Assembly: GCF_039555335.1 (NCBI RefSeq)
Contig: NC_092628.1
Coordinates: forward strand, 98,026,536-98,090,535
Reading direction: 5' to 3'
From: Amphiura filiformis
Lineage: Eukaryota > Echinodermata > Ophiuroidea > Amphilepidida > Amphiuridae
DNA length: 64,000 bases
The notes beneath the pieces were generated by a model. The model was not told where the DNA came from and ran no database searches. It was given only the letters and a program-made list of their open reading frames with translations. Below are positions 1 through 64,000 of the stretch, piece by piece. Numbering within the stretch: position 1 is the first letter of the stretch; every line of letters begins with the position of its first letter. A program made the position numbers and the translations under genes.

Positions 1-42
1 TTCATAGCAATAACTCATCCTGTAACTATTTGCATTTTCCAG

Positions 43-1315
43 TCAAAGGCAGAAGACGGGTTTGCAGCAGCTAATACTCACCAACCTGAGGAACCAGAGG
101 GAGGTATCACAAGCTCAGGTCAGTGTCATACCTAAATCAGGGATCCGTCAGGCCCAAACTACATTATTCCCCACATGTTGTTTTAAATGCACTTTTAGAA
201 TATTTACTCATGTAGTGACTAAATAACCCCTACAATGAATAAGCTATACCATTTTTCACGCTGATGTGGCAGTGGCATCGACACGTTGAGGCAGCTGTTT
301 CATGTGCGCATCTATGTGGAGTCTTTAAGCATATTCATGCATACACCAGCACTTTGAGCATCCGCTAGCAAACTTGAAGCTGCGCCTGATAAAATGTGCA
401 TTGATGTCACTGGCACATCAGGGTGAAAAATGGTAGAGACACTGCATTTTTATGTCAAGAGAGTTCTCTATACTGGGGTGTCAGGAATACTGTGCATATC
501 CAATAGGAGATGTAATCTTAAAAGATGGACATAACCTTTCAGTTTTCTTCACATTTTGTTTGCATTTCTGAAACAAAAGTTGTTTAAGGGTATTTCCTGT
601 TCTATCAACCATTTTTAAGCAACTTCAGACAATTTTACAGATTTTTTTGGGTCCTTGGATCTCTGAAAGTCCCTTAAAGATTACAGGAACCACCATATCT
701 GGTTTTCATGCTTGGGGACAAAGTAGTGTTTTTCCATATTGTTAACAAAAGCCAATGTTATTACATAATCATGGTTGTTTTAGGTGTTCATTCATAATTT
801 TCTTCAAATTATCTTACCCTCTATGTGCGGCAAAATTTTGGTCACTGTTAAAGCTTAGTATTTGAAAACTGCCTTACAGGACCAGAGTTTAAATGTTTGT
901 TTTCCAATGGAGTTACATAATAAGGCTAGATGATTTGCATTAGGGATGGCTTCAATACTTAACCACTGGCAGACCATCTAAAAGAACATTGTGATATGTA
1001 AGGACAAGGCTACCTGCCCAATTCCTAGTATAAACATTTAGTAATTGTTGGTATTTAGTTGACCAGGCCAACGATGCTAGACCTTTAAACCCCAGATTCT
1101 GCTATGTCACCGGCGATTGGGTTCTGAAGCCATCCTTTTCATAATTTTTTCTTATGCTTTCTTTTTTGTTTCTTCAGAATTCGACAAATTCCTTAGCGAA
1201 AGAGCGCAAGCTGGCGATTCACTCCCCTGGTAATCAAGGTGGACCAGCGCCAACAAACAGACCGGCAAGACAAATGCAGATGGAAGAAACAGAGAATACC
1301 ATGTTTGCCTTATAG
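43..1315 (+). CDS. TOM1: TOM1/TOM1L2-like adaptor, last two coding exons (partial)
   Basis: Two exons are visible, 43-118 and 1178-1315, joined by a 1,059-base intron with a CAG/GTCAGT donor and a pyrimidine-rich TTCTTCAG acceptor. Exon one reads S-K-A-E-D-G-F and ends E-E-P-E-G-G-I-T-S-S. Exon two opens EFDKFLSERAQAGDSLP and the gene ends in MFAL-stop. Vertebrate TOM1 and TOM1L2 end with [22 protein letters not shown], a short linker and LFAL, so the family call rests on both the EFDKFL block and the terminal FAL. These proteins carry VHS and GAT domains and act in endosomal cargo sorting with ubiquitin and Tollip; those domains lie to the left of the window. The EFDKFL block and the MFAL tail are in different frames: one surplus C in the CCCC run near 1225 accounts for it. 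TOM1 and TOM1L2 cannot be separated from this tail. Confidence 0.82.
1178..1315 (+). CDS. TOM1: TOM1-like terminal coding exon with a one-base frame break
   Basis: The exon begins after AG at 1176-1177. In the frame set by the upstream exon it reads EFDKFLSERAQAGDSLPW and then stops. Shifted by one base, the rest is open to TAG at 1313-1315 and yields PARQMQMEETENTMFAL, whose acidic stretch plus FAL end matches TOM1. Reading three Cs instead of four in CTCCCCTGGT joins the two parts. Confidence 0.8.
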   Translation, partial: NSTNSLAKERKLAIHSPGNQGGPAPTNRPARQMQMEETENTMFAL

Positions 1316-4300
1316 AAATGAATAGAGAGGAGGGGCTATATGTACTGTGACATTCTGTATGGATCACTATAAAAAGACACAAATCACAATGATCACATTA
1401 TTGTCTGTATGCGTGCTTGTGTGTGCAATATATCAGTAAAGACACTCAATGTGGATTTCTATATTAATCTATAATGCTATAATAGCAAAATGCACATCTT
1501 AATATGAAGTATATTACACATATAATAACAAAATAACTTCATGATTTCAATTAGGACACAAATTAACCTGCAGCACACACTTAGTATGTGTCTTCAATAT
1601 AAGAATGTAACAGAACATATTAGTGGTTACTGATAAAGTCGGTGTGTCCTTGAATGCTATGGATAAGAGCTTTGCACCCATGTGTGGCTGTCTTGAAAAG
1701 TGGTCATTTACATTACTTGTTATTTACATTACTTGCATGTACACTACTTGTGGGGTATGAAATCCTAATAGAAACAGTATGCTGGGTGACCCAGATGCAG
1801 CCTTAGGCCACTTGGGGCCCATAATGAGGGTTCTGTGCAGCCTGGGAAGATGTGAAGAATATTGCACATATTACATCTGTGTGTATGTGTGCAATTTTGC
1901 CACAGTCTGGCAGTCGAGGCCAGTAGGGCTGGTTTAAACCAAACCAGGTTGGACATCCTTGTCAACATAGTGCAAAGAATTGAGCATCATTGAGAGTTCA
2001 TTCAGTGTTGACAACTTGTCATTCATTTTACATTGTGTATGGGATTTGGGTTGGAGGGAGCTGATCACAAATTGATTGAGCCATCATATTGTTCCTAAAA
2101 CAGCCAAGGGCATGACATTTTTCAAAAGGGGGCATTTATTATAGAAAAAACATTTTGATAAAAAAAAATCATGATTATATGCTTACCATAACACGGGCGA
2201 AATACAAAAAATTACACCCAGGTCCGCCATTTTGAAAGTTGGCTGGCATAAATAGTGTACATTTGCAGTGAATTATGGGTAGAATATGGAACAGTATCAC
2301 TTTGAATGAGGAGTAAGCAATGCATATTATGCATCATGGATGGTATGTTTGCTGCCAGGCCTACATTTGTATGATTTGGTAGAGAACAGACCATGAATAA
2401 ATTGGTTAATTGTTGTACACATCATATACTAGCATTGATGTGCATTATTCTCTCTCTTCAATTGTTGCAATAGCATTCAAGGACACCATTTATCATTGCA
2501 GAGAATATATATATATATATAAATAGATGTATAAGGCCAAAGCTTATATGTGTAGTAATTCACAAAGTATTCTTTATATTTGCAAGGTTTTGCATTGGGA
2601 TTGTGAGCACATCATTGATATAATGTTTGTGCTTGTATAGATAATGGGGAATTGATTTACCAATGAGAGTGCAATGTTGTCAGTGAATTCAAACAATTGC
2701 TACTTTTTCCAAATGATTTTGAAGTATGCCTCTGATTAGCTATAAATTGGGACTGTCTTGTGACATACTGTGTTATGGCAAGGCAAGCAAATTGTTGGTC
2801 GCGTCAATATCTCAAATGACTACTTTGTGTGACTTTTATTGCTATCGAATGGTGTTGACATACACTTGTAAAACTAACTTTATTTATTAATTTTGAGGTA
2901 TATCTCAATATTACAATCCATTCATAAAAGAAGAAGCATAATGCAATATCAAATAACATTATGAAATACAAAAATGATCATAAAGATCACACAAGGCAGC
3001 CTTTTGAGATAAGACAGTATGTGATTTGGCAACTGAAATGACAGACAATAATTACTAGCAGACCATGATAATAATATTATATAATATAAAGTGATTTAAG
3101 ATAGCGCCCAATGCAAACAGTCACTGCACACTTCACAATACTGTAATAGGTAGGGCCTATTGACTTGAATCTAAAAAGTGACTTAACTTAACTCAACCTT
3201 GAACTCAAACTTACCAAAATAAAACAAGGAACATACACAACAAAATAAATGGAATAATCTTTCTGAAAAATACAAGGCATAAATATTTTTAAAAGGATAC
3301 TGGCAGAAAAAAAAAATGCAATGGATTCCAGGGTTTTGATAAATCTATGTGAACATGAAGTTGTATAATGGCCCATGGGGGTTATGTTAGAATGAATAAC
3401 AAGTGCTTCATTTACACTACTACATCATCTGTATAATCTGAGCAGACTGCTACATCATCTGTAATCTGTATGGTGTATGTTTCAAAATGATACCTGTAGC
3501 TTGGTGGTCGTTAAAGATACATGTGATGATGATGTGACACATATTTCTTTAGTTCTCCTTTTCTTGATACGCTATTTCACTGTGTCCATTCCTTATGTTA
3601 TTTGTCCATGACCGGTTGACTTCTAGTACACAATCATACTGGGCTAACCCAATCAAAGATGGCGATGTAATAAGAGATTTCAAAATGTTCATTCTTATTG
3701 TTGGATCGATTCAAAGACTGTCGTTTTTTCAAATTATTATTCAGCACTATTATCAGTTTCTTTTTCACAACAAAATTAAAATAAGAACATTAAATTTAAT
3801 TAAATTGCAATAAACAAATATCTGGAGCATCATCATCACTAAATACCACACTAAGTATTACATTATCAGAGTATAACATTATTCCAATTTCTAAGATTTG
3901 TTCCCCAAAGGTAATAATATCTATGGAATATACAATGTGAAATTACTGTTGAATGCTAGTCATCAACACTTGCCATCACACTTTGTGTTCACTACAGGTC
4001 CATATAATGAAAGGCCGAAACTACCCTAAAATTGCTGAAGTAAGACAGGTATGTAAGTTATATAGGATATTGTTCTTCACTTCATGTGTTTGAGAACAGT
4101 GGTTGCCAATTAATTTGATCTTCTGTCAATCAAACAGACATGTTTTATACAGCTCTATATATTTAAATACTACTGCTTTTCAACTTACTTTGGTCCTGAT
4201 GAAGTCAAGAGACACAACTGACAATGGTACTGTGATAGCTTCTGGCATACTTGTAGTCATACTATAACTTATTATTCTTATTCTTACTTCAAATCTATGT

Positions 4301-4326
4301 ATGTCTATAATCATGATAATAACATG
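1316..4326 (+). other. TOM1-like 3' UTR and downstream AT-rich DNA
   Basis: No coding signal is seen. The 3' UTR starts at 1316; an AATAAA at about 2395 is one possible polyadenylation signal but is unproven. A short (AT)n microsatellite lies near 2506-2521. Short ORFs here have no recognisable domains. Confidence 0.4.
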
Positions 4327-4502
4327 GGGCTATTCCAGTTGCAATCCTTATATCCCTTTGGGAGACATGAATATTGCACACAGGGAGTGTGAATTTCAAG
4401 TGGAGTTACCTGAATGGGTGACTCCATATGAGATCTACACCCTGTGTAGGAGATTAAGGCAATGTCTTCCATAGGGGGTGTGGATTTCAACAGGAATAGC
4501 CC
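4327..4502. mobile_element. MITE with GGGCTATTCC terminal inverted repeats
   Basis: The left end GGGCTATTCCAGTTG is mirrored at the right end by CAACAGGAATAGCCC (one mismatch over 15 bases). The roughly 176-bp interior has no coding capacity. Subterminal parts (TGTCTTCCATAGGG and TATCCCTTTGGGAGACATG) are also loosely inverted. The target duplication is unclear. Confidence 0.7.
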
Positions 4503-5792
4503 ATTGAACCTTATTTTATAGTTTGCAAAGGAAATTATGGGTTTACTACACTCAAAGACACAACAAAATGTACTTGTAGATAACATGGCAATCTTGTTTG
4601 GATGATTTGGGAATAACAGAAACTGGAAAAAAGAGATGTACAATTTACTGAATATGTTTGATTATATTATTGCAAACATTTCTTTCAATTGGGATTCAAA
4701 AGGCATATAGATGTGTACAAAGTGAGAGCACTGAAATTCGGTGTTTGATGCTTTTAAATTGTAGAATATTTTGATTGTTATACAACGAATCAGGGAGTTC
4801 TGGTTGAAACGTTCAGTTTCATCAAGGATAGAAGATAAAACTCATATATGGCATTGCATATAAAAGTATATTTTTTAGATTTTTGTCTTTGAATTACCTG
4901 TAGTTTAATGCAGATGTACTATCTACCATTCTTGATAGTTAACTAGCTAGAAACAGAAGCTCGCATGTTGCAAGTTATTTGACATTTCCATCACAGCATT
5001 TGGATAGTTCTTTTCCTTTGTAAATTAGATCTGTATTGAGTACTGCGTTTTGTGTATTGCAATATCCTAATGTTAGACAGTATCTGTGAAACATTTGACA
5101 AGCATCACATTTGTGTAAGATTTAGATCTTCGTAAACTTATTTTTGTGGGGTAGTTGATTGACCTTTCATGTAAAAATACATAGCACATAATTTAATTGA
5201 ACTATAAATAGAGCAATCTTTCTTCTTGTACTAATTGTTGATGTCTACTCTATATAGAGCTGGAAAAGACCATTTTCAAAAGGTCTACTATTCCAAACAG
5301 AAGTTGGCAGTGTCCTATTCATGAAATTTGGCAAAACAAAGAATTGCAATCCTTCTTTTTGTTACAAATTTTCAGATTTTTTTGCAGCAGTCATTTTGTG
5401 AAAATTCATGAATACCAACATCTTGTTTTCCTATTCATTTGTATGGAGTGAATGCTTATCTAGGTACTTTTTGCTGATACAATATTGTGTAATGGCTCAT
5501 GACCATGTATCCCATGGTTAATTTATAAATTCTTATTTATAAATAAGGAATACAAAACTGATCATGCTGGATTGTTACTCATGTGGACTAAAATAGTGTA
5601 ACACTGTCATTTATTGATGAAGGCTGGAAATCAAATAATAATTAGTTTTAAAGTATGAGCTCATGCATATCACAAACATGTACACATTATAATTTGAAGT
5701 TTGTCAGGCACATATTGAAGTACTTTCTCTTCAAAGCCAACAGGTCGAATTGAATGCCCAGTAGACATGGTTTTCAATGTATTTTTGGTACA
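4503..5792. other. AT-rich non-coding stretch
   Basis: Nothing recognisable; no ORF with family resemblance and no clear repeat termini. Confidence 0.4.
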
Positions 5793-5921
5793 ATTACCGA
5801 ATAGGGTGCAACTTGCTAGACTTGAGTCCAGTCTTCGTTTACGGAGTTTAGGGTTGGGGTTTATGGTTGGGGTAGGGCAGTCTTGAAATAAGATGAGTAG
5901 TGTTGCACCCTATTCAGTAAT
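5793..5921. mobile_element. Short MITE with ATTACCGAATAGGGTGCAAC termini
   Basis: The 20-base left end at 5793-5812 is matched by its reverse complement at 5902-5921 with one mismatch. The interior has GACTTGAGTCCAGTC and TTAGGGTTGGGG. A diverged half-copy in the opposite sense is at about 12505-12580. Confidence 0.65.
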
Positions 5922-6892
5922 CGCTCAGTATTTTTATATGTGGTTAATTAGAGAACACCTGCTCTCAGATTAAACCACTCAATTCTCCCTATTGCCTTTC
6001 TTTTCTTTCATTCTATATACCTTATCTAGTATAGCTCTCCAACTCTTCTTGAAAGACTGCGGCTTGCCATACTTTCAAAGTTTACAACTCTTCAGAAGAA
6101 ATTAGTCTTATTCTTGTAAAATCATGAGAAATTGTAAGAATTGTAGACAAAAATATATATTTTAAAATTGGAAAATCTAATGTACCACAATTATGCTGAA
6201 AAGAAGAGAAAATCACAACATGTTTGGCAGATGTATGTTTAATATTAACTATTGGATGGCTATGATGATTCTGCATTCTGTGCTATGATGTTATTTTGCT
6301 ATCTTTTCTGCTATATACTGGTATGTTCATGAATTCTCAAATATTTTCTAGCAAACTCTTGACTTACAAATGAGTTTAGTCAAAAGTTTGATTCTGTACT
6401 ACTGCATTTGTTTTCTGTGTTTAAAATGGGAGGATTTGGGTTACTTTCAAAGAAGGAACAAAAATGGAGAGATGAAGAATTAATTTATTTTGTTGCACAA
6501 TGAATGACAGTATCACTTTAAAAAGGAGATAGATATGTTGTAAAATTATTATCGAAATGTACATATACTTCACATGTACAAATTATTTTTATGTTAATTA
6601 AGCAATTATTCATGTTGTATTGTGTATTAATTAATATTTTGTGTGATTGTTTGAATGCCATGTATTACCTACCATAAATGTGGTTATTTTTTTCTTCTTT
6701 TTTACAAGTAATTTAAGACGCAACTTGTTTGGTAACAATACATGCTTCTGATTACGGCTATGATGAGAGAGTAATTATCATTGTAATTAAAACACATCAT
6801 GCAAATGTGCAACACTAAATACAAGTGTGTAGAGATTGTTTTTCCAATGTCAATATGATTCATTCTTTGTAATTTTTTGATCATTGACGGCG
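5922..6892. other. AT-rich non-coding stretch
   Basis: No gene, RNA or repeat terminus recognised. Confidence 0.4.
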
Positions 6893-7857
6893 ACAGGATT
6901 TTTTGGCGACGGTTCGCTATCTCTAAGGACCCCTATATCTAAGGTTTGCTATCCCTAAGGTTCGTTATCACTAATTACGAGAAAGGTCCACTATACCTAA
7001 GGTTCGATATCACTAATTTTAAATAAGGTTCGGTATTTCTAAGGTTCGATATCACTAATTTTAAATAAGGTTCGCTATCTCTAATTTTAAATAAGGTCCG
7101 CTATCACTAATGTATTGAAGGTTCGCTATCTCTAAGGTTCGCTATCACTAATTTCAAATAAGGTTCGGTATCTCTAATTTAAATAAGATTCGCTATCTCT
7201 AATGTCAAATAAGGTTCGCTATCTCTAATTTCAAATAAGGTTTGCTATCTCTAATTTTGCATTTTGATCGAAGCTCATAGGAGAATGCAATTTTAAATTA
7301 GAGATAGCGGACCTTATTTGAAATTAGAGATAGCAAATCTTATTGAAATTCGAGATAGCGGTCCTTATTTAAAATTAGAGAAAGTAGACCTTATTTAAGA
7401 TTAGTGATAACGAACCTTAGGTATAGCGCACCCTAATCAAAATTAGTGATAGCGAACCTTAGAGATAGCGAACCTTAATTAATTAGGGATAGCGAACCTT
7501 AAACAAAATTAGTGATAGCGAACCTTAGGTATAGCGGACCTTTATTTCAATTAGTGATAGCGAACCTTAGAGATAGCGAACCTTCATTAAATTAGTGATA
7601 GCGGACCTTATTCAAAATTAGTGATAGCAAACCTTATTTTTAATTAGTGATAACGAACCTTATTTTAAATTAGTGATATCGAACCTTAGAACTAGCGAAC
7701 CTTATTCCAAATTGGTGATATCAAACCTTAGAAGTAGCGGACCTTTTTTTAGGTTAGAGATAGCGGGATTCTGATCTCCATAGACTACACGTTAGTGATA
7801 GCGAACCTTAGAGATAGCGAACCTTAGAGATAACGGTCCTTAGAAATAGCGGGATGT
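6893..7857. repeat. Inverted minisatellite (foldback array of a ~25-bp unit)
   Basis: From about 6900 to 7256 a unit like AAGGTTCGCTATCTCTAA, with an AT-rich linker such as TTTTAAAT, is repeated more than ten times in one direction. After a short unique centre (about 7257-7290) the same unit continues to 7857 as its reverse complement (TTAGAGATAGCGAACCTT). Units vary between TCTCTAA and TCACTAA and between GGTTCG and GGTCCG. The whole block can fold into one long imperfect hairpin. No coding capacity. Confidence 0.85.
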
Positions 7858-8199
7858 CACGGATTTTTTTAGGGGGGAGGCAAATCAAATTTCAGGGGTG
7901 CAAAATCACCCAATTTTATGCAAAAGTTGCTCCGATTTTCATGAAACTTGTATCAAATTGTTTGTCTAGATTCAGGTTGTGAGAAAAAGATACGTTTTCA
8001 CTATCTGTAATGTATAGTGAATATGTTACATGGCAGCAATGTTATAGGTTCTAATGGCGACTGTCCCCTTTCATTTGTGATCCTTACGACCAGACAGATA
8101 ATTTGATATGCTAATGAATGAAATCAGAGCATTTTGATTTTTGACCCCTTTACAACCATATGGGGTCATTTCGGAGGTCATAGACTCAAAATAATGCTT
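7858..8199. other. Unassigned stretch between inverted minisatellite and LINE
   Basis: No feature recognised. Confidence 0.35.
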
Positions 8200-8261
8200 G
8201 GTTACCACCTTTATTTGGATTTCTCTCCAAGGTCACATTGCATACACATATGTGGTTCATA

Positions 8262-8501
8262 TTAGAGTAGAGGATACCATTGAATGTGGTCAGCGACAGC
8301 CCTAGTGGCCTCTTTGATGCCCAAGCCTGTGATAATCTTGATGTCGTCAAGCCAGCTCGCTGCAGGTCTGCCTCTCTTGCGTTTTCCCTCGACCATTCCT
8401 TGGATGATTTTTTTAAGGCAGTGATGTCTGGTGATGTGATCAAAGTAGGATAACTTTCTGGCAATGACATTTGCTCCCAAGCTCTTGAAGAACCCACTCA
8501 T
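8262..8501 (-). pseudogene. C-terminal fragment of RTE LINE polyprotein
   Basis: Open for 79 codons. It contains EGKRKRGRPAASWLDDIK, the basic GKRxRGRP...W.DDI motif found after the RT domain in BovB-like elements. It is the last recognisable coding part of the 8.2-11.6 kb element. Confidence 0.75.
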
Positions 8502-9369
8502 TTGCTTTCCTCTCAGCCCAGTCCACGGATCCTCTGGATTTTGGCGTCGATCGCACCTACAGCTTAGAAGAATCCAGTCTCTTCCTATCAGATGGTTTCA
8601 TCGTCCAAGATTCAGATCCCTGAAAGTCTACTTTTCCACAATTTGGTCATGTTTGAAACTTCACTCTGAGCTATTGTCAATCTTCGCTCTATCTCTTGGG
8701 TGCACTTTTGGTGTTAATGATGGAGCCCAGAAATTCAAAGCTTTCCACCTCTTCAATGAGATCACCCCCCAAGGAAAAGCTTGCATCTGTATCAATTTGG
8801 CCGGCATCTACAACCATGACCTTTTGTTCAAGATCAGTCCCCTCTGTTCACTCGCTGATTTTATTGCTTCCAATACTCAATAGATCCATCAATTCCTCTC
8901 TGCTACTGCAAACCAAGGTTGTGTCGTCTGCATATCTGAGATTTATGATCCGCTGACCACCTATGGTAACACCTCAGGAGTCTTCCAGAACACCTCGCAT
9001 GAAGCATATAGACGAATCCACCGAGCCAAGTGATGGTCAGAATTTAGTCAGCCATTACTGGGTCCCGTCTGCACCAAATTGGTGTTGTTACTGCCAAATT
9101 GGATGGATTAAATCTGCTTAAAAATCGTAAACTTTCATCATTGTTTTGTCTGCGTATAACACGGGTGATGGAATGCAGTTTAATATCCCGACCAAGGCCA
9201 CATCATTTCACATTTAAGGTGGGATAGACCTAAGGGGTGACCCAGCTATGGCTGCCATTGAGGTGTAGGAATGTGTGAAATTGGATTCGTCTATATGTTG
9301 AAGAGCTGGGGAGACAAAATGTATCCTTGTCTAACACCTCTGCCAATTTGGAACCACGCTGACTCACCT

Positions 9370-9768
9370 CTACTCGTCCTGACTGAAGTTTCTTGATCCT
9401 GGCGTACTGATGAGCTTCACCATGTGACCGGGGAATCCCATTTCCCCCATGATGTCCCATAAGACTTGATGGTTGTCACAGTCAAATGCCTTGCTGTAAT
9501 GGATGAAACAAAGGTAGAATGGAATGGAATGTCCTCTGCATATTTCAATGTTACGAATTTTGACAATTTGATTCCTGGTACCTCTTCCTGCTCTGAAACC
9601 GGCCTGTTCATCTGCTATCTTAGTCTCGAGCCTCTGTCTCATTCTATTATTAATGATCTTGAGTAGAATCTTGCTGGCGTGGCTGATCAGGCTGATGGTT
9701 CGGTGGTTTGAGCACTCTTTTATATTTCTTTGGTATCGGGATAAATACTGCTCTCTTCCAGTCCTCAT
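9370..9768 (-). pseudogene. Reverse transcriptase N-terminal fragment of RTE LINE
   Basis: Contains NHRTISLISHASKILLKI, EQAGFRAGRGTRNQI and HYSKAFDCDNHQVLWDIM, i.e. RT palm and finger motifs. The catalytic YADD lies downstream in another frame (8923-8934), so this fragment is not functional alone. Confidence 0.8.
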
Positions 9769-10403
9769 TCCACCTCCCTCCAGATTTCATCACACAATTT
9801 CCACATGATGATCACACCTTGCTCTCCAGATGCCTTCCACAGTTCGCCTGGAATCTCATCACAGCCTGGTGATTTCCCATTTTTAATCTCTTTCATTGTT
9901 TGACGAACTTCATACAGGTGGTGGTTCAGGGTCAATTTCACCCGAATCATTGGTGGTGGATTCCTCTTCTGCTTTCTGTTCATAAAGCTCAGTTCAGTAT
10001 TCTGCCCATCGGGTCTTGATGTCTTTGGTCTCAATAAGTGTGTTGCCATTTCTATCATTCAGATCTTGCTTAAGTTTTCTGAGTCAGTTCCTTTACCAAA
10101 GCAAACACCTTTATTGTTTCCTCCATTCTGACATATCTCCTCTCTTTCTGTCATCCTGTCCCTTATTAGCAAACTCTAGTGACTTCTTAGATATCCAGGG
10201 CTGCTTCCATTTCTTCTTCTTTGCGATGTTTTCCTCTGTTGCACTTAACACCGCTACCATCATTTCTTCCCACAATTCATTTGCAGAGATTTCTTCCTCA
10301 TCTGTTCGAAGAAGTGCCTCAAATCTGTTCCCCATACTAACTGTGTATTGCTCTGGGATTTTGTCCTCATCAGTCACTCTCTACTTTGCTTTGAGTTTCA
10401 ACT

Positions 10404-10919
10404 TCATCCGTGCGACAAGTAGCTGGTGGTCACTGCTGCTGTCTGTGCCTGGTCCGTACACTGAGCAATGAAGAGTGCCATCTTCTTTTCAGCAAAAAGT
10501 TTCTCACATTGCCGCCAGGACTCCTCCAAGTCCACAATCTGCGAGGGTGCTGCTGGAAGGTGTTTCCAACAATCAGATCGTTTGCCTTCATTTCTTTCTC
10601 CCAATCCAAACTTTCCAATTGACCTTGATTTGTTGTCAGACTTGCCAACTTTTGCATTCCAGTCTCCCAAGATGATAAGCATATCTTTGCTGGGGATCTT
10701 ATCCATTACATCTTGGAGCTGACCATAAAAGCTTTCCATAGCTTCATCAGGTGCAGTGGATGTTGGTGCATAAACCTGGAAGATCGAGATGTTGAAAGGG
10801 TGAACATGCAGTCTGAGAGAGATGATTCTGTCGCTGTATTGGGTTGAAGCCCAGGGAGAATCTAGATGTATTCCTGTCCGACAAGATAAAACCAACTCCG
10901 AATTCCCGTTTTCCCTCAT
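10404..10919 (-). pseudogene. APE-type endonuclease fragment of RTE LINE
   Basis: Contains VYAPTSTAPDEAMESFYGQL and LIILGDWNAKVG; the GDWN motif is an endonuclease active-site block. The frame is lost after GERNEG, and TFQQHPRRLWTWRSPGG continues in a neighbouring frame (about 10590-10540). Confidence 0.8.
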
Positions 10920-11767
10920 CTTTGCCTGAATATATCACTGTGTATCCGTTGTCTGCAGTAAAACGTTCTTGGTTGAGCCATCAATGTTTCTGATATGCCC
11001 AGAATACAAATGTGCTGCTCTTCCGTTCTGGATGTAATGATCTCTAGCTTTCCAGCAGTCATACCTTGAACATTCCATAAATGTTCCTATGACTTCCATA
11101 TTCTCTCAGGTTCATGCTGCTCCTTTCGTGCTCAGGGTTGTCGGTAGTACACTCTGCGTCATTACAGTTGTGCCTAGTGAGTCGGATCAACATGTTCCTC
11201 TTCCCCAGTAGCAATTGGCGCATCGTCTGACCGATTCCCACCATTGGTTGCCGGGTTTCTACATTGATTACGGCCTCTCGCATTAACTATCTTGGCTAGA
11301 AGTGAATGCAGTAGGTGGCCGGGTCCTTCTGCATTAATGGAATTGCTGGCACGGCGGCCATCCAGCTCTCCAGAGCCGACGTATTTCGTTTCACAGGATG
11401 CCCAGCCACCCTTCTCACCAGTATCCAAAGAAAACTAGTGGGGGAGCCAGTTCAGTCGCCGACAGCTCGACCCTGAAGTCGTACTGGATACAGGTTTCCA
11501 GTAGCAGGTCTCCAGACCTGAGACGGAGCACCCATTTGGAAAGACACCCGAGAGAAACCCAGCACCAAGAGGTGCTGGTAAGGTTAACTTTCAGCTCCTT
11601 TGCAGTGCTAGGTGCTAGGCACTACCTCCTTTTTGGATTTGGCGTGTCAAAATCAGTAAAGATACATAGGTTATCAACTTTTATGTAAGCACAAATTTGA
11701 GATTTTCCTCTAGTATAACAGAGAATGTATGTGTACGAACTCATCCCCAGTTAACTTCAAAAGTGTA

Positions 11768-12071
11768 CCTTTGCATCGGGGCTTGAGATTGGAATTCCAG
11801 TTTCCTTTCTCACGAAGTAAGGACTAAGAGTAAAATAATTTGTACAATTGTGTTTGGGAGTGGCCTTCTCTCCTTTCGCCTTTTCCTTGCTATTTTCTTC
11901 CATTTCTTGCTTTGTTTATCAAAGCTATCTAGGCCAGCATGCATTATATTAGCCTACACTGGCTATCCAAGCTTGTGCTTTTTTAGTATGAGCTTGGAAC
12001 GGTCCATGGATTTCCCATGGATTAGCATGTGTCCCCGCACGGATCAGCCTGGGTAAACAAACAAACAAACA
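11768..12071 (+). mobile_element. SINE-like interspersed repeat, copy 1, with (CAAA)n tail
   Basis: About 300 bp, beginning near GGGGCTTGAGATTGGAATTC and ending GGGTAAACAAACAAACAAAC. A second copy lies in the opposite orientation at 44033-44328 with high identity over its whole length. The 3' simple-repeat tail and the defined 5' start suggest retroposition. Both copies are open for about 68-83 codons in one frame, but the reading resembles no known protein. Confidence 0.7.
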
Positions 12072-12379
12072 ATAACACGGGGTGAATTTAACTGAGTGTA
12101 ATATGTACTTGAAAAGAAAGAATATCCTTGCATCCCCACACCGTCGCAAAAAGGACACTGAAAACGCATGCTGAAAACGGATCAGCAGTAGGCCTACCTA
12201 TGTCTCAGTCTGTCTGTCCAGGCTTTATGAAGTTCCTGGCCCTCTATATCGTTTACATTTGTGTAGACGAGTTCTTTCTGTGATGGCGCTGTTTGTCTAG
12301 GATAGCATATCACAGGGTGGCATATCATATCGGCCTATTTAATAAATGTTTAGGTCTATTTGGGAAAAATGTATATCTT

Positions 12380-12450
12380 AAATACGAAATGTCAAAATTT
12401 TCAAATAATGGACGACTTTTCCTCCCAGCTACAGACAGTTCATAATCACT
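12380..12450. repeat. Fragment related to the 58.5-59.2 kb hairpin family
   Basis: TCAAAATTTTCAAATAATGG followed by CGACTTTTCCTCCCAGCTAC resembles the centre of the palindromic element at about 58905-58950. Short and diverged. Confidence 0.4.
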
Positions 12451-12504
12451 AGATTATCCTGATGCTGAGTTAAGTGAACTTAAGTCTATGCTGTACGTCT
12501 ATGT

Positions 12505-12580
12505 AACTTTTTGAACCCTTAACCCTATGAGGACTGGACTCAAGTCTAGCAAGTTATACCCTATTCAAAATTGCTGAATT
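12505..12580. repeat. Half-copy of the 5793-5921 MITE
   Basis: GGACTGGACTCAAGTCTAGC followed by AAGTTATACCCTATTC matches, in reverse complement, the left half of the 5.8 kb MITE. The other half is missing. Confidence 0.5.
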
Positions 12581-12820
12581 TTAATCTCACTCCATTGTAT
12601 TCCTCAACTTGATTATGACTTTTTGATGTACATCTTCCTTCCGGTTTTATACCCTTATTTTGGATTTTTGGCCCCGTTGTTGGCATTAAATTGCACATTT
12701 CTCGGCCTTCGCGCGCATTTGTCCATTTGCACAGTTCTTCCTTTGATTTTCCCAGCATGCATGCTACTTCAAAAGATTTCATGCTTCGTTGTGACTTTGT
12801 TATAGTTTTGCTCCCTTGTC

Positions 12821-13741
12821 CAGTGGCGTAGGCAAGGGGGCAGCCCCCCCCCCCGGAAAAGTCTTGCCCCCTCTTGCCCCCCCCCCCCCACACCGACACC
12901 GCCTGGCTAATAATTATTTGGTGCAGAAGGGACACTAAAATGAATACACGGGATCGATACACGTGAATTGCTATGCACGATTTTGATATCAGACGAAAAT
13001 CTTCTGATACCGGGTTAGAAAATGATGAATATCTCCCGTCATGATTTTTTTTTCTCAAGAAACCAGATTTGGTCTCATAAACTTGGAAATACGTGTTGAA
13101 CAGATATGATAGTCGCTAGAATGCGCTTTGAAAATTGGCCGTGCGCTTTGAACTCAAAATTTGACCATTTTATATTGCGTTGGTCCTGTTATGGACTACA
13201 GCGTGCAGCGTGTAGTACAGCTGCACTCACTGTAGGCAGTATAAAGTCGATGACCATTGACCTCAATGGGGTATACAAGCTTAATCACGCACAACCAAGA
13301 TCGATTACCCGGCTATTGTGAGTAGCCTTAGTTATGTCCCTCGACTAATTATTAGTTTAAAAGAGCTTTAAAGGTTTGAACCAAATGGCTAATCGTGGCT
13401 GTGGATTTAACCTACCATGGCGATTCCTGCCATGAAGATATAGGGTCGAAGACACTGTGCCCCCCCCCCCCTTGTGGGATGGTGACCGCCCCGACATTTA
13501 AGACTTTTTTGTGTTTCTGACCAAATTTACATTATATTTTGCCATTTTAACCTAAAAAGCGCGAATTTATTCACTTTCTGTATCATATTTCACCAGTTTA
13601 GCTTCAATATGGCAACATTTTTCGTGCGCTTCGCGCGCATTTGTAACATTAACTGATTTTGTCGCCAAAAGGTGCCCCCTTGAAATGTGTCTTGCCCCCC
13701 CCCACCCCCCCACCTCTGAAAAAGTGCTGGCTACGCCACTG
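12821..13741. mobile_element. Non-autonomous hAT element with 8-bp target duplication
   Basis: The left end CAGTGGCGTAGGCAA is matched by the right end (reverse complement) CAGTGGCGTAGCCAG. CCCTTGTC lies directly outside both ends (12813-12820 and 13742-13749), a perfect 8-bp target-site duplication as expected for hAT. G/C homopolymers flank both TIRs. No transposase is visible in the 921 bp. An internal block (about 13330-13470) recurs at about 34610-34735. Confidence 0.9.
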
Positions 13742-14972
13742 CCCTTGTCTCTTATCACAATACTCCATGGTTTCCCCTTTCAAGTTTCATAGCTTCTTGC
13801 CCGCGCGATTTTATATTTTAGTTTATACGATATGACCCCAGGGGCGAACCTTTGTAAATCTGTATACCTTCTCCCCGTTAAAATTAAATGGTACCGTCCA
13901 ATGTCCTTATATGGATAAAATTAGTGACGTCGTTCAATTGTTATCTGCTAGGGGCGAATTATGTCAACGCAAGGTCGTTGGACCACTGAAAATAAACGAC
14001 CGGCGTGTCAGACTAGCAGGATGAATGGTTATGAATGGATCGCACACATACGGGAGCACTAATGATCTACATCTACCGAGGGCGATTCGTGATCAGGCTC
14101 TAATTTAGCATGTTATGAAGTTAATGGCGTTTGTTTGACTCAGTCATATAGTAAAAACGTATGTAAGAGGAAGACAATACTTGAAACAATCGGAATAATT
14201 AACGATATCGTGGAAGGAACGGCTTGAACATGATGATCGTATCGATTTAGCTAGCGATATGGCGAGATGCAGGTCAGATTCAGATGATGCGCGGTATACA
14301 TACAGTAGCCGTAAATAACGTTCGGTAATGCAGCAACGGTGATGCATGCACGAAACTGAAACAGGTCGGCTTCTGAAAATAAAATAACATCACTCATCAT
14401 CGACAGGCATACATGCAGCCATCTTTCATCCGATGATGAAGCAATTGGATGATTCAAAGAAACTATAAATACGGATTACAAACCACGGCATCACTCAAAG
14501 GGCTAGTCACCAGATATTATTTTCGGTCCATGAAACAGCATTGTTATACCAGTCGTCGCCATAGAGCGTGTCAACTAGTATTTTGAGGTAAACCAAAGTG
14601 AACTGATATCGCTGTGCAGTGTGTTTATGTTTTCCATTTTCTACTTGTATTCAGTATTTCGTATTTCAGTAGCTGTAAAACAGTCAAGAAGAAAAAACAC
14701 GTATGTATATGGATTCATTCCGGCTTTTCTACATGCAATTGGATCGCGACCCATAATGAACGACTTTGAAATTGACTTGAAAATACTGGGTATTTTTCAT
14801 ATCTGAAATCTGATCTTTCATGTTTGTGGCAAATAGACTTCGTTGCTATATCTTCTTGACCCACTCGCGGTGGGACTCGGGTCTTGACTCTGGTTTTTAT
14901 ACACACAGACAAATGGTATTCAATGTCCATTTTAAATTGTCGGCTCAGGTAACGTCCTCTCCTGACACCAAA
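13742..14972. other. Upstream region of the ARL4-like gene
   Basis: Unique-looking sequence with no recognisable exon. It probably holds the promoter and 5' UTR of the ARL4-like gene. A TTTTTATACAC at about 14891 is a possible but unproven TATA-like site. Confidence 0.35.
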
Positions 14973-15555
14973 ATGGGGACAGGAATATCGCAGCTCCGGG
15001 TGCAAACCCTCTTCATATCGTTCTACTTGGATTGGACGAATCCGGAAAACCACGGTCTTGTACCGTTTGAAATTAGACGAATTTATCAACGCCGTCCCTA
15101 CCATCGGCTTCAATGCCGAAAAAGTGACTCTAAGGTATGGAAAAGCGAAAGGAATACGCATGAAGATTTGGGATGCCGGAGGGAGTGAGAAACTCAGGCC
15201 ATTATGGAAGTCATATACCAGGGCGGCTGAAGGGATTGTTTTTGTTGTTGACAGTTGCGATTCAGAACGATTTGAAGAAGCAAAAAGTGAATTATTACGG
15301 GTAGCAAGATATCCCGAAAATCACGGGATTCCTGTGCTTATTATTGCCAACAAACAAGACTTGAGAGAGGCGGTAAATACAGATGAACTTGTCGAGACCT
15401 TGGGACTAAAAGAATTGAGGTCGCAACATCCATATCAAATCCACCCCGTGTGTGCTATTACAGGAGAAGGGCTGATTGAAGCCGTAGATTCACTTTATGA
15501 TATGATAGAAACAAGAAAAAGAGCTGATAAATTCCAGAAAAAGAGGGGCAGGTAG
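14973..15555 (+). CDS. ARL4: ARL4-type small GTPase (two apparent 1-base frame breaks)
   Basis: Translation in three successive frames gives one collinear ARF-like GTPase of about 194 residues, the length of vertebrate ARL4A/C/D. MGTGISQLRVQTL starts at 14973. From 15014 a second frame reads HIVLLGLDESGK, the P-loop. From about 15040 a third frame runs to the TAG at 15553-15555 and includes PTIGFNAEKV (switch I), WDAGGSEKLRPLWKSYTR (switch II), GIVFVVDS, NKQD and CAITGEG. The C terminus is basic (KKRGR), like the nuclear-localisation tail of ARL4, and position 2 is Gly, a potential myristoylation site. The gene has no introns, as usual for ARL4. Each frame change needs one added base in a T or A run. 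The glutamine normally following WDxGG is Ser here. ARL4 proteins act at the plasma membrane in cytohesin/ARF6 signalling. The A, C or D subtype cannot be assigned. Confidence 0.87.
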
Positions 15556-16542
15556 CGACGGCTGTCAATGAAAATTGTCAGAACACTTCAATATTTCCAC
15601 AATTAATGTTCGATGTTCCCACCTTTTCAGAATTTGTGTGTAACCACCGAAAGCTCGAGGGCAAGAACAGTGAAGTCTACAGAAAACTGTCAAATATTTT
15701 ATATCAACTAAATGTATTCCTAAAACCTGTTAAAGCTCCTTGGTATTTGTTAAGTAACCTCGAAAAATCTGTTTAGTTTCTAATGTAGTCGTGTGATATG
15801 AAAATTCTGTTTATGATAGGCGGATAGGTCCTAAATAGATATTTCACACCTTGACACCGGCTCCATGATAAAAAGCATACTTATGATCTTGTTCAACACC
15901 TTGGAAACCTACACAAACTAATCAGATTATTATCATTAGTGAAGGGTCTAAATTGCTAACCTTATTTATGAAATCCTTTTTGTATGTCAATCACGCATGG
16001 ATAATCGGATAACCTTTTACACCTTTTTCGAGTATGTGTACATGCAACTGTCTAAAATGTTAAAATTCGATTTTGTTCAGAAAACAAGTATCAAACCTTT
16101 CACAAGCGTATGCCAAATTTTATATGTTAATCAGACAAACTCCTTAGCCTGGACTGTTATTTTACACTTACGTAACGTTTAATGTTTCTCTTACAAGTCA
16201 ATCATGTTTACTCAGGGTATAAAATCTTTTCAGCAGTATTTTCTTTGGAATAACACAAAATGTATTACCCTGGGGCCTCTCTTTGCAGCCTTAAATTGGC
16301 CTTCTGTGTATTGTGTTACTTTTGTAGGGTATTGTTTGAATTAACTAACACGCTGCAGGGGCCTTTCGCTTTCGCTTTCTTACTATTTTTGACCTGTTTT
16401 TCACCCCATTACAACATTATGCGCTCAATATCCGTAAAATGTCAAGATACAACGTCGGTGCCTGTTTCAACTTAAAACGCTTTACATCACACCTGGATAT
16501 CGTTCAAATAATCTTTGATCAAGTGAAATACACAGTATTTTA
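15556..16542 (+). other. 3' flank of the ARL4-like gene
   Basis: AT-rich, presumably 3' UTR followed by intergenic DNA. Nothing coding is recognised. Confidence 0.4.
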
Positions 16543-17115
16543 GATTTTTTTAAAGGGCTGCTAAGAATACGCAATTGCGTTATTTGCGTATTTTGGCTCC
16601 AATTGCGTTTTTGACATTTTTGAAAAAAATCTAAAAATTTGGAGAGTCCCTGGACCTAACACCATGCAAGTGCTACCATCATTTTTTTTAAAAATGGAAA
16701 AAAGTTACCAAAAAATTACAAGTTTGTATCCAAATGGGACCAATTTGTAACTTGTGTTCACTTCAAAATCTATCTAAGATATAGACTTGTGTACAAAACC
16801 AATGCATTTTATATCTTCAATAGACTATGCAGTGAACACAAGTTACAAATCGGTCCCATTTGGATACAAACTTGTAATTTTTTGGTAACTTTTTTCCATT
16901 TTTTTTTAATGATGGTAGCCCTTGATGTTTGGTCCAGGGACTATCAAAAAAAAAAAAAAAAAAAAATGAAAATAGCAACAACAACAACAACAAAATTTTT
17001 TTTTATTTTTTAGATTTTGCGTTTTTGGCGGGAAATCGCGGATTTCTGCGTTTTTTGGAAAATCGGGGTGCGTTTTTTGGCCTCCAAAATCGCGTTTTCT
17101 TAGCAGGCTTAATTA
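16543..17115. mobile_element. Foldback element with long internal arms
   Basis: The outer ends TTAAAGGGCTGCTAAGAATA and (reverse complement of the right end) AATTAAGCCTGCTAAGAAAA pair imperfectly. Inner arms at about 16640-16770 and 16831-16945 pair much better: they share GTCCCTGGACC, AAAATTACAAGTTTGTATCC and AAATGGGACC in opposite directions. The block is non-coding and contains a poly-A run at about 16946-16966. Confidence 0.75.
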
Positions 17116-20100
17116 ATACTGTTTAGATTTGGCCAAAAATACTTATAATTATAAATGAAATTAAATTTTCCAATTTGAATTGTTGAAAATTTGCACACTG
17201 TGAAACAGTCTCTGCCTAAATAAATATTAAGCTATAATAAATATAGTCTGCAATGTATTTAGAGTCTGAGACTATAATTTAAATATTAATATTATGTGGG
17301 CTACAGTGCTCAGCAGATCAATAATGTTGTTATTACAGTTTGATCGTAATCGATATCGTTGTATTGTTGTTCTGCTTAGGACGTCTGTATTTTTAAGAGT
17401 AATATAACCAAACAAAAAAGAACATAAGATTTTTGACGTAAAGTGGACAACACCTGCTGGGATGACATGACAAAGATATATGACTTTTCTGTTCAATTAA
17501 TATTTGCCTCAAAATATGATGACGTATAAACTATAATGTAAAACCACAGGTTTGGACAACAAGTAAACTATAAATATCACATTCACAGCACTATATTCAC
17601 TTTGTTTTTGACGATTAAGAATTGGTTTCTGAGAAATAACGGTCATCTGGAATCTGAGATGAAATGGTTACCTGTTAATTACTTTATACACAGGACATGC
17701 TGAAACTTAAAAAGGTTACTTTTAAATTTCGCCTCAGGAAATTTGTTTCAAAAATGTTTTTGTTGAGACCTTTGTTTTTCAGAAACCGATTCTTAAAATT
17801 CACTTTTTCTGTGACCTTGCATCATTTCAACTTTGTTTGTCCTCCTCATCAATATGAATTGTTTCAAACAAATGGGAATCTTAGAAATTCAATTTATAGT
17901 CTAAATTATATTTGACGTACATAAGGCTTTTGTATCTTCCATTCATAGAACCATGTGCACCAAGTATTCATTGTTAACTATTTTGTGTATTCTATATACC
18001 TACTGTATTAACTATATATTGTTTTCAACATAATTTCTGTAATGTGCAATTTATTAAAATGCTCATATTCTGTATACATAAAATTGAGATTGAGTTACCA
18101 TGGAAACAACTTCACCGATGAGCTCTTAGGTTCTTGAAATAAAAAAACAACCTAGTGCATTAAGCCGGATCTCCCTGCTGCCATATCACACTTCTAAATA
18201 ATTATCAATGTGTAGGGGCCTAATTGATACTAAAAAGTAAAAACCATGATGAAAACAAATTAGTTTCAATATGATCTACATGTACAACATATTGTGTCAC
18301 CCCAGAAGGGCAGCATCTGCATACGACCTGCATGACATTGGGATCTGTGATGACATCATCATCATCCAGCGATCAGTCACCAGAGTCAAGTTGAGGGATT
18401 GCCATTTTCAATTTGCCGTCACTGCCGAAGGGATCGAACCTGCAAAATCTCTGGAAAACAACTTGATCTGACCACAGATATTGGATGTGATCTGACGTGA
18501 ATGCTTTTCCAGACATTGAAAATGGTCGATCACCATGCACATTTTGTTCCTTACCCCACTGTTTGTTTGTATCAAACATATTTTGCACATTCCCGTTGGT
18601 AGGCCTACTACATGATAATTTTGCTTCAGAATAAATTGGCCTGGATATATTTATCATGATGATCACGAGCGTGATTGATCCTTATGGAAGATCATAATAT
18701 AACTTATAAGCTATTAAAATATTCATTATTCAAATATCTGTGACCTATTTCTAACATATTAAAAGTGATAATTAATCAGATTGCAAATATATATTTTGTG
18801 GTTTCAGATGCATCAGTTGTATCTCCCATGCCAATTTAATATCTGTGTGCCAATTGGACTGCTGTATAAATTACACCAATCAATATCCAATATTGTCGCC
18901 TGTTCATGTATAATTAAATGGTAATTAAATATATACCCGTGCTAATTATGTTTGTAATTGCTAAATGGGGCGTTCAATAACAGATGTGGTTTGTAAAGGC
19001 CTAATTATTCTGAAATACACGCGACATGCATGATGTGGAATTCGGTTTATTTTATTTACATTTTAAAGCTGCCATTTCAACTTGAATACCTTTCCACTCA
19101 TTTTACCAGGATATCATATACACCTACGTTGGTTAAAAAAACATTTTTACGCTGGTTTAAAGAGAATAAATGTACTACATAGTACATGTATAGAATGTAT
19201 TGTGCTATACATTCCAATATGATATCTGCCTAGGACGAGTCTATGAAATATATTGCCACAATGTACTTTATCAAACTAATAATCGACATGTTATGTGTGT
19301 TTTATCATTTTAGATCTGGACTATTAATTAGAATTTTCATTCGGCATAGTTGTTAGCAATAGCTGTTGCATTTGGTCCTCAGATGGTTCTAATTAATTAT
19401 GTTGGTATCACATCTTCACCGTACATGCATGCATGGTTACTCTTGAACCTGCATGGGTGAACACTAACAGGAAAGTCACTTAGTATCGATCATTGCAGGC
19501 CAGTATGCTATATGAAAATTATAATTATACAGTCATGTTTGTGCTTAATTAGGCCTCATCTGGATAATAATTGTGTTTGTCCATAACTTGACATGAGTAT
19601 TCAAATTTCAAAATACGCTATTATCCAAAAGTGTGTAGGCCTAAAATGCATTCATATTCGTGAATTGTCACAGAACATGATATTATGTCAATGGTATCAA
19701 TTCTATAAATGTGTAATTGTTATACAGTTTGGTTTATGAAATATATGTATACATTCCACCAAATTTTGTAATATAAAACAATCTGAAATGGTTTGTAATT
19801 TAAATGTATCCCAGGAAACATGTCAAATACGTCAATATACGCATATAATATCTCTGCAAAGTTTGTATTCAATGTACATTGTCGTATTTACCGTCCTGCA
19901 TTTATTTGTTTGAAAAAGTCAATTGTTTATAATGTAAAGGTCAGGTTTGGCATGCCACGAAATTTAAAGAGGTCATAGGTTGAAAGTAGGTACATATATA
20001 TTGGCAAAACAATTGCATCCAAACGTTGACCCAATGTATACTTTAACTTGCTGCTTTCACTGTTAGCTATCTATACTGTTATTTTCGGTTGACCTGCAAT

Positions 20101-22625
20101 TGCAAGCATCTTTCGTCAATACAAAAAAATACCGTCATTCTGTTTCAAAATATATATATTACACAATTAATATACGAAATGAGATATTATTAGGCTTAAT
20201 GTGTCGATTCTATATCAAAATGAATGTGTGTATCAATGTTGAAGTGTGTTTAACAAAGTAAATATACATTTTGTAAACCCTGTACTTGTACTAGAATTTT
20301 GGTTGGAGAAGACCTATACTCAATTACTCAAGTCGAAATTGTGCCGCCACAAATGGTTTTAATGACCATGTTATTCTGTCCACTTGTTCGACTTCGATTG
20401 GGCCTATTTAATGAGACACAAAATCCTGACCAAAATTCAACAACAAAATTTGTGTGTGTTGGTCTAAAATGTACTAAATGTATGCATTTTTATGGCTTTT
20501 GTGCCTGCCTGTGAAGCTATGTAGCCTACACCTAAATTACAGTACCTGAATTAATTACTGAAAGTAATATAGTGAACAATACTTGATAAATTAAATCAAT
20601 CACTAATTACCTTTCCATTTTGAAATTATAATATCAATGTACTTGAACCTATATGCCTTTGTAATTGTATCCATGGTAACGAGGTGATGATGAATTTAAT
20701 TAAATGTGTGTACATGTAGGCCTGGAAAAGGCCCCTTATATTTATAATAAAACTATGATTAATTACAATGCCATCGTCTAATTGTCTGTTTATTAGTCAT
20801 GAATACCCTATTCATTTTTGCTTACAATGTATAATATATTTCTATGCACCTGTATGTAGGCATATAATGTACGCACCTGCAGTACAGTCGCGGTACAGAG
20901 GCCGAGGCACTTGCTGCTTTTCCTTATAACTTATAGACGTTATAGTGCACCCGAAAAGTGCAATATCCGAAAAGTGCAATATTTTAACTCAATTTCTTAC
21001 TGATAATTAAAACCAGCCGCAATTTCCCATGCATAAAGTACAATACCTATTTAGCCTACTATTTAGCCGCAGACCGTAAAGAAAGTGAAGGCTTTTTGCT
21101 CAAGTACGTTGCACTTACGCTGCTTCATGTGTACCGGTTTTTAAAAACATACCTTCAACCCTACAAATTAAATATAATAAATTCAACAAAATACATCTAT
21201 AATATACTCAAGAGCAGAGCAAGCAAAAAGAAGGAGCAACATGCAGATTCGCATTATAATATACTAAGTAGGAACTTGAGTATATCTGGTTCCATACAGC
21301 AATACGCAGTATTGCTGTCTGGTAAGCAGGTACGAATTGAGACGTCGTGAATTGAGACGTCGGAGCCGGTCAAACACAGGGGACTAGCCTACATCCCGTA
21401 TCCTACTATCACTCAAACAAGCAAATCTCTTCACGAATTCACTCATCCTACATCATCAGTTGAAACAAACATCTAAGTTTCCAAAAACAACTTTGTCATT
21501 CCTCAAAACTACAAGTAACTTCATTAATAAAAATTGAAATCATACTATTAACCCGTTATTGAAAATTTTGTTCGATTTATGTGAACCAAAAGAACGCAGG
21601 AGTCGAGTTCAGTTTACCAAAATGGTAGCTCCTGCCTCCTGGTCACCTCAGATATGACGTCAGTATCAAGCTGCTTATTAAACGGTGGATCGGATTGGTT
21701 GAAATCAACGCCACGTTTTTGACCTTACAGGGGTCAGAGATATGCATATTCATGTATGAAAACAGCGATGCGGATATAGTATCATCACCGAGAACTGAGA
21801 ATTGCGACATTTTCGATGTTTGTACCGGGGAATTTCAGACACAGAGACTCCGCGGAGATTTCGACAAATTCGTCCAAAGGTAACCAAAGGGTTGGGGATC
21901 GCATTTTTAACTATCACTAAATGTTTCGGAATTGCGGTCGGCTAAAAAGTAGACAGTTTCGGGGACTGTAATTGGTGTAGATGTCACATTTTGAACAGTG
22001 AGCGATAAGTGACCAATTTGATGCTCAGCACAAGTGACTATCTTTAGTCAGGGTAGAACTTGAGTAGGCCTGGTTGTTGATCTGCATGCAACCACAAAGC
22101 AACATAAACAAGAAGTGTCATTTAAAAGGAAAATGCGATTGTATTAAAGAGGGAGGTGAGATGAAATGCAATGGATTGAAGATGCACTTTTTTTAAGATC
22201 AATATTACTTCAAGTAATTTACTTGTATATATCATAAATAAATGGATATATATATGCCTATGTGATCATGTATGCGTTTAAAGTATTAATTTTATTCAAG
22301 CTAAATTCATTGGTTCAGTAGTAAATATTTCTAGAGTGGAAAAAACGAAAGTGCAAGACCAGGCCCCTAATTATTTCTCCCAGACTGTCTATGTATTCAT
22401 ACCAAGATAATTGAGAGTGCCCTCACTTCCCTGTTACCATATTCATCTTCTCAGTAATCAGTTGATGAGGAAAATATCCCTGGAAATGCAGATGTCTTGA
22501 GGCGTTCTCTCGGGTCATTGTTGTACAAGCTTCGTGTCTCCTAAAGCAGCCTAGACGTCACCAACTCAAGTTGTTTAAAAACATGTATATTTTGTTGTAT
22601 ACAAGAAACTGTTATCGTGTTGTCT
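17116..22625. other. Gene-poor AT-rich stretch
   Basis: No exon, RNA gene or full repeat was recognised. A tRNA B-box-like GGTTCGATCCC on the minus strand (about 18431-18441) may mark a decayed SINE. Near 21700-21890 a locally GC-richer ORF ends just before CAAAG/GTAACC, but it has no family resemblance. Confidence 0.4.
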
Positions 22626-22874
22626 AAGGGACGCACCATTTGATACTCAGGGGGTAGGAAGTGGGGGTCGGGGGCAGACATTTTTTTCGCCGCCAAAGGC
22701 GGCGAAGTTTTTTTTTTTTAATTTCATGCATTTTTTTCACAGTTAGATGGGGGAAGGTTTTTTTTTTTTTTTTAGTGTTCGTGGGGAAAGTTTTTTTTTT
22801 GCTCATGTAGTGGGTGAAGTTTTTTTTTGAAAAACTTCCTACCCCCACCCTGAGAATCTAATGGTGCGTCCCTA
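22626..22874. mobile_element. MITE with AGGGACGCACCATT termini
   Basis: The left end AGGGACGCACCATTTGATAC followed by TCAGGGGGTAGGAAG is mirrored on the right (reverse complement AGGGACGCACCATTAGATTC, TCAGGGTGGGGGTAGGAAG). The interior is dominated by poly-T tracts separated by short unique pieces. Non-coding. Confidence 0.8.
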
Positions 22875-25800
22875 ATTGCCCACGGTACGACGAATATAAT
22901 TTTAAGCGATAAACAAATTATTCTTGCAGCTTCTTGTCGATGAGTACCGCATACTGATGATGATGATGCTTGGGTCACTTCATTACTTTTTTCTGGATTA
23001 AAAAGTGAGACTTTTTTTATTTTTCAAAATTGTTTTATCAGACATTTTGTGAATTGAAATGTTCTTATAGGCGGTTTAAATCTGACATATTGTTGTTGTT
23101 TTGTTTTTGTTTTTTTGGGTTTTTTTTTTGGGGGGGTGGGGTAATCAATTATGGAAAATATGTACCGGTATGTTTGCCCATGTATGGAAAGTAAAATGAT
23201 AAACCTGATCTATCTATTCGCTGATATGAAGATAGCCTGGTATTTACCCAATTTTGTGGGTTCTGAATTATTCTGAGCACGTTTAAAGATCACGTTTAAG
23301 TACAGCGAACCACGAGACCTTTTTATCCCACATCGCATGGAATACGGACCTAAATTCTAATATGAAGATAATGTAGACCTAAAGAAACTATAAGTTGAAT
23401 CATGGTTGAATCCTGACAAAATATCAGACCTGAAAATTGACAGGAGAAAACCCGGAGGGATTGATTCGAACTAACCAAAGTCTTGTTTTTGTTTTTCTAA
23501 CGTCAAGAGGTCAAGTCGAGATGTTGATGCTCGCTGGAAGATGCACGAAAACAGTTAACTATCTAGGGCATTGCACAGAAAGTGCATAATATACAGCTTG
23601 ATTTCGATTGACAGATGACACAAACAAATAAAACGTAAACTGCATCTATATACATGTACATTGTTGTGTGCAAGTGTGCAACGAAAAAAAATACATTTTA
23701 GCATTTTTTTCTTAGAAGCATGGAAAGCTGTTATTTTTCTCTGGAATCCATATATTTTGGGTTTTACTTAAAATTAACGAAACTCGAAAGGTTTCATAAT
23801 TCATTTGAAATTGAGGTCATCATTTACAATACTAGATATAGGCTGATATAGGCTCTTTATTTCATGCCCTGATAGCCTATGAATTGAGGATCATTTTGTA
23901 GGCAAAGAGTGTCTCAGAAAACATTGGGCAAAGAAGCCATGTTCTATGCGATTTTTACTTTGTTTGAGGCGTATAAATAGTTATGCTCTTTTTTCTTCTT
24001 CTTCTTCTTTTTTTATTTTTTATTTTATTTTTATTTTTATTTAGGACGGATTTATAATGGACCAATGTTCCAAGGAGAGGGCCTACTACAATATACAACG
24101 GGAATATTTTTGCAGTCCAGATTCTCAAATAGGCCAACTGCCTCATTTCACACTATATAAAATTGCAGCTTCCAGGGACACAAGAGTCATAAACAATTAT
24201 TCTGGAAGGCCGTACATCAAATCAGACAGGATTAGGCATATTCGGTTTTATGTTTAGGAAAATATAATCTGATTTATGTGAAAATCCTGTCACGGGGTCC
24301 AACGTGAGGTTAATAAAAATTCCTTTAAAAAAGGAATGGGGCGCCCAAATTATGTGAGCTTGGACGTGATATGGTGAATTCCATGGCATGGTGTTTAGAT
24401 TTGGTCCCGGGATTGGGTATCATAATGATTTTTTCTAGGGAAGAGTAGAAGATGATCAAATGCAAGACAAATGTGTTTGATTGGGGAAGGTGTATCACAG
24501 GACCGTTTTGGATGAAATAAATTGAATTGGAATGAAGCTGTCGTGTCAATTTGCGATTATGTGGGGTGGGGTGGGGGAGTTCAATTTTGGGGCATATTGT
24601 AGTGATGATATTGCTTTGGATATTGAATATTGTTGAATTTCGTTATGCAGGGGGTATATGATGGATAGTATAGAAGAGGATCTACCCCTATGTTGACCAA
24701 AAGAAAAGTTTTTATGAATGTATAACGTCTGTGATACATATACATCATAACGTCTGTGATACATATACATCATCTACTTGCTAATACACTGAAAATCTAA
24801 TAGAGATGAAGGATAAAAGACAATTACAGAACATTCATTCTTCAAAAGTAGCTATATATATGGGTATACAATGTTTACAAGATAAGAACGTTAATGTTTT
24901 GTACATGAACGTAACATCTTTGATACATAGTTGTTAACACACTGAAAATCTGACTAGAGATTTACAATTTGATGATATCCAAAAGAATACTTACTAACTT
25001 AGCATTGAAGAATTAAAATAATTACAGAACTTTCATTTGTTAACATACACGTAGCAATGATTAACAATGTTGAAAATACAAACGTAACGTTTTGTTCATA
25101 AACATAACATCCTCGACACATCTAGGATCCGCATAATTTGTTGATTAATGTCATAAACAGTCACAAAAGATTTATGGTCTGATCATTTTATCTTTTTAAG
25201 GGGGACCCGATATTGCATTTGGAAGAACCAGGCTTTTCAATTACTATCAAAACTGCTGGGTACCAAACTTTTTGATACAGCTTGTATAGTAATTTGTTCT
25301 AATTTCCATGCAAAAGGAGCCAGTTGTTTCATCCTTAAAACAAATAGGCTACACTATAATTTCCAATTACCCCATGCAGATAGATAAGACCTTGGTAAGA
25401 TAAGCGTGTTAATTGTTATGTCACTATCACTATCTTGATCTTGATAAGATGCCTGACTTTGAAACTTTGGGTACAAAAACTCATACTCTGCAAGTTAGGT
25501 CAAATTTTGCACTATGATTGTTTATTTGAGCTTATTGGACTATGCCATTCAGATTAGGCTATTGTAATCCATAGTGTTGGTCACCGTCTATCGGGTTCTA
25601 AGAGGCGGTAAACTGGTTACAAAGGTCAAAGTGGTTACAAAGGTCAAAGGTCTCGATTTATTTGGTGTTTTTACAAATCCATTAATTTTGTCTTTTAAAC
25701 AAAGAATATACGCACACCATTTTATCCTGTGCATAACAGAAAACAATAATAAAATAAAATCCAAGCATATTGTGGATTTATTTCTGAGCAAGGGCATAAT

Positions 25801-28800
25801 TTTAGCAAAATAGCACAACAATTGCGGAGTAAATCTAGTAAGACTGAAATTAGAAGCTACTCACAAGTACATGCCTATATTGTGGGACGCCTCCGTAGAG
25901 GGCGCCCCAAAAAGACAATTAAAACTGGAAATGATACCTCTGTTGTGTCTCAAAAATATGTCGTCTGATATTAAATGCTATTAAAAATGAAGGCCCGGGC
26001 CCTATTATTTTAGCTTATTCTCCTGTACATTGTACATCATAGGCCTAAACCTATCTGCTGTATTTTTGCTGTGATTTTGGGGGCTTAATATTATTATTTT
26101 TATAGTCAAGAATTATTTGTCATGCACGGTCATTCGTCAGTTAAGATATGGGGCATCGATCCTTTTTAAAATAACGTAGCAGTGGATCAGTTCAATAAAA
26201 TTGCTAGCGCAGAAAAAAACCCGCAAAATACAAAATGCACAGCCCTTGGTCTGGTTTCGATGCATTAAACCCCATAATCTCCCTAAATCTGGGCATAAAT
26301 CTGATTTTACCGCTAGGCAGGTTCAAGTGACAATCAAGTTGCTGTTGATTTATGGTCCACGTAATAAATTGGTCATTTTATGAACACCTTTTTGTCGTGA
26401 AAAGTGTGAATTCATCGTAAACAGTCAACTTGATTTTAAAAAGTCTTCCAATTTATTATTATAGCTGACATGGATGACGGAATCGAGGCCTTGGTGGTTT
26501 TGACAGATTGTTTGTGTCAAGGTAGAAGTTATAGACTACCAGAATTCAGGAATTTTGATGAAAAGATGACGTTCCTGGGAGATCAATGCACCGTGACCGC
26601 GACACTGGCATTTCTTTTCTTTGACAATTTGTCACAAAGTCGCATAACCATAATTATTTAATTCTATATTTCCAGTAATGTTGAACTTCTAACGAATGTT
26701 TGATGACTAAAATCGATAAAATAATTATTTCCATCAGACATTCTACATAACATATTATTGATTTTACGACATCAAACATGCGTTGGAAGTAAACATTACT
26801 AGAAATAAAATGGGAATAATTATTATTAACTAACGAAGACATGTTACATCGAATATTCTGCATCGAAAACTCGGAGTCTGTATGGCCCTTAGCAGTGGCT
26901 CCGGGCCCGCTCCTCCCTCTCCAATTTCTTTGGTAGCAAGTACCTCAGGGCCCTCACAGCCCACAATAACTTTGGGCAGATATTGCCTCACCCCTGTATA
27001 TGCATTATTAATAATCTATAGGTCTATTGTTATTTTTATTATGTCATGTTCATTTTCAAATGATTGATGGGCAAACTCTGAAAAACTGAATTATTTTAAG
27101 CCAACCATGACCTCTATTCTTGGTAAACCCCATCTACCAGACATGTCAAAGAAGTAAGATTACCCAAATATGTTATTAATAAGAGTCTTTTTTCACGTTT
27201 GAAAACAACTAAATTGTAGATCATGCCGTCGAGCAACCAGCGGAGCACCTTACGGGCATAGGGTGAAAACACGACGTGAAAAATGCTAAATATAACTTTC
27301 TTTGCGTCAAAATGCAATTTTGAGGTTTTTGGAATTGTCATTTATATAGCCAGGCCTACATGTAGAAGCACGCATTCATTATTTTCAGGGATATTGTTTT
27401 TTAACGAGCCGTGGCCTACAACGAGCCGCCTTGTGATTTAGGACAAGTATACATATTACATTGAGCCTATTTGTTGAAAATTTATCATTTTTGTTAGCTT
27501 TTGTTTCTAAACCTTCGTACAATTGAGCGGTATATTTTCAGAACCTGCATCAGGATTAAGTTATAACTTCACCTTGATCACTCTGAAATCGTGTCATAGC
27601 AAGACATGACAGTAGAATCTATGTCTTGCCTGAAAACACAATCCAAGACACGGCCTTCGACGATGACACCCGGACCAGTGGTCCTGTCATGTCCCAACTC
27701 TATCATGTCCTATTCAGCATCGAAGTGGTTACGTAATTCTCTTGGTTACCGGATCACGCTATTTTGATATGACTTCAAGTGCCATATACTTTGTGTGGTG
27801 ATTGTTTCGATCGTGGTTCATAACTCAAGCGCGTGATCCCGTTGACATAGTAACATTACGTAACTTCGATACTGAATACGCAGCTCATCTCGAAAAAGTA
27901 AGACACAAAGGCACCATGATATGCGCCATAGACTGTAGAACATCAACATGAAGTCGCTTTGGAAAAACGTCTTGATTTTGTGCTAAGACATGTCTCATAT
28001 AATATATGAGTCTTTTACTAGTTTAGCTCGCGTCTCGCGTTTTCAGCTACCAATTTTGCAAGACGCATATTGTATTATTTATACATTTGTCAAGAGTTTT
28101 AGACATATTTTTTGCAGTGATGAAGACATCCCAAGGGCAAGATGTTATGTTACATTGATTTTAATGGCATGCATATTATTACGTACATTTCTGCAGGCCT
28201 GAACCTATAAATGTACATGTAGGTCCCTACTTCTTGTTCGTCATTTCATGTTCAAACCCCGGGTTCAAACCATAGACCCTATAACCAATCCCCTGCATGT
28301 AAAACCATTTGAAAACCATGAAGATTGCAGTCGTTGCGTTGCTATTTTGACAAGACTAAAACTAATGATTTATATAAATTTGCTTAAAACAATGTTTTGA
28401 GAAGCGTCCTGCAGGGAGTCATGAAAACATGGAATCTGATCGGAACCTGTCACTCGTCATACCAACAACTAGCATATAATCTGACTTGACCTCATTTCAG
28501 GTCATACTACGGTCGTCCTGTAACCTCTTGCAACACACCAGGGGATATGGGCAGAAGGATAGGTTTACCAGTAGCCTAGATCTGTGGTTTTATACCAGAA
28601 TCGATAGAAACAAGAGACCAGAACCCTAGAATCCAGAAACCATATTTATAAACGACCCTATGGTCATTTAGTCTAAGTCCCGGACAAGAAAGAAATTACG
28701 CGTCCCGGACCTGGACTATAGGCTCAGAGCTCTGGACTAGACACATTTTGTATAATATTATATGTACAGATTTTATCAAATCTCAGCTGGGAAAAAATAG

Positions 28801-29814
28801 GGGAGATATAGCATATACTTCACTATTAATTCATGCAGTCAGGCCAAAAAGGTAGACTTCCCATGTTTGGACTATTTGCTGAGAAGCTCAAAATTTGAGA
28901 CCCCTGTCATTTTAGTTTATGGCGACTTTTAAAATGAGCGTCATTGTTGGAAGCTTTTAAAATCAAGTAATTAATAAAGAATGCATGACCCTATGATCAG
29001 TGTATTTGAAACATTTGATATAAATCGCATGCACTAATGTAAGATATTCATCATGTTCATGACTCAAGAAATTGAAAGCATACCCGATACAGAAACTGTA
29101 TTGTAAAAGTATTAAATGAAAAAAAAATCTTTAAAAAAAAGTTTAAGATGACGACCGTGTTACCGTATATAGGCCTATAGTTACAGTTGTATTAATTAAA
29201 TTAACTGTTGCAACTTCAAGTTCAATGAGCATTATTGTGGTGTATTATGTGATTGTTAAGTAAACCTTTTTGTTATGTTAGTCTTGTTTTTACACAATTC
29301 GTTCTTTCAAAGTCAATTTTCTACTTGAGGTGTAACAATGGTATATCAAAAACAGCCTTTTAAGTTTTTGACATTTTGTGGGCATATTTCAACAGTTGTT
29401 CGCCAAACGACCTTGTCCAGTAATTTCGTCTTTTCAATTGTCTCTATGGGACTATGAACTCATGTAAAATTGAATTTTGAATACAATTTATTACACATAA
29501 AAATCAAGTTCAATTTCTAGGCAATAAATGTGATTAATGTTCAGTAGTTCAGGAAACATCAAGTTTACATCATTTTGAGCGGCCCACATGTCAGCACGAC
29601 CGTTGTGCAAACAAATAGGCCTAATGCACAAGTATGTGCATGTGACATATGCATGCATTAACTTAGCATTATATAGGCCTATATTTAAGAGTTACTAATC
29701 CATGGTTATTTCTCATTTTTAGTGTTATTTTATAATGTTGATGTTTACAGTTACAGGTGGATATGATGGAATGAGATAGCGTATAATATTGAAATAATCT
29801 GCCCGGGAATCACG
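22875..29814. other. Gene-poor AT-rich stretch
   Basis: No gene recognised. Minor features are (TTC)n/(TTTTA)n low complexity near 23995-24045 and a 27-bp direct duplication (CGTCTGTGATACATATACAT...) at about 24724-24775. Small ORFs look like chance. Confidence 0.4.
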
Positions 29815-30058
29815 ATTCGCCGCAGAAGTGATGTAACTACCATAGCAATATAGGGTAAACCCCCGAGTAAAACCATTTTTGAATATATCGCACTCCATTA
29901 GTACGTTCACGCGGCCGCGGTACCGTACCTCTGCATTGAACCATATCATGTTGATCACTCGCACCTTAGTATCTTTGCAGCGCGATATATTCTAAAATTG
30001 TTTTACCCTATTGCTATGGTATAGATAATCCGATTATTACATCACTTCTACGGCGAAT
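29815..30058. mobile_element. Palindromic MITE with ATTCGCCGnAGAAGTGATGT termini
   Basis: The left end ATTCGCCGCAGAAGTGATGT and CTACCATAGCAATATAGGGT recur as reverse complement at the right end (ATTCGCCGTAGAAGTGATGT, CCATAGCAATAGGGT). An inner AATATATCGC/GCGATATATT pair continues the hairpin. About 244 bp, non-coding. Confidence 0.7.
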
Positions 30059-30876
30059 AGCCTACATGACTTTGCAAGGTTCGAACCCATGATCATTTAA
30101 TATCGTCAAGTTTTGTCGACGATTTTATTACATGCATGTTTATAACATGGTATGTCCATTCAAAGCAATATTTCATCTGTAGGTTCCGATTGCCACATTT
30201 CATTACATATGATCATTAATGTCGAAAGAGTAATTAATATGGAATTCGTGTAAAAGTCAGATCCCATGGGATTGATCATTTGGTTATATAATTCATTGAG
30301 CACATCATGTATGCAAGCCAGTACAGATAAAGGTCTGTGTACGTAGTAAGTCCTGGGAGTAAGTCATGCATAGCCTGAGAGTTTCAAGTGTGAAGTTCAA
30401 CTTCTGACTTCCGAATTTTTGATTATTGAAAATATATATACTTTGGGTCAACGGCTTCCATCAATATATGTAAACCAACGATCCTACTGATTCCAGGTTT
30501 TCTCACCGCAAGAAAAAAATATATTTTATATCATTCCCACAATGCTTTGTGCAGGAAATTGTGCAGCAATGGATTCCAAGACGTGAGGAAGTACACATGC
30601 AGTGTGGTAGCTTGTGGTGCTGCGCCGAAATCACGGGATTGCCGAAATCCCGGGATTTGTGTGCCGAAAAAATGGTCGTATCAGGAGCTAATGAGGGTTC
30701 GACCCACCGCCATGAACAAAAAATGCATTCGACCGTCTCAAATGAACCATACCTCAAAATGCAATTATCATCATACTGCAGTTACTGTCCGTTTTCCTAT
30801 ACACAATACACAGTGCTCTTTCCCATTGACGCGTGACCTTTACAAATAGCCCTACGTTAACAGTATGGGGATATGA
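30059..30876. other. Unassigned stretch
   Basis: Overlapping ORFs on both strands at about 30503-30849 show no recognisable domain. No repeat termini found. Confidence 0.35.
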
Positions 30877-31192
30877 CTAGTTAACGTCGCTGTGTGAAAA
30901 ATAACCGGCCAATATTAAAAGTACTCTTCTAAAGTTCTAGAAAATATAGTTTTTAACATGTCCTAAATTTTTAGCTAATTTAGATGTTTGGAAATATTCG
31001 TACTTTGGTGTTTTAGTTAATGTTATAGGTAATAGTACATTGCCTAGTTAACGTCGCTGTGTGAAAAATAACCGGCCAATATTAAAAGTACTCTTCTAAA
31101 ATTCTAGACAATATAGTTTTGTAACATGTCCTAAATTTTTAGCTAATTTAGGTGTTTGGAGAAGGTCGTACTTTTGTGTTTTAGGAAGGACA
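30877..31192. repeat. Direct tandem duplication, 167-bp period, two copies
   Basis: CTAGTTAACGTCGCTGTGTG begins at 30877 and again at 31044. About 145 bp after each start are near-identical, with scattered substitutions and a one-base indel. Non-coding. Confidence 0.85.
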
Positions 31193-32083
31193 TGTAAACG
31201 ACAGATAACACCAAAAATATGAAGAAATTATTTCCAAACCGTGTTAAGTCAAAAATCATTATGTTGCTCATTTTCAAGAATGCTGGTTTACAAAAAGCAC
31301 GCCATTGTCTGATTTCGTGAACAAAGCCACACATAACATTGTTTCCTTTCGTTTCCTTTATAATCGGTTACCCAACTGAAGCTATGAATACCAGCTTTAT
31401 TGCGATATCGCACATGAAAACAGTCACTTGTGCACAACCAGAGAAGATCCGATTTAATCAGTTGAGCTGTTTCAATGAGTGTTATCTTGGTTTAATAGCT
31501 TTTAATGGGGTTAAGTCCTGCAAAGGTCGAGATGAATTCTACTGTAGACATGACTGCATCATGTTCCTTGCTTTCTCGAAGGTTCTCGAGGGAAAATCTG
31601 CCAATTTATAAAGGGGGAGGGGACAGATGGGGTCCAAATAACGATCCTCGATTGAAGGATGTATGAAATTGCCATTGGGCTGGGGGCGGTGGAATAAAGT
31701 GGTGATGCCCACTGCCTCGACCTCCCCTGGATATACGCCACTGGCAAATTTCATTCGTTTGGGCACACATTCCCCCTTCCCCCAATATAAATCAATCAAG
31801 CTTCTCGACCTGCAACAAGGCTTGTCGCGTGTTTTACAAACTCATATCAGTAGATTGGCAGCACAACAACATGAACCTCATCAACCTGCAACTTAATACA
31901 ACTCATGAAAAATATTGGAAATATAGAAAATGCAATGAATTGTGGGTATAATATATTTGAAATAGTTCCCATGGCAGATCAGATAAAATAAAGAAGTATT
32001 TAGTTATTGCATGCACCATTTGATGTGATGTGTTCAGAATCAAATACTTCGTACTTTCTCAGACCCAGCCAAACAAAATAATA
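31193..32083. other. Unassigned stretch
   Basis: ORFs at 31339-31611 and 31539-31799 overlap on opposite strands and have no recognisable family. Nothing else seen. Confidence 0.35.
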
Positions 32084-32976
32084 CTTGAGACCCATTCCAT
32101 GTCAACTCCAGGGATGTGCACCGCAGCACCTCTTCAATTTTTTCTTTTTTCTGTGTGGTGGTAGATATTGATTGTGAGAAAGTAAAATCCCGAAAATTTG
32201 AGCTTCATACTCCATTTCGTTTTCCCGTGGCATCAATTTGAAATTTAGGGGTCAGCGTAAAAATGTGTCGCAATGCGAAATACAACATTGGAAGTCCATA
32301 AATGTATAAAGGAACCCTTTACAACTTTAAAAAGTATGTATCCTGGGGTACTTATTTGTCAAATTCAAATGATGGCATCAGAAAACTGTCTGACTCCTTT
32401 ACTTTTAAAAGGGGCCCTCAAAATGTACAACTTGTCAATCAGGACCAACTTTGTATAGGTCAGAACTCAAAAGTAAAAATAATTTTATTTCTTTTAGCCA
32501 GTCAAGCCCTATTGGATAAGAGACATGTCTCTACCAATATTGGGCTCTGACTTTTGGCTGAGAAAAAATGACAAAAAATTATTTTTACTTTTGGAGTTCT
32601 GACCCCCCAAAGTTGGTCCTGATGACGAAGTTGCATTTTGAGGGCCCTATATCTTTTAAAGTAAAGGAGTTACAAGTTTTCTGATGCCAGATTTGAATTT
32701 TACATAAATAAGTACCCCAGGATACATACTTTTCAAAGTTGTAAAGGTTCCTTTATACATTTATGGACCTCCAACGTTGTCTCGCGTTGCGACACAGTTT
32801 TTACGCTGACCCCCCTAAATTTCAAATTGATGCCACGGGAAAATGAAATGGAGTATGAAGCTCAAATTTTCGGGATTTTACTTTCTCATCAATATCTACC
32901 ACCACACAGAAAAAAGAAACAAATTGAAGAGGTGCTGCGGTGCACATCCCTGGAGTTGACATGGAATGGGTCTTGA
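32084..32976. mobile_element. ~890-bp hairpin (foldback) element
   Basis: The left arm (32084 to about 32500) and right arm (about 32555 to 32976) are near-perfect reverse complements over some 400 bp. Outer ends are GACCCATTCCATGTCAACTC and its mirror; inner shared blocks include AAAAGTAAAAATAATTTT and CCAACTTTG. Short ORFs in the arms are mirrored and not conserved as protein. No transposase. Confidence 0.88.
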
Positions 32977-33671
32977 ACTATTACACCTTTATGATTTTTC
33001 AGCTTCAATGCCCGCCATGATTTAGGGTGATCCAAAGCACTTTATATCCTAGGAACCGTTCAATATACGTCAGGGGTGAACCATGAATCTGAACACTTTT
33101 GGGGTTTACGTCTCTATATTGGAGAAAATTGGGAAAATCCGCGATTTTTTTTATCGGACGCGATTTATTTTCATTCCCGGGTAAATACTGATTGTTCCGT
33201 TAACAATATCAGTGTTTAGTATTTTTTGCTTGCTTTCCTTTAGGGTATCCTAGAAAATCTCACAACATTTTGTCCGAGTCATTCTAGCTTTAGCCTACTT
33301 CAGAACCACAAATGTATCGCAATTCAGAATCATGCGAACCGGGTTGGGGAAAAGTTCGACAACTGAACATATTATCATGTTTTATGATGCGGTTTGAAGT
33401 TAAATGCAATTTTTGCATGGGAAAATTGAAAGAAATGATTATATCAAGAAAAACCACACTATATAGACTTGCGTCATTTAAAAGTCGTATATTATCGTTT
33501 TCATTTCAATAACTATTTAAATAGCGGGGGGAGTGACCGCTTTGCCGTAGGCCTACTTGTATAGTTGTAAAAAAAGGAAGAATGAGGCGGCCTATAAAAA
33601 ACACTAAAATAATTATATAGCATGATTAGATATTATTCGCCAACATATTTATCTAATGCCGTACAACGATC
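32977..33671. other. Unassigned stretch
   Basis: Nothing recognised. Confidence 0.35.
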
Positions 33672-33770
33672 CAGTGGCGTAGCCAGTGGGGGGGCCAGGG
33701 GGCCGGTGCCCCCCCCCCGCCTTGACTTGGCCGTCGGTTCATGTAAGGCCGTCGGTAGACGGAAGGCGTT
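33672..33770. repeat. hAT-type end (CAGTGGCGTAGCCAG), unpaired
   Basis: CAGTGGCGTAGCCAGTGGGG followed by G and C homopolymers is the same terminus as the 12.8 kb hAT. No matching right end or target duplication was found. A block shared with the interior of that hAT lies at about 34610-34735, so this may be a larger diverged or broken copy. Confidence 0.6.
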
Positions 33771-34609
33771 GTTGAAAAAAAATTGGGTTAACAATCGACT
33801 ATTTTTAACCCAGGGTAACAGAAAAAAAGGGGCTAATTTGAAGAAAAAAAATGATGACAAATTGTGAATTTAATTGAATTATACATAAAAAAATTGTGTT
33901 TTTATGGCGGGCCCGCCTATTATCTTTCATTATTTTAATATAGGGCCTACGACATCCAAGTCAAAATGTTGATGGTCCACACTCAAAATTACAATTACCA
34001 AAAAATACATATTCACGATATTTATGTCAAAATATTTAAAATGCAGACGTTGTCATGGCGACATCAAAGGTAATGCAAAATTATATGCAAACGTTATAAG
34101 AGGCATATACAACAGCTGTTCAAACACGTGATGTTAGGTGGATAATGCAGATTAGGTTTTATTTTTAAATTATCAAAGCTATATATTAATATAATCATCT
34201 CCGTGTAACATATGTTTCTGGGCGTCATATTCCCAATCTCTCTGAATTTCAATAAAACAAATAATGTGTAATAATAATTCTCGAATACAGCTCTCTATAT
34301 AAATCATAGATTTTAGGTGCGCGCCATTATTTTTTTTGGGGGGGCGGGGACAGTGGCGTTGAAGACGTTTTTATGGGATAGAAATATAGGCCTACACAAA
34401 AAGCCTAAAAACGTTAACTATCATGGCGGGCAGCATACTAAGGTGAAAGGTGAAACATATTATTATAGGTCTTCATTCGGACTTCAAGTATTGGCCTATT
34501 GTTGGTCGAAGCAGCCTAAAAGATCGATTTTCATTATCTAAATCAATATATTATTGAAAAATAACACCGTGATGTTTTGCAGAAGTTCACCCCATACAAA
34601 TCATATAGC

Positions 34610-34735
34610 TAGTAGTCCCTCGGCTCATTATGCGTCTCAAAGGTCGGAACAAAATGGCCATGCGTGGCTGTGGATTCAACCTACCATGGCGATTTCTGCC
34701 ATGAAGATATCGGGGCGATGACACTGTCTACCATT
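34610..34735 (+). repeat. Block shared with the 12.8 kb hAT interior
   Basis: GTGGCTGTGGATTCAACCTA followed by CCATGGCGATTTCTGCCATG matches about 13395-13440 with few changes, and flanking GTCCCTCG also matches. Confidence 0.65.
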
Positions 34736-35788
34736 AGCAAGATGCTGTGAACTACCTAATCGCAACAGATACCTAAATGTATGTAATATAGTGAACATTG
34801 AACCATGATCTCATCGAATCCATAAACTCTCACCGAAAATGTCACTGAGCTAATTAAAATTCGTCAATCTGAAATCGGCAATCTATGTCAAGGATATTAT
34901 ACATGTCATTACGAGATAAATAGTCATATGATATTCTCCGGGATGATATTCTATATTTTCCGTTTTGAACATGATGAAGAAACTCTTCTTCCATGTCGCT
35001 ATGTCGGAAACCGAAACCTGATCCGGGGAGGTACCAGATTTTATGAATTACAATACATGTCAAAACATTGATATAAATGGATCCCTGAATGGATCTATGT
35101 CAACTGAAAGAATCATCCTATATCAAGTCAGATATTGGATTGAACATGATCTGTAGGCCGATGATACCATGAAAAATGGAAGTAAACCGTCAAAAAGACT
35201 GGCAAAACTTGTTCCAAATTCGATTAATTATGGAGCGATAAGTGTTTGTTTATTGGATTGCTTGATACAGTGACGGTAGAAACATTAAAATTTAGGGGTC
35301 GAACATTTTTTGTTCCGGTTTTACTGGGATCAATCAACAATCAAAGTCACACTGTGTTCTGAATAACTACTTTCCCTCAAGATCTTGATCAATAAAAGCG
35401 CAATTTGACTTCGTGTTATTTCCTTAGATCTAATTCTGTCCATCATGCCCATTTGAAATTGTTCAAATTAAATCGAAATTCTAACAGGTCCTTTCAATTA
35501 GCCTTTGTAGCTATGTATCTCGGTTGCGGCGCATTTAGCACGTTATCCAAACAGTATAGCATTTCTGGTAGTAATATTCTGAAATGCTTCAGGACTTAAA
35601 AGTGGATAAAAATGTGTTTCTTATTGACATTGAGGTTGACTTCATTGTTTTCCTTGCTCCTGCCATGCAAATGCGGGAAAGAAAGAAACGAATCAAGAAA
35701 ATAAAAAAGAGCAGCGGACATCATCATTGATGACACGTTAATCATGAACATGTTAAATTCATGAACATATTAGGCAAAGTAAAATAAA
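34736..35788. other. Unassigned stretch
   Basis: No feature recognised. Confidence 0.35.
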
Positions 35789-36132
35789 ATGTTTCACGTC
35801 CGGGTTTTTGAAAAAAAGGAGGAAGAGGGGACTTTTTATTTTTTATCGCAAAATCGGTGTGAATACCCATAAATTAGAGCTGTTTTAGCGTATACAATAA
35901 TCATGAATAATGCCTGGAAAAAGGAGGCCTCTTTTTATTTCTTGTTCTGAGAGATAGGCCCCCTCTAACTATCACAAAACCTTCTAAAAGTGTTTCTTGT
36001 ATATATTAGCAAGACTATAGAAAGCATCTCTACTTCCTAGACATATTTTTTGAAAAGTTATAACTGAATTTCAAAAAATAAAAAATTAATTGAAGAAACC
36101 TCAAAAAGGAAGCGGGAGGGGACGTGAAACAT
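35789..36132. mobile_element. MITE with ATGTTTCACGTCC termini
   Basis: The left end ATGTTTCACGTCC and the right end GGACGTGAAACAT are perfect inverted repeats of 13 bases. The adjoining AAAAAGGAGGAAG and its partner CCTTTTTGAGG are loosely mirrored. About 344 bp, non-coding. Confidence 0.65.
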
Positions 36133-36682
36133 GTTTATTTTTTTATTTGGCCTTATGTTCTGGTCAGGTCTATTTCCCCCTTTGCTTTTCAAGTTCCATT
36201 AAAAATTATATGTCACTGGCAAATTATCCCGCAAATATCCTGTCACAATGCACTGTGGTCACAATGGTTGCTAACATGTTAACATTGCCCCGGAATGTTG
36301 CTAAATAGAAACAGCGACTGCCTTGTAGCCTGACCCCCCCATCTAGTCTAAATCTAAATCTAAATTCACCAATGCGCGATGCCCGGGATGATGGCGCTAT
36401 AACTATCCCTGCCCCTGCCAGGCCCCTGCTGCCTATTGTCTATTTTAATGCAACAATAATTATGCAAAATAAAAGTAGGCCTACCCTGAACATGCAGGGA
36501 TTGCATGCATGGATTTTTAGCAACATATTGGCAAAAATTACATATTAATCATGAGCTTCACCAGTCATTTTAGCTCATTAATTTGATTAATTATTGATAA
36601 AAACAATGAGATATACATTACATGTAGTACATTTTTTAATACTTAAGAAATATTGTAAAATAAAATAAATACAATAATATTA
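36133..36682. other. Unassigned stretch
   Basis: AT-rich; nothing recognised. Confidence 0.35.
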
Positions 36683-37193
36683 TTGCTTACTTACTTGCTT
36701 ATGTCGACTTGTCTAGTCGGACTTCGCTGATGGCTCTCCACACAACTCTGTTCTGCATGCAGTTCCTAATGTCTTGTCTCTCTAGTCCAGTATTCTCGAT
36801 TAGTTGCTTAATGTAGTCCCTCCGTGGTTGTCCTCTTGATCTGTTACCATGCGTAGGCTGCCACAGCAAAACTCTGGAAGCTGCCTCTGTTTCACTTCTG
36901 GCACAGTGTCCAGCAAATCTCGGCCTTTTTGTTTTCAGCCTTTCGGAGATTGGGGAGAGATTGTCGTACATCTCCTTATTGGTGGTGTGCGACTGCTATG
37001 TAACATTAAGTGCTTTTCTCAGTAGTCTTGTGTAACAACCATCAAGCGCCTTCCTAAACTTTGATGTAATTGTCCAGATTTCTGCCCCATACCTCAGAAC
37101 TGATTCGACTGTGGTGGTGAAAAGCTTGGTTTTAAGATTTCTAGGCAGGCTGCTCTTCCATATCTTGTTCATGCTGTTGCAGGCCCTCCATGC

Positions 37194-37565
37194 CTAAGCT
37201 TTCCTGGTGTTAAAATCCTTTTCACTGCTGCCAATCCAAGCCCCAAGGTATTTGAAATCGTCAAGTACTTCAAGGTCGCTTCCATCAAGTGTTCGGATTG
37301 GGGATGCAGCCATATTGCAAACCATTGCCTTGGTTTTCTTGGCGTTCATGCTGAAACCGACTGTTAGTGCTGCAGTCTCAACAAGATGGAGTAGCTCTTC
37401 AGCATCACTGAGACTGTCGGCCAATAGTGCTATGTCGTCAGCGAAGTCGAGGTCTGTAATTGTTTGCGGGCCTATCCTCCGACTTTTCCTTGTTTTTAGT
37501 GTGAGCCCTAGTAGTGCTTTCCTGAGAGCATAGTCGAGGACTGTTACAAATAGAAAATGGTGCAA
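37194..37565 (-). pseudogene. Reverse transcriptase fragment with catalytic FADD
   Basis: Begins DYALRKALLGLTLKTRKSRR and contains TDLDFADDIALLADSLSDAE and DFKYLGAWIGSSEKD. It continues the RT of the preceding fragment in another frame. Confidence 0.85.
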
Positions 37566-37941
37566 GTGTGTCCCCCTGCAGTACTCCAGCCTGAATTATG
37601 AAGTCGTATGTGATTCCATCTGGTGTGGTAACATGGGCAACAGTGTTCTCATAGGTGTTTCCAATAGCCGCCGCCACAAGTTTCTCTGGTACTCCATATG
37701 CTCTTAAAATGTCTAGCATTTTCCTTCGATGGATGGTGTCAAATGCCTTTTTAAAATCGATGAAGACCAGTGCTGCTTGCAGATTGTTGTTCTTTATCTC
37801 TTCAATAATTCTTCTCAAGGCCAGTATTTGTGACACTGTCGACCTTTCAGGGCGGAAGCCATTTTGTGACTTCATTCGTAGTACAGGATCCAGGAAGGGA
37901 CGAATTCTGTTGAGTAGTAGTCTGTTGTAGGTCTTTGCCAC
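37438..37941 (-). pseudogene. Reverse transcriptase fragment (N-terminal and central)
   Basis: Contains NGFRPERSTVSQILALRRII, FIDFKKAFDTIHRRKM and AGVLQGDTLAPF, consecutive RT motifs. The frame changes just before the FADD box. Confidence 0.85.
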
Positions 37942-38824
37942 TATGGATGATAAACAGATGCCTCTGTAATTCCTTCCTCTCTGAGATCACCGCTTTTTGG
38001 AATTGGGATGAGATTGAGAATTGACCACTGCTCAAGTTTCCTACCATGCAGTAATGCCTCATTACAGAAATAGAGTATGATGTCATCAAGGTTGCATCTC
38101 TTTAAAACTTCTGGTGTGATTTCATCATCACCTGCACTTTTTCCTTCATTGATGACCTTCTTTGCTGCCTCGTACTCTTCCTGATCGAAAGCATCTGTTT
38201 GCATGTCAAATTCCCGATGCACCTGCTCTATCGGCTCATCCTCATTGGTGATGACTGGTGGATTCCCAAGTAGCTGCTGGAAATGGGAAAACCAAGAATG
38301 CAGTCTCTCACTCTCTGTGATCCCTTTGATCTAACCTTTATTGGCAGTTCTCCTTCCACTGACCTGATTTATCAGATCCCATGCAGCTTTGTGCTGGCAA
38401 TTTTGATCTGCTTTCTCTACCTGGCTGATCTTTTGCTCCAGGATTCTTGATTAATTTTGTCATATGTCTCTTTTAGGTGATTCTTCCTTGCTTGTATTTC
38501 GGATCTTTACACTAGTGCATTCGTGGGTATCCTTCACATATGCTTCATGCACTTCATTCCGGGCACTCTCTGTTCTGGAATCAGTCCAGATTGTCCCCTT
38601 ATGGCGTTTGGGGGCCTTTGGTATCAGTTCTTCCGTAACCTCCCGGTTTGCCTGTATGAAACATTGATATGTGGATGTAGCATCTTCATCACCCTCACTT
38701 TCATGTTGCAGAGCACTGAATCTATTCCGTACTTTAACAGCATACAGGTCTTGTAGTTGCGTGTCTTGTGCCAAAACCTTCCAGTTGTACCTGATCTTCC
38801 GTGGTGGTGTCTTGCCATTCGATC

Positions 38825-39322
38825 TCAAGCTGAGACGTACTTTTGCTGTAACAACACAGTGATCCGAACGATGCTTGCGAAGGAGTTGTAGGTGCAACAA
38901 TTGAGAATGCTATTCCTCCACTTCCTGCGTACAAGGATGTAGTCAAGTTGTGCCTTAAAACCAGATGGTAATGTACATGTCCATGATCTTGATTTTTGCT
39001 TGCAGAAGCTCACATTTGCTATTTCCAGTTCATTCTCTATTGCCAGTGTGTGCAACAATTCTCCATTTCTGTTGGTGGAATCATGGTAGGGGAATTTGTA
39101 GTGCTCTTTGCCAACTCTTGCATTGAAGTCGCCCATTACCATAAGGAAGTTGTGAGCTGGAACTTGTTTGATGGACTTGTCCAGTAGCATATAGTGTTCT
39201 TCCGACTCTTTCTCATCAGACACTTTAGTTATACAATTACTATACATTATAGCAATTATACTCAATGAGTAACATGCCCCTGCAGTGAAGCAGCAAGTTA
39301 ATAAGTTAACTTCATGGAACAC
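38825..39322 (-). pseudogene. APE-type endonuclease fragment
   Basis: Contains NFLMVMGDFNARVGKEHYKF, NGELLHTLAIENEL and WTCTLPSGFKAQLDYILVRR, the GDFNARVG and LDYILV motifs of LINE endonucleases. The SDHCVV box that should follow lies in another frame at about 38880. Confidence 0.8.
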
Positions 39323-39400
39323 AGTAACTTGATATCGATATCAAGGTAGGACTTTGTCTGTCATGAAATCTATCTCTACCTTCATGGGCTTTTCAGTAAT

Positions 39401-39983
39401 CTCTGTAAGGAATCTCTCAATGATCTGACCAAAGCTTGAGATGGAGTATCATGTGTTGTGATTTTGCCCATTTATTTCATGCCAAACATTCATCACCTTA
39501 TCCATTGGCTAATCAGATCTTCACTTTTGTATCTGCATACCATTACCCTCACCCTACATCAACAAAAATTGCAGCAAATTTTTGACAGTCTAATTATTCT
39601 TATTATAATAAGCAGAGTTGTATAATATATTAAATTTTGTTTTTACCACTACACATATACAAGATCATGAATTCATACATATTATTTAATTTATTTTCCC
39701 AATTTCTTTAGTACAAGATTACTGATAATGGAAGTATGGTAAATGCTTAACAATGTGTCAATAATACAATATATTTAATATACATGCTTTTAGTGGCAAG
39801 ATAAAAGTTAAACAAATGCACTTGCGGGAAATCTGACATGGTCAGACTTGGCTTCCCAAGAAATTTACATTTTTTCCAGCCCTGATAATATAATAATACA
39901 TCAACAATGTGGCTTGTACCTGCACTGTTCTTTTCATATAAAAACATGTAATATATTCAACATAAAATAAATCTGCCTACCTA
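39401..39983. other. Unassigned stretch
   Basis: AT-rich; nothing recognised. Confidence 0.35.
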
Positions 39984-40541
39984 AGGGAACAACCCAAAAG
40001 TTCGATGAAGCCCTATAAACGAAAGTCCTTTCGTTAGGGAGGGAGGGGGGTCAAAAAGTCTGATTACGTTTGTAAACAAGTAGTTAAAACATCGGTCAAA
40101 GTTGATCTTTTTTTAAGGATTTAATATATAATTGTTAAATTTTAGTATTTTCTGAAGTACGAAATTGACATTTTACAGTGGTTGCTTAAAAATGATTTCA
40201 AATAAATATAGAGTGCAGTATACTCGCAACCTGCAACTTGTAAGTTCATTTTTTAAAGCAGCTGTACTGCACTTTGATTCTTTTTTATTTGAAAATCCAG
40301 CAAGTTCTAATTTTTTATGAAGAAAAATATTTCAAAATAAAATAGAATCATTGTTTCTTAAACGTGGTCATTATCCTAGCAATGTCACACACCTCCACAA
40401 CCCCATCGACGGCCCTGTGCCCAATGAATACGGGTTGGAATGTTCTATATTTGACACTTACGTTAGAGGGGGGGGAGGGTTAGCCTTCTAACGAAAGGAC
40501 TTTCGTTTATAGCGTTTCATCGAACTTTTGGGTTGTTCCCT
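39984..40541. mobile_element. TIR element with AGGGAACAACCCAAAAGTTC termini
   Basis: The left end AGGGAACAACCCAAAAGTTC, continuing GATGAA...TATAAACGAAAGTC and CTTTCGTTAG, is repeated as reverse complement at the right end, about 50 bp with few mismatches. The 558-bp body is non-coding, with G-rich tracts just inside both TIRs. Confidence 0.82.
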
Positions 40542-40893
40542 AAATGACATCCTTGTTTCAGACACTTTGTGGATGAGATGGTCACATGTGCAATTATAGT
40601 AAATAAACCCAATGAGCTACAAGTAATCTAAAATTTCTGATACAAAGCATATGGTTGCTCACTGGGCAAAGATTGACTGAATTTTGATGTCGTCATTGGT
40701 TTAACACATAAACACGAAAATGTCTCAAATAATTCCAAAAGTGTATGCATATTATCAAGTACTATTTTATCAGTCTAAATCCATTGAGATTCGACAGTGA
40801 ACCTCATTTTAAGTACTGTTTTTTTAATTTTTTGTATGAGTAACGCACGATATGTTAAGATATATACTAAAAATTTCCCCCATGTAACTCAAT
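40542..40893. other. Unassigned stretch
   Basis: Nothing recognised. Confidence 0.35.
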
Positions 40894-40966
40894 GTATACG
40901 TGGTGTAGCGGTTAGTATCTTAGTCTGCCACGCAAAGGGTCCCAAGATCAATTCCCACTCCCAGCA
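40894..40966 (+). pseudogene. tRNA-Gly(GCC)-like sequence (tRNA pseudogene or SINE head)
   Basis: TGGTGTAGCGGTTAG is a good A-box/D-arm. CTGCCAC has the seven-base anticodon-loop form with GCC in place, and GATCAATTCC is a weakened B-box. It resembles tRNA-Gly with GCC, but the acceptor stem does not pair and the T arm is changed, so it is unlikely to be a working tRNA. An A/T-rich tract follows, as in SINE heads. Confidence 0.55.
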
Positions 40967-41938
40967 ATTAAAATTTTTTTCTTCACATTCATTTTGAATC
41001 CAAAATTATTTATTTTCAAGTGAAAATTTATACATTGCACTGGATAATATATTTTGTGCATATTTTTTCTGTAATGGGGCCAAAAACGCACCTCGACTCG
41101 GGGCGTCCAACGTCCAGGCATTGTTGCCGTCATATTGTCTGTTTTGTTTACGCTATTGGCTGTTGCCGCATTAAATGACTGTCGGCCACCATCGTCTGGT
41201 TACTCATATACAAGTGAAGTTCACAATACTTAATAACACTGACTAAAGCCTACAGTCTATCTTCACACAAGCATACACAAAATTAGCCTATTGTCAAGAC
41301 CAAATTGAGGGATTTATACAGCTTTATTCCACAAGCTGTATAACCCTGTCTTCATACTAGGCTAACTCTTGAGATGCTTACATGAAGGCAATGCATTATG
41401 TTCCCCTCAAATATGATTATGATTTACTTATTGTACTCATAGTAATAGTACATAGACTGGAATGTCCCACGCCTGTAATCTTTGAGCATGTTTGAATTCA
41501 GAGCAACTTAACTTGTCAGCATTTATGCACTGTGCGCTAGCTTCTCTACATGTACGCTCATGCTACTTTCAGTTCGCTAACAAACTTTTGCACTTATCGT
41601 CAATCCCCATGGGCTAAGTTCTACCTTCTGCAGGACTGCACTTGATGTAGTGTTTCTAGTTTTCTACTTCACAATTCATAAGATACATAGTGTATAAAAA
41701 TAACATTAAAAGAAACAAATTTATTCCATGTTCATTTTAGTGTATAAAAATATGTATTAACAATTCTGTCCATCTATTTCAGATTGTATATAGGTTTGCA
41801 CATCTCAAATATTGCAGGTCTGGCACGAAATATTAACAGCCTCTAAATGTTACTTCTTGGAACATAGTCTTCCCCATCTACAATTTGGTTACTGTGTGAA
41901 AGCAGGTTGCAACAGAAAAATGGTTCAGTATCATACTA
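40967..41938. other. Unassigned stretch
   Basis: No gene recognised. An inverted pair around TTATACAGCTT / AAGCTGTATAA lies near 41315-41345. Confidence 0.35.
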
Positions 41939-42320
41939 CCGTAACCACTCGGGTATAAGCCCACCCCCCTAGATGGCAGATTTCACTTCAAAAATTGGGG
42001 TGGGCTTATAACCGGGGAGGGGCTAGTACTTGAATTTTAGAAATAAGAAAAATCATCCCCATTTGTATGTGCCCAAATGTACCAATAATTTCTATCATCT
42101 ATGTCAATTTCTTAAAATTCTAAGGGTGGAATGTAAATTATCAACTGATATTGTTTTATATTTGTTCTTGAATGTGAGAGAAAAGCATTGATTTGATTTG
42201 AGAACTTAGCCAAAATTTAGTACTGGGCTTATAGCCGAGTGCACCCTTGTTCCCAAAATGTTTTGAAAAATAGGGGGAGGGCTTATACCTGAAGGTGGGC
42301 TTATACCCGGGTGGTTACGG
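41939..42320. mobile_element. MITE with CCGTAACCACTCGGGTATAA termini
   Basis: The left end CCGTAACCACTCGGGTATAA then GCCCACCC is mirrored on the right (reverse complement CCGTAACCACCCGGGTATAA, GCCCACC). About 382 bp, non-coding. The subterminal GGGGTGGGCTTATA repeats the inner TIR motif. Confidence 0.82.
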
Positions 42321-42979
42321 GTATATAAAAACTCACTTACAATTCATTATATCAAAAATAATTGATAATCAACTACCGTAAAACCTTGTCTACAAGCATA
42401 TATAGCGTTTTTGATGAAAGCTAAATTATTATAATGAAACAGCCATAAATATGCCAATACAATAGATTGGTCTTACAAAAGTACTTGTTTGTAGAGGTAA
42501 TAATGCCATGGTATTTTCTCCATATTGGTTTGTCAGTCATAGGGCCTATGTCTACGTTCATTATGGCAACAGCTGAACAACATACGTTTTCTGATGCAAC
42601 CTAGTTTCCTATTTATTCAGTATAATACAGTCAAAATGTATTATGCAATATAGGCATTAATTCTATCGAATCAAATCATATAAGCAATTAATTCTATCAA
42701 ATCAATTCACCTACGCAGCCTGATCTTGGCTGCAATTGTCAAAGTGCTTGGGTGTGCACTTCTAAGCAGCAAAGTCCCTGAGTTGTTGTTAAATAGTTTA
42801 TGGCCTGATGTGGGGGCCATAGTGTTCAGCAACAACCTCCAAAGAGTACCAGGGCTTGTGGATCAATGTCTAGGCATTGCGCTTTTTTTAAAAACACCAC
42901 TGAATATCATTATGGGTTCAGCTTGATATAGGAGACCAGATAGACCCAACTCAGAGTAAGTATACTCACAATGAAGGTA
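42321..42979. other. Unassigned stretch
   Basis: Nothing recognised. Confidence 0.35.
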
Positions 42980-43469
42980 CCGTATTCATTCCAATAAGCG
43001 CCCAGGGCACTTAACAAAGTCATTTTGGGTGGGCGCTTATTTTTTACATTAGTTTTAGTCATCAATCACCGTCTGAAAGTATTTAGTTAGTGCGCCCTCA
43101 TAAAATGAGTCCATTTATTTTGACACCACTTTTTTGAGGGCGCACTAACCATCAAAAATACGATTTTGAGTTACAATCACGTCAAACTTGGCCTTTAAAG
43201 GCATTTGCTAGTGGTTATTGTGAAGTATTTATAATATATATACATCTTTCCACTATGAAATAGCGTCATAATTTAATTTTGGTGCACATTTTGGATACGT
43301 TTGATGCTCAATTTCCCACATGATGCATGTAAATGTCACTCGACAGGTAAGCTTACCGGAAGTATTTTGACAACATTGGATGGGCGGTTAATAATTTCAT
43401 ATTGTGTTTGTTGCAAAGTTGCTGGGTGGGCGCTTATTGGGGCATGGGCGGTTATTGGAACGAATACGG
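42980..43469. mobile_element. CCGTATTC-family MITE, copy 1
   Basis: The left end CCGTATTCATTCCAATAAGC and the right end (reverse complement) CCGTATTCGTTCCAATAACC are TIRs; GCGCCCA-type blocks follow. It shares CTTAACAAAGTCATTTTGGG with the copy at 63.35 kb. A small hairpin, GTTAGTGCGCCCTCA / TGAGGGCGCACTAAC, sits inside at about 43087-43150. Non-coding. Confidence 0.82.
43087..43150. repeat. Small perfect inverted repeat nested in MITE
   Basis: GTTAGTGCGCCCTCA is exactly mirrored by TGAGGGCGCACTAAC about 50 bases later. This could be a very short nested element or a structured segment. Confidence 0.6.
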
Positions 43470-44032
43470 TGCATCATATAGTATACAAATATATACTACC
43501 ATGAGAGGTTCTGGTTAAAACTATGGGCCCGACATGAGATCAGTTAGTAATATTAATATTCCCGAAGGAAAATAGTATTAATTGCATGGCATGGTCAAAA
43601 GTACTATTTACGGCTTGGGAGGTACTATTTAAGACTCATCTGGGACATTGAAAATACTATTTACGGCTTAGAGGTACTATTTAGGGATAGGAGTACTGAT
43701 GGTAGAACTATTTTTGGGCATGTGATCCACTTTTAACCAATCAATGAACAAGAATATATTAATGAAGTATATAATACATATTATATCATGATTACAGTGA
43801 CTTTGGCATCATAGAGAAAACTGTTCCATTTCAATCATAATCATTTCACATACAGAGCTATCAATTTATTACAGTGTTTAACAATGTTACTCCAAAGATT
43901 ATAACATGTAAATTTCACCAAAATTAAAACTTTCAAGTGTCTTCTTCATATAAAATACCATGTAGAGGAAAATTAATTGAGCAATAAGTAAGTTTGAAGT
44001 CAAGTATTAAACTTATAGCTCTGTATTTGAAA
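43470..44032. other. Unassigned stretch with short degenerate direct repeats
   Basis: AGTACTATTTACGGCTTGGG-like units (GTACTATTTA with AGG spacers) recur about four times at 43605-43690. Nothing else seen. Confidence 0.45.
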
Positions 44033-44328
44033 TTTGTTTGTTTGTTTACCCAGGTTGGTCCGTGAGGGACACATGCTAATCCATGGGAAATCCATGGACT
44101 GTTCCAAGCTCATACTAAAAAAGCACAAGCCTGGATAGCCAGTGTAGGTTAATAAAATGCATGCTGGCCTAGAGAGCTTTGATAAACAAAGCAAGAAATT
44201 GAAGAAAATAGCAAGGAAAAGGAGAAAGGAGAGAAGGCCACTCCCAAACACAACTGTACAATTTTACTCTTAGCCCTTACTTTGTGAGAAAGGAAACTGG
44301 AATTCCAATCTCAAGCCCTAATGCAAAG
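44033..44328 (-). mobile_element. SINE-like interspersed repeat, copy 2
   Basis: Reverse complement of the 11.8 kb copy over its full length, with the (CAAA)n tail at 44033-44047. Differences are scattered substitutions. Confidence 0.7.
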
Positions 44329-44935
44329 GCTTGGAAATGATTTCGTTTGGATCAGTATGTGATGCAACCAGAGATTTATATACGATCATCTACCACCGTT
44401 TAACAAGTTTACCATCCTTATTCCCTGATTGCACGGTCATCTTAAAACAAGGTTCTACCCGCAAAGTGCATGTGCGTATGCCAGTCAAATGAATGCTTTA
44501 ATTACTATGTACGCTTTGCGAAAGCCTTCTGGTGCGTTGCTAGAAAAGTGTGAGAAACAAACATACACTTATTGCGCATGCGCTTGCAGGGAGAACCTCA
44601 TTTGGTAGCAAGATGGTGGATCTGTGCATAGGGCGAATGATGCTTATGCCATGCAATATATAAAAAAACTTCCACACATTGGTAACAAATCTCCAAGCCT
44701 AGTAAACATGGACTCGCCAATGAAGTTATGGGTAAATAAATTTCAGTATATTGAATTAAGCCATGGAAGAACTTCAACTTGGTATTATGTTAATGAATTT
44801 ATGTATGAGTGATAAAAAAAAAACAATATTAAATTTGTGTATTGGTTGAAATAGAATCACTCTGGGAAACAATCCATCTTTCACCATGTGATTAGGCCTA
44901 TATTTCATCCATCACACTCACAGACAATAAGCCCA
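44329..44935. other. Unassigned stretch
   Basis: No feature recognised. Confidence 0.35.
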
Positions 44936-45256
44936 ATCGCCATTCTAACTTCCGTTTTTTGAGAGCAGTTTTGGGACACTTTGACCTCTGACATATCGGG
45001 AAAATTGACGTAATTATTATTAATTTTCTTATTATTGTCATAATGTTGATCATTAAAAATACTAAATAATTTATTTATACAATACTAATATTTTTTATAC
45101 TTGTTTTAATTATTGTAAAACATTTTAGATCATATTTGTTACGTACAAAACCCCAATATTTCTGAATTTTTTGAAAGGTCAAAGGAAAAAGTGTCCTAAA
45201 ACTGTAAAAACTGTCCTACAATGCATTGCAAACTTCCAATGCCGATTTGGCTTATT
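44936..45256. mobile_element. Palindromic MITE with AATAAGCCnAATCG termini
   Basis: The left end AATAAGCCCAATCGCCATTC and the right end (reverse complement) AATAAGCCAAATCGGCATTG pair. Inner blocks AGTTTTGGGACACTTTGACC and AGGTCAAAGGAAAAAGTGTC also pair. Located just downstream of the PM20D2 stop. Confidence 0.7.
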
Positions 45257-45389
45257 AGTACTGGGGTCACATAGTGTGTAACAACTAATAACAGAAAGTC
45301 AACCATACATGAGAATTGAATGAAGACAACTTGATTTCACCCTTTTAAATTCCAACAAATATATAAACATCACAGCTTCATGGTTAGAA

Positions 45390-45532
45390 TTACTTGGATT
45401 TGCCAAATGTCTCATCAAATTCCTTGCGAATATCTTCTAGTAGCTGTTTGTTGCCAGGCATGAGTAATTCTAGGCCAGTAAGAGCAAGAGCTTTAGCTTG
45501 AGTAAGGGTTGGTTCCTGAGCTGTTGGTGCTC
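45390..45532 (-). CDS. PM20D2: PM20D2 exon 7
   Basis: Completes Gly, then [20 protein letters not shown] to DETFGKSK and TAA at 45392-45390; acceptor CTTTTTGTAG. Terminal helix of the catalytic domain. Confidence 0.92.
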
Positions 45533-48500
45533 CTACAAAAAGAGATAAACAATGATAAAATGTATAACCACTAGAGTGTAATCATATTCGCTTAACGAAT
45601 GCTGATAAATGCTGAACACACAAGACTATGCCACATTTGATTTTGAGAGATCAAAAATATGTTCAACGAAGTTTAAAAATCTGAATATGATAAATTTAGA
45701 GTGTTCTGTTTTAACAAAGCAATGACTTTAGCTAACCAGTCCAAAACAGAATTCATATCACACATACCAGCATAAGCAGTAAACTCTCGTGAGTGGATGG
45801 GTGCATCTGTGTTGATATCAAACAGAGGATGAATGCTGGGTACCACATAAGATACATTGCCCATATCAGTAGATCCAACAGCAGCATCTCTTATGCTTGG
45901 ATTGGTTTCAAATGTTACCCCCATGTTTTGTGCATGCTTTTCATATATTGAGATGAGCCCTTTGTTGGTGACAACATCAAGATCGTTAAGTCCCAACTTG
46001 TAATTTGCCTGTGGAAAAAGAAGTAATATGATGAAATGTGATAGTCTGCAATTGATTGGTGGAATGCAAGAACTTCGTGGTATTTTTGAAGAAAATGCAG
46101 CTTTTGATGGTTTCTGAATTTAAGAAGCAATTAATGCCTTTTTCTTTTAACCTGTTGGCAAAATCTAGAGCTGCATTAATTACAAATTCATCAGAAAACA
46201 AAAACAAAATACACCCTAACACCCTCTGTATCAAACCAAAGGACATTTTGTACCAAATCCGGCCATTGCATGCACGGTTCCACTATGTGCAAGGAGAGCC
46301 TGAAACTGCCAATAGACATGAAAGTATATATTATGTAACTTTACACAATGTTATATGACTGGCAGGCATCAATGCATTCCTTGCATATGGCGGAATCATG
46401 CAATGGGTGAATAGCTCGCAACCCATCAGCCATCACATTAGCTGCTCCATCAATGCATCCTAACACCCTATGCATTAAATCTGATGACTCTTTCACCAAC
46501 TTACCTCACAACCTGTCACCTTGGCTGCTCCATCAATGCATCCTAACACCCTCTGTATCAAAACATCTAACTCAACCTTGGTGGGTGCTCTCATGTAGTA
46601 AAATAGTTCAGCCTCTTCTGGGATGATGCTGGGTTTTACACCTCCATTAGTAAATATACCTATTTAAATACATATAAAAATGGAAGGAAAATGATAAACT
46701 TACTGCGTTATATGCAAAGTTTTAAGATGATTTGACCTTTTCTATGATAAAATTGTCCTGGTACTCCTGACAGAAGAAATTCAAGTTTTTAAAACTGCAT
46801 AAAACAATTTGTCTCAAGTGGTCTATAAGCTGGGGCATAAGCAAAACTATAATGGTGGTATCATGTCCAGAGAGTGGCCTATCAAGTCTAACTCATATGC
46901 AGTATAGTAAGTTGAATATCATGCCATATGTTGTTTATAACATGCATCTTGCTTAATGTTGACTTCCCTAAAAGTGGGGAGGCTGTTAAAACCGTCTTTT
47001 TTTCAATCATGCACCACTGTCTCAGGCTCTTTGCTGGTGACTTTATATCCTAGTTGAGCAAGCATTCTACATTATTCCACTCTCCTGTGTGTTTTCAGGA
47101 TGAATAGATCATCTGCATATAACTGACATTCAATCATCTCAAAATGATGGCTTGGGGGTCATGGATGTACACAATAAACAGCAGTTGAACTATGTGAGAC
47201 ACCTATAGTCCATGTACCTCGAGTCACCGGCACTAGCTTTGAAGTTCAGCGTGTTCTGCATTAGCTTAGCGTTACTTGGTGTGTGTACATACTTTTATGC
47301 GCGTGATCAACATGTCACATATGTACACGCAAGAAACCACAGTAAGCCAACGCAGCACATGCTGAACTTCAAAGCTAGTGCCGGTGACTCAAGGTAGATA
47401 TATGGACTATAGGGGTGCCAGTTTTTAGTTGATGAAATCAACTTAACCATGATATGCAAAACTTGTTTATTATAATTCATTATTACTATAAGAGGTTAGC
47501 AAGATAATGCTGTCAGGACAGATAGTGAAAATTAAATTTTCATCCTGGATTTTTATGAAGTTCATTCTTGGGAATTGTAATTTTGCCAACTGGCAACACT
47601 TGCAGTTTTTAGCAGGGAAGGCCTATATTGATTGTTTTGTGTGTGTATTGTGTTTTGGGAGGATAACAATAGAACGCTATTAAATATTTGTGAGTTCAAC
47701 AAAGAGATTCAAGTACAACATCTCTTCAGTGGAATTTTTTTTAAATCAAGGCACTTCCACATAGCTATGGTTTGAGAGCAGACATGGGTCTGTAGTTGCT
47801 AGTAAAGATGATCGCATCATCAAAATAACTTTTTGGTACTGGTGTAAGACCTACAAATTTTAGAGGCATTGTAGATTGAAATATCTACACCTGTGAGGAC
47901 AGTTAGTTCTGGTGTAAGACCTGAAATTTTAGAGGCATTGAAATATCTACACCGCGGAGGACAGTAGTGATAACCAAAAGAGTTTGTTTTTTAAAATGGG
48001 AGCTGAAATAATAGATGTATTTCAGTCGTCGCACCTTCCACTTGTGTTGAACATCAATTGCAGTCCATTGGTTGGAAGTCAACTCTTTGAAGGAATGAAG
48101 TGAGTATACCATTCTCTATTATGTTATGGACATTGGTAAAATAATGGATGTTTAATATTGCTTATTGTTGTCTCTGCCATTGCAAGAAGATAATGAAATT
48201 TGGTAAATAGAGATGTGATGCATTTTTTAGAAACTGATGAAATCTTGCATGGATTAACTTCATATTTTTATATGTTTTTCATTTATTGAATTTAATGTGC
48301 AATATTTAAAGATTGTATTAATGGCAAAAATGGTCATGAGTTAAAATGTGTTTATATGAAATGTTTTGAGAAACTGGATTATTTTATGTGATGAGTGTTC
48401 AAAAGAAGTTAAACCAAATTAAAGGGGAATAGCTTGGTTTTGTTCATAATTTTCCAGCATGTTATTTTTGTTTGGGTTTTTATCTTGAATCATTTTCCAG

Positions 48501-51500
48501 TTTTCGACCGACATGACCAAACTTTAAAAGTGTCATCAGAAATGGTCCGAGTTTTAACGTAACCATGAGTATTCAAGCTGTACCATTATGATGCATGCTA
48601 GCCGCTTCATTATGAATACCAATCTGTGTGAGGTTGATGATTTGTTAACAGCTGTAATGTTGGTGAAGTGACCGCATTTGTAACATCTGAAACTCCAGGG
48701 TACTTGGCCAGCTCTGCCACTTTAGGAAGACTGAAAATTGTCTTTTATTTATTTTATTTTACAAATTCGGCTAAAAATACATCAAAAAGCAAAGTAAAAT
48801 TACGCAATACATACAAAAGGAAACAAAAGTAAAAATAGACCCAATGGGCTAGCCAGGAAGAGTCAGAAGCATCGAGACACTGTCACCAAAAGGTGTGACT
48901 CCTCCAACCCATTGGGGCAATTACATAAAAAGATATACTGTCAGTATTGAACTGGATTGCAAAGTATTTGTAAATTATTTGAATTTGTATATTTTTTTTT
49001 ATATCAACAAATTCAATTGTAATAATCTAATATATTTTGGAAGTTTAGATTATTAAACAGAACTTTCATGTGACTTTAATTATTGTTGGAAAGACATGAA
49101 AGACGCAACTTGTATTTTTGGATGAACACAAGTTGATATGCTACATTTGTTGATTTGTTGATATTCAATTTAAAAATACTTGATATTAAATTATTAAACT
49201 GTTTCATGAATTGATTGAAACACTTAAAAATGTTGTGGATGCCTTGATAGATATGTATTATGTTTGTCATCTAATGTGAACATTAACTTTATTAAATAAG
49301 ATTCAAATTAGTGCAGCTTTTGTTAAAAAGTCAATTGTGCCAAGCATTGTGAAACACATTCTGACATACATTCTTGTGGCAACTAAAACACAGCAGAGGT
49401 TGTGATTCTTTGTTTTGAGTAAAGTTTTTGATTGGTGATTCAAAGTTTTGTTTGATGATCACTGATAGCCTTCTGAAAAGGACTTCTTTATGGAAAGATC
49501 ATCATGAGTTAAATCTTGATCATTGCTTGTGCTTGACATATAGCTAAAATGTAGAAATATAACTTTTTGGAATTTGATTGATCCTATTGATCTAATTGTA
49601 CTTGGATAAGTAATTACATATTATTGCATTTGTAAGCATCATTCATTCATTCATTCATTCATATTTATTCAGTACTCACATAAAAAATATTACAGCACAT
49701 ATGATAAAAAGATACATTATAAATACATACAAGATGTGGTCAATTGCATGAAAAACCAGATATAACAACGAAATGTATGGATTATGGAGTAAACACCAGG
49801 CGAGTACCAAGGATAGCCCAAAAAGCCTCAATAAAAATTGAGGCTTATTTCCATTGGGGTCCTTAAAGAAAAAAGAAATGGGGGAAACAAGCAGATCAGG
49901 CAACAGAACCAAATAAATAAATAAATAAATAACTCCCAATAAATAAATAACTCCCAAACCCAAAATATTGCACATAAAATAACTAAATAACACCCAAACC
50001 CCATATATTGCACATAAATACGACCAAAAGGAAAAAGATCAAACCCCATCAATACCTGATGAAAGATCTCTGCTCAGTTCTTATGGCTTGATCCATCAGA
50101 TGTTTTTTGACGGTTTTTTTAAATTGGGTCAAATTGGTGATCTGTTTGATGGAATTTGGTAAAGAGTTCCAATGTTTGATGCCACTATAAAAAAAGGTGT
50201 GACTAACATTACCGTGGTTTCTTGGAACAACAAAATTGTATGGGCTATCCCTGGTACCGTAGTTATGCAAAGATTTTGTACGGGTAAAATTGGCACTTAG
50301 ATAGACTGGGGCTTTTTCATGGAAGATTTTAAAAGCTTGATTCAGTTTCAACTGAATCACCCTATCATGAACAGACAACAAACCAATTTTGTTCCGCTCT
50401 GCTTGACCAATGTGTGCACGAGGACCCAAGTCCAAAATGAACCGCACAACTTTATTTTGCATGGTTTGCAGCCTGTTCTTAAAATGTTGTGAGAGAGAGG
50501 AATACCATGAAGAGCATGTATAATCATAATAACACATAATAAGGGCATTGCAAATTATCTTGCGTGTGGTTAAATTTAAATTACCAGCTTGTCTATACAA
50601 GAACCTCAACCGTGCGCTAGCCTTTTTAATAATATCTTGAGCAATTGACTCCCCATTCAGTGTTTCATCAAGGGTCACCCCAAATATTTTGCAACCTTGG
50701 AGGATGTTATTTTCTGACCACCACAAGAAACAGAAATGAATTAACTTTCCCAAGTCTTTTTTTTGTACCAAATAGCATGCACTCCGTCTTTCCAAGGTGT
50801 AAAGAAAGTTTATTGTCTATAAGCCACTGTCTACATGAGTCAAGCTCTTTACCAAGTCTCTCTGCAATGTGCCCTGGATTTTTGTCAGACACTAAAAGAG
50901 CGCTGTCATCAGCGTAGAGCAGAAGCTTGCAGTCGACACTGCTGGCCATGTCATTCACGTAGCAAAGAAACAAAAGGGGCCCAAGAATGCTGCCTTGCGG
51001 CACACCGCACGAGACACCAAGGGGATTAGAGTCAACATCGTTTACATTGACAATCTGCTTCCTGTCACTAAGGTATGATGAAAACCAGTCAACAGAAGAT
51101 ACACCCATGGCTCTAAGTTTTTGGCAGAGAATGACATGGTCAACAGTGTCGAATGCCTTCTGTAGATCAATTAAGACTAAACCGTGTAATTACCTCACGG
51201 ACATTTGACTCCTGATATAGTCGTTGAGATGAATTAAGCAGGTATCAGTAGAAAATGAACTCCGAAATCCCGATTGGTACCCATACAAAATATTATTTTC
51301 TCTCAAATAGGTCTCTAACTGAGAATACACAGCTTTTTCCAATAATTTTGATGTAACACATAAAATGCTCACTGGCCTGTAGTTTCCAACCTCAGAGCGA
51401 CTATTTTTTTTGTACAAGGGTTTTACACGAGCAAGCTTAAATTCAGTTGGTACAGTGCTAGTAGCTATTGACACATTAATTATATGGGTCAACTGATTTT

Positions 51501-54500
51501 TAATAATGCTGCCCCATCTCTCAGAAATTTGGCAGGAACTCCATCAAGGCCTGTGCTTTTGTTGGGATTAAGAGAGCGAAGCTCTTTCAAGATAAAATCA
51601 CTTGACACAGGGCATAATTTAATAGTGCCCAGCACTATGTTGAACAAAGGAGAAGTCGTGCGCTTTCTTTGTTAAAAGCAATTTCTCAATTGATTTCATT
51701 GCATTGGAAGGCAAAGATTGAAATAAAACATGTTTCCTTTTTTTTAAAGACCGTTTAGTCCCTAAAATCCAAGATGGCCGCCGTGATTGAAAATTTGCCA
51801 TATTTTACTCATAAATTGCGCTTTAGTAGGGTACAGAATGGAAGTCCCCTTCTCGGGTTGAGTACAAGACGTTTTGAAGGTGTCTCTTTATAGATTTGAG
51901 GACGCTGAATAAAATGAGAGAAGTCTGCACCATCGAAAAGTGTGGGAATTCTTGGTAGAGGCGTTTTTTCAAGATGGCCTTAAAATCCCTTAAAATCACC
52001 ATAACTTGGTCAGAGAAGCACCCAGCAGCACGATTCTGATGTCTATACCCATGTTTTCAGGGTCAAGGAATCCAATAGAGTAATTTACAACAGCCTAGAG
52101 CCTATCATTCCAAGATGGCTGCCAAAATTTCAAAATGGCCGCCAGTGAAAATTAATTTGGCTATATCTCGGGTGCAAAAAGACGTAGACTCCAGATAAAG
52201 CAGTCCAAACCCCAAATAAGGTGCCTTAACCCTAAATAAGGAACATATATATAAACCACAGATAAGGCATCTAAACCCCACGTAAGGTGCCTTAACTCTA
52301 GATAAGGATCGTTAACCCCAGATAAGGGTCGTAAACCCTAGATAAGGCATCTAAACCCCAGATAGGGCACCTTAACCCCAGATAAGAGACATAAACCCCA
52401 GATAAGGCAGTTTAAACCCCAGATAAGGCGCCTTAACACCAGATAAGGAACGTAAACAACAGATAAGGCATCTTAATCCCAGATAAGGCGCCTTAACTTC
52501 AGATAAGGATCGTTAACCCCAGATAAGGGTCGTAAACCCCAGATAAGGCATCTAAACCCCAGATAGGCGCCTTAACCCCAGATAAGAGACATAAACCCCG
52601 ATAAGGCAGTTAAAAAACCCCACTAAGGCACCTTAAACCCTAGATAAGGAACACAAACCCTATGGTTGATTCGGACAAGTATGGACTAGGCAGATGATCA
52701 GTTATGCTGCCCTCAGGTAGTTATCGTTAGCACTAAACATCTGGGTGTCAATGAATTTTCAAGACAACATATCAGCCTCCATTTAGAAACTTTCTCCATG
52801 AAATTGGGGCAATATTTTTCATTTTCAGACCATTTTATGTAGGGTGAACAAATAACTTCTGGTTGCATCTTTGATTTAAAGGCAAAATAGTCATATATTT
52901 CCCTCATACTGGGACGAGATTTTTGGCCAAGAAACAGCCCTGATCTCAATCCAGTTGAAAATGTGTGGTCTATAATGGAAGAGAAAGTTTACTCTCCCCC
53001 ATTTGCCACAAACAAGAACATGCTGGTCAAAATAATCAAGGATGCATGGGATTATGTGAAATTGGGAGGCCATACGATTCTTCCTAATCTTCTCGAGGGA
53101 TATCACGGGTGGAAGAATCGCCGCTGCCGCAAAGTGATAGAGAACCAGGGAAGGGAAAGTTTGTAAACATTCAGTTCTTCAGTTCATTAACTTTATATAA
53201 AAGTACAGTTTTACCATAATTCATGTAAATATATTGTGTTTTATTCATTTAAACATACTTTATGATATAGGTGGTCCATTCTTATCCGAATCACCCGATA
53301 TAAAGGTAGTCTAAATCCTGGATAAGGCATCTAAACCAAGATGATGCGCTCTAACCCCAGATAAGGGACCTGAATCTAGGATAATGCAGTCTAAACCCCA
53401 GATAAGGCGCCCTAACCCCAGATAAGGGACGTGAATCTAGGATAACGCTGTCTAAACCCCTAAACCCATTACATTGTTGTCAATGGGAAAATGGCTGATT
53501 TCGGGTGGAATGTTCTCAAATTCAGAACTCTCACAGTTAAATAAAGTTAAACGCCACCAATTTCAGGTGAAACTAGATGATTTAGATCCCAAATGATCAA
53601 AAACTCAACATAGGTTGAAATGAGACTTTTCGCAAACAAATTGGCATTGTGCCCTTGAAGCTGAAAGTTACAATTAATTAGATAGGGCTAATATAATGCT
53701 AAAAAGTGTCATATAATGAGAAAAATATACCATTTCGAAGCATCAAAACCCAAAATGTACTTTTTTGGCTATATCACTTGGTCAATTACAGTGATTTTAA
53801 ACAGTCTTTTCAGATGCCACGCAAACAAATAGTTCATCATTTCCATGCATCGCCCAGGCCTATTAGTGGTGTATAACCATGTACTAGTGCCATGAGTAGG
53901 TACTGTATCTGATATGCCGTCCATCTTGGACCTGGCAAGGGGTCTGGTTATGTAAAACATTGTGCTTTTGGTTCAAAGACATAATTATACACTTGGAAAC
54001 ATGATCATAAAAACAAACTCATATACATTTAAGCAGTATATAAGCAGCCTCACATTGATCCTTTACTGAGAAGCAACCAGTCTGGCTTTAGATCAGGTCG
54101 AAGCTGTGCTCAGCAAATACACATTTTGAGGAGGATCGTGGAAGGCTTCAAGGAGTACCAACTTCCCTTGACAGTCACTTTTGTGGACTTCAAAAAAGCC
54201 TTTGACTCCATCAACAGGTCCGTCATGTTCTCAGTGCTGCGGCATTATGGAATACCAAAGGTTGTGGTCAATGCCATCCAGGTGCTCTACAAGGACTCCA
54301 ATAGTGCCGTTATGATAGATGGAAGTATCTCAGAGCCTTTCCAAGTAACAACTGGAGTGCTTCAGGGTGATGTGTTGGCACCATTCCTGTTCATTATCCT
54401 GGTAGACTACCTCCTGAAAAAATCAACTTCTGGAATTGATGCTGGAATTGTTACCTACCCAAGCAGGTATCCTGCTAAGATGCTGAATGACCTGGATTTT

Positions 54501-57500
54501 GCTGACAATATTGCCCTGTTGGAATCTTCTATAGCCCGGGCCCAGTAGGACTGCAACAGCAGCAGCAGATCTAGGCCTTGTCATCAGCGCACCTAAGACA
54601 GAATATATGACTGCAAACTGTAACGCGCCAGCCAGCACTTGAAGTCTATGGTAGTACCATCAACCATGTCACAGACTTCAAGTACATGGGTTCCAAGATG
54701 GGCTCTCGTGTTGGAGACCTAAAAAGAAGAAAAGCACTAGCCTGGGCCGCTTTCTGGAAACTGGGAACGCCTTTGGAGAAGCCCATCCCTGCCAATCGGA
54801 ACAAAAATCAAGCTGTTTGAGACAACTTGTGTCACTATCCTTCTGTACGGGTGCGAGTCATGGGTAATCACCAAGGACATGGAAAACAAGATCAATGCCT
54901 TTGCAACATCTTGCTACAGAGTCATGTTAAACATCAAGCGTGTGGATCGGATCCCAAATGAAACCATCTACAATCTGACCAACACCACTCCACTGGTTGC
55001 CAGAGTCAAGATTCATCAACTCAAATGTCTCGGCCATATACTGCGTCTTGAAGATGACGAGCCTGTGAAAGAATATGCCCTTTATATTCCACCACATGGG
55101 AAGAGGAAACCGGGACGGCTAGAATATTAAATATATCTTCAAGTGCCTGACACAATGCTAGTTCCAGTGTTTGAAATTTAGATTTTGAGCATACTTTCAG
55201 AGAGATATGTGGCTTTTTTGCATGTGTCAGCCAGTTTTACAAGATTTTGGCGGCCATCTTGGATTTTATACCACTTACCATGAAATATTACATGTTTCTT
55301 TGAGTGTCTGACACAAGGCTACATAGTTCCAGTGTTTGAAATTTACATTTTAGCATATTTTGAGAGCGATATGTAGCTTTTTAGCATGTGTCAGTCAGTT
55401 TTATAGGATTTTGGCGGCCATCTTGGATTTTACCAGTTACTCCGAAATATTAAATCTTTCTTTGAGTATCTGACACAAGGCTACATAGTTCCAGTATTTG
55501 AAATTTACATTTTGGCATATTTTAAGAGTGATATATAGCTTTTTTTTTGCATGTGTCAGTCAGTTTTATAGGATTTTGGCGGCCATCTTGGATTTTACCA
55601 CTTCCACAAAAATAAAAAATGGAAACATCTTTTTTCCCATTATTTACCCCCACAAGAGACAAAATCAAGTGAAAGTTTGCTTTTAACACCGAAATCGCAC
55701 GACTCGACATAGTGCTGAGCACTATAAAGGCATTAGCTGACACGCCCAGTTTTTCGTAATGGCTCGAAAAAATTGTGGAGTTCACGCTGAACTTTCCGAG
55801 AGAGGCAGGCAATTTGTTGACTAATGTGCTTGCAACAGTAGTATAGAACTGGTTGATATGATTGGCAACTGTGTTAGGATCAAAACAAAGGTCACCATCA
55901 ATTTTAAGAGTAACACGAGATTGATCCTTGCTTTTATTACTGTAACCCAGGGTTTTCAGTTGCTCCCAGAGTTTTTTAGGATTGAATCTAAATTCTTCAA
56001 TTTTATCCCTATTCTGTCGGTCCGTGTCACGTCACTTCCGGTTGATGATGTTCAAGTGAAAACAAGTCCGTGATTCGATTTTTGTTGATGATTTCTATCA
56101 TTGGTGTTATGTAAATTTCGACCGCAAATAGTCAGTGGAATCACACAACCGTTTCTAAGTCTTCAGAGTGGAAGAAACTTACTTGATTTACCGTTTATAT
56201 ACTGACAAATTTAAAATTAAATTCCATGGTCGAGTGTTGTTTTTTCCGAAATTGAATGCCACTCCAGCAACATCGCTATGTAGCCTCCTTCACAGCCGGT
56301 TTTTGTTGTTCATAACAAACCGTGAGCCACATGCAGTTTGGGCCCGAGACTAGAGATAGCCCGGATGTCCGACCGACAGAATACATTATTGGTGTGCAAT
56401 TACAAAATGTGTAGTTGGATAGGTACACTTAATGCTCGTACATTTTGTATTCACAAAATTGCAATATTATTTATTGTGTGGATATTTGAAAGTATAATCA
56501 TTTAATGATATTTGAGTCATACTTTGAGCAGAAATCATAACTTTCAGATCAATTGGAATTGAACTTTGGAAATATTTATATAGTCATAAAATGACTTGAT
56601 CTAAATAAATGATGTATAAAACTGTTTTGTAAGGAGTAAAATATTAATGTCTTTGTAAAAGAAGAGAGAAGATTACAGACTGAAATAATAATTTAAATGT
56701 TGTGATTAAATAATAGTTTGTGTCTTGTGTCCGTTTTCTTGCTGTGTGCATAGTACTTTGCTGTTTCACTTTTCTCACATGTCATTTGGGTAGTATATTC
56801 AGGTGTCCTGTGACAAATGCAGTGTCCTAATGATAACTGAATTGTCACTTTTAGATTACTGAATTGTGCAGGAAAATATACTTTTTGCAACATGTATTAA
56901 ACCTTGGTGCAGGTCTTGACCAGCTAATGAATTTGTTCAACAATTTCTCCCCTTTTAACACTTTGCAATACCTACCATGGACTCTCCAATCTGGTTTCAT
57001 CTGTTGTCTGAGGACACTAATGGCCTGATAACACATCACTGCTGCATCCAATGCATTCCTTCCTTCCCATGGGAATGCCGCTGCATGAGCTGGTTTACCT
57101 ATAAACTTTATTTCTATTCTGAAAGAATGAGAGGACAAATAATTAGTAACCATTATGTATCATGTGAATAACTAATTAGTTTTTTTTAAAGCATGCTGAG
57201 TGAGTCTATGAACTGGTTTTGGTTTTTTTACTTCTTGCACATCATGGCAATTGAAAGTTTATACAATGCCATTACCCCCAATACTTGTTTGAACACACAA
57301 AATCTTATTCTAAATCATTAAGCTAACATTGGCATTGAACTCTCTTTTAACACCCTACCAGCTTGGGCTCGTAATTTTTAATTCACTCATATGCTTCTAC
57401 CAAGAGACATATTGTACTAAATCTAGTAAGGCTACCATGCAATTTATGTATATGGTGAGCATCCTTTCAATTCCTTTATAATCTGCAATAATCTTGGGGG

Positions 57501-60500
57501 AGCCCTGATTAGTTTTAGATATAAAGTACCGTATTCATTCCAATAAGCGCCCATGCCCCAATAAGCACCCACCCAGGGTATTTTCAATTTGCTAAAGGGT
57601 ATCATCAATGTTGAAGTGACGGATAGACGTCAATACACATACAGTGAAATAGCTGGAGGACTACAATGTATAGAAGTCCTGTGTAAACTTCCAATACATT
57701 TTCTACGTATCAGAAAAGCTACTAGAACGTCTCAGGACCCATTTATAACATACATAAATTTGTCTCTAATAAAAATTAGGTAAAACAGGTAAAAAATAAG
57801 CGCCCACCCAAAATGACATTGTTAAGCGCCCTGGGCGCTTATTAGAATGAATACGGTACTGTAGTCCCAATATCCACCTATTTAATGATGGTAAATCCAA
57901 TGTTTACAAGTTACTTATTTGGTGCATACGCACCAATATGTACCTTGCGCCAATCGATCCGTGTTCAACGTATAAGTGACGTATATTTTATTGCATTGGA
58001 GATATAGGTAACCCTGAAAATAGGGACCCACATTTTATGATTTTTCCTATAACTACACTAAGCCAAAAAGAAACTTATAATTTTTCACAAGGTCGTATCT
58101 TAAAATCCTGTCCATCAAAATTAACCAAAATGACACACATGATTGCCTCAATACTCCACTCTAAACACATGTCAATAACCAAGCAGTTGTCCAACTGACA
58201 CAATAGCAAAATGCAGTGATATGGAACAGCTTCCTGGACCACATTCACAGCCCTATTGGCACTCAGCAAACGAAATCTGTGAGAACGGCATTTTGAATCA
58301 CAGGTCACAAACTTACCAGGATCATCATGTCACATGTCCAAGCAAATAATGAAGTCCTTTAGTAACGGGTATGTCCACCATGCGCTTGCACGCATGCTGT
58401 GCACCTGCTTCTCATGCTTCCAACCAAGTTCCTGATGATATCCTGGGGAAGATTGCCCCATGCTTCCCGTTACTAAAGGACTTCATTATTTCTTTGGACA
58501 TGTGACATGATGATCCTGGTAAGTTTGTTTTGACTCTCTTTAAGGGCTGGGGTATGAACGTTTGGACAGTATTTATTTTGGGACATTAGAGCACATCAGA
58601 CATATCGAATTACATTCTGAATATGAAGAATGTCATTCTGATATCAAATTCTGATTCTGATTTTTGAAATTGCAATTTAATACACATTTTATGGCAAATC
58701 ATTAAAATTGATATTTTTGATATTTAACAGTACTTGAAGTAAACTTTATAAATCTGATGATTTATACTTAAAGTGTATGTAGGTGGGATGAAAAGTCGAC
58801 GATCAATTGAAAATTTTGACCTTTCAGTATTGAAGATATGGATTTTTTTCCCAAAACACCAAAAAAATTAGGTCTTTTGGGAAAAAATCCATATCTTCAA
58901 TATGAAAGGTCAAAATTTTCAATTGACCGTCGGCTTTTCCTCCTGCTACATACACTTTAAGAATATATCATTAGATTTATATAATTTACTCGAGGACTGT
59001 TATATATCAAAAATTTGAAAAATATCTAATTTTTATAATTTGTCATAAAATTTGTATTATATTGTGATTTTAAAAAATGAAAATTATTTGATATCAGAAA
59101 GACATGCTTCAGATTCAGAATGCAATTCGATAGGTCTGAGGTGCTCTCATGTCCCACAAAAAATACTGTAAACGCATAATAAACGCTTCATTTTGGATCC
59201 CTTAATGTTTTTAACTTAATGTTGTTAAAATTGTTGGCTGTGACCTGTGATTCAAGATCATTCTCACAGATTTCTTTTGCTGGGTGCCAATAGGGCTGTG
59301 AATGTGGTCCAGGAAGTTGTTCCATATCAGTGCATTTTGCAGTTGTGTCAGTTGGCCAACTGATTGGTTGCTGACATGTGTTTTGAGTAGAGTACTGAGG
59401 CAATCCTGTGTGTAATTTTAGTTAATTTTGATAGACAGGATTTTAAGATATGACCTTGTGAAAAATTATAAGTTTCTTTTTTGGCTTAGTGTATAAAACT
59501 ATTAGATGTACTATTATTTTTATCTGTGGGATGAGCTTTCTGACAAGAATATTACCACCTTTTCATCTCTCAAGAGGTTTGAAGAATTTTATTGAGATTT
59601 ACAATAGCAGCTATTTTGACGTCTGGTAATGTCAAACGTGAGATTTTTGTGTGGTGTATTTGAAAAAAATAAAAATAAAACAGTGGAAAAAAAGTGAATA
59701 ATCAGTGAAACTGTGTTCAGTCAGTACATAGTTTACATCTTGCTTGACTCTGGCATAATATAGCCCACTCGCTGATCATGCAACAGAAATGAAAATAATA
59801 AAATATAGGTACTTGTGATGAGAATGAAGCAAAATTATTTAATTTGGAATCACTCACTGCTGAAGAGCCAAATACTTTGGCCGAGGGACATAAAATGAAC
59901 ATCCGTGTGCCATCATGGCCACATCAACTCCCTCAAAAGCTTTGCCATCAATCATCATCTTTTTCCCACAACCACCCTCCTCTGCGGGGGTGCCCAGTAC
60001 TGTGACCTAGGTCATAAAACACACAAAAGTATGTTTGTTAAGATATTTCATCTTCCTTTGGTGAAGTTTTAAACAAATAAAGGTGAAAAAGGGATAAAAA
60101 TGTGACCTCTTCAATTTTGACAAAAACATATTTTATGGTATAAAAGTAGTATGAAAAATATGAGATAATAGTAACTAGTTTTGTATCTTTAGAACATTTG
60201 ATTTGGAAATTTAAGGTAAGTAGTTATGGTGGACGAAAACAACATTGGCATAGAAAATCAAATTTGGCACTTTCTCAAAAACTGCTCATTTTGTCATAAA
60301 TCTACTGCGCTAATTGAAGAATTCCTTGCATCATTTCCTTCCCGAAATTGTATCAAGTCATCATTTCTTTAAAAATACAATACAAAACAATATGTTCCAC
60401 TTCTAGTGACCCTGTGTACCCCTTAAGCACAATGATCTCAAATTCTCAATCTGAATCAGTTACTTCAGAGTCTACTTCTGAAAATCCTTCCTGGTGTAGA

Positions 60501-63214
60501 TCTTAAAACCTGACCAGGTCTCAGTATCAATACTGTCTCAAGATCTATTTTGGTCATTTTTGGAGGGGGGGGGGGGGCCTTCATCTCAAAACAAGTGTAA
60601 GGGTCAAGTAAAGTGACCAACTTAATGCATCATTGTAGCCCAGAGAGTAACATTATTATTATTTTGTTTGGTCAAAATTCTACACTACATCGCCAGTGAC
60701 TCAAGTACATTCTCACCTTTCCTGCTTTTTCTCCTAGAATTTCAAGCCCAGTCTTAATTGCAATCCCTGCACCTATTCCACACTCTGCAATGAGATTGTG
60801 TCCACATGCATGACCGATATTAGGGAGGGCGTCATACTCACAGATCACACACACATTCACACCACCATCTGATCCGCATGTTGCACGGAACCCTGTATCT
60901 AAGATGAAGTTTCCCTCAACTTTGAAGCCTTCTTTTACCAAATACTCTGTCAAAATCTGAAATGCATGAAAAAAGCGTAGATGGTTTACATATATACAAA
61001 AATGAGACATTATTTTTAAGAAATGTTTAATTTTAACTGTAACAATGACTTTTCAAAAATTCAATGATCTTTGCTAGTGGAAATCTACCCATTTTTTTGG
61101 TTTTCCTTTGAAGAAACTAACCCTTGAAATAGTTGTCTTTCATTTATTTGATGCATAAGGTACAATTTCTGTTACTATCTAGATCTTCTTATGAGGATAT
61201 CATGTAACAAAATTCATTGCTTGAAGGCAATAAATGCATAAATTGTCTATATTGTATTCAAGCGTTGACATGGTGATTTCATGGGACATGGACGTTGCAG
61301 AAAGAGAAAATTCTTTCTAAACTACATGCATGAACAGATCAGCACTAAATACACTGTATTGAGGACAAAAGTTTTGGTGTTTCTAATTATAGGTGTGGCT
61401 TGTGAAATCATGATTTAGAATAGTTTCATGCTGTGGAAGCAACAACATCGAGAGTGATAAAATAACTAGAATTTTGTGGTCCAGGTCTTGCATGGTTCTT
61501 GACGCAGGCATTGACCAGAATGCCTCCACACTGACATGCATTTTTGTAAAATTGATATTTTTAAATACTTTTAAATACAAATTTTGAAAACTAGAATTAC
61601 GCAGTTCGTAATTAAGGTGCCCCCCCCACACACACACAAAGGTGTGTAAATAATAAAGGTTTGTTAATAAAAATAATATGCAAATAAGCTAATATTAATA
61701 TTCATAAATATGCAAATAACATGCCACAAAACTATACAATATATTGGGTCTCTATATACTATCATAATACCAAGTTAGAAGTTGATCTATTATTGCATTT
61801 AAGCTGCAGAGTGGATTAATGAAAATGTAGGCAATATATGCAAATAAACTCATTAATATTCATAAATATATAAATAACATGACACAAACCTATACTAGCA
61901 CACCAGGCCACCATATCCAATCACCAAACCAAGTTTGAAGTTGATCGGTTACTGCGTTTAAGCTGCAGAGTGGATTAATGAAAATTTAGGCAAAATATGC
62001 AAATAAGCTCATTAATATTCATAAATATGCAAATAACATGACACAAAACGATACAGCACATCAGGCTACCACATCCTATCCTCATACCAAGTTTGAAGTT
62101 GACTGGTTACTGCGTTGGAGCTGCAGAGTGGATTAATGAATTTGCTTCCGCCCGGACAGCCAAACAAACAAAGATACAAACAAACAGAGAAGCAAACAAC
62201 CATCTGGATGATAACATAAGCCCCACATATGTGTGGGGGCCAAAAAAGTTACCATGTTGATGTAACAATATGCAAATTAGTTTAGTTAATAGCTGTTGCA
62301 CAAAATACATAAAAACCGACATGTGGTGCAAAATGGAAACCTCAAACAGGTCAAAAAGCCCATAAACCAGGGTCTCTCAAACATAATCTGAAATAAAAAA
62401 AAAACTATGTGTATTTAGTTACAGATTTACAGTAAACAAGATAAGATCAGGGGTGTAGGTAAGACACTTTCACCCCGCCCCAAAATTACCAAAGGCCAAA
62501 AAGTCCACTTTGCGAGTGTAGCAAGCTAAATGAAACCCCAGATTTTTAAAGCTTTTGTAAGGATTGTCTGTTTTGATGTCACAGCCATCCCTTATGATCC
62601 TTAAACAATAACAACACAAATGTTCCTTATAAAAGGCTTAACACAAAGTGGGTTCATCTGAGTAAATATGGGAGGAAATAAGACACAAAGACATGCAAGT
62701 CAAGTCACAATGTAATTTTAGTGATCTCATATGAATATTTATTCATCATAGCTGCAACACTCTAATCTTTGGCGTGATCTTAAGAAATAAAACACTATCT
62801 CTCACTAATGCTTAACATCTCGTCAGAAGACGTAAGAAAAAGTCAGTATAGCTTTGTTGAATGCCAATTCCTTGAGCATTGGAAACAGACCTATGATAAC
62901 GCATCTCATATCAACATTTCAAAAACAGTATGCCTCGCGGCGGATTCAACTTGATCTGGCAGTGTGGGTTATAGCAAACCTTAATTCATAATCAACATAG
63001 ATTTACATAGTTAACCTGAATTTTGACTTGGCAAACCTTTAGAACTTTCCACATAGGGCTGTAGCAAACATACTTTATGTGCATGGTGTTCTTCAAATTT
63101 GAGTTCTGGGTTGGACCATATTTCCTGGCTAATCTTGTTTAGATCTTCTGCACTGCTGTCTACTCTGGCAATCACCTTCTCTCGGATGCAATTCCAATCT
63201 GCTGCTGACCCCAT
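45390..63214 (-). CDS. PM20D2: PM20D2-type M20 peptidase / amidohydrolase, seven exons, complete
   Basis: Seven exons join with matching phases into 1,212 coding bases (403 residues plus TAA). They are 63214-63074, 60956-60717, 60006-59858, 57118-56976, 46659-46505, 46008-45768 and 45532-45390. All have GT-AG borders. Conserved blocks in order: [37 protein letters not shown] with metal-binding Cys/His; [12 protein letters not shown] with acidic ligands; AMMAHG; the dimerisation-domain signature [58 protein letters not shown] with the late His ligand; and a final helix [10 protein letters not shown]. These match vertebrate PM20D2 (436 residues) along its length. PM20D2 is a cytosolic dipeptidase reported to hydrolyse beta-alanyl-lysine-type dipeptides as metabolite repair. 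The start ATG is the first in frame before the conserved block. Intron 4 (10.3 kb) is swollen by nested transposons. Confidence 0.93.
45768..46008 (-). CDS. PM20D2: PM20D2 exon 6
   Basis: 80 codons plus one base, from [10 protein letters not shown] through [17 protein letters not shown] to EFTAYAG; acceptor TTTTCCACAG, donor G/GTATGT. Carries the C-terminal metal-ligand His region. Confidence 0.93.
46009..46504 (-). repeat. PM20D2 intron 5 with decayed copies of exon 5
   Basis: On the minus strand, 46437-46483 reads [12 protein letters not shown], a near-copy of exon 5 [11 protein letters not shown] offset by 83 bp. Near 46210-46235 there is a shorter match, [10 protein letters not shown]. 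Neither has the upstream half of the exon or splice sites in the right places, so they are partial tandem duplicates, not extra exons. Confidence 0.75.
46505..46659 (-). CDS. PM20D2: PM20D2 exon 5
   Basis: Completes a Gly codon, then [20 protein letters not shown] to GAAKVTGCE; acceptor TTTAAATAG (weak pyrimidine tract), donor GAG/GTAAGT. Decayed copies of its 3' part lie in the following intron. Confidence 0.92.
46660..47201 (-). other. PM20D2 intron 4, proximal part
   Basis: No repeats or exons recognised. Confidence 0.4.
47202..47416. mobile_element. MITE with long TIRs (GTCACCGGCACTAGCTTTGA)
   Basis: The left CTATAGTCCATGTACCTCGA then GTCACCGGCACTAGCTTTGA and AGTTCAGC is mirrored on the right with only small differences, TIR about 50 bp. 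About 215 bp, within PM20D2 intron 4. Confidence 0.82.
47838..47968. repeat. Two-copy direct repeat, ~70-bp period
   Basis: GGTGTAAGACCT begins at 47841 and 47911; AATTTTAGAGGCATT, GAAATATCTACACC and GAGGACAGT are shared. The second copy lacks about 9 bases. Confidence 0.8.
47969..48700. other. Intron 4 stretch without recognised features
   Basis: Nothing seen. Confidence 0.35.
48710..48930 (-). repeat. Probable LINE 3' UTR fragment
   Basis: The minus strand reads GCCCCAATGGGTTGGAGGAG, then a stretch ending TAGCCCATTGGGTC and an A/T-rich tail, the style of CR1-like LINE 3' ends. No coding part remains. Confidence 0.4.
48931..49637. other. Intron 4 stretch without recognised features
   Basis: AT-rich; nothing recognised. 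Confidence 0.35.
50049..50795 (-). pseudogene. CR1-like RT C-terminal domain
   Basis: 248 open codons with [68 protein letters not shown] and [12 protein letters not shown]. This is the conserved region after the RT palm of CR1-like LINEs; its length and integrity suggest a fairly young copy. Confidence 0.85.
50707..51108 (-). pseudogene. CR1-like RT palm fragment with YADD
   Basis: Contains [40 protein letters not shown] and [18 protein letters not shown]. It overlaps the C-terminal fragment at a frameshift near 50720-50790. Confidence 0.87.
51190..51492 (-). pseudogene. CR1-like RT N-terminal fragment
   Basis: Contains [40 protein letters not shown] and [20 protein letters not shown], then a frame change. 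Confidence 0.85.
52185..52650. repeat. 20-bp minisatellite with 201-bp higher-order period
   Basis: Units of 19-21 bp such as TAAACCCCAGATAAGGCATC are repeated more than 20 times. Variable parts (GCATC, GCGCCT, GATCGT, GGGTCG, GAGACA, GCAGT) recur in the same order. GATAAGGATCGTTAACCCCA occurs at 52301 and 52502, giving a 201-bp period of about ten units. A diverged continuation is at 53301-53470. Confidence 0.9.
52663..53298 (+). mobile_element. Tc1/mariner remnant with TIRs and TA duplication
   Basis: Left TGGTTGATTCGGACAAGTAT and right (reverse complement) TCGGGTGATTCGGATAAGAA are TIRs, each next to TA. The element is only 636 bp, so most of the transposase is deleted. It sits inside the AGATAAGG minisatellite. 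Confidence 0.8.
52918..53166 (+). pseudogene. Tc1/mariner transposase C-terminal fragment
   Basis: From about 52924 the frame reads [20 protein letters not shown], the signature around the third catalytic acidic residue of Tc1/mariner DDE transposases. It then gives [16 protein letters not shown] and ends in a stop at 53166 after [18 protein letters not shown]. The first two catalytic Asp regions are missing. Confidence 0.82.
53301..53470. repeat. Continuation of the AGATAAGG minisatellite
   Basis: Units such as CTAAACCCCAGATAAGGCGC and AGATAAGGGACGTGAATCTA continue after the mariner remnant, so the array was interrupted by that insertion. Confidence 0.8.
53471..54049. other. Interior of the 4.1-kb element, no genes
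   Basis: Contains one CCATCTTGG (reverse of CCAAGATGG) near 53925. Otherwise unassigned. Confidence 0.35.
54050..55130 (+). mobile_element. LINE reverse transcriptase fragment, degenerate
   Basis: Reads [60 protein letters not shown] and [16 protein letters not shown]. The catalytic box at 54498-54509 is FADN instead of FADD. After frame breaks near 54545-54870 it resumes with [20 protein letters not shown] and [20 protein letters not shown], then [10 protein letters not shown], where it is cut off. It has no endonuclease part and no 3' UTR. Closest in wording to the 36.7-39.4 kb LINE. Confidence 0.85.
54126..54548 (+). pseudogene. RT palm fragment with FADN active-site change
   Basis: 140 open codons covering RT motifs from [10 protein letters not shown] to SSIARAQ. 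The second Asp of the FADD box is Asn (GAC AAT), which would abolish catalysis. Confidence 0.85.
55135..55610. repeat. Tandem array, 164-165-bp period, about three copies
   Basis: GGCGGCCATCTT ends at 55260, 55424 and 55589. Each unit also has CTGACACAA, AGTTCCAGT, TTTGAAATTTA and GCATGTGTCAG blocks. The last unit runs into the right TIR of the 4.1-kb element. Confidence 0.85.
55728..56009 (-). mobile_element. CR1-like LINE, 5' portion
   Basis: The minus strand reads [60 protein letters not shown] and ends GVSANAF at the insertion. This is the region preceding the RT in CR1-like ORF2; it continues in frame into KLCPVSSDF at 51619. The endonuclease part is absent, so the LINE is 5'-truncated or interrupted by the TIR element that starts at 56012. 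Confidence 0.82.
56012..56381. mobile_element. TIR element with TTCTGTCGGTC ends and TA duplication
   Basis: Left TTCTGTCGGTC and right GACCGACAGAA are perfect 11-bp inverted repeats flanked by TA (56010-56011, 56382-56383). 370 bp, non-coding; Tc1/mariner-like target choice. Confidence 0.75.
56382..56975 (-). other. PM20D2 intron 4, distal part
   Basis: AT-rich; no feature recognised. Confidence 0.35.
56976..57118 (-). CDS. PM20D2: PM20D2 exon 4
   Basis: Completes a split Gln codon, then [20 protein letters not shown] to [10 protein letters not shown] plus one base; acceptor TTCTTTCAG, donor G/GTAGGT. Holds the dimerisation-domain [11 protein letters not shown] motif. Confidence 0.92.
57529..57856. 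mobile_element. CCGTATTC-family MITE, copy 2
   Basis: Left CCGTATTCATTCCAATAAGC and right (reverse complement) CCGTATTCATTCTAATAAGC, with GCGCCCA blocks following. TA duplication at 57527-57528 and 57857-57858. 328 bp, in PM20D2 intron 3, non-coding. Confidence 0.88.
58316..58525. repeat. Nested hairpin with ~57-bp arms
   Basis: TACCAGGATCATCATGTCAC then ATGTCC...AATAATGAAGTCCTTT and AGTAACGGG are mirrored exactly or nearly so at the right. The loop of about 100 bp is GC-richer. Confidence 0.82.
58538..59205. mobile_element. Nested ~670-bp hairpin MITE
   Basis: The left arm starts TTTAAGGGCTGGGGTATGAA and contains GAGCACATCAGACATATCGA. The right arm mirrors GTGGGACATGAGAGCACCTC and AGACCTATCGAATTGCATTC. 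The centre holds AAATCCATATCTTCAATA in both directions. The left end recurs at 63893-64000. Confidence 0.82.
59858..60006 (-). CDS. PM20D2: PM20D2 exon 3
   Basis: 49 codons plus two bases; acceptor GACCTAG, donor CA/GTGAGT. Encodes [16 protein letters not shown], with the Glu pair used for catalysis and metal binding, and AMMAHG. Confidence 0.92.
60007..60716 (-). other. PM20D2 intron 2
   Basis: Unique-looking, with a G homopolymer at about 60566-60578. No repeats recognised. Confidence 0.4.
60717..60956 (-). CDS. PM20D2: PM20D2 exon 2
   Basis: 80 codons from [11 protein letters not shown] to EILGEKAGK; acceptor TGCATTTCAG, donor AAG/GTGAGA, phase 0 at both ends. Carries [17 protein letters not shown], the first metal-binding block. 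Confidence 0.93.
60957..61669 (-). other. PM20D2 intron 1, part without features
   Basis: A short C-run plus (CA)n lies at 61621-61637; nothing else seen. Confidence 0.4.
61670..62250. repeat. Tandem array, 158-159-bp period, three copies, with (CAAA)n-rich end
   Basis: AGCTGCAGAGTGGATTAATG recurs near 61802, 61961 and 62119. CCAAGTTTGAAGTTGATCGG and ATTCATAAATATGCAAATAA also recur. The array ends in CCGCCCGGACAGCCAAACAA and (CAAA)-type sequence, then a GC-rich hairpin around CCCCACATATGTGTGGGGG. This suggests a retroposon end rather than a satellite. Confidence 0.82.
62251..63073 (-). other. PM20D2 intron 1, part next to exon 1
   Basis: No gene or repeat recognised. Confidence 0.35.
63074..63214 (-). 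CDS. PM20D2: PM20D2 exon 1
   Basis: 47 codons, [10 protein letters not shown]... to ...EEHHAHK, donor AAA/GTATGT, phase 0. Holds the N-terminal helix and the EIWSNPEL signature of the family. Confidence 0.9.
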
Positions 63215-63349
63215 GATGTGGTAATGTCAATTCTACATACCGGGTATACAAAGTTTAAAAAGTACATGTTCAAAGTTCAATACAAATAGTTCCTGGTATC
63301 AAAAATTTAAGGATCACATCACTGTTTATTATTTCTTTAAAAACAAATA

Positions 63350-63796
63350 CTGTATTTGTTCCAATAACCGCCCAGTGCGCTTAACAAAGTCATTTTGGGT
63401 GGGCACTTATTTTTTACATTGTTTACATAATTGCATACTTAAAAAATAATCCAAAATATTCAGTGGCGTGTCCTGGGGGGGCTTTGGGTGCAAGCCCCCA
63501 GCACTTTGTTAAAAACCGTGTAAAATCAGCCGTTTTTTGGTGATTTTAGCCATTAAGCCCCCCCGCATAACTCTGAAAGCCCCTTTGAGCCTCCCGCAGG
63601 AAAAGATCCTGGACATGACAGTGATATTCATCCATCATCATCAGTGAGTGTGCATGCCATATGTTTCAAACCATGATCCAGATTTGCATGGACAGTTAAT
63701 ATTATCAGTTTGCTTGTTGTCAACTGGGTGGACGCTTTATATAGGGGCATGTCATGGGCGTTTAATGTTATCAATGGAACCAAATATGTACAGTAT
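63350..63796. mobile_element. CCGTATTC-family MITE, copy 3 (diverged, interrupted)
   Basis: The left end CTGTATTTGTTCCAATAACC, CTTAACAAAGTCATTTTGGG and a right end with GGGCGTTTAA and GGAACCAAATATGTACAG match the family. It is split by a ~160-bp insertion at 63461-63620. It lies upstream of the PM20D2 start codon. Confidence 0.65.
63461..63620. mobile_element. Short TIR insertion (CAGTGGCGTGTCCTGG end)
   Basis: The left end CAGTGGCGTGTCCTGGGGGG and the right end (reverse complement CACTGTCATGTCCAGGATC) are weak TIRs. ATATT occurs just outside both ends, a possible partial target duplication. Ends resemble hAT-type CAGTGGCG termini. Confidence 0.5.
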
Positions 63797-63892
63797 GGTT
63801 GACATTAGTTTCTAAGAAGGTCAAATTGGAGTTAAATATACAGACCAACCCCCACAGGTATAAAGTCCAAGCATCACCCATAAGCTCCTTTA

Positions 63893-64000
63893 ATGGGTGG
63901 GGTATGAGCGTTTGGACAATATTTTTTGTGGGACATGAGAGCACATCAGACATATCGAATTGCATTCTAAATATGAAGAATGTCCTGATGATATCAAATA
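63893..64000 (+). repeat. Left end of a second copy of the 58.5-kb hairpin MITE, cut by window edge
   Basis: GGGTGGGGTATGAGCGTTTG, GAGCACATCAGACATATCGA and ATGAAGAATGTC match 58540-58650 closely. The rest lies beyond the window. Confidence 0.75.

Follow-up and report, generated by a model that had tools for sequence, protein, structure and literature searches.

A TAA-flanked element with long terminal inverted repeats and palindromic tips interrupts a LINE reading frame in Amphiura filiformis

Introduction

What splits the reading frame of a LINE in the genome of Amphiura filiformis, and what kind of mobile DNA could have done so? The question was raised by an initial annotation of 64,000 nucleotides of contig NC_092628.1 (hereafter the window, whose numbering is used throughout), which described a 4.1-kb element with terminal inverted repeats (TIRs) and assigned it to no known family. 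We analysed the borders, ends and interior of this element and weighed the superfamilies to which it might belong.

Results

Borders and the interrupted reading frame

The element spans positions 51623-55724 (4.1 kb), with TAA directly outside each end (51620-51622 and 55725-55727); its base-level layout is TAA, TAGTGCCC...GAGCACTA, TAA. Reading out the sequence confirmed the initial placement to the single base.

51620-51622, no strand assigned: TAA target-site duplication, left
55725-55727, no strand assigned: TAA target-site duplication, right
51492-56013, minus strand: CR1-like LINE frame split by the element, made of 55728-56013 and 51492-51622, from frame joining; RVT_1 further downstream

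Among the direct repeats of 2-8 bp compared near the ends, TAA, TAGTGC...GCACTA, TAA is the longest and most symmetric arrangement. Excision with one TAA kept joins the flanks as an open LINE frame; indeed, the protein is split between ANAF and KLCPVSSDF, as first noticed, and removal of 51623-55724 plus one TAA restores it. The 3' continuation of the interrupted LINE carries an RVT_1 domain (E 3e-22, 50707-51189), and the LINE is a putative CR1, as the initial annotation labelled it. CR1/Jockey proteins generally show F-x-L/F-x-x-V/I-S at the position of the junction. No relative of the joined LINE protein in viral_contigs aligned across the junction, so the precise empty site is defined by frame continuity alone. 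A 20-residue match within the window (19760-19819, E 1.4), considered as junction support, was dropped, the surrounding frames being devoid of LINE content.

Frame continuity is shared by two other choices of border. An AT duplication with ends AGTGC...GCACT also leaves the flanks in frame, with one extra residue (ANAFIKLCP), and a cut at the CACTATG heptamers described below does so with six extra residues (IVLGTI); a 2-bp TA border does not keep the LINE frame. The split frame had been said to prove the borders: excision with TAA is in frame as claimed, but the wording was slightly strong because the 2-bp AT duplication keeps the frame too. We prefer TAA because, next to ends of the form T...A, a TWA duplication would itself produce the AT match, whereas under the AT reading the TAA match would be a coincidence of roughly 1 in 64.

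Other features were seen along this LINE and elsewhere in the window. Towards its 5' side, this LINE stretch bears a second, short TIR insertion of 370 bp (56012-56381). It is flanked by TA, has the ends TTCTGTCGGTC...GACCGACAGAA and is by appearance a Tc1/mariner-type MITE; joining its flanks does not recognisably extend the LINE frame. More decayed LINE-like frames were found by eye on the minus strand at 9370-10934 and 37194-39340, the one scanned yielding RVT_1 at 37438-37986. On the plus strand, 14953-15555 is open for 200 aa of an Arf-family GTPase (Pfam Arf, 2.5e-47); this frame enters the domain at profile position 27 and is exon-like. Together with the LINE reverse transcriptases, it gives the window a eukaryotic character.

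Terminal inverted repeats and tips

51623-51782, plus strand: left TIR, 160 bp, ending at the inner block TAAAATCCAAGATGGCCGCC, from alignment
55578-55724, minus strand: right TIR, 147 bp, from alignment
51623-51637, no strand assigned: near-palindromic tip TAGTGCCCAGCACTA, from motif scan and folding
55710-55724, no strand assigned: palindromic tip TAGTGCTGAGCACTA with perfect 7-bp arms, from motif scan and folding

The alignment of the two TIRs has 147 aligned columns, 109 of them identical, and 13 gap columns; the local score of 123 compares with a maximum of 42 over 200 dinucleotide-shuffled pairs, in agreement with the imperfect repeats of about 160 bp first reported. Both ends open with TAGTGC(C/T)CAGCACTATG, with symmetry at 11 of the first 12 bases, and the near-palindromic TIR starts seen earlier, TAGTGCnCAGCACTATG, are present at both borders. 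When up to 2 mismatches are allowed, the pattern TAGTGCNCAGCACTA is found at just two places in the 64 kb, which are the element borders (four listed matches, that is, two sites on both strands; shuffles gave a mean of 0.16 and at most 2). The palindrome by itself is not rare, since the right-hand 15-mer is one of nine odd palindromes with perfect 7-bp arms in the 64 kb. As folds, the tip hairpins are modest: single-stranded DNA of 51623-51660 reaches -4 kcal/mol (3 of 200 shuffles equally good), that of 55687-55724 reaches -4.7 kcal/mol (18 of 200), and a third tip stretch was equalled by 9 of 200 shuffles. Outside the element, at 57825-57839, lies AGCGCCCTGGGCGCT, a G+C-rich palindrome with perfect 7-bp arms.

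Interior of the element

52180-52653, plus strand: minisatellite left of the nested mariner, 20-bp period, unit AACCCCAGATAAGGC.., with higher-order rows of 40, 60 and 201 bp
52663-53298, plus strand: Tc1/mariner-like element, nested and flanked by TA, with TIR T(C)GGkTGATTCGGAyAAG
53320-53460, plus strand: minisatellite right of the nested mariner
54033-55130, plus strand: LINE reverse-transcriptase fragment in two open frames, of which the first holds RVT_1
55159-55611, plus strand: 2.8 copies of a 162-bp unit, with GGCGGCCATCTTGGATTTTA three times

The left interior begins with a unique stretch carrying repeated CAAGATGGC. Minisatellite flanks the nested mariner on both sides and was thus split by this TA-flanked insertion, which retains a C-terminal DDE_3 remnant (52891-53163, E 3.9e-06, 27.2 bits against a Pfam cut-off of 28.6). 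To the right of the minisatellite, a stretch without known content reaches about 54030 and is followed by the LINE fragment (RVT_1 at 54033-54548, 2.6e-17) and by the array, whose units are 87-93% identical among themselves and whose period, initially given as 164 bp, measures 162 bp. Minisatellite, mariner remnant, LINE fragment and array are all present as listed in the initial annotation, but this cargo is less odd than was held there, because the mariner remnant lies inside the minisatellite as an insertion bordered by TA and because TIR elements with tandem arrays have been described. These include Tetris of Drosophila virilis (PMC4079207) and a Porphyromonas MITE carrying a minisatellite (PMC4596501); both resemble the present element, at the level of description, in having inverted ends that enclose tandem arrays, and the latter differs in being bacterial.

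Each 162-bp unit has a 20-bp boundary block in common with the left TIR (score 40, a value that none of 200 shuffles attained in any of the comparisons). For the right TIR, 16 of 200 shuffles attained the score against unit 1 and 6 of 200 the score against unit 2; its score against unit 3 was reached by none of 200 but is discounted because the compared stretches overlap by 21 bases. The left inner region (51783-52200, minus strand) scored 42, 39 and 44 against the units, with shuffle maxima of 33, 32 and 43 (100 shuffles). The idea that the TIR is itself a 162-bp unit was rejected beyond the shared boundary block.

Search for a transposase

The Pfam scan covered 22 of the 33 ORFs of at least 45 aa, the remaining 11 overlapping the minisatellite, mariner or LINE stretches. 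None of these 22 frames showed a transposase belonging to the element, as the first inspection had suggested; the sole trace is the sub-cut-off DDE_3 match, part of the nested Tc1/mariner-like insertion. The same frames matched no Harbinger-type DDE or Myb/SANT domain, the pair expected of autonomous PIF/Harbinger relatives, no Transposase_21 and no RAG-type protein. Besides RVT_1, a sub-cut-off DUF6451 match fell on the LINE fragment, and four sub-cut-off matches to unrelated families were obtained (best E 0.0032). NCBIfam, run on 10 of the 33 ORFs, gave two weak and unrelated matches, and Rfam gave none across 51400-56500 at E up to 1.

Subterminal motifs

51770-52119, plus strand: three exact CAAGATGGC sites (51770, 51970, 52111), inward-facing
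55253-55590, minus strand: three exact CAAGATGGC sites (55253, 55417, 55582), inward-facing, inside the 162-bp array
51633-51639, plus strand: CACTATG, left, 10 bp inside the border; the letters of the ProtoRAG TR1 heptamer
55708-55714, minus strand: CACTATG, right, 10 bp inside the border

Absent from the initial annotation and new here is the layout of CAAGATGGC: all six exact occurrences in the window lie within the element, three per end, and all face inward. The six are not independent, because the right three are copies within one array and thus count as a single origin. Allowing one mismatch brings the window total to 23 sites, where 13.5 are expected; 3 of 100 shuffles reach that total. 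Of the 17 inexact sites, 14 are outside the element, and one of the three inside (54694) points outward. CACTATG has nine further occurrences elsewhere in the window, both strands counted, and is therefore weak when alone. In the available parts of two reports on lancelet ProtoRAG ends (PMC7481187, PMC8289069), CACTATG is the TR1 block and GCCATCTTG is a YY1 site and the TR5 block. RAG-like membership was examined because both of these end blocks are present in the element, and the connection is kept as a lead only.

Search for relatives

No second copy of the element ends was found inside the 64-kb window. Exact scans of viral_contigs with three longer patterns returned 0, 0 and 0 matches, and the bare 15-mer returned 37 loci with one exact match each. 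In genome_contigs, the exact pattern matched once, in a contig titled Ilumatobacter (L001), where no second end was present within 8,000 of the contig's 119,633 bases; by our own arithmetic, 19 fixed bases over 257 Gb give about 2 matches by chance. In the parts of these 38 loci that were examined, two loci (L018, L031) contained one more site, which differed at 2 bases and lay on the same strand. With the TIRs as blastn queries, L001 matched over 21-22 bp, 16-bp matches arose at the pattern itself, and other TIR parts had short matches in L002 (21 bp) and L015 (31 bp, E 0.039). The viral_contigs loci and the short blastn matches were taken as chance and rejected as relatives; exact-pattern scans of viral_contigs and genome_contigs thus yielded no relative of the element. 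Six 15-mers of the tip were printed in none of 5.39 million papers, a scope that excluded Repbase and Dfam, and 10-mers from the tips occurred in six papers, none of which, judging by title, concerned such an element.

Discussion

Classification

We consider it very probable that the element is a decayed, non-autonomous cut-and-paste TIR DNA transposon, moved by a DDE/D transposase acting in trans with a 3-nt stagger that left the TAA duplication. A TIR element with a TAA duplication, as first proposed, is supported by the TIR score, the matched flanks and the restored frame; this basis is the one copy examined. The element is thus of a known kind and ordinary as such. Its ends match no family that could be compared, and the family is possibly undescribed.

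Within this reading, the TAA duplication somewhat favours PIF/Harbinger (PHIS superfamily), an assignment we regard as tentative and a little short of probable. In the available portion of a survey (PMC4482050), PIF/Harbinger elements have TWA duplications and TIRs of 5-1042 bp, so long TIRs are possible there. By the same source, A or G is the usual first base of these TIRs and about 93% of them are shorter than 60 bp, whereas the tip here begins with T and the TIR is about 160 bp, which bears out the earlier remark that the duplication fits this superfamily and the termini do not.

A non-autonomous element of CACTA/EnSpm type, with about 10 bp (TAGTGCnCAG) outside the CACTA core, is an unlikely alternative. 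CACTA stands at positions 11-15 of either end, CAAGATGGC is repeated near both (on the right, within one array), and CACTA elements are described, in the part of the source at hand (PMC8978399), with 3-bp duplications and subterminal direct and inverted repeats; one beetle TIR core is a single base off CACTA (PMC1636069, in part). However, CACTA is required at the very end of such elements, whereas here it starts 10 bp inside and the border bases are TAGTG; moreover, the animal relatives covered in the portions available have CCC ends and 2-bp duplications (SmTRC1, 7 of 14 copies, PMC1636069; Spongebob, PMC4298943).

Less likely still is a separate animal cut-and-paste lineage, with palindromic ends in which an outward CACTA(T) half-site is joined to an inward one and YY1-type CAAGATGGC sites lie behind them; such a lineage would have the heptamer and YY1 block in common with RAG-like elements but duplicate 3 bp, and would be a side branch of Transib/RAG or convergent with it.

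We find it very doubtful that the element is itself of RAG-like/Transib type, non-autonomous, with CACTATG as the true ends, a 5-bp duplication (CCCAG/CTGAG) and a palindromic target in the LINE. Excision at the heptamers keeps the LINE frame, and the two blocks correspond to ProtoRAG TR1 and TR5 (GCCATCTTG; PMC8289069, PMC7481187, in part). Against this, the flanks CCCAG and CTGAG agree at 3 of 5 bases and differ at 2; the heptamer lies 130 and 117 bp from CAAGATGGC, compared with 27 and 31 bp in ProtoRAG, the second block is reversed, and the heptamer is 10 bp inside the favoured border, which has a 3-bp and not a 5-bp duplication. The element also fails to match the protostome RAG-like consensus CACTWMCAAACKTYKBB (PMC7204232) after CACTA, and under heptamer ends the TAA flank match and the TAGTG/CACTA symmetry would both be coincidences.

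Equally doubtful is an ISL2EU-type element, for which the duplication would be AT and the ends AGTGC...GCACT. AT flanks are compatible with the LINE frame, and ISL2EU elements duplicate AT and have TIRs of up to 259 bp, but their target A|AT|T differs from the A|AT|A found here, and their ends are usually GG, where AG is seen here (PMC4482050, in part).

Hardly credible, finally, is a composite of nested repeats with inverted ends and a TAA match by chance: the interior is a patchwork and a single copy is open to examination, but the TIR score is far beyond shuffles, the same border also has an exact direct repeat, and excision restores the reading frame.

Proposed mechanism and significance

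Returning to the non-autonomous TIR transposon, cut-and-paste by a transposase encoded elsewhere is most likely. A DDE/D transposase from a related autonomous element would act in trans, pair the two palindromic tips and excise the element; insertion into T|TAA|A of a CR1-like retrotransposon, by cuts staggered by 3 nt, would then duplicate TAA. The inward-facing CAAGATGGC sites near the ends are putative subterminal binding sites, for an accessory protein of the transposase or for host YY1. The interior may at some time have gained the minisatellite, the Tc1/mariner insertion, the LINE fragment and the short array.

If the element exists in many copies, it would be another non-autonomous DNA transposon from an invertebrate-like genome, with well-defined borders for searching. 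Only if its autonomous partner proved related to RAG/Transib or to CACTA would there be a wider point, in that its ends would show the variability of such ends.
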